In this document: positions 1-40,137 of the stretch, piece by piece
Layout of the letters: every line of letters starts with the position of its first letter
Numbering within the stretch: position 1 is the stretch's first letter
Origin: Lentimicrobium sp.
GTDB taxonomy: Bacteria; Bacteroidota; Bacteroidia; Bacteroidales; Lentimicrobiaceae
Length of the DNA: 40,137 nt
Direction of reading: 5' to 3'
Assembly (NCBI GenBank): GCA_019429275.1
Contig: JAHYJC010000041.1
Coordinates: 1 to 40,137 of the forward strand
Translations under genes and position numbers: made by a program
Notes under the pieces: generated by a model
What the model was told of the DNA's origin: nothing
Database searches by the model: none
The model's input: only the letters and a program-made list of their open reading frames with translations

Positions 1-127
1 AGGTCGTTTATGCGGATACCGAAAATTTCAGCGCTGCTTGACCTTTGGCGGCTTTTGATCCCCATGCTGGGCGGAATTCGTAATTCCGTCCACAGCCTCT
101 GCTCCCGCGCGATTGCATCGCGTGGTA
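1..127. repeat. 127-bp direct repeat, copy 1 (at contig edge)
   Basis: Identical by eye to 547-673. The unit contains the block ACCGAAAATTTCAGCGCTGC, a palindrome CGGAATT-CGT-AATTCCG (about 71-88), and ends with the CGCGAT-TGC-ATCGCG palindrome. After position 127 the copies diverge, and this copy lacks the second hairpin of the module. The contig begins exactly inside the repeat, which explains why assembly stopped here. Confidence 0.9.
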
Positions 128-152
128 TGGTTACTAAAAATACGATGATTGA

Positions 153-345
153 AAATCAAGCCCCAGCGGGGCATTTGGGACGGGGAGAAAAGGAGACAAG
201 CCTGCCAGCCGTAGCAAAGTGGAGGCTGGGAGACAAGGGGAAAGTAGATATATAGTTCACGAAAAAAAATCAAGCCCCAGCGGGGCGAAATGTTGGTAGC
301 CACAAAGAATGCGACAGAACATCAAGCCCCGGCGGGGCGCAGGGT
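153..345. repeat. GCCCC-AGC-GGGGC mini-palindromes (three copies)
   Basis: The phrase ATCAAGCCCCAGCGGGGC occurs near 155-172 and 269-286, with a variant having GGC in the loop near 323-340. Each forms a 5-bp GC stem with a 3-nt loop and has AT-rich flanks. They resemble dispersed extragenic palindromes. No coding potential is convincing here; the overlapping short open frames on both strands have repeat-derived sequence. Confidence 0.6.
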
Positions 346-546
346 GAATAGTAATAAAAAATACCCGTAACTACCTCCTTCGGCCATGGCTTGAATCGCT
401 TGAATCATATTCTCTGTCGTTCAGGCCACTAGGCCTCGTATCCGCAACACGACTGCCTAAAATCTGGCCTAATGTTATAATGGCTTCGTTTAAAATCAAT
501 TGTTATTTCGGTTTTTAAACATTACCTTCCGGAGGCCGATTTTAGA
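346..546. other. Non-coding stretch between repeats
   Basis: I see no credible gene. The stretch contains a small palindrome AGGCC-ACTA-GGCCT near 425-438 and then AT-rich sequence leading into the second 127-bp repeat. It has no tRNA-like or terminator-like structure that I can support. Confidence 0.5.
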
Positions 547-673
547 AGGTCGTTTATGCGGATACCGAAAATTTCAGCGCTGCTTGACCTTTGGCGGCTT
601 TTGATCCCCATGCTGGGCGGAATTCGTAATTCCGTCCACAGCCTCTGCTCCCGCGCGATTGCATCGCGTGGTA
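547..673. repeat. 127-bp direct repeat, copy 2
   Basis: Perfect copy of 1-127 (offset 546), running from AGGTCGTTTATGCGGATACC to the end of the CGCGAT-TGC-ATCGCG hairpin. In this copy the element continues into the second hairpin of the module. Confidence 0.9.
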
Positions 674-715
674 AATAATAATTACACCACACGATACAAT
701 CGTGCGGCAGCGGGG
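647..715. repeat. Double-hairpin module, short-spacer form
   Basis: First palindrome CGCGAT-TGC-ATCGCG, spacer TAAATAATAATTACAC, second palindrome CACGAT-ACA-ATCGTG, then GCGGCAGCGGGG. The outer arms (CCGCGCGATTGCATCGCGTGG-like and its diverged inverse) can also pair over about 21 bp, with G-U pairs or A-C mismatches depending on the strand. Confidence 0.85.
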
Positions 716-841
716 CATTTGAGACGGGGAGACAAGGGGATAGATTGTGGTGGTTTGAAAGAGGAATTGAGTACGAACATTTTGTGATTATTGGGTAGCT
801 GTTCTATAAAAAAATAAACGACAGAACATTAAGCCTGTCGC

Positions 842-943
842 TGGGCGGAATTCGCAATTCCGTCAACAGCCTCTGCTCCCGCGCGATTGCATCGCGTGGT
901 AAATAATAATCACGCCACACGATACAATAGCGCGGTAGCGGGG
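842..943. repeat. Palindrome CGGAATT-CGC-AATTCCG plus double-hairpin module
   Basis: A GGAATT/AATTCC palindrome (about 845-861) precedes a module at 875-943. The second arm is altered here (CGATACAATAGCGCGG), which weakens the second hairpin. This copy lies 33 bp past the 3' end of the ATPase gene, so it could sit in that gene's transcript end. Confidence 0.8.
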
Positions 944-975
944 GAAAACACCCTACGTGGTCGCAATTCCGTCTT

Positions 976-2094
976 TCAGGTAATTTTCACGAAATCACGA
1001 AAGTTTTCTTTGTTGATCAGACTGATCTGAGCCTGATAGGTTTTGATGAATTTTTGAGGTGATGCTGATTTTCTGCTCTTCCACTTGAACTCATATCCAG
1101 CTATCTGTCCATTGCTTTCTTCAACAAAATCAATCTCTTGCTGTTGAGTCGTCCTCCAGAAATACATTTTGGAAAATGTGTCCTTATAGAGATTTTGTTT
1201 CCTTCTTTCGGAAACCAGAAAATTCTCCCAGAGTGCTCCTTTGTCAACTCTTAAATCAAGCGGATTGAAATTTCCAATAATCATATTTCTTATTCCGTTA
1301 TCATAAAAGTATATTTTACGGTTTTGTTTTATTTCGTTTCTCAGATTCCTGCTAAAGCTGTTAAGTTTGAAAATAATGTAGCCTTTTTCCAGAATCTCAA
1401 TATACTTTTGAACGGTAAGCTTATTGATTCCGACTATCTTCGACAATTCGTTGTAGTTGACTTCGCTGCCCATCTGAAGGGCCAGGGCCTGTAAAAGTTT
1501 TTCAAGCACTTCCGGTCTTCTGATGTCTGAAAATGCCAGAAGGTCTCTGTAAAGGTAACTGTTGACCAGGTTTTTTAATGTCTCCTTTTCTTTCCCCTGA
1601 TTGTTGATCACTTCAGGATAGAAGCCATACAACAATCGGTTGTCTAACTGTTGAACTGATTTTACATAACCCATCTTATCTTCATATTCTTCCCATGAGA
1701 CCGGAAACAGTTCATACTCCCATTTTCTGCCTGTCAGGGGTTCATTCAGCACATTGCCCAAATCGAAAGATGATGAACCGCTGACGAAAAGTTGAACATT
1801 TTTAAATTGATCGGTGATAATTTTAAGTGTTAAACCGATTCCGGGTATTCTCTGCGCCTCGTCTATAAAAACTATTTTATGGTCTGCCAGTATGGTTCGT
1901 ATTTCTTCGGTATTCGGATTTGCCAGAATTGTCCGGATTGTGGGATCGTCAGCATCCAGAAACAAAAACTCAAGACCATCCAAAATATGATTAATCAGCG
2001 TTGTTTTCCCAACCTGTCGGGCTCCTGTCAGGACAATGGCCTTTCCGCTGCCGATTTTTTCCTGAATTCTTTTTTCTAAGAATCTGGCAAACAT
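976..2094 (-). CDS. AAA-family ATPase with DUF4143 C-terminal domain
   Basis: Predicted cytosolic ATP-binding protein of 372 residues from the ATG at 2094; a TTG 15 bp further upstream would add five residues. The sequence shows a Walker A motif (GARQVGKTT, about residues 24-32), a Walker B motif (IVFIDEA, about 74-80), a winged-helix-like middle and a C-terminal QQEIDFVEE...GYEFKW segment typical of DUF4143 proteins, whose C-terminus resembles a nuclease fold. The family is common and usually variable between strains; its physiological role is not established, and toxin-antitoxin-like or defence roles are only suggestions. The gene is alone and flanked on both sides by double-hairpin repeats, so it looks like accessory cargo. 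Its promoter is unusually clear (2107-2138) and places the transcription start only a few bases before the ATG. Confident about the family, not about the function. Confidence 0.88.
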   Translation of the reverse strand: MFARFLEKRIQEKIGSGKAIVLTGARQVGKTTLINHILDGLEFLFLDADDPTIRTILANPNTEEIRTILADHKIVFIDEAQRIPGIGLTLKIITDQFKNVQLFVSGSSSFDLGNVLNEPLTGRKWEYELFPVSWEEYEDKMGYVKSVQQLDNRLLYGFYPEVINNQGKEKETLKNLVNSYLYRDLLAFSDIRRPEVLEKLLQALALQMGSEVNYNELSKIVGINKLTVQKYIEILEKGYIIFKLNSFSRNLRNEIKQNRKIYFYDNGIRNMIIGNFNPLDLRVDKGALWENFLVSERRKQNLYKDTFSKMYFWRTTQQQEIDFVEESNGQIAGYEFKWKSRKSASPQKFIKTYQAQISLINKENFRDFVKIT

Positions 2095-2106
2095 TGTTTT
2101 TTCTTT

Positions 2107-2138
2107 CAAAGATACAGATTAATATTATAATGACCAAA
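2107..2138 (-). promoter_or_regulatory. Bacteroidetes-type promoter of the ATPase gene
   Basis: On the minus strand a -33 TTTG (2135-2138) is followed after 20 bp by a -7 TATCTTTG (2107-2114), matching the Bacteroidetes primary sigma consensus TTTG-N19/20-TANNTTTG. The expected start of transcription falls about 6 nt before the ATG at 2094, so the mRNA would be nearly leaderless. Confidence 0.7.
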
Positions 2139-2175
2139 TATACTAATTAAAAGTCATTATGATATCTTTTGGTTG

Positions 2176-2657
2176 TTATTTTGGTGGCTGATTTGAGGAT
2201 TTGAGGATTAGCGAAGAGAGGGTTCAAAGATTCCCCAGCGGAAAAGTGAGACTGCCCGCCTGGCCCAGGCCGCTTAATCGGATACCGAAAATTTCATCGC
2301 TGCCTGGCTGGGGATGGGTTATGAATAGTCTATAGTCTATAGTCGCTGCTCCCGCGCGATTGCATCGCGTGGTAAATAATAATGATGCCACACGATACAA
2401 TCGTGCGGCAGCGGGGTTATTTTGGTGGCTGATTTGAGGATTTGAGGATTAGCGAAGAGAGGATTCAAAGATTCCCCAGCGGAAAAGTGAGACTGCTCGC
2501 CTGGCCCAGGCCGCTTATGCGGATACCGAAAATTTCAGCGCTGCCTGGCTGGGGATGGGTTATGAATAGTCTATAGTCTATAGTCGCTGCTCCCGCGCGA
2601 TTGCATCGCGTGGTAAATAATAATGATGCCACACGATACAATCGTGCGGCAGCGGGG
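2176..2657. repeat. 241-bp tandem duplication ending in double-hairpin modules
   Basis: Two head-to-tail copies, 2176-2416 and 2417-2657, differ at only a few positions (GGG/GGA near the start, CCCGC/CTCGC, TTAATCGG/TTATGCGG, CATCGC/CAGCGC). Each contains the ACCGAAAATTTCA block shared with the 127-bp repeat, a TATAGTC micro-repeat, and a terminal module (2348-2416 and 2589-2657). Confidence 0.9.
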
Positions 2658-2853
2658 GCTTAAAAGAACTTTGTGCTCCCTGACTGTTGTCTGGCAGACT
2701 TTGTGTCATTGTGGCAAAAAAAAAGAACCGTTTTCCGGTCCTTCTTTGATTTATTTGATATAGTCCATTTGACAAATGCTATTGGCTGTCTGTAAGCAAA
2801 GCGTTGTTCTTAATCGGTTGTGGGGCAAATAGCCCATACGTTTCGGCGGTTTA

Positions 2854-2954
2854 GTCGAGCGGTGGTCGAGCGGAGTCGAGCGGAGTCGAGCGGTGGTCGA
2901 GCGGAGTCGAGCGGTGGTCGAGCGGAGTCGAGCGGTGGTCGAGCGGAGTCGAGA
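2854..2954. repeat. 21-bp tandem repeat, GTCGAGCGGTG/GTCGAGCGGA
   Basis: Alternating 11- and 10-bp blocks GTCGAGCGGTG and GTCGAGCGGA run for about 100 bp. The array ends with GAGACCACCC. It is far more GC-rich than its surroundings. An open frame through it would encode VVERSRA repeats, which I regard as non-coding. Confidence 0.85.
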
Positions 2955-3073
2955 CCACCCGCGTTCAAACCAATTTCAGTCTTTAGGCATTAGAAACTGC
3001 TTGTCTCGTGAGCTATTATTCATTCCTCATTATTCCTCGTCATCGCCCACTCTGACGAGGCAGGCATTATTCA
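2955..3073. other. Non-coding segment with a hairpin downstream of the small secreted protein
   Basis: CCTCGTCA (3035-3042) and TGACGAGG (3053-3060) form an 8-bp perfect stem with a 10-nt loop. It lies 14 bp beyond the stop of the minus-strand gene ending at 3074. No T-tract follows on the minus strand, so its use as a terminator is uncertain. Confidence 0.4.
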
Positions 3074-3310
3074 CTATTCACTAATTCTGGCATCGTAGGC
3101 TTTCTTCCCCGCATACGCAGCACCCATTACCAGCAGAATGGCCATGCCACTGCCAATAGGGGCGGTACCGCCACTCTGTGGCTGGTTTCCGTCCAGTGCG
3201 TGGCCACCGGGAGGAGGTGGTGGTGGACCCTGGGCAAACAATTGCGCCGAAGAAAGGAAAAGCAGTGCCGAGAGTAAAAAGACAGGTAAGAGTTTCACGA
3301 ATTTTTTCAT
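3074..3310 (-). CDS. Small secreted protein with proline run and glycine-rich C-terminal membrane tail (PID-CTERM-like)
   Basis: 78 residues: a signal peptide (about 1-26, cleavage after LFA or FAQ), a GPPPPPPGG run (28-36), a short linker, then APIGSG (50-55), a hydrophobic segment (56-67) and a basic end (KKAYDAR). The tripartite C-terminus (short motif, membrane segment, positive charges) matches the plan of protein-sorting tails, and the PI-x-x-G start resembles what I recall of the Bacteroidetes PID-CTERM type, with S in place of the usual D/G. No sorting enzyme gene is in the window. The gene follows the giant T9SS protein by 29 bp on the same strand and is probably co-transcribed with it, suggesting a surface partner. 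The sequence is very short, so the family assignment is tentative, although the signal peptide and tail are plain. Confidence 0.65.
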   Translation of the reverse strand: MKKFVKLLPVFLLSALLFLSSAQLFAQGPPPPPPGGHALDGNQPQSGGTAPIGSGMAILLVMGAAYAGKKAYDARISE

Positions 3311-3339
3311 TATGCTTATTTTATATTTTCTAAATTCAA

Positions 3340-6300
3340 TTATAACACCACTTTACGGCTTACCGATTGTCCTTCGCTGAGTACCGTAACCACATATATG
3401 CCTTTGGGCAGATTGCCGGCATTGATGGTGGTGAGGCTGCTGCCTTTCGAAAGGCTGCGCTGTAACACCTGACCCAGCAGGTTGGTTACCCTAATGTCGG
3501 CTTTGGCCGCTATGCCACTGAGGTAGATTACCCCATTGTGTGCATAAATATCAACCTGACTTTCAGCAACCGGCGTTTCTATGCCAATGGTTCCGGCAAA
3601 AGTAAGTTTAAATCTTGACATATCATCGTTTGGTCCGCCCGAAAATGTATACTGGCCGGTTTCCTTCAGGTTGATTTTGCTTCCGGTTTTAATATCGGTG
3701 AGATATACCTGATTGGCAAGCCTGAAGTCAGAGATATTTGTGGCTGTAAGGGTATAATTTGACTGAACCCCGCATTTTGCACTGAGGTCAATTGCCATTT
3801 CAGCTGAAATTTCAGGATAACGATCGATGGAATAATTATTTCCGTCTTTGACCGAGAAAATTTCAGGGGCTTCGGTGTACATGCTCCAGAATTTGTCGCT
3901 GCCGCCATTGCCCTGCGATGGGTCGAAGGATAGAATCATTTCATCGCTGAAGGTATTGGCTTCAGTGGTCAGTTTCAAACGCAGCAGGTCGGTTTCGGCA
4001 GGGCTGTTTTTAAGCCAGGGCTGAGTGCTGTGCGTTCTTACATCGTTGGTCATGGTGAGGCTTCCGACTGAGGCGACCTTCACAAAAAATGCCTGCATGG
4101 GTGCGATGTCCTTGCTCACCTCATTGATGCCTGAAACACTGGCAGAATTGAACACGCCATAATTTCCGCCTGCATCATTCCAAACCCAGTAATCGTATCC
4201 TGTTCCGCTTGTAGCAAGATTTGAGCGGCCCCAGCCTGTACCTGCAGTCCAGTCAATGGAAGAAGGATAGGGATTTCCCACAAGGTTATAGATATTGTCT
4301 GCGTTGTAAGCGATGGCCCTTTCAACGGTTCCTGTGTTTAATGAACCGGAGAAGGTATGGGTGGTGCTTCCATTATAATCCGGGCCATAGGCTACGAGGT
4401 AACCACGTCCTTTTTCCATTACCGGAGGGGTGGTGGTTCCGTAACCGGCAGCAATACTGGGATCATCAACCGTCGAATTGTTGTAATTGGCAACTGCATC
4501 TTTGCGCAGATTTACCCAGTAGAAATAGGACTCAACCGGCACATTGGGATTGTAGTAATAAAAATCCCAGTTCCACAACGGAGCTGTTTGCGCAGCCGGC
4601 CATTTTAAATCAGCCGGTTCAGGTGCAAACTCAGGCCAGATCGCCTGACTTGCCACCGGCGATGACAGGAAATGCCATTTCCAATCGTTGGCGATTTCGC
4701 GCTCCACGGTGGCTGTTCCGTTTACAGTTAAATGACTGTTATCCATCAAGGATGCGCCTGATCTGATTGTAATGTTGTTGCAGGCCCCGGCACTGTATAG
4801 CGTCGGGAAATTTGTCACCACAGGTATATCTACATTGATGCATGAAGATGGGACAAATTCTGGTGTCCAGTTGGCAGCCGTGTGCCAGTCGTCGCTTTCG
4901 CTGCCATTCCAGGTGAAGGTTTGGTCAGCAGTAAGTATTGTGACGGTAGCCGTGCTGCCGGCAAAACCGATGGTGCGTGGGCAATGGGTGCCGGTAACCG
5001 AAACCAGGGTATAGGTTTTGATTTCTGATACTGTGCCTACACTGAAAGGAGTTCCTGAAACCACATTATTAACAGTATGGTCAGTTCCATCGTTGTAAAC
5101 CACCGTAAACGGCCCTGTTCCAGCAGATGCAGTAAAAGTAAGCCATCCTTCCTCACCTGAGCAAATGGCATTGCCTGTAAGTGAACCCTGGGGCAGTGCA
5201 AAAATGGTAACTGTAAACGGATACTCAACACTTTCGCAGGTGGTGGTGCTGTTTTTTACATAGAGGGTTCCGTTGTAAGTTCCGGGGGTGGATGGTATTG
5301 TCAATACAACAGGACTTTCCGGTAAAGTAGTGTAAGTTATATCTTCAAAACCTGCCGTTTCAGCAGCGGCATCATAATCAATCCGGTACTGATCGGGGCT
5401 GCCGGTTGTTGCTGTATAAGGCAGACTTGCCGAGGTGCTTCCTTCGCAAACCGCAGGAAAATCGCCCAGGGTAATGGTTGGAAGAGGATTAACGGTCAAA
5501 ACCACAGCATTAGATGTAACACCGCTGCCGCAGTCGCGGTTGACCACTACGCGGTAAGCGAAGTTGTTCATCGAAAGCGGCGGGTTGGTGAGTGTGAGTG
5601 TGGCACTGGTGGCATTTGAATAAACCCCATCATTGCTAATTGCAACGAAAGTTCCGCCGGTCCCGGTGATGCTTTCCTCCCATTGATAGGATGGAGTGCC
5701 ACTGCTTACTGTAGCGGTAACACTGAAAGTTGCGGTTCCGTTCGCATCGCAGGTAGCGGTTGCCGAAGGATGTGCAGTGATTGTCGGTGGCAGACATTCG
5801 GTGGCTACAGCAAAATTACCAAAAGCAGTCAATCCTGTTGATTTAAAAAAATTCGGATCGATAAAGTTTGCATCTAAGGCCGTGTTGGCGGTGCCATCGC
5901 CTTTCAGAATTTTGGGTGAACCACTGCCGGGTATAAACGGAGTGCCATCGAGGGTTAAATCATAGGTAAAGCTACTTCCACCCGTTTCAGTAATTGCCCA
6001 GTGACGATTAGTCTGATAGGTAGTATTTACCGGAAAAGTACCCGGAATCACCGTTTCAAACTGCTCGGCGGTAACCGTACTTGTGCCTGTTAATGCAGTA
6101 TAATTTACGGTTAGCGGGCGGTAATTTCCACCTTTACCTATCGGAAAATCTTTTGATCCGACTGCGCAATAGACCCGGGCCAGTTTGCCGTCGATGTAGC
6201 TTGAGGCACTCTGTCCGGTGATATCGCCATCACAACCATGAGTCAGTATGTTGTCTCCAGTTGTAATCAGTCCGCTGGTAAGGGTTAAATTGCCGTTTAC

Positions 6301-9297
6301 CGTTTGGCTGTTGCCGAGAATAACACCGGCTGCATTGTTCAGTGTCAGGTTGGTGAAAATGGTGGATTGTGTGCCTCCTATGGTTTGAAGAGATGTACCG
6401 TCGAGGTTTACCGTTCCCAGAGTAAAAGTAGCGGTTGAGTTTTTGGTAAAATCGCCACCAATGCTGAGAGTATTGGAAGTGCCTGAAACCACTGCCGTTC
6501 CATCAAGTTTAAAGTTATGACTAACTGCAAGCGTGGAGGGCAGAGTCTTGGTGTTGGATCCGCTTAAAGTTAGGTTGTAATAGTTGCCATCGCCGTCGGG
6601 TGTGATAACCGTTTGATTATCACCATTATATTCTATCGTATTGGGGTAAATATCGGCATAAAATTTACCTGTTCCGGTTCGGGTTATGGATTCTGTCAGT
6701 CTTAAATTTGTACCGGATTGAACGGTTAAATCAGCACCATCAGCAATTACAATTGAAAATAATCTTGGTATTCCGGAAATGGTTGCCCCGGGGCTATCAA
6801 AATAAATCGGATTTGTACCGGGACTGGATAATCCTGAGAGGTCTTCATACCCTCCGCTCAAGCTGTTAACAATGTGCATCTTTTTGTTATCGAAATTTAT
6901 GATTCCCCCAGACAAAATGGTAAGGGTGTTAACATAAGTTTCATCAGAAGGGGTTGGATCATTAGTTGTAGTTGCAGCATCGGGTATGATAACATGGTCT
7001 CCTATTCCAGGTACACCTGAAGGAGTCCAATTCGCTTCAGCATCCCAACTTGTACTTACAGACCCATTCCATACTTTATAAGTTTCCTGGTACGCCCTCA
7101 TGGTAAAAATGGTTCTCCAGGCATGGGTTTCGGAAACAAAAATAAAATAGTCGATCGGGATATTTGACATTCCCACAAAATTATTTACCTGATCATGCCC
7201 AGTATTTCCGTGTTCATCGGGGGTGGTCATGCCACCTCCGATGTCACCATCCGAGGTAACCAGTTTGGCTTCATCTTCGCCGTTGAGTTCCGAATCGAGG
7301 TAACGGAAATTTGCACTCACGTGACAACCGCTGCCATCAGTGCATACGATTTCATACATCCTCTTTATGCTTTTATTATCAGGAGACGAGGTGTACATGG
7401 TTTCAAACGGAGATGCCCCTATTTTTACTGTAACCGAAACGTTAGTGGGCAATGTCCCTTCGCTGGTAAAGGCTATGGTTGTGAACTGGTTCCCGAAAGA
7501 ATAAGCCGTGTTGGCATCTATTGTATTACGTTTAATAATCCCGGTTACATCACCTGTGCCGGTTGTTGTGGCGGTGGCTCCCATAAAAAGCGTCCAGGAA
7601 TCCATATTGTTGTATCCAGGGTTTGTATAGGTAGTTCCCGGGTAATCGCTGTAATCGGTCACCATTTCAAGCAAACCCACAGTGGCTGATGGGTTGGGAT
7701 TATCCGGAGTGGATGAAGCCAGGTTTAGTATTCCATTAACAGTAATATTGCTTCCCGCTTTTACTCCGCCAATTGTACCTGTCTGATTGATAGTCAAATT
7801 ATTGAAAGTATTGCTTCCGGAGCCTCCGATAGTTTGCTGAACGCCTGAACCCACAAAACTTACAGTGCCTGTATTGGGTGTAAACGTTCCGTTGTTCGTC
7901 CAGTTGCCAAAAACACTTAAGGCATTTGAGCCGTCTATGGTGAGGGTTGCGCCTGAATTGATGGTTATGTCTTTACACATTCCACCGACAGTTCCAATAT
8001 TGGGTTGAAACAGTACGTTTGGCGAATCGATTGGTGGTATGATAACATTAGTTGATGTTGTAGGAACTCCTCCGCACCAGTTGCCAGATACATTCCAGTC
8101 GTTGTCTACCTGTCCTGTCCATATATTTGTATTTTGGTCGGTTTGCCAAACCCGCAGTGTTACATTCTGGGTAAATGACTCTGTACAGTTGGTTGGTGAA
8201 CTGGTAATGGTAATTCCTGTTATCAGTAAGGTCTGCTCGTTATTGGCGGTTGTCAGGGTTGAGGTTGTGAAACTTGAGTTTCCTGATTCATCTGCAATCA
8301 ATTCGGGTATTGCAGTTTGTGCCACACCGTTTATTGAATAATTCACCATAAAAGTGGTATTGGGCACCAAACCGGTTAAATTGATGGTTGCCGGCGTATT
8401 TTCACAAACGGTCATAACTTGCGACGCTGCAGTAAGGGTTGGCAAAGCGTTCACTACAATGGAAATTGTTTCGGCGTTGGTATAGGTCGTCCCCCCCAGA
8501 AGGGTGGTAACAGTTAGTCTTGCCTGATATGTGCCGGTAACGGCTGATGCAATGGAAACATTTTGAGTGTCATAGGTCGTAACACCACCGCCCGGTGCTG
8601 TTACACTCCAGCTGTAAGTGGGTGCACTACCAAAGGCGCCATCATAACTCCCAGAAAGGTCTAATGTAATGCCCTCACAAATCGGTCCGTTGGATGTGGG
8701 CAAAGCGTCCAGCGTTCCACCGGCTGCAATCAGCTGAGCGAAAGTAAAAATATCTCCGGGAGCACCGGCACACACTGCATACTTCTGCGTACCTATCCAC
8801 AATTCAGCATTGTTGTTGCAGGTTGATGCTACAAGGCCGTTAAGGTCTATAGTCATACTAACGGCCGCATCGGCAGAGAGTACAAGTTTAGATTTATTGA
8901 AAAAGTATACATCCCCACCTGATTCTATATTAAGTACCGAAGTCGCCAGAGAAAAAGTTACTGTCTGGTTAGTACCGTTAAGATACAGCCTTCCGGTGCT
9001 TTCAATATTAATTGAAGCGAAAGGCTGGGTGTCAATTCCACCTGTTCCAATTGTCACTACATGCCCTAAAACTATAGTCACTGCTCCGGTACCGGTATAT
9101 TGTCCCGGCCATCCTTGCGCTGTGGTAGGGGTTGACCAGGCTGTGCCGCTGTAACGCTGCCAGGTGGAAAGGGTTGTCCAGGTTCCGGTTGTAACAGAGC
9201 GGTAATCACCGGCGGTTTGGGCCCATCCGGATAAACCGGTCAGCATGATAAAAACAAATGCAAATAAAAGGGTTTTGATCTTTGAAACAAACTTCAT
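3340..9297 (-). CDS. Very large T9SS-exported, cell-surface adhesin-like protein
   Basis: About 1985 residues from the ATG at 9297; an in-frame start 81 bp upstream exists, but the residues MKFVSKIKTLLFAFVFIMLT form a normal signal peptide ending at GWAQ, so the inner start is chosen. The mature part is a chain of beta-rich repeats. Several blocks have the pattern W...W-x-NWTP...-V-x-IP...-TI-x-SGA-x-L followed by GTV-x-F-x-G-x-x-QTIGG-x-x-x-T-x-FNNLT. Ig-like or PKD-like segments include one with PSYQWEES, and the final third includes SYFYWVNLR and GNPYPSSIDW, typical of Bacteroidetes surface proteins. The last 75 residues form a type A T9SS sorting domain (LLGQVLQ, LPKGIYVV, KVVL). It is expected to cross the outer membrane by T9SS and be anchored to the surface. 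The binding partner is unknown. Base composition resembles the other Bacteroidetes genes here. Confidence 0.9.
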   Translation of the reverse strand: MKFVSKIKTLLFAFVFIMLTGLSGWAQTAGDYRSVTTGTWTTLSTWQRYSGTAWSTPTTAQGWPGQYTGTGAVTIVLGHVVTIGTGGIDTQPFASINIESTGRLYLNGTNQTVTFSLATSVLNIESGGDVYFFNKSKLVLSADAAVSMTIDLNGLVASTCNNNAELWIGTQKYAVCAGAPGDIFTFAQLIAAGGTLDALPTSNGPICEGITLDLSGSYDGAFGSAPTYSWSVTAPGGGVTTYDTQNVSIASAVTGTYQARLTVTTLLGGTTYTNAETISIVVNALPTLTAASQVMTVCENTPATINLTGLVPNTTFMVNYSINGVAQTAIPELIADESGNSSFTTSTLTTANNEQTLLITGITITSSPTNCTESFTQNVTLRVWQTDQNTNIWTGQVDNDWNVSGNWCGGVPTTSTNVIIPPIDSPNVLFQPNIGTVGGMCKDITINSGATLTIDGSNALSVFGNWTNNGTFTPNTGTVSFVGSGVQQTIGGSGSNTFNNLTINQTGTIGGVKAGSNITVNGILNLASSTPDNPNPSATVGLLEMVTDYSDYPGTTYTNPGYNNMDSWTLFMGATATTTGTGDVTGIIKRNTIDANTAYSFGNQFTTIAFTSEGTLPTNVSVTVKIGASPFETMYTSSPDNKSIKRMYEIVCTDGSGCHVSANFRYLDSELNGEDEAKLVTSDGDIGGGMTTPDEHGNTGHDQVNNFVGMSNIPIDYFIFVSETHAWRTIFTMRAYQETYKVWNGSVSTSWDAEANWTPSGVPGIGDHVIIPDAATTTNDPTPSDETYVNTLTILSGGIINFDNKKMHIVNSLSGGYEDLSGLSSPGTNPIYFDSPGATISGIPRLFSIVIADGADLTVQSGTNLRLTESITRTGTGKFYADIYPNTIEYNGDNQTVITPDGDGNYYNLTLSGSNTKTLPSTLAVSHNFKLDGTAVVSGTSNTLSIGGDFTKNSTATFTLGTVNLDGTSLQTIGGTQSTIFTNLTLNNAAGVILGNSQTVNGNLTLTSGLITTGDNILTHGCDGDITGQSASSYIDGKLARVYCAVGSKDFPIGKGGNYRPLTVNYTALTGTSTVTAEQFETVIPGTFPVNTTYQTNRHWAITETGGSSFTYDLTLDGTPFIPGSGSPKILKGDGTANTALDANFIDPNFFKSTGLTAFGNFAVATECLPPTITAHPSATATCDANGTATFSVTATVSSGTPSYQWEESITGTGGTFVAISNDGVYSNATSATLTLTNPPLSMNNFAYRVVVNRDCGSGVTSNAVVLTVNPLPTITLGDFPAVCEGSTSASLPYTATTGSPDQYRIDYDAAAETAGFEDITYTTLPESPVVLTIPSTPGTYNGTLYVKNSTTTCESVEYPFTVTIFALPQGSLTGNAICSGEEGWLTFTASAGTGPFTVVYNDGTDHTVNNVVSGTPFSVGTVSEIKTYTLVSVTGTHCPRTIGFAGSTATVTILTADQTFTWNGSESDDWHTAANWTPEFVPSSCINVDIPVVTNFPTLYSAGACNNITIRSGASLMDNSHLTVNGTATVEREIANDWKWHFLSSPVASQAIWPEFAPEPADLKWPAAQTAPLWNWDFYYYNPNVPVESYFYWVNLRKDAVANYNNSTVDDPSIAAGYGTTTPPVMEKGRGYLVAYGPDYNGSTTHTFSGSLNTGTVERAIAYNADNIYNLVGNPYPSSIDWTAGTGWGRSNLATSGTGYDYWVWNDAGGNYGVFNSASVSGINEVSKDIAPMQAFFVKVASVGSLTMTNDVRTHSTQPWLKNSPAETDLLRLKLTTEANTFSDEMILSFDPSQGNGGSDKFWSMYTEAPEIFSVKDGNNYSIDRYPEISAEMAIDLSAKCGVQSNYTLTATNISDFRLANQVYLTDIKTGSKINLKETGQYTFSGGPNDDMSRFKLTFAGTIGIETPVAESQVDIYAHNGVIYLSGIAAKADIRVTNLLGQVLQRSLSKGSSLTTINAGNLPKGIYVVTVLSEGQSVSRKVVL

Positions 9298-9670
9298 AAT
9301 ATCAGTGTGTTGATGGTGTAAACTTGCTTTTTTTTCTGAAGAAAATGTTGCCTCAGTTGGCCGATGGTTAAAAATCATTTTATAAGGATAAAACTGTGAT
9401 TAAGATGATTCATAAAGTAATCCGAAAACGGTTGAAAGGTAATCAGTCCATTTTCAGTTTTCACAACTTTTCCGGTTCCGCTTACGTCATGAAGTGAATA
9501 AAAAAATTATTTCTAAACTACTTATTTATCTGAAATCCAATGTTATATTATATGTAATGATTGAACAAACAGACTGACAAAGATAGATATTTATATCTTA
9601 TATTTTTTGATGTATAAAAAAATGTTAAAATAAAATGATGAATGCAATACGCAGGGAATGTTTCATTAGT
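9298..9670. other. AT-rich leader region upstream of the giant T9SS gene
   Basis: No gene is visible. On the minus strand a TATCTTTG -7 box lies at 9578-9585, without a clear -33 box. If used, it gives the T9SS gene a 5' untranslated leader of roughly 270 nt. Most of the rest is AT-rich without strong structure. Confidence 0.4.
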
Positions 9671-9813
9671 CGCTTATCTCGTAAGACTGCGGTAGCAGGA
9701 TGACGAGAATAGTTGATAGTCGATAGTCTATGCTCCCGCGCGATTGCATCGCGTGGTAAATAATAATTACCGTTAAATTAATTGATGCCACACGATACAA
9801 TCGTGCGGCAGCG
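9671..9813. repeat. Outlying unit of the 136-bp repeat family
   Basis: Contains the array linker (GACTGCGGTAGCAGGATGAC) followed by a long-spacer double-hairpin module at 9732-9813. It is separated from the regular array by a 144-bp interruption, since its distance to the next module is 280 bp, which equals 136 + 144. Confidence 0.85.
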
Positions 9814-9973
9814 ATGCCGGGCGGCAATTATAATTCCGACCTTATTTGAACCAGGCACATTGCTGATTAACATTGGAATGATACACCAGAAATATAACAA
9901 CTGTAATACGAATCCTGAATTGCAAATTCAGGGGTATAGAAAGCGGAATTGCAAATTCCGCTTAGCGGGGGGA
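9814..9973. repeat. Hairpin-rich interruption of the array
   Basis: Replaces the middle of one linker. It holds CCTGAATT-GCA-AATTCAGG (about 9914-9932) and GCGGAATT-GCA-AATTCCGC (about 9943-9961), two perfect 8-bp palindromes with the same GCA loop, plus a related GGCAATTATAATTCC. The remaining sequence shows no convincing gene. Confidence 0.75.
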
Positions 9974-10852
9974 GCAAGATGACGGGAATAGTTGATAGTC
10001 GATAAGTCTATGCTCCCGCGCGATTGCATCGCTTGGTAAATAATAATTACCGTTAAATTAATTGATGCCTCACGATACAATCGTGCGGCAGCGATGGTAA
10101 GACTGCGGTAGCAGGATGACGGGAATAGTTGATAGTCGATAGTCTATGCTCCCGCGCGATTGCATCGCGTGGTAAATAATAATTACCGTTAAATTAATTG
10201 ATGCCTCACGATACAATCGTGCGGCAGCGATGGTAAGAGTGCGATAGCAAGATGACGGGAATAGTTGATAGTCGATAGTCCATGCTCCCGTGCGATAGCA
10301 TCGCGTGGTAAATAATAATTACCGTTAAATTAATTGATGCCACTCGATACAATCGCGCGGCAGCGATGGTAAGACTGCGGTAGCAGGATGACGGGAATAG
10401 TTGATAGTCGATAGTCCATGCTCCCGCGCGATTGCATCGCGTGGTAAATAATAATTACCGTTAAATTAATTGATGCCAAACGATACAATCGTGCGGCAGC
10501 GATGGTAAGACTGCGGTAGCAGGATGACGGGAATAGTCGCTTGTCTCGTAAGACTGCGGTAGCAGGATGACGGGAATAGTCGATAGTCGATAGTCTATGC
10601 TCCCGCGCGATTGCATCGCGTGGTAAATAATAATTACCGTTAAATTAATTGATGCCACACGATACAATCGTGCGGCAGCGATGGTAAGACTGAGGTAGCA
10701 GGATGACGGGAATAGTTGATAGTCGATAGTCCATGCTCCCGCGCGATTGCATCGCGTGGTAAATAATAATTACCGTTAAATTAATTGATGCCACACGATA
10801 CAATCGTGCGGCAGCGATGGTAAGACTGCGGTAGCAGGATGACGGGAATAGT
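9974..10852. repeat. 136-bp tandem array of long-spacer double-hairpin modules
   Basis: Modules start at 10012, 10148, 10284, 10420, 10599 and 10735. Spacing is exactly 136 bp except for one 179-bp step, caused by a 43-bp duplication of linker sequence (CGCTTGTCTCGTAAGACTGC region). Each unit is an 82-bp module (CGCGAT/ATCGCG hairpin, spacer with TTACCGTTAAATTAATTG, CACGAT/ATCGTG hairpin, GCGGCAGCG) plus a 54-bp linker with GATAGTC micro-repeats. Units differ by a few substitutions; the one at 10284 has GTGCGATAGCATCGCG and ACTCGATACAATCGCG. No open frame is conserved through the array. Confidence 0.92.
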
Positions 10853-10914
10853 AGATCCCTAACATGAAAGATAATTATTTCTGAAACCTATGGGTGATTC
10901 TGAACTAAATTTTA

Positions 10915-10922
10915 TAAGTTTG
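10915..10922 (+). promoter_or_regulatory. Probable -7 box (TAAGTTTG) for the lysine-degradation genes
   Basis: TAAGTTTG fits TANNTTTG and lies 44 bp before the chosen ATG at 10967. I see no good -33 box. It sits just beyond the end of the repeat array. Confidence 0.4.
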
Positions 10923-10966
10923 CCACGTATCGGAATAAATCTGTAATGCAATAAAACAAAGTGATT

Positions 10967-12274
10967 ATGAGTAAATTTATCGGAATCAGGCACGAAGACA
11001 AATATGTAATGGAAAGGCGCGCTCCCCTCACCCCGCGCCATGTTGAACGTTTAATCAAAGGTAAAAAACTGGATATTGTGGTGCAAACTTCGGCCAAACG
11101 GGTTTTCACCGACCAGGAATACATCAATGCCGGAGCGCGTATTGCAGAGAACCTGGGTGAATGCTCGGTTATTCTTGGCGTTAAAGAGATGCCAAACTCA
11201 TTTTTTGAGCCGGGCAAAACCTATGTGTTTTTCTCGCATGTTATCAAGGGGCAGGCCTACAATATGCCTATGCTCAAACGCATGATGGAACTGGGCTGCA
11301 ACCTGATTGACTATGAAAAAATTGTGGACGAACAGGGCAAAAGGCTGATTTTTTTCGGTCGCTATGCCGGACTTGCCGGAATGATCAACTCATTGTGGTC
11401 GCTTGGCCTGAGGCTGAAAGAATATGGTTATGAAACTCCTTTCCTGAAGATTACACAGGCTCATCATTATGCTTCACTTGAAGAAGCCCGGAAAGTAATA
11501 TCGGAAGTTGGCCAGGAAATTGCTGAAAAGGGGCTTCCGAAGGCGCTAAGACCTTTCACGGTAGGCTTTACCGGTTATGGTAATGTTTCGCAGGGCGCAC
11601 AGGAAATTCTCGGATTACTTCCGGTTAAAGAAATTTCGCCTGAAAAACTGCTTGAACTCAAAGAGAGAAAGCATGCACCCAATAACCTGATTTACAAGAT
11701 CATTTTTAAAGAGGAGCACCTTTCGACCCAAAACGAAGGACGAGCATTTGACCTTCACGATTATTATGCGCATCCCGAAAATTATCACGGTATTTTCGAA
11801 AAATACATTCCACACCTTTCGGTGCTGATGAATTGCATGTACTGGGATACACGCTATCCAAGAATCGTAACCAAAGATTATCTGGAAAAAGCATTTGCTG
11901 AAGGCCAGCCAAAAATGCTGGTAATCGGCGATGTTACCTGCGATCCTGACGGAAGCATTGAAATCACCCACAAAGGAACCGAAATCGAAGATCCCATTTT
12001 TGTTTACAATCCGTTTACCCGAAAGCCGTCCATGGGCCACAAAGGCGAAGGCATGCTGGTGATGGCAGTTGACATTCTGCCCAGCGAACTGCCACGCGAT
12101 TCGAGCAATGGTTTTGCTGATGCACTGGTAAATTTCGTCAAACCCGTTGCCGACTGCGATTTTAGTGAGGAGTTTGAAGACCTCGACCTGCCCAGAGCCA
12201 TTAAAAAAGCTCTGATACTGCACAACGGGGAGCTGACACACGATTTCAAATATATTGAGAATCACCTGAAATAG
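10967..12274 (+). CDS. Lysine 2-oxoglutarate reductase-like protein (alanine dehydrogenase/PNT fold)
   Basis: 435 residues. It resembles the N-terminal reductase half of the eukaryotic bifunctional aminoadipate-semialdehyde synthase and joins L-lysine and 2-oxoglutarate to saccharopine using a nicotinamide cofactor. The N-terminal substrate domain shows RAPLTPRHVERLI (about 17-29), the usual opening of the AlaDh/PNT family, and the middle contains VGFTGYGNVSQGAQEIL (Rossmann nucleotide site, glycine-rich). The ending HNGELTHDFKYIENHLK is typical of these standalone enzymes. The ATG at 10967 is preferred; the GTG two codons upstream is possible. The next gene, 72 bp downstream, is the matching saccharopine dehydrogenase, so the pair forms a two-step lysine catabolic route to aminoadipate semialdehyde and glutamate. 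Running the reaction in reverse is chemically possible, but the DapD in this window argues that lysine is made by the diaminopimelate route. Confidence 0.85.
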   Translation: MSKFIGIRHEDKYVMERRAPLTPRHVERLIKGKKLDIVVQTSAKRVFTDQEYINAGARIAENLGECSVILGVKEMPNSFFEPGKTYVFFSHVIKGQAYNMPMLKRMMELGCNLIDYEKIVDEQGKRLIFFGRYAGLAGMINSLWSLGLRLKEYGYETPFLKITQAHHYASLEEARKVISEVGQEIAEKGLPKALRPFTVGFTGYGNVSQGAQEILGLLPVKEISPEKLLELKERKHAPNNLIYKIIFKEEHLSTQNEGRAFDLHDYYAHPENYHGIFEKYIPHLSVLMNCMYWDTRYPRIVTKDYLEKAFAEGQPKMLVIGDVTCDPDGSIEITHKGTEIEDPIFVYNPFTRKPSMGHKGEGMLVMAVDILPSELPRDSSNGFADALVNFVKPVADCDFSEEFEDLDLPRAIKKALILHNGELTHDFKYIENHLK

Positions 12275-12346
12275 TATAGATTACCGGTGGCCAAAAAGAA
12301 GCCGGTCATATCCAAAAAAAACAACAAACCTAACTGCTTTTAAAAA

Positions 12347-13684
12347 ATGAAGAAAGTTCTGATTCTGGGCGCCGGCCTTGTGGTAAAGCCCATTGTTAAC
12401 CACCTTTTAAGCAAGGGAATTCATGTAACTGTGGCTACCCGCACCAAATCGAAAGCCGAAGCCATGATTTCGGGCCATGCCAATGGAACGGCCATTGCCT
12501 GGACTGTTGATGATGAAGCCGCACTTGACCAGATGGTTGCCACACACGATTTGTCGGTAAGCCTTCTGCCTTACACCCATCACCTGCTGGTGGCAAAATA
12601 CTGCCTGAAGCACAAAAAGAATATGGTTACCACTTCGTATGTGAAGCCCGAAATGCAAGCGCTGGATGCACAGGCAAAAGAAGCCGGTATCATCATACTC
12701 AACGAATTGGGACTCGATCCGGGCATCGACCATATGTCGGCCATGCGCATTATTGACAATGTGCACAACCGCAACGGAAAAATCGAGGAGTTTTACTCCA
12801 TCTGCGGTGCGCTTCCGGCACCTGAAGCTGCCAAAAATCCGTTTAAGTACAAATTTTCATGGAGCCCCAAGGGCGTAGTAATGGCCGGAAATAACGACGG
12901 CAAATACCTGCGTCATGGCAAAGTGGTTGAAGTTCCGACCGAAGACCTCTTTAAAAATCCATTACAGGTAAATTTCGACAAAGTAGGCTTGCTTGAGGTT
13001 TATCCAAACCGCGATTCAATTTCTTATATAGATATCTACGGTATTCCCGAAACCAAAACCATGATGCGCGGAACCTTCCGCTTCAAAGGATGGTGCGAGA
13101 GCATTGATGCCATGAAAAAGCTTAAACTGATATCTTACGATACGTTTGATATGACCGGCATGACTTATGCACAACTCATTGCCCGTCAGATAGGCGCAGC
13201 TGATGCCACAAATATAAAAGCCAAAACTGCAGAATTCCTGAAGCTCGATGTGAATGCACATGAGCTTACAGCGCTGGAATGGCTTGGATTGTTTGAAGAT
13301 AAACCCATGGGCCGTGGCGAAGATTCACCGTTTGAAGTTACCAGCGATGTGATGATAGCAAAAATGGAACTCGGACGCAACGAACGCGATATGGTTGCCC
13401 TTCAGCATACTTTCCTTGCTTCGTACCCCGATGGATCGAAAGAGGTTATCCGTTCGCGCATGCTTGATTTCGGCACCCCTGCCACCGACACATCCATTGC
13501 CCGCACCGTTGCACTTCCGGCTGCAATAGGTGTTGAAATGATTTTGAATGGCGAAATCAATGTAAAAGGCGTTTTCCGCCCGGTAATCCCCGAAATTTAC
13601 AATCCCGTGCTTGATGCCCTTGAAAAACTCGACATCCGAATGGAAGAAGAGTTTGGCCTGCCGTTGAGCGAAAATATCAGCTAA
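12347..13684 (+). CDS. Saccharopine dehydrogenase (glutamate-forming type)
   Basis: 445 residues, cytosolic. It oxidises saccharopine to glutamate and 2-aminoadipate 6-semialdehyde. The N-terminus has a Rossmann signature KKVLILGAGLVVKPIVNHL (residues 2-20), then the family's central stretch ILNELGLDPGIDHMSAMRII (about 118-137), and a C-terminal saccharopine dehydrogenase domain ending near the usual length of the standalone enzyme. The ATG at 12347 is preceded by an A-rich stretch and no Shine-Dalgarno, as is common in Bacteroidetes. It is the second gene of the pair and is followed by a clear terminator at 13704-13747, so the operon appears to be just these two genes. Confidence 0.88.
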   Translation: MKKVLILGAGLVVKPIVNHLLSKGIHVTVATRTKSKAEAMISGHANGTAIAWTVDDEAALDQMVATHDLSVSLLPYTHHLLVAKYCLKHKKNMVTTSYVKPEMQALDAQAKEAGIIILNELGLDPGIDHMSAMRIIDNVHNRNGKIEEFYSICGALPAPEAAKNPFKYKFSWSPKGVVMAGNNDGKYLRHGKVVEVPTEDLFKNPLQVNFDKVGLLEVYPNRDSISYIDIYGIPETKTMMRGTFRFKGWCESIDAMKKLKLISYDTFDMTGMTYAQLIARQIGAADATNIKAKTAEFLKLDVNAHELTALEWLGLFEDKPMGRGEDSPFEVTSDVMIAKMELGRNERDMVALQHTFLASYPDGSKEVIRSRMLDFGTPATDTSIARTVALPAAIGVEMILNGEINVKGVFRPVIPEIYNPVLDALEKLDIRMEEEFGLPLSENIS

Positions 13685-13703
13685 CTGCTGTCTTAAGGCA
13701 TAG

Positions 13704-13747
13704 AAACCTCAGTTTTCCGGCACAGGCTGGTTGACTGAGGTTTTTTT
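13704..13747 (+). terminator. Rho-independent terminator after saccharopine dehydrogenase
   Basis: AAACCTCAGT (13704-13713) pairs with ACTGAGGTTT (13734-13743) and the stem is followed by a run of Ts. The 20-nt loop is longer than average. Confidence 0.8.
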
Positions 13748-13897
13748 ATCTTGAATTGGCGTACATTTCCTAACGCATGCAGTTAACCTCAGTTATGACG
13801 CAAATTCCAAAATGAGTGGCGCGCATCATAACAGTTTTCAAATTGTTAAAACGGTAAAGTTGAATTTTGTCTTTGTTATGTTGCCTGATTCAAAGGA

Positions 13898-14461
13898 TCA
13901 ATTTCTGATGATCTGATAAGATCCATCGTTATGCAACTTGATGATGGTTGAAGTTTTGGCCTGATTGAACTTTGAGTGCAAAAGCTGAACTACATAATCG
14001 ACATTGTCAATAATTTTCCGATCAATCTGGCTGAAAACAAGAGGAGTAGGTTCTCCCGATATATTGGCTGAGGAAGAAATCAATGGCCGGCCAAACTCCT
14101 TAATCAGTCGGGAACAAAACTGATCGCGCACCACCCGAATGGCAACCGAACCATCCGGAGCAATAACATTTTTGGGCAGATTGATGGCATTTTCGTATAT
14201 CACTGTCACTGGTTTATCCATACTTAATATCAGATCTTCAACAATATCAGGAACATTTTTCACATACTTTTTCAGCAATTCAAATGTGTCAAGTAAAACA
14301 ATCAGGCTTTTTGTGTTTGGCCTTTCCTTGATTTTGTATATCTGCTCAATGGCCCTCGCATTCAGCGCATCGCAACCCAATCCCCAAACCGTATCGGTCG
14401 GATAGAGGATTATTCCACCGTTTTTCAGCACTTTCAGCGTTTTCCGGATTTCTGAATCCAT
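13898..14461 (-). CDS. tsaC: L-threonylcarbamoyladenylate synthase (TsaC/Sua5/YrdC family)
   Basis: Makes threonylcarbamoyl-AMP from threonine, bicarbonate and ATP, the first step of the t6A37 modification of ANN-decoding tRNAs. The sequence shows ILYPTDTVWGLGCDA near the N-terminus, the substrate-binding KERPNTKSL, SVAIRVVRD, and SSSANISGEPT towards the C-terminus, all typical of the YrdC fold. From the ATG at 14461 it is 187 residues, close to the short TsaC type; the longer Sua5 C-terminal domain is absent. A GTG at 14476 overlapping the upstream glycosyltransferase stop (GTGA) would add five residues and allow translational coupling. It is the last gene of a dapD, GT9, tsaC set on the minus strand. 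Confidence 0.9.
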   Translation of the reverse strand: MDSEIRKTLKVLKNGGIILYPTDTVWGLGCDALNARAIEQIYKIKERPNTKSLIVLLDTFELLKKYVKNVPDIVEDLILSMDKPVTVIYENAINLPKNVIAPDGSVAIRVVRDQFCSRLIKEFGRPLISSSANISGEPTPLVFSQIDRKIIDNVDYVVQLLHSKFNQAKTSTIIKLHNDGSYQIIRN

Positions 14462-14472
14462 TACTTTTTCAA

Positions 14473-15477
14473 TCACTTGAGCAGATCGGTTAATGCTTTG
14501 GTTTGTATTTGATGAGCACAGTTAAAATGGCCCATGGGACATTGCCGGTAGCCATGAAGGCCACAAGGCCTGCAATTCAGGGCTGTTTCAATTTCAATAA
14601 TGTGCGATATATCTGACAATGGCCCGAACCCGAAAGCCGGAACCGTTGAGCAGAAAATGGCCGCAACCTGAGCATTTACAGCAGAGGCCAGATGCTGGGG
14701 TGCCGAATCATTCACATAATTCATCAAAGCACCTTTCATCAAAGCGGCCGACTGCAAAAAACTCAGCTTACCTGCAAGCAGGGTGATATTTCGGCCTGCT
14801 TCGGCTGCAATGCGCTCACACATTTGCTTATCGGCTTCTGATCCTAATAACATAACATGAATCAGGGGTGAAATGTTGCGCAAAAAATCAATCCATTTTT
14901 CTTCCGGATACTGCTTGGTAAACCACAAGGAAGCCGGTGAAAGAGTAATGTAAGGACTTTCGGCATACTGTTCAATAAATTTAAAATCTTCCGCAGAAGG
15001 ATACAAACCCGGCTTATGGCTATTTCCCTTAATCAGCATAGAAATCAGTTTATGATTTCTTTCCGTTTCGTGCTGAGAGGCATCTTTGCTTATATCATGC
15101 CTGAACTTGTGCGTATAAAAAAATGAAAGCGGATTTTTACTGAATCCGGAACGGATACCGGCACCTGACAACGCCGATATGAATCCTGAAGAAGCAAAAC
15201 GGTGAACGTTGATGACTGCATTATATTGGTTTTTCCTGACTTCAACAGCTAACTTCAGCAATCCCGCATATTTGTTTGATCTTTTGTCCCAGACCATAAC
15301 TTTCCCGATAAATGGATGTCCCCTGAACAGGGATTCATAGCCCCTTTTGATGAGGTAATGAATTTCGGCATCAGGCAACTGCGCATGCAATGTTTCAGCC
15401 AGTGCAGTGGATAGAATGACATCTCCCAATGAAGCAGTTTGTATGATGAGGATGCGTTTTTTCAAAGGAACCGGCAT
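14473..15477 (-). CDS. Glycosyltransferase family 9 (heptosyltransferase-like)
   Basis: 334 residues. Family 9 enzymes transfer heptose or related sugars from nucleotide donors to the lipopolysaccharide core at the inner face of the cytoplasmic membrane. The sequence opens with RILIIQTASLGDVILSTALA, the usual N-terminal strand and acceptor-side loop, and later has YVNDSAPQHLASAVNAQVAA, the equivalent of the NDSGPMHLA donor-site signature. A late cysteine cluster (CRPCGLHGYRQCPMGHFNC) is also seen in heptosyltransferase II-like proteins. The exact sugar cannot be told from sequence. It starts 38 bp after dapD ends and overlaps or abuts tsaC, so it is probably co-transcribed with them. Confidence 0.85.
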   Translation of the reverse strand: MPVPLKKRILIIQTASLGDVILSTALAETLHAQLPDAEIHYLIKRGYESLFRGHPFIGKVMVWDKRSNKYAGLLKLAVEVRKNQYNAVINVHRFASSGFISALSGAGIRSGFSKNPLSFFYTHKFRHDISKDASQHETERNHKLISMLIKGNSHKPGLYPSAEDFKFIEQYAESPYITLSPASLWFTKQYPEEKWIDFLRNISPLIHVMLLGSEADKQMCERIAAEAGRNITLLAGKLSFLQSAALMKGALMNYVNDSAPQHLASAVNAQVAAIFCSTVPAFGFGPLSDISHIIEIETALNCRPCGLHGYRQCPMGHFNCAHQIQTKALTDLLK

Positions 15478-15515
15478 TTTCAGTTTACACGCTTTTTTAA
15501 GTCAGGAATTGTTGA

Positions 15516-16331
15516 TTATACCTGCAGTGAAAACTCACGCAGGGCATCGTTGAGCGAAGTTTTCAGATCGGTTGAGGGTTTGCGCTGCCCAATGATAAGT
15601 GCACAGGAAACCTGATACTCACCGGCAGGAAATTTTTTGGGATAAGTACCGGGAATAACTACCGAGCGGGGTGGCACAAAACCTTTGTGTTCAACCGGCA
15701 GCGGGCCCGAAACATCAATGATGCGGGTACTGTTTGTTATGACGACGTTGGCACCCAAAACGGCTTCGCTGCCAATACGGGCACCTTCCACAACTATGCA
15801 TCGGGAGCCGATAAAGCAATCATCTTCGATAATTACAGGCGCTGCCTGAACCGGTTCCAGCACGCCACCAATGCCCACACCGCCCGAAAGGTGAACATTT
15901 TTCCCAATCTGGGCACAAGAACCAACCGTAGCCCAGGTATCAACCATGGTATTTTCGCCCACATAAGCCCCGATGTTTATGTATGAAGGCATCATGATAA
16001 CTCCGGGAGCCAGATAGGAACCATAACGGGCAATGGCATGGGGCACTATCCTTACGCCCAGAAGATCGTAGTTCCGTTTCAGCGGAATTTTGTCATGAAA
16101 CTCCATCGGGCCGGCCTCACTTATTTCCATTTGCCTGATTGGAAAATAAAGAATCACTGCCTTTTTAATCCATTCATTTACCTTCCATTCAGCACCGTCG
16201 GGTTCAGCTACTCTCAGTAGGCCTTTATCGAGGCCGGCAATTACTTCGGAAATGGCATCCTGGTATTCAGCCAGCTTTAAAAGTGAACGATCTTCCCAGG
16301 CTTTTTCAATTTGTTTCTGCAGTTGATTCAT
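15516..16331 (-). CDS. dapD: 2,3,4,5-tetrahydropyridine-2,6-dicarboxylate N-succinyltransferase
   Basis: 271 residues, near the 274 of the E. coli enzyme. It succinylates tetrahydrodipicolinate with succinyl-CoA in the diaminopimelate pathway to lysine and peptidoglycan cross-links. The N-terminal helical part is followed by a left-handed beta-helix of hexapeptide repeats (IGAYVGENTMVDTWATVGSC, IGKNVHLSGGVGIGGVLEPV, IIEDDCFIGSRCIVVEGARI), then the C-terminal VPPRSVVIPGTYPKKF. The ATG at 16331 gives a normal N-terminus. A TAACTTTG -7 box lies upstream at 16351-16358. It heads the minus-strand set with GT9 and tsaC. Confidence 0.96.
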   Translation of the reverse strand: MNQLQKQIEKAWEDRSLLKLAEYQDAISEVIAGLDKGLLRVAEPDGAEWKVNEWIKKAVILYFPIRQMEISEAGPMEFHDKIPLKRNYDLLGVRIVPHAIARYGSYLAPGVIMMPSYINIGAYVGENTMVDTWATVGSCAQIGKNVHLSGGVGIGGVLEPVQAAPVIIEDDCFIGSRCIVVEGARIGSEAVLGANVVITNSTRIIDVSGPLPVEHKGFVPPRSVVIPGTYPKKFPAGEYQVSCALIIGQRKPSTDLKTSLNDALREFSLQV

Positions 16332-16350
16332 GTTCTTCGGTATGGTGTGT

Positions 16351-16358
16351 CAAAGTTA
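16351..16358 (-). promoter_or_regulatory. Probable -7 box for dapD
   Basis: On the minus strand the sequence reads TAACTTTG, a full match to TANNTTTG, 19 bp before the dapD ATG. No clear -33 box is seen. Confidence 0.5.
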
Positions 16359-16429
16359 GCTGTTTTTTTTTCACGATGGCGGAAGCCGCACAAATTCATA
16401 TAAATCAGCCATTCAGTCTGTTTATTTGC

Positions 16430-16437
16430 TAATTTTG
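16430..16437 (+). promoter_or_regulatory. Probable -7 box for ruvX operon
   Basis: TAATTTTG matches TANNTTTG and lies 32 bp before the TTG start of ruvX. The -33 position is weak. It is divergent from the dapD box about 75 bp away. Confidence 0.5.
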
Positions 16438-16469
16438 CACCCTCAAAAAACAAATATCAAAACAATATT

Positions 16470-16895
16470 TTGGCTAGAATATTAGCAATCGATTACGGAC
16501 AAAAAAGGGTTGGGCTTGCAGTTACCGACGAAGGACAGATCATAGCAACTCCGCTCACAACGGTGCATTCAAAAGATGTCATTGCTTATCTGAAAGACTA
16601 TTTGAACCATGAGCGCGTTGAATTGTTTGTTGTTGGTGAGCCCAGGCAGATGAATAATCTTGCATCTGAGTCAGCAAAGTTCACCGAACCTTTTGTAAGG
16701 CTTCTGGCCAAAAGCTTTCCGGATGTAAAGATTGTTAGGATTGATGAGCGCTTCACTTCAAAAATGGCACAAAAAACCATTCTTGATTCAGGGGCCAGAA
16801 AAAAAGAACGACAAAACAAAGAACTGGTCGATATGGTGAGTGCAGTTATCATTCTGCAATCGTATCTCGAAACCAGGAGCATTGGAAACTATTGA
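16470..16895 (+). CDS. ruvX: Putative pre-16S rRNA nuclease / Holliday junction resolvase-like YqgF
   Basis: 141 residues, RNase H-like fold, cytosolic. YqgF-family proteins are implicated in 16S rRNA 5'-end maturation; resolvase activity was proposed from the fold. The usual motifs are present: LAIDYGQKRVGLAVTDE at the N-terminus (first catalytic Asp), VGEPRQMN in the middle, IDERFTSKMA and the final ELVDMVSAVIILQSYLE with a late acidic residue. The start codon is TTG, supported because MARILAIDYG matches the family start and no ATG is nearby. It is followed 25 bp later by def and then a TPR lipoprotein, giving a likely three-gene operon. Confidence 0.93.
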   Translation: MARILAIDYGQKRVGLAVTDEGQIIATPLTTVHSKDVIAYLKDYLNHERVELFVVGEPRQMNNLASESAKFTEPFVRLLAKSFPDVKIVRIDERFTSKMAQKTILDSGARKKERQNKELVDMVSAVIILQSYLETRSIGNY

Positions 16896-16920
16896 AATAA
16901 TCATTAAATCACTACCTGAA

Positions 16921-17493
16921 ATGATATTACCGATTGTGGCCTATGGCCATCCCAACCTGAGAAAAAAAGCAGTGGAAATTGAAAAAGACTATCCCGGTCT
17001 GCAGCAGTTTCTGGACGATATGTTTGAAACCATGTATGCTTCAAATGGTGTAGGACTGGCTGCTCCACAGGTAAACCGTAACATAAGGTTATTTGTAATT
17101 GATGCCACACCCTATGCCGATGAGTTCGAAGGCGAAACCAATCTGAAAAGAGTTTTTATTAATCCACGCATTAAAGAAGAGTCGGGCGAGGAATGGGCAT
17201 TCAATGAAGGTTGCCTCAGCATTCCTGAAATCAGGGAAGATGTGTTAAGGAAACCTGATATAAAAATTGAATATTACGATGAAAACTTTGAGTTCCATGC
17301 CGAGCAGTTGAGCGGTGTTCTGGCAAGAGTAATTCAACACGAATACGATCATCTTGAAGGCATTTTGTTTGTCGATCACATCAACCCGCTTCGCAAAATA
17401 ATTTTAAAACGTAAACTCGGCGAAATAGCAAGGGGCATCACCAAAGCCGAATACCGTATGATTTTTCCGCTTCTGAAAAAGAAAGCAATCTAA
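16921..17493 (+). CDS. def: Peptide deformylase
   Basis: 190 residues from the ATG at 16921. Removes the formyl group from the N-terminal methionine of new proteins and is normally essential. All three metal-site motifs are visible: GVGLAAPQ (43-50), EGCLSIP (96-102, Cys98 as ligand) and HEYDH (140-144). A longer open frame begins 81 bp upstream but overlaps the end of ruvX in another frame; the inner ATG matches the normal MILPI start. The gene lies between ruvX and a TPR lipoprotein on the same strand. Confidence 0.97.
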   Translation: MILPIVAYGHPNLRKKAVEIEKDYPGLQQFLDDMFETMYASNGVGLAAPQVNRNIRLFVIDATPYADEFEGETNLKRVFINPRIKEESGEEWAFNEGCLSIPEIREDVLRKPDIKIEYYDENFEFHAEQLSGVLARVIQHEYDHLEGILFVDHINPLRKIILKRKLGEIARGITKAEYRMIFPLLKKKAI

Positions 17494-17505
17494 ACCAGAT
17501 CAATA

Positions 17506-18054
17506 ATGAAAAGACAACTTCTTTTGGCATCAGCTGCCATTTTATCCTTTTTTCTGATCACATCCTGTGCTTCAGAGCGCGATAAAGCCGCCCGTGAAAT
17601 TGCAGCACTGGAAAAACAACTTATTGAACAAACCACCCAGCCCGGCGCCGACAAGTTGAATGCTTTGATGGATTTATACACGGGTTTTATAGACAACAAT
17701 CCAAAGGACACCGCCTCACCTCAGTATTTGTATAAAGCCATTAACCTGGCCATGGGCATGAACAATGGCGAAAAGGCCATGGAATTGGCCGACCGCTACC
17801 TGAACGAGTATTCCAATAGCCCGAAGCTGCCGGAAGCCATCTTTCTGAAAGCCTATATTTATGAAAACCAGCTGAGTAACCTGGGAATGGCGCAAAAAAC
17901 TTACCGCGATTTCCTCACCCGTTTTCCTGATCATGAGTTGGCCGATGATGCCGAAGCTGCCCTGCTTTACCTTGGTAAATCGCCCGAAGAGATGGTCCGC
18001 GAGTTTGAAAAACAGGCTGCTGAGCAGGCAGCCGCTGCAGGTAAAACAGAGTAA
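17506..18054 (+). CDS. Periplasm-facing lipoprotein with tetratricopeptide-like repeats
   Basis: 182 residues. The signal peptide ends in the lipobox ITSC with Cys21 as lipidation site. The body is helical, with TPR-like repeats (PQYLYKAINLAMGMNNGEKA, PKLPEAIFLKAYIYENQLSN, LGMAQKTYRDFLTRFPDHEL) resembling the YbgF/BamD type, and an Ala/Glu-rich tail. It begins 12 bp after def and is probably co-transcribed with it. It may act as a scaffold in an envelope complex, but no partner is evident. Confident on lipoprotein and TPR nature, not on role. Confidence 0.82.
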   Translation: MKRQLLLASAAILSFFLITSCASERDKAAREIAALEKQLIEQTTQPGADKLNALMDLYTGFIDNNPKDTASPQYLYKAINLAMGMNNGEKAMELADRYLNEYSNSPKLPEAIFLKAYIYENQLSNLGMAQKTYRDFLTRFPDHELADDAEAALLYLGKSPEEMVREFEKQAAEQAAAAGKTE

Positions 18055-18300
18055 AAAAATGCGTCATAGGACAGGAGACTTGTCCGCCCTTTATAATATC
18101 CGCAATAATAATTCTTTGCTTTCCTGACTAACCGGGTAGGAATTCTGTCCGAAGCAATCCTTTAACTTTCAGTGCCTTATTCTTTTAAGAATATTCCCAT
18201 GTTGAAATCCTGAAAAATGGTCGTAACTTTATGTTTCGGAAAAATGGTTTTGACCGTTTCACTGAAAGTTCGATTGTAAAGTTTTTAGGTTATAAACACG

Positions 18301-19053
18301 ATGTCTTTAAGATCAAAAGTCATGACAAGCAAAGCACCGTTTGCCCGCTTTATTATTTTTTATCTTTCCATATTATTCTTACTATCAGCATTTTATCTTC
18401 CTGGTTATGCACAGGAGATTACAAAGCCCAAAAAAGGAATTCTTGAAATTGGATTCGGTTTAAGCACCCTTGGGCCCACAAGGCAAATGGTAAATTTGAT
18501 GAAAGATTATGATCTGGATGGCAGTCACATGACTTTATTTCTTGACAAAAAGCAATATCCCCGATATTTCTGGTTTGGCACAGAATTTCACCTTGCCTAC
18601 TTCAGACAGATTGCTGACAAAAGCCGGCTGGGAATCTCTTTCAGCTCTCTGGAAAGAGGAACTGTAAAAGGGTATTCAAATGCTAACGGGGGTTTTCTCG
18701 ATGTCAGGTTTTCACAGGCATCCATTGCCCTTCAATACCGGCATATATTGAAAAAGAATCTTGACTTTGAAGCCGGCCCTGCCATTGTTTTCAACGATGC
18801 AACCATCGATACCAATGAAGATGACTCGCAGGATTATACCAAAGCATCACCTGGATTAAAGTTCGGTTTCAATCTGGTGATTCTTGAAAGGCCAAAATCA
18901 AATTTAAAATCCGATATAAAGTTCATCTACTCCGGATCACACACCATGGGTCCATTCTCAGCCAATAGTTCCTCTGCTCCCACAACTATACCCGCAAAGA
19001 GCTACAAATTCAACTTTATAAGTTTTGGTTTGGCCTGGGGGTTTTTCCTCTGA
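18301..19053 (+). CDS. Putative outer-membrane beta-barrel protein, unrecognised
   Basis: 250 residues; no specific family recognised. A signal peptide is clear (hydrophobic FIIFYLSILFLLSAFYLPG, cleavage after YAQ, about residue 38). The mature protein has alternating hydrophobic strands (FGTEFHLAYF, SRLGISFSSL, ASIALQYRHI, LKFGFNLVIL) with aromatic ends, and finishes with SFGLAWGFFL, whose aromatic-hydrophobic end suits a barrel assembled by BAM. An internal ATG seven codons in (18322) could also start it. The stand-alone gene has about 250 bp upstream without another gene. Confidence 0.6.
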   Translation: MSLRSKVMTSKAPFARFIIFYLSILFLLSAFYLPGYAQEITKPKKGILEIGFGLSTLGPTRQMVNLMKDYDLDGSHMTLFLDKKQYPRYFWFGTEFHLAYFRQIADKSRLGISFSSLERGTVKGYSNANGGFLDVRFSQASIALQYRHILKKNLDFEAGPAIVFNDATIDTNEDDSQDYTKASPGLKFGFNLVILERPKSNLKSDIKFIYSGSHTMGPFSANSSSAPTTIPAKSYKFNFISFGLAWGFFL

Positions 19054-19151
19054 TTTCAGTTGTTAAGTTATCTGATATTTATTAATGTTGGTTTTGCTGA
19101 GTTTCAGTAATTCTGAATCGCATGCCTTAAATGATGTTTATTAATATTTCC

Positions 19152-19159
19152 TATCTTTA
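19152..19159 (+). promoter_or_regulatory. Possible -7 box for the M20 dipeptidase
   Basis: TATCTTTA, one mismatch to TANNTTTG, lies about 36 bp before the ATG at 19195. The preceding region is AT-rich. Weak evidence. Confidence 0.3.
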
Positions 19160-19194
19160 TGCCCTGATCTTAACTAAATAAATCATACATTAAA

Positions 19195-20556
19195 ATGAAA
19201 AACCTGAACACTTATCTCGAAGCCAACAGGCAACGTTTTCTCGATGAGCTCTTCGATCTCATCCGTATTCCCTCAATAAGCTCCATATCAGACCACAAAC
19301 CTGATATGCTAAGGGCTGCTGATTACTGGAAGAACACCATACTGAACGCCGGAGCCGACAAGGCTGAAATCATTCCTACTGCCGGAAATCCGGTGGTGTA
19401 TGGCGAAAAGATCATTGATCCGGCCAAACCTACCGTTCTGATATACGCACACTATGATGTTATGCCGGTTGATCCACTTAATTTGTGGACTTCACCTCCT
19501 TTTGAACCCGAAGTGCGTGATGGTAAAATTTATGCCAGGGGTGCCGACGATGATAAAGGACAGGCCTTTATGCATGCCAAGGCTTTTGAAAGCATGGTTC
19601 AGACCGGAACACTGCCTTGTAATGTCAAGTTTATGATTGAAGGCGAAGAAGAAATCGGCTCTCCCAATCTTGAAAAGTTTTGTGTTGATCATAAAAAAAT
19701 GCTAAAAGCCGACATCATACTGGTTTCTGATACAGGAATGATTGCACAGGACATTCCTTCCATTACGGTAGGATTGCGCGGACTTGCCTATCTGGAAGTT
19801 GAAGTTACAGGTCCGAACCGCGATTTGCATTCAGGGCTTTTCGGAGGAGCAGTGGCCAATCCAATCAACGTGCTGTCGAAAATGATTGCTTCGCTTACCG
19901 ATAAGAAAAACCAGATAAAGGTTAAAGGGTTCTACGATAAAGTACTTGAACTTACCGAAAGCGAACGCGCTGAAATGGCCAAAGCACCTTTCAACCTCGA
20001 AGAATATAAAAAAGCCATTGACATAAAAGAGGTAAGCGGCGAAGAGGGTTTTACCACCCTTGAGCGCACCGGCATACGTCCGACACTGGATGTTTGCGGA
20101 ATATGGGGCGGATACACCGGAGAAGGAGCAAAAACAGTGCTACCATCCAAGGCTTCGGCAAAAATCTCTATGCGTCTGGTTCCTCATCAGGATCATGAAG
20201 AAATATCAAAACTGTTTGAGGCTCATTTCAAAAAAATTGCACCGCCTTCAGTAAAGGTAAAAGTAACCAATCTGCATGGCGGACAGGGATACGTTTCACC
20301 GACAAACACCAAAGCTTACAAAGCTGCCAGCAAAGCCTATGAGAAGACTTTTGGCAAAAAGCCTGTTCCGGTGCGCAGTGGTGGAAGCATTCCCATTATT
20401 TCAACCTTTGAGCGTGTGCTGGGCGTAAAATCAATTCTTATGGGATTTGGCCTTGAGTCAGATGCCATTCACTCACCCAACGAAAATTTCCCGCTCTTTA
20501 ACTTTTACAAAGGAATTGAAACCATACCCTGGTTCTTTAAATATTACTGTGAGTAA
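19195..20556 (+). CDS. M20-family metallodipeptidase
   Basis: 453 residues, no signal peptide, so cytosolic. M20 enzymes use two zinc ions to cleave dipeptides or related amides. Ligand motifs are visible: AHYDVMP (His86, Asp88), ARGADDDKGQ (bridging Asp at about 118-119), EGEEEIGS (catalytic and ligand Glu at about 151-152), and a dimerisation lid with NRDLHSGLFGGAVANP. The C-terminal part includes VRSGGSIPII and SDAIHSPNENF with the last His ligand. Length and order match the dipeptidase branch rather than DapE (about 375). The substrate is not predictable. It ends 10 bp before a strong terminator shared with the convergent FG-GAP gene. Confidence 0.9.
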   Translation: MKNLNTYLEANRQRFLDELFDLIRIPSISSISDHKPDMLRAADYWKNTILNAGADKAEIIPTAGNPVVYGEKIIDPAKPTVLIYAHYDVMPVDPLNLWTSPPFEPEVRDGKIYARGADDDKGQAFMHAKAFESMVQTGTLPCNVKFMIEGEEEIGSPNLEKFCVDHKKMLKADIILVSDTGMIAQDIPSITVGLRGLAYLEVEVTGPNRDLHSGLFGGAVANPINVLSKMIASLTDKKNQIKVKGFYDKVLELTESERAEMAKAPFNLEEYKKAIDIKEVSGEEGFTTLERTGIRPTLDVCGIWGGYTGEGAKTVLPSKASAKISMRLVPHQDHEEISKLFEAHFKKIAPPSVKVKVTNLHGGQGYVSPTNTKAYKAASKAYEKTFGKKPVPVRSGGSIPIISTFERVLGVKSILMGFGLESDAIHSPNENFPLFNFYKGIETIPWFFKYYCE

Positions 20557-20565
20557 AATCTACTC

Positions 20566-20599
20566 AAAAAAAATGCCGGTCGTTACCGGCATTTTTTTT
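20566..20599. terminator. Bidirectional rho-independent terminator
   Basis: ATGCCGGT (20573-20580) and ACCGGCAT (20585-20592) form a perfect stem with loop CGTT, flanked by eight As on one side and eight Ts on the other. It can serve both the plus-strand dipeptidase gene and the convergent gene ending at 20676. Confidence 0.92.
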
Positions 20600-20675
20600 G
20601 AACTGAATTTCGTTATTTCCGTCATAAGCTAATCCGGGAATTTATTCTCCTTTACGGAAATAAAACAGAACGGCT

Positions 20676-22400
20676 CTATCTGATGAATTTTCCTGATAAC
20701 ATCTTATCGGCTGTTCTCATTCTTACCACATAAATACCCGGGGAAAATCCGATGGTAGAGATAATAAGCTGATTTTCCTTCACCTCGGAATCATAAAGCA
20801 CTTGTCCGGCCAAATTGGCAATAATAAAAGAACAGGGGCCATGCTCAGTTTTGTTTAGCGTGAGCAGATTACCTGAATGATTCATCCAGGATTGCTGATG
20901 TGGAATATTCTTAGTTTCGGTAGGGAGAACCGAAAAACTCACCTCTCCCGAAAAAGCAGAACCCGCATAAGCCTGATCAATGGCCTGCACCCTGAAAAAA
21001 TAATCACCAGGTTCAAGATTTCTGAAGATCATAAAGTCGTTCGATCCGCAATTGCCCGAAGCAGCAATATACCGATGCCCGGTAACAGGATTGGCCATGG
21101 GGCTGACTACGTCAATTCCTCCCGATTGCCGGCCCATCATAACATTATAGGTAATTGCCTCTGAGGAGGATTGCAGGTCGGTAGAACGGTTCCAGCCAAT
21201 AACGGCATATTGATCTGAGACATAGGTAGTAATTCCGGCAGGAACTGTAGGCGGGGTATTGGGCTGAAATGTTCCGGTAATCAGATCATTTCGATATAAT
21301 ATTGAACTATTTCCTCCTGAAATTCCTGTTAACACCAGATCGAAATCGCCATCATTGTCAAAATCGCCCCAGGCTGAAGCTGCATTTTCAGCAAATGTAA
21401 GTCCCGAGGAGATTTCAGTAAAGTCACCAATTCCATTATTAGTATAGAGGCGGGTCGAGAAATTTCCGCATCCGGCATTCTGACCGGAGAGCATTATATC
21501 GAGATCGCCGTCATTGTCGAAATCGATCCAGTTGGCCGGACCAAGGGCTGTTCCTACCAAACCGGCATTCGAAAATCTGAAGGATCTGTCGCCATTGTTT
21601 CTGTAGACATAAGAAACAGGAACAAGTGTGGTATCTTTACCGGTAATCAGTATATCGGGGTTGCCATCGCTGTCATAATCACCCCATTGCACATCACCGC
21701 CCACAGCGCCCTGTATCTGCGTTTCGAGCTGTGTAAAAGTGCCGTTTTCATTCACATATAACCAGGCTTCAGCAACCGATCCGGCGTCGCCAACCATCAT
21801 CAGGTCTATGTCGCCATCGTTATCGCAATCGACCCAGGCGAGTGAGGGTGAATTCATGCCCACCAAACCTGCTGTTACTTCAGAGAAAGAGCCATCACCA
21901 TTATTCGCATAAAGACGGGTTAACCAGTTTCCTGATATCACAAGATCGGGAAAACCGTCATTGTTGTAATCTCCCCAGGCAAGATCTCCGTTATTTCCGG
22001 CATTGTAAAAACCTGCTTCCACCAGTTGAAACTGCCAGTTTCCGGTATTTTTGAGGAGCAAAGTTTTGTTTCCGTCAGTATCAACTCCGGTCATGGCAAT
22101 GTCGGGCCAACCATCGAGATTATAATCTGCAATGGCAACAGCGCAGTTTTCGAGACCCGGAATATTAGTTTCAACCGGCAAAAATACTCCGTTATCATTG
22201 CGGTAAACCATCGCAAAGGGCATGTAAGATTGATCCTGTCCGGCGAGTATCAGATCAAGATCGCCATCGTTATCAAAATCAGCAAAGGCTACTGCTCCAT
22301 ATCCTATTCCCATCAGATCTGAAGCCACATTAACAAAAGGTTGTGAATATGATTGCGAAAGAAATCCTGATAAAATTATAAAAGCCAGCAAATACCTCAT
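20676..22400 (-). CDS. FG-GAP/VCBS-repeat protein exported by T9SS
   Basis: 574 residues. A signal peptide (MRYLLAFIILSGFLSQSYSQ) is followed by about seven FG-GAP/VCBS repeats, each with the calcium-binding signature D-x-D-N-D-G-D-x-D or a variant (DFDNDGDLDLILAGQ, DYNNDGFPDLVISGN, DCDNDGDIDLMMVGD, DFDNDGDFDLVLTGI), giving an integrin-like propeller. A fibronectin type III-like segment follows (about 390-480), then a type A T9SS sorting domain (LAGQVLYDSEV, GFSPGIYVVRM). It is predicted to be on the surface or released, and its ligand is unknown. It is a single gene on the minus strand. Confidence 0.92.
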   Translation of the reverse strand: MRYLLAFIILSGFLSQSYSQPFVNVASDLMGIGYGAVAFADFDNDGDLDLILAGQDQSYMPFAMVYRNDNGVFLPVETNIPGLENCAVAIADYNLDGWPDIAMTGVDTDGNKTLLLKNTGNWQFQLVEAGFYNAGNNGDLAWGDYNNDGFPDLVISGNWLTRLYANNGDGSFSEVTAGLVGMNSPSLAWVDCDNDGDIDLMMVGDAGSVAEAWLYVNENGTFTQLETQIQGAVGGDVQWGDYDSDGNPDILITGKDTTLVPVSYVYRNNGDRSFRFSNAGLVGTALGPANWIDFDNDGDLDIMLSGQNAGCGNFSTRLYTNNGIGDFTEISSGLTFAENAASAWGDFDNDGDFDLVLTGISGGNSSILYRNDLITGTFQPNTPPTVPAGITTYVSDQYAVIGWNRSTDLQSSSEAITYNVMMGRQSGGIDVVSPMANPVTGHRYIAASGNCGSNDFMIFRNLEPGDYFFRVQAIDQAYAGSAFSGEVSFSVLPTETKNIPHQQSWMNHSGNLLTLNKTEHGPCSFIIANLAGQVLYDSEVKENQLIISTIGFSPGIYVVRMRTADKMLSGKFIR

Positions 22401-22463
22401 TTTAATATTTTTTTTGATCCGTGAAAGTACAAAATAAATAAAAGTACGGCTACGGGTATGATC

Positions 22464-22489
22464 AAAAAAAAGACTGTCAGAAGACAGCC
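22464..22489 (-). terminator. Rho-independent terminator after dsbD
   Basis: Minus-strand GGCTGTC and GACAGTC pair around loop TTCT (one G-U pair) and are followed by eight Ts. It lies 22 bp past the dsbD stop. Confidence 0.8.
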
Positions 22490-22510
22490 TTTATAAAATA
22501 ATATTCCGGA

Positions 22511-24607
22511 TTACTTTCCTGCATTGAACTCAGCGAGTCCGCTATCGAGGAAAGCGAGGAAATTCTCCACATTAAGGTCGTAAGCTTTGGGGGGAATCAG
22601 AACATTTCCGCCGGTATCAAGCAACACATAATACGGTTGTGCATTTACATTGAATTTACTGATCTGAAAATCGGCATATTTCCTCCCAATGGTCTTTTTT
22701 ACTTTACCATCATAGGTTGACGTAATCCACTCTGATTCTGGAAGTTGCGTTTTATCATCAACATAAAGGGCCACAATAATAAATTCTTCGCGCAATTTTT
22801 TCAATACCCTTGGATCGGACCATACCCGAGCCTCCATTTCGCGGCAGTTTACACATCCGTGGCCGGTAAAGTCAATAAACACGGGCTTATTCTGCTGAGC
22901 CGCACATGCCAGTCCCTGCTCATAATCAAAGTAACCTTCAAGACCATGGGGCAAATGAAGCAGTTCGCCGTGTTTAGGCTTGTCGCAAAGGGTGGTAATT
23001 TTCCCTTCACTTCCGCCTGTTCCGCCCGATCCGAAAACCTGAACATTGTCCCTTACAATCTTATTCAGATCAAAATCGTGGGTTGACTGTGGAGGAAGGT
23101 ATCCCGAAAGGGCCTGCAGCGGAGCGCCAAACATGCCGGGGATCATGTAAAGCACAAATGTAAATGTTATCATGGCGAGGCCTAAACGAGGAACGCTGAT
23201 GAATTTGAGGTCACTGTCGTGGGCAAATTTCAATTTACCCAATAGATACAATCCCATCAGGGTAAAAGTGATGATCCAGAAAGCCAGATAAACTTCGCGA
23301 TCCAGGATTCCCCAGTGGTAAGTCTGATCGGCAATGCTCAGGAATTTCAACCCAAGTGCAATTTCAATAAAACCCAGGACTACTTTCACTGAATTCAGCC
23401 AACCGCCTGATTTGGGCATACTGTTGAGCCAGCGTGGGAAAAATGCAAACAAAGTAAAAGGAAGGGCAAAAGCCAGCGAAAATCCAAGCATTCCAATAAT
23501 GGGTTCAAGCACCTGGCCACCGGCCGAAGCAACAAGGATGGCTCCTACAATAGGTCCTGTACAAGAGAATGAAACCAGAACTAGCGTAAATGCCATGAAA
23601 AACGATCCAATGATTCCACCACGGTCGGCCTGTGAATCAGATTTATTGATCAGCCAGCTGGGCAGTGTAATCTCAAACATACCAAGAAATGAAGCTGCGA
23701 AAAACATAAAAATCAAAAAGAAAAGTACGTTCGGCAACCAGTGGGTACTGAGGAAATTTGCAAAATTGGCACCCAGAGTTATGGCCACAACTGTTCCGAT
23801 GATGGTATAAATCAGAATAATGGATACACCATAGGAAAGGGCCTGGAATTTGGCTTTAACCTTGTCCTTCTCCTTCAGGAAAAAGGTTACCGTCATTGGT
23901 ATCATCGGAAACACACAGGGAGTAAGTATAGCTGCAAGCCCGGCAATGAATGAGAAAAAGAAAAGTGCCCACAATGAGTTGTGTTCATTGAGTCCGCCCG
24001 AATCCAATGTGCCAGCCTCTTCACTGACGACTGCAACCTGATCATCGGGTACTTCTTGCGTTGAAAGGGAATCGGTTGAAACAACCTCATCATTCAACTC
24101 ACTATCAAGAGGAACTACCAAAGCTTTTGCCAAATCGGGATTGCCTTTCACATTAAAAGTAAAATCAACCTCATCAGGAGGCAAACAACGGCTGTCGTCG
24201 CAACACATAAACTCAAGCACTCCTTTTATCTTGAAATCCTTATCTGTCAGAATTTTAATGGTTTGAGTAAAAACCGCCTGATTGGCAAAGTACTTCACCA
24301 CCATATCAAAGTTCTTGTCAAATTCTTCAAGGGCTTTGGGTTCATTTACCTTGCCAACAAGAGCATAAGCAGGGCTCTTTTCAAAAGTAAATGAAGTTGG
24401 GACAGGGCCGTCAGGCGGAATATCCTGCGAATAAAGATGCCAGGTAGGATCTATATCTGCCGTAAAAATCAGCTGGGTTTCTTCAGTTGTAATCTGTTTA
24501 CTACTGAAACTCCATTTCACTGGTTTAAGAATCTGTGCGTAACTGGAAGTGTATGTCTGGAAGAGAATAATCAATCCAAACATCAGGAATTTAGGGAAAT
24601 ATTTCAT
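22511..24607 (-). CDS. dsbD: Thiol:disulfide interchange protein DsbD
   Basis: 698 residues, inner-membrane reductant carrier moving electrons from cytosolic thioredoxin to periplasmic proteins. Domains in order: signal peptide (1-24); an N-terminal immunoglobulin-like DsbD-alpha domain with Cys135/136 and Cys141 (CCDDSRC); a linker; a transmembrane domain of about eight segments from residue 211 with the redox pair Cys231 (LTPCVFPMIP) and Cys349 (FSCTGP); and a C-terminal thioredoxin domain with CVNC at 585-588. The acidic, Ser-rich linker (about 160-205) is longer than usual. Note the alpha domain has CC-x4-C rather than a simple pair. It follows tilS by 39 bp on the same strand. It probably supports cytochrome maturation or oxidative protein repair. 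Confidence 0.94.
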   Translation of the reverse strand: MKYFPKFLMFGLIILFQTYTSSYAQILKPVKWSFSSKQITTEETQLIFTADIDPTWHLYSQDIPPDGPVPTSFTFEKSPAYALVGKVNEPKALEEFDKNFDMVVKYFANQAVFTQTIKILTDKDFKIKGVLEFMCCDDSRCLPPDEVDFTFNVKGNPDLAKALVVPLDSELNDEVVSTDSLSTQEVPDDQVAVVSEEAGTLDSGGLNEHNSLWALFFFSFIAGLAAILTPCVFPMIPMTVTFFLKEKDKVKAKFQALSYGVSIILIYTIIGTVVAITLGANFANFLSTHWLPNVLFFLIFMFFAASFLGMFEITLPSWLINKSDSQADRGGIIGSFFMAFTLVLVSFSCTGPIVGAILVASAGGQVLEPIIGMLGFSLAFALPFTLFAFFPRWLNSMPKSGGWLNSVKVVLGFIEIALGLKFLSIADQTYHWGILDREVYLAFWIITFTLMGLYLLGKLKFAHDSDLKFISVPRLGLAMITFTFVLYMIPGMFGAPLQALSGYLPPQSTHDFDLNKIVRDNVQVFGSGGTGGSEGKITTLCDKPKHGELLHLPHGLEGYFDYEQGLACAAQQNKPVFIDFTGHGCVNCREMEARVWSDPRVLKKLREEFIIVALYVDDKTQLPESEWITSTYDGKVKKTIGRKYADFQISKFNVNAQPYYVLLDTGGNVLIPPKAYDLNVENFLAFLDSGLAEFNAGK

Positions 24608-24646
24608 GTATGAGTTTTATAATTGGTTTATTTTTAATGCCCTGAT

Positions 24647-25981
24647 TTAATCAAGGACTTCTATCCGCAATATAGTTTCGGTATCAGGGGTAACCCTGAA
24701 CGGATTTCCAATGCGGTGTCCGATGAGCCAGACTACCTCATTTCCTGAAATGAGCAGCCAGGCATTCTCTTTTTCAATGATTGAGAATTTGTTATCGATA
24801 AAAAAATCGCTGAGTTTCTTATTGTTGATCATGCCAAAAGGAATAAAAGTATCCCCATCTTTCCATTTTCTTAATTTTAGAGGCCAGATTATTTTTGATG
24901 CATCCAGCATAGCCACCGAAGGGCTTTTGTTGATTTTCAGAATGGGATTATTGTCGAGAAGAGAGAATTTCAATTGCACTGGTTTCCGCATTTCGGTAGT
25001 GCCCTCCTCTATAAGCACCTCTCCGGCCGGATGTATTCCGGCAAGGCCAAGCTCGGTGATCAGTAAGTATTCACGGTCCTTTAAAAGCCTGTGCGTGGAA
25101 GAAAAATACTGATTACCTGATGGCTCATTTAACCCCAAAGCCACTTCGTCAGATACACTTCTGTTGAATCCATAAGGCTGCAGAAGCTCAAACAGGTAGG
25201 AATCAAGAGGATTAAGAGTCGATAAAGCAGCAATATCGATTGACATCACTCCATTATCCAGCGTCACTGTTTTTTCGCGGATGCTGTTGAGATGATTGTT
25301 GAGTATGACTTCAGTTTCTCTTATGCGATCAATGGTAAATGTGATTGTTTTTCTGAATTCGGGGTTAATTTCTGAAAGCAGAGGCAAAAGGTCGTGCCTG
25401 AGCTTGTTTCTGACATATTTGGATGAACGGTTTGAACTGTCTTCACGATAGGTAATGGCTTCATCACCGGCATATTCTTCAATCTGACGTCTGAATGCAA
25501 ACATCATCGGATGAACAACATTTGTCCGGACAGGCATGATGCCATGAAGTCCGCTTATGCCGGTGCCACGTAAAATATTAATAAAAAACGTCTCTATCTG
25601 ATCATCGAGATGATGGGCTGTTGCTACGGCTTTGTACCCTTCGGTGGCTATGAGTTCATCAAACCATTCATACCTGAGGGTGCGGGCAGCCATTTGAACC
25701 GAAATTTTATTAAACCCGGCATATTCTCGGGTTTTAAAATGCCTGACATGGAATTTAACTCCAAATGTTTCGGCCAGGCCGGCAACAAATTTTTCATCCT
25801 GATTTGATTCGGAACCCCGTAATCCGAAATTGCAGTGCACAATTGCAAAGTTATAGCCTCCTCTGTAAAAAAGTTCGGCCATTACCATTGAATCTACACC
25901 CCCGCTATCTGCAACCAGTATTAAATCAGTCTTATTGAAAAGCTGATTTTCAGAAACAAAAGTATTAAATTGATTCAGCAT
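24647..25981 (-). CDS. tilS: tRNA(Ile)-lysidine synthetase
   Basis: 444 residues. Modifies C34 of the CAU-anticodon isoleucine tRNA to lysidine so that it reads AUA; normally essential. The PP-loop SGGVDS lies at 26-31 (ATP site), followed by HCNFGLRGSES, ATAHHLDDQIETFFINILRG and GLHGIMPVR, all diagnostic of TilS. The C-terminal region carries the TilS substrate-binding domain (LKLRKWKDGDTFIPFGM). Standard length for the Bacteroidetes form. A TAATTTTG -7 box sits immediately before the ATG (minus strand 25986-25993), implying a very short or absent leader if used. It is the first gene of a tilS-dsbD pair. Confidence 0.95.
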   Translation of the reverse strand: MLNQFNTFVSENQLFNKTDLILVADSGGVDSMVMAELFYRGGYNFAIVHCNFGLRGSESNQDEKFVAGLAETFGVKFHVRHFKTREYAGFNKISVQMAARTLRYEWFDELIATEGYKAVATAHHLDDQIETFFINILRGTGISGLHGIMPVRTNVVHPMMFAFRRQIEEYAGDEAITYREDSSNRSSKYVRNKLRHDLLPLLSEINPEFRKTITFTIDRIRETEVILNNHLNSIREKTVTLDNGVMSIDIAALSTLNPLDSYLFELLQPYGFNRSVSDEVALGLNEPSGNQYFSSTHRLLKDREYLLITELGLAGIHPAGEVLIEEGTTEMRKPVQLKFSLLDNNPILKINKSPSVAMLDASKIIWPLKLRKWKDGDTFIPFGMINNKKLSDFFIDNKFSIIEKENAWLLISGNEVVWLIGHRIGNPFRVTPDTETILRIEVLD

Positions 25982-25985
25982 GCCA

Positions 25986-25993
25986 CAAAATTA
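25986..25993 (-). promoter_or_regulatory. Possible -7 box abutting tilS
   Basis: TAATTTTG on the minus strand ends 4 bp before the tilS ATG. If functional, the transcript would be almost leaderless. No -33 box stands out. Confidence 0.3.
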
Positions 25994-26143
25994 TAAAAAG
26001 AAAGCATTTGACACGATATAGTGAAAATAATGTGTCTGAATTTAACAAATTTTATTAAGTCTTGTGGGTTCATACTGATCTGAATATCAAATAAATGAAG
26101 TAATGTGCTTCATAAATCATGGTTTTCAGAAACGCAGGCAAAT

Positions 26144-28057
26144 CTAATTACCACCAGTAATCAATTTTCTTAAATTTTCTTTGTTCATACTGTTTACAGG
26201 ATTCCTGGCTGCAGGTGAAGAGAGAAATTCAAAAACAGATGAATATTTTTCCTTGATTTTCCGCCTCACCATCTTCATGGTAGAATTCAACATCTGATTT
26301 TTATCTGAAAAAGCTTCAGGTAAAACAGCAAAACAGGCAGGAAGCCATCTTTCAGGAAATAGTCCCGAATGTTTTCCTTTACCGGAATAGGATTTAATTT
26401 CGTGTTCAATCACTTTGATGGCATATTCAAGACCTTCTTCTGACTCAGGATTGAGGCCGTAATTAGTAACCACAGATTTCAGTTCGCTTACATTCGGAAC
26501 AAACAACCCGACAGTATAGGGATCCTGATTGTTGTGCAGCATGCATTGATCAATCAGTTTTGAATTGTCAACCAGGGCTTCTTCAATGCCTTCGGGGCTG
26601 TATTTTTCTCCGTCGCTGCCGATCAACAGACTTTTAAACCTGCCATTCACAACCAGGTAATCGTCCTCATCCATAAATCCGAGGTCGCCGGTAAACAACC
26701 AACCTTCCTTGATCACCTCAGCAGTTGCTCCCGGATTTTTCCAATAGCCTTTCATCACATTTCCACCCTTTATTACTATTTCTCCGGCCTGGCCTTTTGG
26801 CAATTCATTGCCTTCGGTATCGCAGATTTTAAGTTCAAGTGGCTTTACCAGCTTTCCTGAAGTGCCCAATTTAAGATATTTAGGGGAGTTTGAAGAAATT
26901 ACAGGCGATGCTTCGGAAAGCCCATAGCCCTGGCATACAGGCATTCCTATGGCCAGAAAGAAGCGTTGCAATTCTACGTCAAGTAATGCTCCTCCTCCAA
27001 TAAAAAACTCAAGTTCACCACCAAAACCTTCGCGCACCTTGCTGAACAGTATCTTATCGAAAAGCATCACCAATGGCTTAAGCAAGAATCGCAAACCTTT
27101 TCCCTTATCTATGCCAATACCATGATATGCATAGGATATGCTTAGCCCGGCCTTAAACAATGCAACCGCAATTTTTCCTTTTTTAGCGATACCTGATTCT
27201 ATGCTTTTTCTGAAATTTTTCGATAAAGCAGGCACACTCATCAGCAAATTGGGCTTGATTTCTTTGATATTAACGGGTATATTTTTCAGCGTTTCATTAC
27301 CTGTTTTTCCGATCTGAACTGCAGCAACCGAGGCACCTTTTGCCATAAAGCAATAAAGGCAGGCTGTATGCGCAAAGCAATGGTCCCAGGGAAGTATGGC
27401 CAATGTCCGATAACTGTCAGGAATATGCATCAGCGTTAACGCCTGCTCTACGTTTGAAATATAATTCCCATGCGAAATCATAATGCCTTTAGGATCAGCA
27501 GTTGTTCCTGAGGTGTAAGTTATATTGGCTAAAGTATCAGGATTGATTACTCTTAATGTTTCATTAAGAACCTCAGGATTTGATTTCAGGTATTCAACAC
27601 CCAATTCGCAAACTTCATCAAAGTAATGGTCGCCAATTTGTTTGGGAGAAATTTTGTCGAGCAAAATCACGGTTTCCAACTCTGGAATTTCATTTCTGAT
27701 TTCGTTGATTTTCGGCAACTGATTGTTAGAAACGATAATAATTTTTGCACCACTGTGTTTGACTCTGAAAGCAATTTCAGAAGGCGTAAGCCGGATTGAC
27801 AATGGCACACTGCAACCTCCCGCATGCAGCAACCCCAGTTCCGAAATAATCCAGGAATCGCGGCCTTCGGAAAGCAAAGGAATACGATCTCCAAATTCAA
27901 CGCCCAGTTTCAGCAGCCCGGCACCAAATTCATGAACTTTTTGGCGGGTTTGGTGGTAAGTTAACTTATGCCATTCTGACCCTCTTTTTTCATGAAGATA
28001 AGTATTCTCAGGAAATTTCTCGACTGCAAAATCGAGCAAATCAATCAAAGTCTGCAT
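26144..28057 (-). CDS. Long-chain acyl-CoA synthetase (AMP-forming)
   Basis: 637 residues, cytosolic or membrane-associated. Activates fatty acids to acyl-CoA through an acyl-AMP intermediate. Key motifs: TSGTTADPKG (ATP P-loop, about 182-191), GYGLSEASPV, GWLFTGDLGFMDEDDYLVV (adenine and ribose site) and GRFKSLLIGSDGEKYSP. Length and the last motifs fit the FadD15/long-chain branch common in Bacteroidetes. It is a single gene with an unusually good promoter upstream. The chain-length preference cannot be read from the sequence. Confidence 0.93.
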   Translation of the reverse strand: MQTLIDLLDFAVEKFPENTYLHEKRGSEWHKLTYHQTRQKVHEFGAGLLKLGVEFGDRIPLLSEGRDSWIISELGLLHAGGCSVPLSIRLTPSEIAFRVKHSGAKIIIVSNNQLPKINEIRNEIPELETVILLDKISPKQIGDHYFDEVCELGVEYLKSNPEVLNETLRVINPDTLANITYTSGTTADPKGIMISHGNYISNVEQALTLMHIPDSYRTLAILPWDHCFAHTACLYCFMAKGASVAAVQIGKTGNETLKNIPVNIKEIKPNLLMSVPALSKNFRKSIESGIAKKGKIAVALFKAGLSISYAYHGIGIDKGKGLRFLLKPLVMLFDKILFSKVREGFGGELEFFIGGGALLDVELQRFFLAIGMPVCQGYGLSEASPVISSNSPKYLKLGTSGKLVKPLELKICDTEGNELPKGQAGEIVIKGGNVMKGYWKNPGATAEVIKEGWLFTGDLGFMDEDDYLVVNGRFKSLLIGSDGEKYSPEGIEEALVDNSKLIDQCMLHNNQDPYTVGLFVPNVSELKSVVTNYGLNPESEEGLEYAIKVIEHEIKSYSGKGKHSGLFPERWLPACFAVLPEAFSDKNQMLNSTMKMVRRKIKEKYSSVFEFLSSPAARNPVNSMNKENLRKLITGGN

Positions 28058-28079
28058 GTTGATTTTTTTAGGTGGGCAG

Positions 28080-28110
28080 CAAAGTTAAAATATTCATACA
28101 TATATTCAAC
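28080..28110 (-). promoter_or_regulatory. Bacteroidetes-type promoter of the acyl-CoA ligase
   Basis: Minus strand: GTTG (-33, 28107-28110) followed by 19 bp and then TAACTTTG (-7, 28080-28087), close to the TTTG-N19-TANNTTTG consensus. The -7 box is 22 bp before the ATG at 28057. Confidence 0.6.
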
Positions 28111-28306
28111 ATTTCTTATATGTTTCTTAATTAAGTAAAACAGCCCCTCACAAAACACCACTTGGCGACCGTTCAGATAAATAAAATAATCAGAAAAGAG
28201 CAGTAGGATAAAACCGGGGACGTTTTATTATGATAATATTTTTAAAGTTCTTTTCAACTTTGAGTGATCAAATAATGTGGTGCAATATTTGTTAATTGTT
28301 CTGTAT

Positions 28307-28314
28307 TACTTTTG
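28307..28314 (+). promoter_or_regulatory. Probable -7 box for small lipoprotein
   Basis: TACTTTTG matches TANNTTTG. It lies 52 bp before the ATG at 28367. An upstream TTTG (28288-28291) is spaced 15 bp away, shorter than ideal. Confidence 0.45.
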
Positions 28315-28366
28315 CAGTTGAGAACAATTTCTCATTTAAGTTTTAGTACTTCTAAAACATCAGCCT

Positions 28367-28795
28367 ATGAAAACCGGAAATTTCAAATTCAAAATCCTGA
28401 TTGCTTCTTTGGTTCTTATCATGGCTGGATGCCTTCCTGAGGATGACCTGGACCCAATTACCGGAGATATCCGCGATAAGTTTCTGGGAACATGGCGATT
28501 TACTGAAAAACAGATTGAAAGAGGAACGGACGACATCAGTTTTTCAGTTACCATTTCTTATGATCCCGGAAATTCAGCCCAGGTGCTGTTAAGAAACTTT
28601 GCTCAACTGGGAAATCAATATTCTGCTTATGGGATTGTTACAGGTAACAGGATCACCATACCCACCCAGGAAGTCTCTCCGGGCTTCGAGGTTAGCGGAA
28701 CAGGAACCATGTCGACAATAAACAATATGAATTGGGAATATACCACAACAGCCGGAGGTGATCAGGTTTCCTACACCGCAAAAGCTGTTAAATAG
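28367..28795 (+). CDS. Small lipoprotein, unrecognised, probable beta-rich (lipocalin-like) domain
   Basis: 142 residues. The signal peptide ends with LIMAGC; Cys22 is the predicted lipidation site and is followed by LPEDDLDP, an acidic stretch of the kind that can direct Bacteroidetes lipoproteins to the cell surface. The rest (LGTWRFTEKQIERGTDDISF, GTGTMSTINNMNWEYTTTAG, VSYTAKAVK) is beta-rich and resembles small Bacteroidetes lipocalin-like lipoproteins, but I do not recognise a named family. It is monocistronic, with its own terminator at 28815-28849. Confidence 0.7.
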   Translation: MKTGNFKFKILIASLVLIMAGCLPEDDLDPITGDIRDKFLGTWRFTEKQIERGTDDISFSVTISYDPGNSAQVLLRNFAQLGNQYSAYGIVTGNRITIPTQEVSPGFEVSGTGTMSTINNMNWEYTTTAGGDQVSYTAKAVK

Positions 28796-28814
28796 TTGAA
28801 TATATTTGAAAATT

Positions 28815-28856
28815 AATGCCGGCCACTTAGGGTAACTGTAGCCGGCATTTTATGTT
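28815..28856 (+). terminator. Rho-independent terminator after the small lipoprotein
   Basis: AATGCCGGC (28815-28823) pairs with GCCGGCATT (28841-28849), followed by a T-rich stretch. It also lies beyond the convergent DUF4296 gene, which ends at 28897. Confidence 0.75.
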
Positions 28857-28896
28857 TTGAATTCTGATGAATCCATATTTAAAATCCAGTATCCGC

Positions 28897-29295
28897 TTAT
28901 TCAACTTCAAGGGAATCGGACGGATTTACAGTTAAATTCTGAACGCTGTCTTTTGATTTGGTTATTATAAGCATTACCTCATCTATCATTTTTTCAAAAT
29001 TTTTAAGGTCTTGCTGGTAATAAATCAAATTCTCTTTAAACTGCGCTGGAGTAATTCCATAGAAAATATAAAGTGAATCAAAACTTTTTTCTGTAATTAC
29101 CTCAAGACTATCGCGACTGACTTTTGATTGCATAAATCGTAAGGCAGCCTCAGTTATTTCAACGTCGCTCATAATTCTGATCATCTCCCCGCGGGGAATG
29201 ATGTTGCTTTCCCCTGGCTTACTAACTGTCGGCCTGCATCCATGCAAAAACTGCAGCAGTAAAACCGAAACTGAAATCATCAGAATCCGCCTCAT
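28897..29295 (-). CDS. DUF4296-type lipoprotein
   Basis: 132 residues. Lipobox LHGC with Cys20, followed by a helical domain (GEMIRIMSDVEITEAALRFM, YGITPAQFKENLIYYQQDLK, FEKMIDEVMLIITKSKDSV) that I recognise as the Bacteroidetes DUF4296 pattern. The function of that family is not known. It begins 9 bp after the OmpH-like gene and is almost certainly co-transcribed. The C-terminus NPSDSLEVE is short and acidic. Confidence 0.78.
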   Translation of the reverse strand: MRRILMISVSVLLLQFLHGCRPTVSKPGESNIIPRGEMIRIMSDVEITEAALRFMQSKVSRDSLEVITEKSFDSLYIFYGITPAQFKENLIYYQQDLKNFEKMIDEVMLIITKSKDSVQNLTVNPSDSLEVE

Positions 29296-29304
29296 TATTT
29301 TGAA

Positions 29305-29970
29305 TTATTTTGAAGGAGTTGAAGCCGAATACTCTTCATTAATCAGCCTGATTACCTTATCGGTAATGTCGAGTGAATCATTGGCTACAAGTATGTTACC
29401 TCCACGGCTGTATGAAAATATATAATCGAAGTTCATTTTTTCATTATATCTTTTCAGGAAATTATTCAGGCTGTCGATCAAAACAAGGTTCAAATCATAT
29501 TCCTGCTGAGCAATCTGACCAGAATATCTCTCCCTGAGTTCGTAAAGTTTTTGCTGTTCGGCCATGAGCTCGGCATAAATTTCCTGGGCTGATGCTTCGG
29601 AAATGGTCTGCTTATTTACCTGCTCCTGAAAATATGCTGCATCTTTTTCGAAAGATGCCTGTTTCCTTTTGAGTTCAGCTTCCAAAGCCAAAGTTTTTGT
29701 CTCCAGCGATGCCCTCATTGATTTTACCAGGTCGTAATGAACCAGAATACTGTCACTGTTTACATAAGCCAGTGCAAGACTGCCTGTTGAAAGTTTTTGA
29801 GTTAAGGTTGCGCTATCCTGCACATTTTTGTTACCGGGGTTGAGTACAATAAAATATAGAATGATAAGTGCGACCAGTAAAACAATATTGGTAATTGTAA
29901 GAAATTTGTTGGCTGACGAATTCGGTTTGGCTACCAATTCATCCACCTGATTAAGATTTTCTTCCTGCAT
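29305..29970 (-). CDS. OmpH/Skp-like coiled-coil protein with an N-terminal membrane anchor
   Basis: 221 residues. The N-terminus has a short polar segment and then one transmembrane helix (about 23-43, FLTITNIVLLVALIILYFIV), not a cleavable signal peptide. The rest resembles the OmpH/Skp family: LALAYVNSDSILVHYDLVKS, a long Glu/Lys/Gln-rich coiled coil (about 85-165), and a C-terminal IFSYSRGGNILVANDSLDIT segment typical of Skp-like proteins. Skp is a free periplasmic chaperone for outer-membrane proteins; this member appears anchored in the inner membrane with the coiled coil outside. It pairs with a DUF4296 lipoprotein 9 bp downstream. Confidence 0.82.
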   Translation of the reverse strand: MQEENLNQVDELVAKPNSSANKFLTITNIVLLVALIILYFIVLNPGNKNVQDSATLTQKLSTGSLALAYVNSDSILVHYDLVKSMRASLETKTLALEAELKRKQASFEKDAAYFQEQVNKQTISEASAQEIYAELMAEQQKLYELRERYSGQIAQQEYDLNLVLIDSLNNFLKRYNEKMNFDYIFSYSRGGNILVANDSLDITDKVIRLINEEYSASTPSK

Positions 29971-30006
29971 GACTTTTTAACTTTGAGATTGATTTTCTTA
30001 AGGCGG

Positions 30007-30014
30007 CAAAATTA
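30007..30014 (-). promoter_or_regulatory. Probable -7 box for OmpH-like operon
   Basis: TAATTTTG on the minus strand, 36 bp before the ATG at 29970, matches TANNTTTG. It is just past the recQ terminator. Confidence 0.45.
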
Positions 30015-30017
30015 AGC

Positions 30018-30056
30018 GAAAAAAATGAGGCAAGTACCATCTGTGATACCTGCCTC
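30018..30056 (-). terminator. Rho-independent terminator after recQ
   Basis: Minus-strand GAGGCAGGTATC pairs with GGTACTTGCCTC over 12 bp (two G-U pairs) and is followed by a T-run. It lies 22 bp beyond the recQ stop. Confidence 0.85.
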
Positions 30057-30078
30057 GTTAATTTTTCAAAATTCAGGC

Positions 30079-32274
30079 CTAATTTCCCAGATCAGACATG
30101 AATTTTATCCGCATGAGTCTGATTTCTTCCTCATTGAATTCATCTTCACCAAGTTCTTTCAGGGCATCATCTATGGAATCGCTCTCAGCTTCTCTGAAAT
30201 ATTCATAAATTTCCTCCTGATGGTATGGATCGACGTATTCATTTACATAATAGCTCAAATCGAGTTTTGTACCCGAGGAAACTATGCGCTCCACTTCAGT
30301 AAGTAATTCGCTGATTGTCATGCTTTTTGCAAAAGCAATATCCTCAAGAGATAACTTTCTGTCGATATTTTGAATGATATAAACTTTCAACCCCGATTTA
30401 TTTACTACTGACTTTACTACCATATCCATTGGCCTGATGATTTCATTTTCCTCAACATATAATTTTATCAGTTCAATGAAAGGTTTTCCATATTTCTGAG
30501 CTTTACCGGCTCCAACTCCGGTAATTTGTTTCAACTCATCGAAGGTAATGGGATATTGAATGGCCATATCTTCGAGCGAAGGATCCTGAAATATAACAAA
30601 AGGAGGCAGGTTTTCTTTTCTTGAAATCTCTTTCCTCAGGTCTTTGAGCATAGTAAAAAGATTCTTATCGGCAGTGCTTGTCTTAGCTCCACCGGCAAAG
30701 AAATCGTCATCTTCTGTGCTTTCATAATCATGATCGCGGGTAAGCATAATTGAGTATGGCTTCTTCAGGAATTTATTACCCTCGGGGGTCACTTTCAGAA
30801 GCCCGTAGTTATCAATATCCTTGACCAACAAACGCTCAATCAGCATTTGCCTGATTACTGCATTCCAGTATTTCTCATCGTATTCAGCACCTTTACCAAA
30901 TACTTCCAGCTGGTTGTGCTTGAATGATTTATTGTTGGCCGAGACCTTGCCAGTTATTACACTGATAATATGTTTTGCTTTAAACAGTTGTTTAACGGCG
31001 AGAACAGTTTCAAGCACCAGCTCAACAGCCTCCTTACCTTCAAACTTTGTTTTTGGATGCAGGCAATTATCGCAACTTCCGCAATTATCCTGATGGTAAA
31101 CCTCGCCGAAATAATGGAGCAACTGCTTGCGGCGGCAAACCGATGATTCAGCATAGGCAACCGTTTCGATCAACAACTGTCCGGCAATTTCCTGTTCGGC
31201 AACACTTTTGTTTTTATTGAATTTTTCGAGCTTCTGAATGTCGTCGTAGCTATAAAAGGCAATGCAGTTACCTTCGCCGTCATCGCGCCCCGAGCGCCCG
31301 GTTTCCTGATAATAACCTTCAAGACTCTTTGGCATGTCATGATGGATAACATAGCGCACATCAGGTTTATCAATTCCCATTCCAAAGGCAATTGTAGCAA
31401 CAATTACATCGATTTCTTCCATCAGGAATTTATCCTGGTTGATCACCCGTGTGGCTGAATCAAGTCCGGCATGATAAGGCAGTGCTTTGATGCCGTTTAC
31501 CTGAAGGCTTTCAGCAATCTCTTCCACCTTTTTCCGGCTAAGGCAATAAATAATCCCCGATTTGCCTTGCTGAGATTTGACGTATTTTATGATGTCCCTT
31601 ATGGGTTCATCGCCTTTGGGCCTTACTTCATAATACAGATTGGAACGGTTAAAGGACGAGATAAACAGCCCGGCATCAAGCATATTCAGGTTTTTCTGAA
31701 TATCCTGTTGAACTTTTGGTGTTGCAGTGGCTGTAAGGGCTATGATCGGAACATTTTTACCAATAGCTTCAATGATAGGTCTCAAGCGCCGGTATTCGGG
31801 CCTGAAGTCATGACCCCACTCTGAAATACAGTGGGCTTCATCAATGGCAAAGAACGAGATATCTATTTCCTGGAAAAATTGAACGTTTTCTTCTTTTGTC
31901 AATGATTCGGGGGCAACATATAAAAGCTTTGTTTTACCAGCCCTCAGGTCTTTCCGCACCTCGGTAATTTCATTCTTTGTGAGTGAAGAATTCAAAAAAT
32001 GTGCAATACCCTGCTCCGCGCCAAAGTTTCTTATGGCATCAACCTGATTCTTCATCAAAGCAATAAGTGGAGAAATAATAATGGCTGTTCCGGGACTAAT
32101 GATGGCAGGTAACTGATAACACATTGATTTACCGCCTCCTGTAGGCATAATAACAAAAGTATCTTTGCCTTCAAGGAGATTTTTAATAATAGCCTCCTGA
32201 TTCCCTTTGAAGGAATCAAATCCAAAAATCTTCTTCAACAACTCATTAAGCGAATGATTATCCACTTTTTTCAT
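30079..32274 (-). CDS. recQ: ATP-dependent DNA helicase RecQ
   Basis: 731 residues, longer than the E. coli enzyme (about 610). Unwinds DNA 3' to 5' in recombination and fork repair. Visible: Walker A MPTGGGKS (43-50), DEAH (145-148), the helicase C-terminal ATIAFGMGIDKPDVRYVIHH and GRSGRDDGEGNC, a zinc site (CRRKQLLHYF...CGSCDNC), an RQC winged helix, an HRDC domain (LFTMLKDLRKEISRKENLPP), then a further C-terminal helical extension (about 630-731, LSLEDIAFAKSMTISELLTE, probable helix-turn-helix) common in Bacteroidetes RecQ. It is divergent from kdsD, with a 750-bp gap. A TAAATTTG -7 box lies at 32333-32340 (minus). Confidence 0.96.
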   Translation of the reverse strand: MKKVDNHSLNELLKKIFGFDSFKGNQEAIIKNLLEGKDTFVIMPTGGGKSMCYQLPAIISPGTAIIISPLIALMKNQVDAIRNFGAEQGIAHFLNSSLTKNEITEVRKDLRAGKTKLLYVAPESLTKEENVQFFQEIDISFFAIDEAHCISEWGHDFRPEYRRLRPIIEAIGKNVPIIALTATATPKVQQDIQKNLNMLDAGLFISSFNRSNLYYEVRPKGDEPIRDIIKYVKSQQGKSGIIYCLSRKKVEEIAESLQVNGIKALPYHAGLDSATRVINQDKFLMEEIDVIVATIAFGMGIDKPDVRYVIHHDMPKSLEGYYQETGRSGRDDGEGNCIAFYSYDDIQKLEKFNKNKSVAEQEIAGQLLIETVAYAESSVCRRKQLLHYFGEVYHQDNCGSCDNCLHPKTKFEGKEAVELVLETVLAVKQLFKAKHIISVITGKVSANNKSFKHNQLEVFGKGAEYDEKYWNAVIRQMLIERLLVKDIDNYGLLKVTPEGNKFLKKPYSIMLTRDHDYESTEDDDFFAGGAKTSTADKNLFTMLKDLRKEISRKENLPPFVIFQDPSLEDMAIQYPITFDELKQITGVGAGKAQKYGKPFIELIKLYVEENEIIRPMDMVVKSVVNKSGLKVYIIQNIDRKLSLEDIAFAKSMTISELLTEVERIVSSGTKLDLSYYVNEYVDPYHQEEIYEYFREAESDSIDDALKELGEDEFNEEEIRLMRIKFMSDLGN

Positions 32275-32332
32275 ATTCAGTATATTTTCGTTTCCTGCCT
32301 CAATATTTCAGACAGGTAATTGCTTCTTTGAA

Positions 32333-32340
32333 CAAATTTA
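32333..32340 (-). promoter_or_regulatory. Probable -7 box for recQ
   Basis: TAAATTTG on the minus strand matches TANNTTTG and is 58 bp before the recQ ATG. The -33 box is not clear. Confidence 0.4.
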
Positions 32341-32724
32341 AAAATTCTTTTGGAAAAAATTAAATAATCACCAAAAGATAAATTTTCATTTATCGATACT
32401 TTCCGACTTCAAAAAAATATCAGGTTACTCCGTTTCAGGTTTGAACAATAAAAATATATTCATACCGGTTCATTTCTATTTACCCAAATCCATCCTGCCT
32501 GATTACGCTTATGCTTTATAAAGATAAACAATAATCCTCTTAAATACATAATTAATTATCAAATTACTCTATCCCGAAGTAATTTTTAACACCTGTATCA
32601 AAAGGAGTGCAAATTTCTAAAAAAAAGTCAATCATATTACAACCATCAAAAAATCTGTTGATTGTTGATTTTATTAATTGGAATTGGGGTTGTGCTTTAG
32701 AATTAGAAGATGTGCTTTTATATA

Positions 32725-32767
32725 TTGCCACCATCCGGTTAGTATCGGGATTGTGGCAACTTTTTTT
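32725..32767 (+). terminator. Orphan terminator-like hairpin
   Basis: TTGCCACCATCCGG (32725-32738) pairs with CGGGATTGTGGCAA (32746-32759), with two mismatches, and is followed by seven Ts (32761-32767). No plus-strand gene lies upstream within 450 bp, so the transcript it would end is unknown. Confidence 0.55.
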
Positions 32768-32981
32768 GCTCTGAAATAATAAATTCCAGCACATCAAATA
32801 ACGAATTACCCAGTAATTATCCATCTTCTATGTCATCCTGCTGGTTTACCATTTGAAACCTGCTTTTGCATAATTACGGATTAAATAAAATAATATCTGA
32901 TTCAGAAACAGATTTTGCTGAAAATGCAATTTTGGTTTACTGCTGTCGTTGGCTTTACAAATGGTCTGAAATAATTAATTG

Positions 32982-32989
32982 TATCTTTG
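32982..32989 (+). promoter_or_regulatory. Probable -7 box for kdsD operon
   Basis: TATCTTTG, a full match to TANNTTTG, lies 32 bp before the kdsD ATG. No -33 TTTG at the right distance was found. Confidence 0.5.
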
Positions 32990-33021
32990 CCAACTACTTA
33001 TTATCCCGAACGGCCTGACTT

Positions 33022-33987
33022 ATGAGCACATACGAAAAAATCAGGGAAATTGCGCTTCGCACCATCAACGAAGAAGCAGCAGCTATAGGCAATCTAATCA
33101 ATTATATTGATGGTGATTTTCATGCCTGTGTTGAACTGATTCTAAACTCCGGTGGCAGAGTCATCGTTACCGGGATTGGCAAAAGTGCCAACATTGCTGC
33201 AAAAATGGTCAGCACCTTTAACAGCACTGGTACGCCAGCCTCATTTATGCATGCGGCCGATGCCATACATGGTGATTTGGGCATGATCAGAAACGGTGAT
33301 ATTATAATCTGTCTCTCAAAAAGCGGCGACACTCCTGAAATTAAAGTGCTGGTGCCCCTGCTCAAATTAATGGGCAATAAACTGATCGGGCTGGTTGGCA
33401 ATACCAATTCCTACCTGGCCCGGAATGCCGATTATATATTGAATGCCAGTGTAGACAGAGAAGCCTGTCCCAATAATCTGGCACCAACAGCCAGCACAAC
33501 AGCCCAACTTGTAATGGGCGATGCACTTGCTGTAGCTTTGCTCGAATGCAGAGGCTTTACCCGCGAAGATTTTGCAAAATACCACCCGGGCGGAGCACTG
33601 GGGAAAAGGCTCTACCTAAGAGTTTCAGATCTTTACGTTAACAACGAAAAGCCCGAAGTCCAGGTAGATGACGATATGCGCTCGGTTTTGCTCGAAATTT
33701 CATCAAAAAGGCTGGGCGCAACTGCTGTACTAGATGGAAAGAAACTGGTTGGCATTATTACCGATGGCGATGTAAGAAGAATGCTTCACCGTGAAATTCC
33801 GGTTGAAAAACTCACTGCCAAAGATATCATGACGCGCGACCCATTGATAATAAACACTGACATCCTTATAGCCGATGCGCTGGATATAATGAGAAAAAAC
33901 AACATCACACAAATTCTGGTTCTCAACAATGGCGAATATGCGGGTGTTGTCCACCTGCACGACATACTGAAAGAAGGGATTATCTGA
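33022..33987 (+). CDS. kdsD: D-arabinose 5-phosphate isomerase, KpsF/GutQ family
   Basis: 321 residues. Interconverts ribulose 5-phosphate and arabinose 5-phosphate, the first step to the Kdo sugar of lipid A-linked lipopolysaccharide. The SIS domain is clear (GGRVIVTGIGKSANIAAKMV, HAADAIHGDLGMI, ICLSKSGDTPEIKVLVPLLK, APTASTTAQLVMGDALAVAL, KYHPGGALGKRL), followed by two CBS domains (about 205-260 and 270-321; LVGIITDGDVRR, NNGEYAGVVHLHDIL). Length matches E. coli KdsD (328). It is the first gene of a plus-strand set with a CMD-family protein and lptB, and is divergent from recQ. Confidence 0.95.
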   Translation: MSTYEKIREIALRTINEEAAAIGNLINYIDGDFHACVELILNSGGRVIVTGIGKSANIAAKMVSTFNSTGTPASFMHAADAIHGDLGMIRNGDIIICLSKSGDTPEIKVLVPLLKLMGNKLIGLVGNTNSYLARNADYILNASVDREACPNNLAPTASTTAQLVMGDALAVALLECRGFTREDFAKYHPGGALGKRLYLRVSDLYVNNEKPEVQVDDDMRSVLLEISSKRLGATAVLDGKKLVGIITDGDVRRMLHREIPVEKLTAKDIMTRDPLIINTDILIADALDIMRKNNITQILVLNNGEYAGVVHLHDILKEGII

Positions 33988-34014
33988 AACCGATTAAACC
34001 ACTTAAAAAGCATT

Positions 34015-34359
34015 ATGGGACTAAAGGAAGATGCGTTCAATGAATTCCGGCAAAAAATGAATGACCGGATTCTTAAAGCAGATAATAATAAAATCATCAA
34101 ACGTATTTTTAATGTCGATACCAACGCTTACCTCGAAGGAGCTTTGCCGGTAAAAACAAAAGAATTGATGGGCTTAACAGCCTCAATGGTTTTAAGATGC
34201 GATGATTGTATAAAATATCATTTGATCAGATGCCATGAAAATGGAGTAAGCGAAGCTGAGCTTATGGAGGTTATTGGCATTGCCAATCTTGTGGGAGGAA
34301 CCATTGTGATTCCTCATACACGCCGCGCTGTTGAATTCTGGGACGATCTCAATTCATAA
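34015..34359 (+). CDS. Carboxymuconolactone decarboxylase (AhpD-like) family protein
   Basis: 114 residues, small all-helical cytosolic protein. The fold's hallmark CxxC with a following His is present (MVLRCDDCIKYHL, about residues 58-70), as in AhpD-like thiol redox proteins, and the C-terminus (VIGIANLVGGTIVIPHTRRA) is the second helix block. The family includes peroxiredoxin reductases and decarboxylases; here the CxxC suggests redox use, but the partner is unknown. It lies between kdsD and lptB, 27 bp after the first and 36 bp before the second, so it is co-transcribed with lipopolysaccharide genes. Confidence 0.85.
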   Translation: MGLKEDAFNEFRQKMNDRILKADNNKIIKRIFNVDTNAYLEGALPVKTKELMGLTASMVLRCDDCIKYHLIRCHENGVSEAELMEVIGIANLVGGTIVIPHTRRAVEFWDDLNS

Positions 34360-34395
34360 CACCCTTGAAATTGAATATTGATTAAAAATATTATC

Positions 34396-35133
34396 ATGGC
34401 CGAACCGATGATTTTAAGAACAGAAAACCTTGTGAAAAAATACAGAAACCGCACTGTAGTTAACAATGTGAGTGTGGAGGTAAAGCAAGGTGAAATTGTC
34501 GGACTACTCGGTCCAAACGGAGCAGGGAAAACGACAACTTTTTACATGATAGTTGGACTGATAAAGCCCCTGGAAGGAAAAGTGTTTCTGGAAGATACAG
34601 AAATTACTGAAATGCCGATGTACAGAAGGGCTCAGCAAGGCATAGGATATCTGGCTCAGGAAGCCTCTGTTTTCAGAGATCTGAGTGTTGAAGATAACAT
34701 TGCTGCAGTTCTTGAATTCACGGGATTAAGCAAAGCAGAACAGAAAGAAAGGCAGGAATCGCTCATTGCAGAATTCGGTTTGAGCAACGTAAGAAAAAGC
34801 AGGGGAATTCAACTATCGGGAGGAGAACGTAGAAGAACTGAAATTGCCAGGGCACTTGCAGTTGATCCTAAATTTATTCTACTTGATGAGCCGTTTGCAG
34901 GCGTTGATCCTATTGCTGTTGAAGATATTCAGCAAATCGTTTCAAGGTTGCGCGAGAAAAATATTGGAATTTTGATCACAGATCATAATGTGCATGAAAC
35001 TCTCACCATCACCGACCGTGCTTATTTGTTGTTTGAAGGATCAGTATTAAAATCGGGATCGGCTGAAGAACTTGCTGCAGATGAACAGGTCAGAAATGTA
35101 TACCTTGGAAAAAACTTTGAACTCAGAAAGTAA
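34396..35133 (+). CDS. lptB: Lipopolysaccharide export ATPase LptB
   Basis: 245 residues from the ATG at 34396; a TTG six codons upstream is possible, but the family start fits MAEP/ILRTENL. It powers extraction of lipopolysaccharide from the inner membrane with LptF/LptG. Motifs: Walker A GPNGAGKT (39-46), Q-loop [12 protein letters not shown], signature LSGGERRR, Walker [14 protein letters not shown] and switch TDHNVHETL, all in the LptB pattern (GERRR and PFAGVDPI are diagnostic within ABC ATPases). It is the last gene of kdsD, CMD, lptB, convergent with a serine hydrolase gene 32 bp away. Confidence 0.95.
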
Positions 35134-35165
35134 ATAACATCCTGCAGGTACTCAACAAAAATTTC

Positions 35166-36542
35166 TCAGATATCTGATTTTTCGGTCATCAGAGAAACCA
35201 TAGTATAAAACTGTGATGCCAGAGATGGTTTTCCCGATTGCTCAAGAAAATCAGCCACCTGCACAATAGAACGCAGATTGATTGTAGCCTCTTTATACTG
35301 TGATTTTAATTCCGTAAAAGCCTCGGCTGCTGCAGGCAACCCTTCTTCAATCAGAATATTTACAAGCATTTTGGTGTAATCCGCTTTCGGTTGATTATTG
35401 AATAATGTTTCAAAATCAGTCACCATCTCATGATTGACACGGGTACTTGTGTTGTTGAGTATTATAATCGTATTTCCCGAAGCCGGGTATCGATAGAAAT
35501 TTGTACGAAAACCTTCCCAAACACCATTATGATAAACTACCTCCTGATTGTTGACTGTTTTTAACCTGAAACCAAAACCATACGGAATTTCAGTGCCATT
35601 GGCTGCTTTTGCCGGCATAAAAGACTCTTCAAGCAATACGGCAGGAACAGGTGATCCACTGTAAAGCGCCTGATCCCAGATAAAAAGATCACCAACTGTG
35701 GAACAAACACCTTTATCACCGACGGGGCCGTTATTTTTGGTTGCATTTATCCTCACATAACTATTTTTCAAAGCCCTGAAACCATCGAGATGCTGACGGC
35801 CTGAATTTGATTCAGCAGTGCTGTAAACATAAGTCTGTTTCATTCCCAGAGGGCTGAAAATGCGGCGTTGCAGAAATTCTGAAAATGGCAAACCCGAAAC
35901 ACGTTCAACTACCGAAGCAAGCATGACATATCCTGTATTTGAGTAATCATATTTCAACCCGGGCTTAAAGAAGGCAGGCAGCTTATATCTTGCCATTAAG
36001 TCGATTATATCTTCATTATCCGGATGTTGAGCACTCTTCCAGTACTTATCTATCAGGTAAAAGTAGTTTGGGAGTCCACCAGTATGATGCAACAGGTGCC
36101 GGATGGTGATTCCCTTGTACGGTAATTCAGGTATGAACTTTACCAATTCATCGTCAAGATCCAATCTGCCATCAGCTTTAAGCAAAAGTATTGCAGCAGC
36201 AGTAAATTGTTTACTTACCGATGCAAGTTGAAAAACATTGGATGAATTTAATGGTGTTTTCCTGAGTGGATCTGCATAATTCAGCGACTTTTCAAAAACA
36301 TTCAGTCCATCTATGGCAACCAGAACATTACCGCTAAACCCCTTTTGTCTGGCATAAAAATCAGTAATTGAATCAAGTCCCCGCAATATGCGGTAGTCGA
36401 TAATTTTGGAAAGTTCGAGGGTTTCAAATCCGGTGAGAAGTTCATTCTCACTGTTACTGGCACTTGTGGTAAGGCTGGAATTTTCTGTTAATAAAAATGA
36501 AAAAAGAAAAACCAGGATTATTTTGAGCAGTAGTTTCATCAA
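35166..36542 (-). CDS. Serine hydrolase, beta-lactamase class C/PBP4*-like
   Basis: 458 residues with an N-terminal signal peptide or anchor (MMKLLLKIILVFLFSFLL). The catalytic SxxK motif is S108-V-S-K111 in FQLASVSKQFTAAAILLL; the YSN motif follows in DYSNTGYVML; and an HNG segment (VVYHNGVWEGFRTNF) stands at the third motif position. The domain resembles class C beta-lactamases, D-aminopeptidases and esterases; most such Bacteroidetes proteins are not antibiotic-resistance enzymes. A helical C-terminal extension (about 390-458) follows. It is single-gene, with a TATTTTTG -7 box at 36581-36588 (minus). The substrate is unknown. Confidence 0.88.
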   Translation of the reverse strand: MMKLLLKIILVFLFSFLLTENSSLTTSASNSENELLTGFETLELSKIIDYRILRGLDSITDFYARQKGFSGNVLVAIDGLNVFEKSLNYADPLRKTPLNSSNVFQLASVSKQFTAAAILLLKADGRLDLDDELVKFIPELPYKGITIRHLLHHTGGLPNYFYLIDKYWKSAQHPDNEDIIDLMARYKLPAFFKPGLKYDYSNTGYVMLASVVERVSGLPFSEFLQRRIFSPLGMKQTYVYSTAESNSGRQHLDGFRALKNSYVRINATKNNGPVGDKGVCSTVGDLFIWDQALYSGSPVPAVLLEESFMPAKAANGTEIPYGFGFRLKTVNNQEVVYHNGVWEGFRTNFYRYPASGNTIIILNNTSTRVNHEMVTDFETLFNNQPKADYTKMLVNILIEEGLPAAAEAFTELKSQYKEATINLRSIVQVADFLEQSGKPSLASQFYTMVSLMTEKSDI

Positions 36543-36580
36543 TAATTCAGCAACTTTGTAGTTAAAACAAGTGTAGATTG

Positions 36581-36588
36581 CAAAAATA
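36581..36588 (-). promoter_or_regulatory. Probable -7 box for the serine hydrolase
   Basis: TATTTTTG on the minus strand, 38 bp before the ATG at 36542, fits TANNTTTG. Confidence 0.4.
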
Positions 36589-36615
36589 TATTTTTTTTCG
36601 AAGTCTGAAGGAATC

Positions 36616-37350
36616 TTAAAAATTTTGTTTGAAAATCAAGGAAGTGACAACATACAAAACAATGATTAATGGAAGCCCGGCCCAACCCAACAAAATCAGA
36701 GCTAACAGGCACATTAAAAGAAAAATATATTTTATGCGATTGGCCGAAAATCCGGCACCATGAGTGAATTTAAGTGCAAATAGCGGAATCTCAGAAACCA
36801 GCAACCAGCAACTAAGTGGAATGATGAGCAACAGGAACCATAAATTACTGAATAAACTGAAAATAATTTCCTGCTCGATTAAGATCGACTGTGTTGCTAT
36901 TAATGAAACAGGTATAATAAAGATGGCATTGGCAGGGGTAGGAAGCCCAAGAAATGAATTGGTTTGCCGCTGATCGAGGTTGAATTTTGCAAGTCTGTAT
37001 CCCGAAAACGCAGCGATAAGCAAAGCTGAGTATGCAAGTATATCCTGAAATCCATAAAAAATGACCGGCTGAGTTTGATTTTTAATGGCGGTAAACAGAA
37101 AAACTGCCGGAGCAACGCCAAAAGATACCACATCAGCCAGTGAGTCAAGCTCTTTGCCAATTTCTGATTTCACCTTCAGGGCTCTGGCAACAAACCCATC
37201 AAAAAAATCACAAATGGCAGCAATACCAATCATTACAGCTGCAGTAACAAGATTTCCCTGGACCACATGAATAATTGCCGCCGAACCAAGCATCAGGTTC
37301 AGCAATGTAAGTGAATTCGGGATTTGCGATATTAATACTTTTGTTTTCAC
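36616..37350 (-). CDS. pssA: CDP-diacylglycerol-serine O-phosphatidyltransferase
   Basis: 244 residues, integral inner-membrane protein with about six to eight transmembrane segments. It makes phosphatidylserine, the precursor of phosphatidylethanolamine. The full CDP-alcohol phosphotransferase signature DG-x2-AR-x8-G-x3-D-x3-D is present at residues 51-73 (D51, G52, A55, R56, G65, D69, D73), preceded by PNSLTLLNLMLG typical of PssA. Length is close to bacterial type II enzymes. A TAATTTTG -7 box lies at 37366-37373 (minus). No phosphatidylserine decarboxylase gene is in the window. Confidence 0.93.
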   Translation of the reverse strand: MKTKVLISQIPNSLTLLNLMLGSAAIIHVVQGNLVTAAVMIGIAAICDFFDGFVARALKVKSEIGKELDSLADVVSFGVAPAVFLFTAIKNQTQPVIFYGFQDILAYSALLIAAFSGYRLAKFNLDQRQTNSFLGLPTPANAIFIIPVSLIATQSILIEQEIIFSLFSNLWFLLLIIPLSCWLLVSEIPLFALKFTHGAGFSANRIKYIFLLMCLLALILLGWAGLPLIIVLYVVTSLIFKQNF

Positions 37351-37365
37351 AGGCTAATATTTTTT

Positions 37366-37373
37366 CAAAATTA
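37366..37373 (-). promoter_or_regulatory. Probable -7 box for pssA
   Basis: TAATTTTG on the minus strand, 15 bp before the pssA ATG, matches TANNTTTG. No -33 box was identified. Confidence 0.45.
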
Positions 37374-37584
37374 ACATTTTCCCTTCCTGAAATACACATA
37401 TATGTCAGGAAATTTAAAGATGATATCTTTTAAAATCTGATTAAAAATTATACATTATAATTTTACTTTATTCAAAACCAATATGATTTGTTAACTTTTT
37501 CTTAATTTTACTGTTATATGTTTTGGAGAATAACAACTCCGTGCATTTTATTATTTAAACTACATAACCTGTAAAAACCGACTT

Positions 37585-38310
37585 ATGGAGAACAATAAAC
37601 GAATTGAATCACTGGGCTTTGTTATTAAAAAAGAAAAAGTTGCAACCATTGAATCTGACTACAAATTCCATGAATTGATTTTGGAAGACCTTGATCCTTA
37701 TCCAGGCTTTTATGATCATTATCACATTCCTATGAACGAAAAAGAGCAGAAACCCCGTTCTATTTTTGCTGTGATAAAGAACAACAGTCTCGATGAAATG
37801 GATAATTTTATTCGTGCCACAGTCAATATTAAAAATGAAACCGGTCTGAAGTTCGATGCCGTAATGGGATTGCTTGAATTACAGAATACCACGACTGCAT
37901 GTATAAGGATCAATATGGATAAATATGAACCATTGCCTGAAATTATAAGTCAATACAGCAAAAGCGGATTTACTTTTCTGGCAAACAGAAGTATCAAGCC
38001 TTACATCAGCCTGATTTCAGTGCGAAAATATATGATCATTGAGGAAATTTCAGATCGCATATACAGAGATACCGAGATGGCCGATATTTACTATATAAAA
38101 GTTGACAAATACCTTCCCTGGGAGCAATTCGAAAAAGTAAGCATTTCAATTCGCAATAACTGGGATCATAAAGTTTATGATGCTGCTCAGGCAGGAGTTT
38201 ACTGCAAAAAAGGTGTGGTTGAACTGGTGCGTATATATGACAGAGAAACCAACCTTGAGCGATTAAAATATCTGCAGGATAAATACGAAATTGAAATTGC
38301 CCGTAATTAA
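37585..38310 (+). CDS. Unrecognised cytosolic protein with two similar alpha/beta halves
   Basis: 241 residues, with no signal peptide or membrane segment and no family recognised. Reading the predicted strands and helices, residues about 58-135 and about 165-241 follow the same order, strand-helix-strand-strand-helix-strand: SIFAVIK ... FIRATVNIKN ... KFDAVMGLLEL ... ACIRIN ... IISQYSKSG ... FTFLA, against IYYIKVD ... FEKVSISIRN ... VYDAAQAGVYC ... VELVRIY ... LKYLQDKY ... EIEIA. This suggests an internal duplication of a ferredoxin-like (ACT-type) domain, perhaps a ligand-binding or regulatory protein. It is followed 16 bp later by a small gene and then a terminator, so it is a two-gene operon. 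The function is unknown. Confidence 0.8.
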   Translation: MENNKRIESLGFVIKKEKVATIESDYKFHELILEDLDPYPGFYDHYHIPMNEKEQKPRSIFAVIKNNSLDEMDNFIRATVNIKNETGLKFDAVMGLLELQNTTTACIRINMDKYEPLPEIISQYSKSGFTFLANRSIKPYISLISVRKYMIIEEISDRIYRDTEMADIYYIKVDKYLPWEQFEKVSISIRNNWDHKVYDAAQAGVYCKKGVVELVRIYDRETNLERLKYLQDKYEIEIARN

Positions 38311-38326
38311 GCGAGCAGTTGTAATT

Positions 38327-38578
38327 ATGATTACAGAACAGGAATTCAGGGAAATGCCGGCCAAAGAACAGGTCTCAGTTGTTCTTGAAAATGGTATGGA
38401 ATTGCTCGACCGCATCTATGTTTATTATGTGGTTAAACTCTACAGAGTTGACCATTTGTATATTGAAATCTGGTATCAGCAGCTTTCAAACCAAATTGAT
38501 AAAGTAAAACTGGTTAACCTTGAGGATGTTCTTCATCTGTATGAAAGTCAGATAAATATTTCTGATTTATACCGTTAG
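38327..38578 (+). CDS. Unrecognised small cytosolic protein
   Basis: 83 residues from the ATG at 38327; a TTG at 38291, inside the upstream gene, would extend it. No known family is recognised. It has no signal peptide; a helical start (MITEQEFREMPAKEQVSVVL) is followed by an aromatic, strand-rich centre (IYVYYVVKLYRVDHLYIEIW) and a charged end (LEDVLHLYESQINISDLYR). The tight spacing suggests it works with the preceding gene. A strong terminator follows at 38617-38662. Confidence 0.72.
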   Translation: MITEQEFREMPAKEQVSVVLENGMELLDRIYVYYVVKLYRVDHLYIEIWYQQLSNQIDKVKLVNLEDVLHLYESQINISDLYR

Positions 38579-38616
38579 AAAGATCCTTAAAACGGTTTAA
38601 TTCAAAATTTTAATTC

Positions 38617-38662
38617 AAATTTCACCGCTCCTCACAATAGCTGAGGCTGGTGAAATTTTGTT
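38617..38662 (+). terminator. Terminator after the two unrecognised genes
   Basis: AAATTTCACC (38617-38626) pairs with GGTGAAATTT (38649-38658), and inside it CCTCA pairs with TGAGG, giving a long two-part stem followed by a short T-rich stretch. Confidence 0.7.
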
Positions 38663-38706
38663 ATAAAAATACACATGGTTTACATTAAAGGAGTTTTACT
38701 ATTCTT

Positions 38707-38714
38707 TACTTTTG
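38707..38714 (+). promoter_or_regulatory. Probable -7 box for the FtsB/DivIC-like gene
   Basis: TACTTTTG matches TANNTTTG, 13 bp before the ATG at 38728. The gene follows a terminator, so it needs its own promoter. Confidence 0.5.
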
Positions 38715-38727
38715 TAAAAGATACAAA

Positions 38728-39027
38728 ATGAATATGTGGCAAAAAATCCCACCCGTTTTCAGAAATAAATATATACTGTTCAGCGCAGCATTTTTGGTAT
38801 GGCTTACTTTCTTTGACCGGAATAATTTCATTTCACAGGTACGTTTGGGACGCACATTGAGTGAAAAAAGAATACAAAAAGAATATTATCTGAATCAGAT
38901 CAGGAACGACAGCATCTCAATGCACGAACTGATGTCTGATACCGCCTTGCTCGAAAAATTTGGAAGAGAGAAATACATGATGAAGAAAGATGATGAAGAT
39001 CTGATTCTGATAGTAAAAGAGAAATAG
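38728..39027 (+). CDS. Septum formation initiator family protein (FtsB/DivIC-like)
   Basis: 99 residues. A short cytoplasmic start, one transmembrane helix (about 14-28, YILFSAAFLVWLTFF), then a coiled coil (RLGRTLSEKRIQKEYYLNQI) and the C-terminal motif LEKFGREKYMMKKDDEDLIL, which matches the FtsB/DivIC end (EK-x-ARE-x-Y-x-M-x-K-x-x-E). The family joins FtsL and FtsQ/DivIB in the divisome and links peptidoglycan synthesis to constriction. It is the last clearly Bacteroidetes gene before the anomalous right end. Confidence 0.87.
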   Translation: MNMWQKIPPVFRNKYILFSAAFLVWLTFFDRNNFISQVRLGRTLSEKRIQKEYYLNQIRNDSISMHELMSDTALLEKFGREKYMMKKDDEDLILIVKEK

Positions 39028-39131
39028 CAAATTATTTTAGCTGCAGCCAGGAAATCATCTGACTCCAACATTAAAAGCTGACAAATTTTATAAAATACTG
39101 AAAAACAGGGTTTAAGATTTTTTATCTGTTT

Positions 39132-39338
39132 TTGGGTGCCAGCTCCCTATTTTACCTTTATTTCATATTTGTACGTGAAGAGGCTAATAAGAACGGAGTT
39201 ATCAACGCTCAGGTCATATCCAAGCAAAATGGCAAGTCCAGGTTGGTAAAAACAATCGGAAGCTCCAAAAATGTCCGTATTGTTGCAGACCTTGTCAAGC
39301 AAGGGCATCAATTTATCGCCTCTTTTGGCGGCCAATAA
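39132..39338 (+). pseudogene. N-terminal fragment of an IS1634/IS4-like transposase
   Basis: About 56 residues (FVREEANKNGVINAQVISKQ to FIASFGGQ) match the N-terminal region I know from IS1634-type DDE transposases (pattern VR-x-K-x-NKSG-x-x-x-VQVI-x-K-x-x-GK-x-R-x-VKTIGSS). It stops at TAA (39336-39338), where the catalytic domain should begin. Codon 13 of the frame is ATA where a normal ATG start would be expected, so the start may also be lost; TTG at 39132 is the only open alternative. The terminal inverted repeat was not identified, though GGG-TGCCAGCT-CCC near 39134-39147 could be the outer end. It is either a remnant or an assembly breakpoint. Confidence 0.6.
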
Positions 39339-40137
39339 TTGTTAGCTTTCTCCGTTTCACCCACCATTTCCCAAGCGAGCGCTATTTTAAATTTCTCCTC
39401 TTCAACTGGTGTTAAAACAATACAAACCGGCGGACTCAGTCATCTTAATTTAGCTCCGGGTGGAAACGTTGGTATCGGGACCAGTGTCCCTGGCCAAAAA
39501 TTAGATGTTAATGGTAATGTTAAAGCCACAACTTTTTTTGGGAACTTATCCGGCAACGCCACAACCGCGACTTCTTTAGCCGCTAATGGTAATAACTGTT
39601 CAGCGGGTTATTTTCCTTTAGGGGTTGATGCTTCAGGTAATGTTGAATTTTGTACGGCTGCAGGTGGTGGCGGAGGGTCACTTCCTTCAGGAACAGCCGG
39701 TCAAACAATTAGAAATAATGGTACTACTAATTGGGTAGTTGACTCAAATCTTTATAATAACGGCGCCAATGTTGGCATTGGCACAACCGCGCCTGGCCTA
39801 TATAAATTAAGAGTTGCCGGTACTGTTGCCGCGGTTTCCTTTATTTATGACTCCGATATTAATTTGAAAAAAAATGTTCAAACTCTTGAGCATTCGCTCG
39901 ACAAAATTCTTGCCTTAAGAGGCGTAAGCTTTAATTGGCGCGACACCAACCAAAAATCCTTAGGGTTAATTGCGCAGGAAGTTGAAAAAGTCTATCCCGA
40001 GCTGGTAACGACCAGTAACGGCAGTAAAGCAGTTCAGTATGGAAACCTGATTGCCCCGTTAATTGAGGCGATAAAAGCGCAGCAGGCGCAAATCACTGCT
40101 TTAGAAGCAAGAATCAGGTCTTTGGAAAAAGGAAACT
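39339..40137 (+). CDS. Partial tail-fibre / Peptidase_S74 (intramolecular chaperone) domain protein
   Basis: An open frame from just after the transposase stop runs off the contig (about 266 codons); neither the true start nor the stop is seen. It has two copies of a VGIGT-x-x-PG-x-KL-x-V-x-G-x-V-x-A motif (NVGIGTSVPGQKLDVNGNVK and the NVGIGTTAPG segment) and a glycine-rich linker. From about 39849 there is a typical S74-like chaperone domain: SDINLKKNVQTLEHSLDKIL, LRGVSFNWRDTNQKSLGLIA, QEVEKVYPELVTT and a final coiled coil (APLIEAIKAQQAQITALEAR). This architecture is common in phage tail fibres and in surface proteins of candidate phyla such as Patescibacteria. Leucine is encoded by TTA in 13 of 25 cases, against 3 of 26 in lptB of this window, so it looks foreign to the contig. 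Confidence 0.8.
   Translation, partial: MLAFSVSPTISQASAILNFSSSTGVKTIQTGGLSHLNLAPGGNVGIGTSVPGQKLDVNGNVKATTFFGNLSGNATTATSLAANGNNCSAGYFPLGVDASGNVEFCTAAGGGGGSLPSGTAGQTIRNNGTTNWVVDSNLYNNGANVGIGTTAPGLYKLRVAGTVAAVSFIYDSDINLKKNVQTLEHSLDKILALRGVSFNWRDTNQKSLGLIAQEVEKVYPELVTTSNGSKAVQYGNLIAPLIEAIKAQQAQITALEARIRSLEKGN

Follow-up and report, generated by a model that had tools for sequence, protein, structure and literature searches.

REPINs of Pseudomonas fluorescens have been described as two inverted REPs with a spacer between them, which fold as one hairpin, stand in intergenic places and are linked to a RAYT, and some of them are repeated in tandem together with the DNA around them (Bertels and Rainey 2011, PMC3116915). 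The GTAG- and CGTC-tagged REP super-families consist of short palindromes, one end of which carries an unpaired tag (PMC3733652), and REPINs, tandem clusters, inverted dimers and heterodimers are all known forms (PMC3116915, PMC3733652). In Escherichia coli, TnpA-REP was reported to need the tag together with a bulge in the stem, its substrate being the single-stranded hairpin (PMC8266576). RAYT group 5, or TnpA-Y1 subclass 2.6, of the Bacteroidetes was described with "atypical" REPs without GT[AG]G, for which no sequence rule was seen in the main text (PMC6006769). In a further study, RAYT evolution is not addressed in the main model (PMC8049555).

The window analysed here, a stretch of 40,137 nucleotides, is contig C78 of a draft Lentimicrobium sp. 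assembly (4.19 Mb, 108 contigs, 96.46% complete). A hairpin, X (CGCGATTGCATCGCG), was found at 12 plus-strand sites in the window (10 exact, one with one mismatch and one with two), against a mean of 0.07 sites in the shuffled window; a 13th match of this search was Y read on the other strand and was left out of the X count. The second hairpin, Y (CACGATACAATCGTG), was found at 11 plus-strand sites (8 exact, one with one mismatch and two with two; mean of 0.11 in shuffles). An inverted Y followed X in 11 cases out of the 12, the exception being the first row of Table 1, and the numbers given in a preliminary description of this DNA (12 X, 11 with a following Y) therefore stood, far above chance. 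The spacer between the 25-nt units measured 15 nt in four pairs and 31 nt in seven. Three clusters were counted (101-939, 2348-2653 and 9732-10815), where two had been described, and the 136-bp tandem array proposed earlier was recovered by repeat search.

Table 1. Positions in the window of the X/Y modules and of the tandem repeats that contain them.
Feature	Position	Strand	Basis
Single X REP, no Y partner	101..125	+	motif search
X-Y REPIN, 15-nt spacer	647..711	+	motif search, pairing, fold
X-Y REPIN, 15-nt spacer, 2 mismatches in Y half	875..939	+	motif search, pairing
X-Y REPIN, 15-nt spacer	2348..2412	+	motif search, pairing, fold
X-Y REPIN, 15-nt spacer	2589..2653	+	motif search, pairing
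X-Y REPIN, 31-nt spacer	9732..9812	+	motif search, pairing, fold
X-Y REPIN, 31-nt spacer	10012..10092	+	motif search, pairing
X-Y REPIN, 31-nt spacer	10148..10228	+	motif search, pairing
X-Y REPIN, 31-nt spacer, changes in both halves	10284..10364	+	motif search, pairing
X-Y REPIN, 31-nt spacer	10420..10500	+	motif search, pairing
X-Y REPIN, 31-nt spacer	10599..10679	+	motif search, pairing
X-Y REPIN, 31-nt spacer	10735..10815	+	motif search, pairing
241-bp unit, two copies in tandem, each one REPIN plus flank	2175..2657		repeat search
136-bp-unit tandem array (one unit longer), each unit one REPIN plus flank	9973..10856		repeat search (several overlapping rows)

Four folds of three X-Y pairs, as single-stranded DNA, each gave one long hairpin (z from -4.4 to -6.1), in agreement with the earlier proposal that X and Y can fold together. 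In the one pair folded on both strands, the minus strand was more stable than the plus strand (-22.7 versus -19.8 kcal/mol). The stem is irregular in X and Y, where a G-T mismatch lies three pairs above its base, whereas the REP of E. coli has the tag GTAG and an AA-GC bulge (PMC8266576); both combine a tag with a stem irregularity, and a single-stranded hairpin would be the substrate of X/Y as well.

Other repeats and genes lie close to these modules. Palindromes of the form GGAATT-nnn-AATTCC were seen at 73-87, 619-633, 847-861 and 9945-9959; since they adjoin X/Y modules, two REP-like families share these intergenic places. They resemble the repeats around one of the RAYTs of the same genome (L007). 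A tandem array of a 21/31-bp unit, GTCGAGCGGAGTCGAGCGGTG, was present at 2853-2953, and similar letters were found upstream of a REPIN in L012. On the minus strand, an AAA_14/DUF4143 ATPase gene (976-2109) stands between two REPIN clusters, and a 2012-aa protein with a C-terminal Por_Secre_tail sorting domain, which is probably secreted, is encoded at 3340-9378.

Across the draft genome, the 25-nt unit (up to three mismatches) gave 52 hairpins on 7 contigs, against none for the reversed control. Twelve of these were X hairpins standing alone; the others formed 20 inverted pairs, namely 18 X-Y pairs and two in which the partner of X had decayed. The copies were thus neither confined to this contig nor present only in tandem, and the earlier REP/BIME reading was upheld by their spread and by the predominance of inverted pairs. 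The two spacer forms described for the window do not cover the whole genome, in which spacers measured between 15 and 43 nt; outside the window, lengths of 26, 31, 33, 41, 42 and 43 nt were seen. No ORF of at least 120 aa contained any of the 52 hairpins. With the REPIN of L013 and its flanks as query, 19 other places of the genome matched from at most 10 nt from the X end to at most 5 nt from the Y end, in a list that also held shorter single-X matches and a few matches of other repeats. Since the paired copies are bounded at the X and Y ends, the pair is the dispersed unit. At the foot of the hairpin, GCTC or GCTG was found in 37 of the 38 exact matches of the 25-nt pattern, and GTAG or CGTC in none.

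X and Y thus resemble the REPINs of P. fluorescens (PMC3116915) as inverted doublets with a spacer (20 pairs; 12 hairpins out of the 52 single) and a one-hairpin fold (three pairs folded), dispersed between genes, in tandem clusters with their flanks and, as described below, linked to a RAYT; however, they have other sequences, their halves differ and the search of the genome gave no cognate RAYT. With the GTAG and CGTC super-families they share the short palindromes, the inverted dimers and the heterodimers, but X and Y have neither tag at their foot (PMC3733652). The 15-nt core had no occurrence in the literature searched, and no title on an X/Y family was found. As far as that literature goes, the REPIN family is new by its sequence, as the preliminary description had held, and of a kind already known; the REPs of this RAYT class are described in general terms in PMC6006769, whose supplement may include that of X/Y.

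No X/Y copy (25-nt unit, up to three mismatches) was found in any of the 18 congeners examined. This, together with the draft state of an assembly of 108 contigs, could suggest that the X/Y-bearing contigs are contaminants. The gene to the right of the main array (10967-12271, with AlaDh_PNT_N and AlaDh_PNT_C domains) was nevertheless 81-91% identical in 11 of the 18 congeners (one match partial) and 61-77% identical in six, with no match in one; the contig of the window, to which this comparison is limited, therefore fits the genus. Tetranucleotide correlations of X-bearing with other stretches of the genome were 0.89-0.99, versus 0.86-0.88 for five outside loci, L013 (0.889) lying near the outside values. 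Moreover, contig C34 carries X copies as well as a RAYT of the genome with another repeat, and we regard contamination as highly improbable.

At L013, no congener matched across the insertion. Upstream of the 10967 gene, the orthologous intergenic place of the closest congener (L276, 2944-3261) held seven REPs with the same outer layout as X and Y and an arm GCGTC, of the type GCTCCCGC-GCGTC-CCNY-GACGC-GTGG. There was no match to this layout upstream of the gene in the other 16 loci (14 congeners and two of the same order), of which L284 had no upstream DNA and L277, L286 and L292 had little. Because one place was filled by another REP and these four loci offered little or no upstream DNA, no clean empty site was obtained. 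From the sequences compared, it seems that the REP family occupying this intergenic place differs between species.

To find the hairpin elsewhere, the pattern GCTSCCGCRCGATTGYATCGYG was searched in one genome per species for 84,980 species, and at least 117 stretches contained it. Among the matches listed, 116 of the 117 were named Bacteroidota, including 65 Bacteroidia and 40 Flavobacteriia, and one was a draft named Oleispira. Three IMG/VR viral contigs (L138-L140) had one copy of the REP pattern each and might be a vehicle of transfer. Of 151 exact copies from genomes other than the own one, 147 had a complementary pair at the variable arm position (AT 87, GC 60, AC 3 and GT 1, among the matches listed), which indicates that the hairpin itself is kept. 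Of 37 close neighbours in outside loci, 27 were inverted pairs, only two of them with identical halves (among the matches listed).

A Y1-like match was present in 38 loci of the 117 among the matches listed plus the three viral ones. A strong L006-like match was found in 23 loci (among the matches listed), and in 12 of them the hairpin pointed outward on both sides of the RAYT, with up to three mismatches. As these 23 loci had been picked by the hairpin, RAYTs were also picked by protein alone; at an E-value of 1e-40, this gave a RAYT in 48 of 395 phylum genomes and in 116 of 395 class genomes. The core CGATTGYATCG (at most one mismatch) stood at the flank of five of the six RAYTs that were at least 67% identical in the phylum set, and the sixth, L144, at a contig edge, had a CGAA arm. 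In L033, L045, L092, L099, L110 and L122 (several of them Chryseobacterium or Kaistella), the downstream core was CACGAAAGGATTCGTG and the upstream core mostly CACGATTGYATCGTG, i.e., two cores per RAYT.

Three proteins out of three scored above the cut-offs of NCBIfam REP_Tyr_transpos and of PF01797 (the Y1_Tnp fold family), and all three reached 23-28 bits with the IS200/IS605 model NF033573, against a cut-off of 55. Eight rows flanked by RCGA hairpins had an NHVH, NHIH or NHMH HuH motif, a Y motif YIHNNP, YIHQNP, YVHNNP or YIHENP (not all fitting YIH[QN]NP exactly) and an invariant W followed by R. They resemble group 5/subclass 2.6 (PMC6006769) in belonging mostly to Bacteroidetes (116 of the 117 hairpin contigs, among the matches listed), in NHVH and a YIHNNP-like motif, in a length of about 180 aa, and in being flanked by hairpins without GT[AG]G that have copies elsewhere in the genome; they differ in having WR where that paper gives WQ. 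By this motif resemblance, the cognate RAYTs may be assigned to group 5/subclass 2.6.

A quick tree, drawn with a midpoint root, was built from 124 RAYTs (107 picked by protein and 17 by hairpin), leaving out 19 short matches, 11 with stops and one identical row. All 29 RAYTs with an RCGAN-arm hairpin formed a single clade (SH-aLRT 98) that contained none of the remaining rows. Thirteen of these rows had been picked by protein alone; the other 16 had been picked by hairpin, so that their agreement with it is circular. The next larger group (SH-aLRT 95) added five rows, including a RAYT of the own genome on contig C23 (L147); their arms were GGATT three times, GAATC once and none once.

This match between hairpin core and RAYT clade bears on whether the hairpins might be host RNA or DNA elements, such as terminators, mRNA stabilisers or protein-binding sites, which selection maintains and recombination multiplies, the RAYT link in other genomes being a side effect. 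All copies do lie between genes and fold well, and the tandem arrays would fit multiplication by recombination. Such elements are, however, hardly to be expected in view of the absence of copies from all 18 congeners, the dispersal as a bounded unit and a core that follows one RAYT clade; in addition, no Rfam family reached its gathering score in the window at 1-10900 (six weak matches, up to E 1). We consider this explanation improbable. We conclude, with a probability of about 0.88, that the X/Y modules are REPINs and that one Bacteroidota RAYT clade is flanked by their REP, which would also be its recognition unit.

From this anatomy and the clade match, X/Y would be mobilised by a RAYT as follows. 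The REPIN, two inverted REP hairpins around a short spacer, would be the non-autonomous form, and [REP]-RAYT-[inverted REP], seen in other genomes, the gene-bearing form. A RAYT-type Y1/HuH transposase would act on REPIN DNA while it is single-stranded and folded, and cutting and joining would be the work of RAYTs of the RCGA clade. The family would have spread in this way to intergenic places on at least 7 contigs of the genome, and some insertions would later have multiplied in tandem with their flanks.

The genome of the window has seven Y1_Tnp genes, all of them outside the window, for which the preliminary description had likewise stated that it has no RAYT gene. By eye, six of the seven stood among palindromic repeats of their own, unlike X/Y, and no clear palindromic repeats were seen around the seventh (L003); X/Y was not seen to flank any of them. 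Two Y1 genes, L001 1471-1920 (contig C6) and L002 1474-1938 (C34), lie among repeated palindromes and have the Y motifs YITNQEEHH and YIKNQEEHH, which are like those of subclass 1.2, a subclass with the entry 'no' for REPs in the table of PMC6006769. The cognate RAYT L113, used as query against the own genome (E up to 1), matched four genes, the best of which was 63% identical. A cognate RAYT was therefore not found in this draft (96% complete, 108 contigs), a provisional absence since draft assembly readily drops a gene that occurs once and is bordered by near-identical repeats. The RAYT link suggested at the outset is accordingly borne out by other genomes, in which the hairpin flanks the RAYTs of one clade, but not by any cognate in the own draft.

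The best match is the C23 gene (L006/L147), whose REP has the same outer layout as X and Y. The REPINs might thus be moved in trans by this sister RAYT, which is present, belongs to the group next to the RCGA clade and is 63% identical to the query, rather than by a lost cognate. Its REP differs in the arm (GGATT) and was counted only 14 times with up to three mismatches, versus 52 X/Y hairpins, and arm and clade agree without exception for RCGAN in the tree; movement in trans is therefore rather unlikely, though less so than host elements or contamination. The reading of X/Y as REPINs of the RCGA clade would instead imply that the RAYT was lost or is absent from the draft, and that the family arrived in the species by transfer.

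A near-exact REP pattern, searched in the class sample of 395 genomes, was found in 11, with 49 copies in the own genome and 1 to 4 in each of the ten others, numbers that are lower bounds for these ten because the strict pattern misses copies with other arms. Some outside loci reached up to six matches in 8 kb (L075; among the matches listed). Six of the ten other genomes had an RCGA-clade RAYT (G030, G461, G505, G529, G584 and G615; the RAYT of G529 is the L101/L216 sequence). The most copy-rich genome of the class sample is therefore one that shows no RAYT for its copies.

X, Y and many other RAYT-flanking hairpins share the layout S-CGC-n5-loop(3-4)-n5'-GTG. This rule was framed on 50 loci already inspected and then applied unchanged to 64 new loci (one of which, L216, repeats L101), so that only the latter are a fresh test. 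In the framing set, the layout was found at the flank of 25 RAYTs out of the 50: 6 of 6 from 65% identity upwards, 11 of 16 at 50-65% and 8 of 28 below, against 8 in the wrong orientation and 1 of 1040 in shuffled sets; two further RAYTs of the own genome did not have it (0 of 2). In the fresh set, it was found in 10 of 10 at 65% or more, then in 9 of 32 and 2 of 22 (11 of the 54 more distant RAYTs), against 4 in the wrong orientation, 5 in a more distant stretch in either orientation and 0 of 1280 shuffles. The rule is thus firm for the close clade, whose RAYTs had been picked by protein in both sets, and patchy beyond it. CTN or TTN preceded the layout in 32 of 40 matches of the framing set and 31 of 35 of the fresh set.

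One might tentatively go further and suppose that the tagged REPs read by group 5-like Bacteroidota RAYTs are a third class, whose address has two parts: a shared outer part (YTN-S-CG ... TG-S, with the G-T mismatch) and an inner part, made up of the 5-bp arm and the loop, which varies by clade. The species of the window would then hold a large one-address population with no reader, since the family came without its RAYT or a sister RAYT moves it in trans. This extension is clearly less probable than the assignment of X/Y to one RAYT clade, and we offer it as a possibility.

The REPs of Bacteroidota RAYTs have so far been described only as atypical, at least in the main text of PMC6006769. A sequence rule, together with a clean match between hairpin core and enzyme clade in genomes of Bacteroidia and Flavobacteriia, provides ready substrates and enzymes for tests of recognition. 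A REPIN population that lacks its cognate RAYT and has no copies in any of the 18 congeners examined would be a natural case for studying how such a family arises and persists once the transposase is gone.
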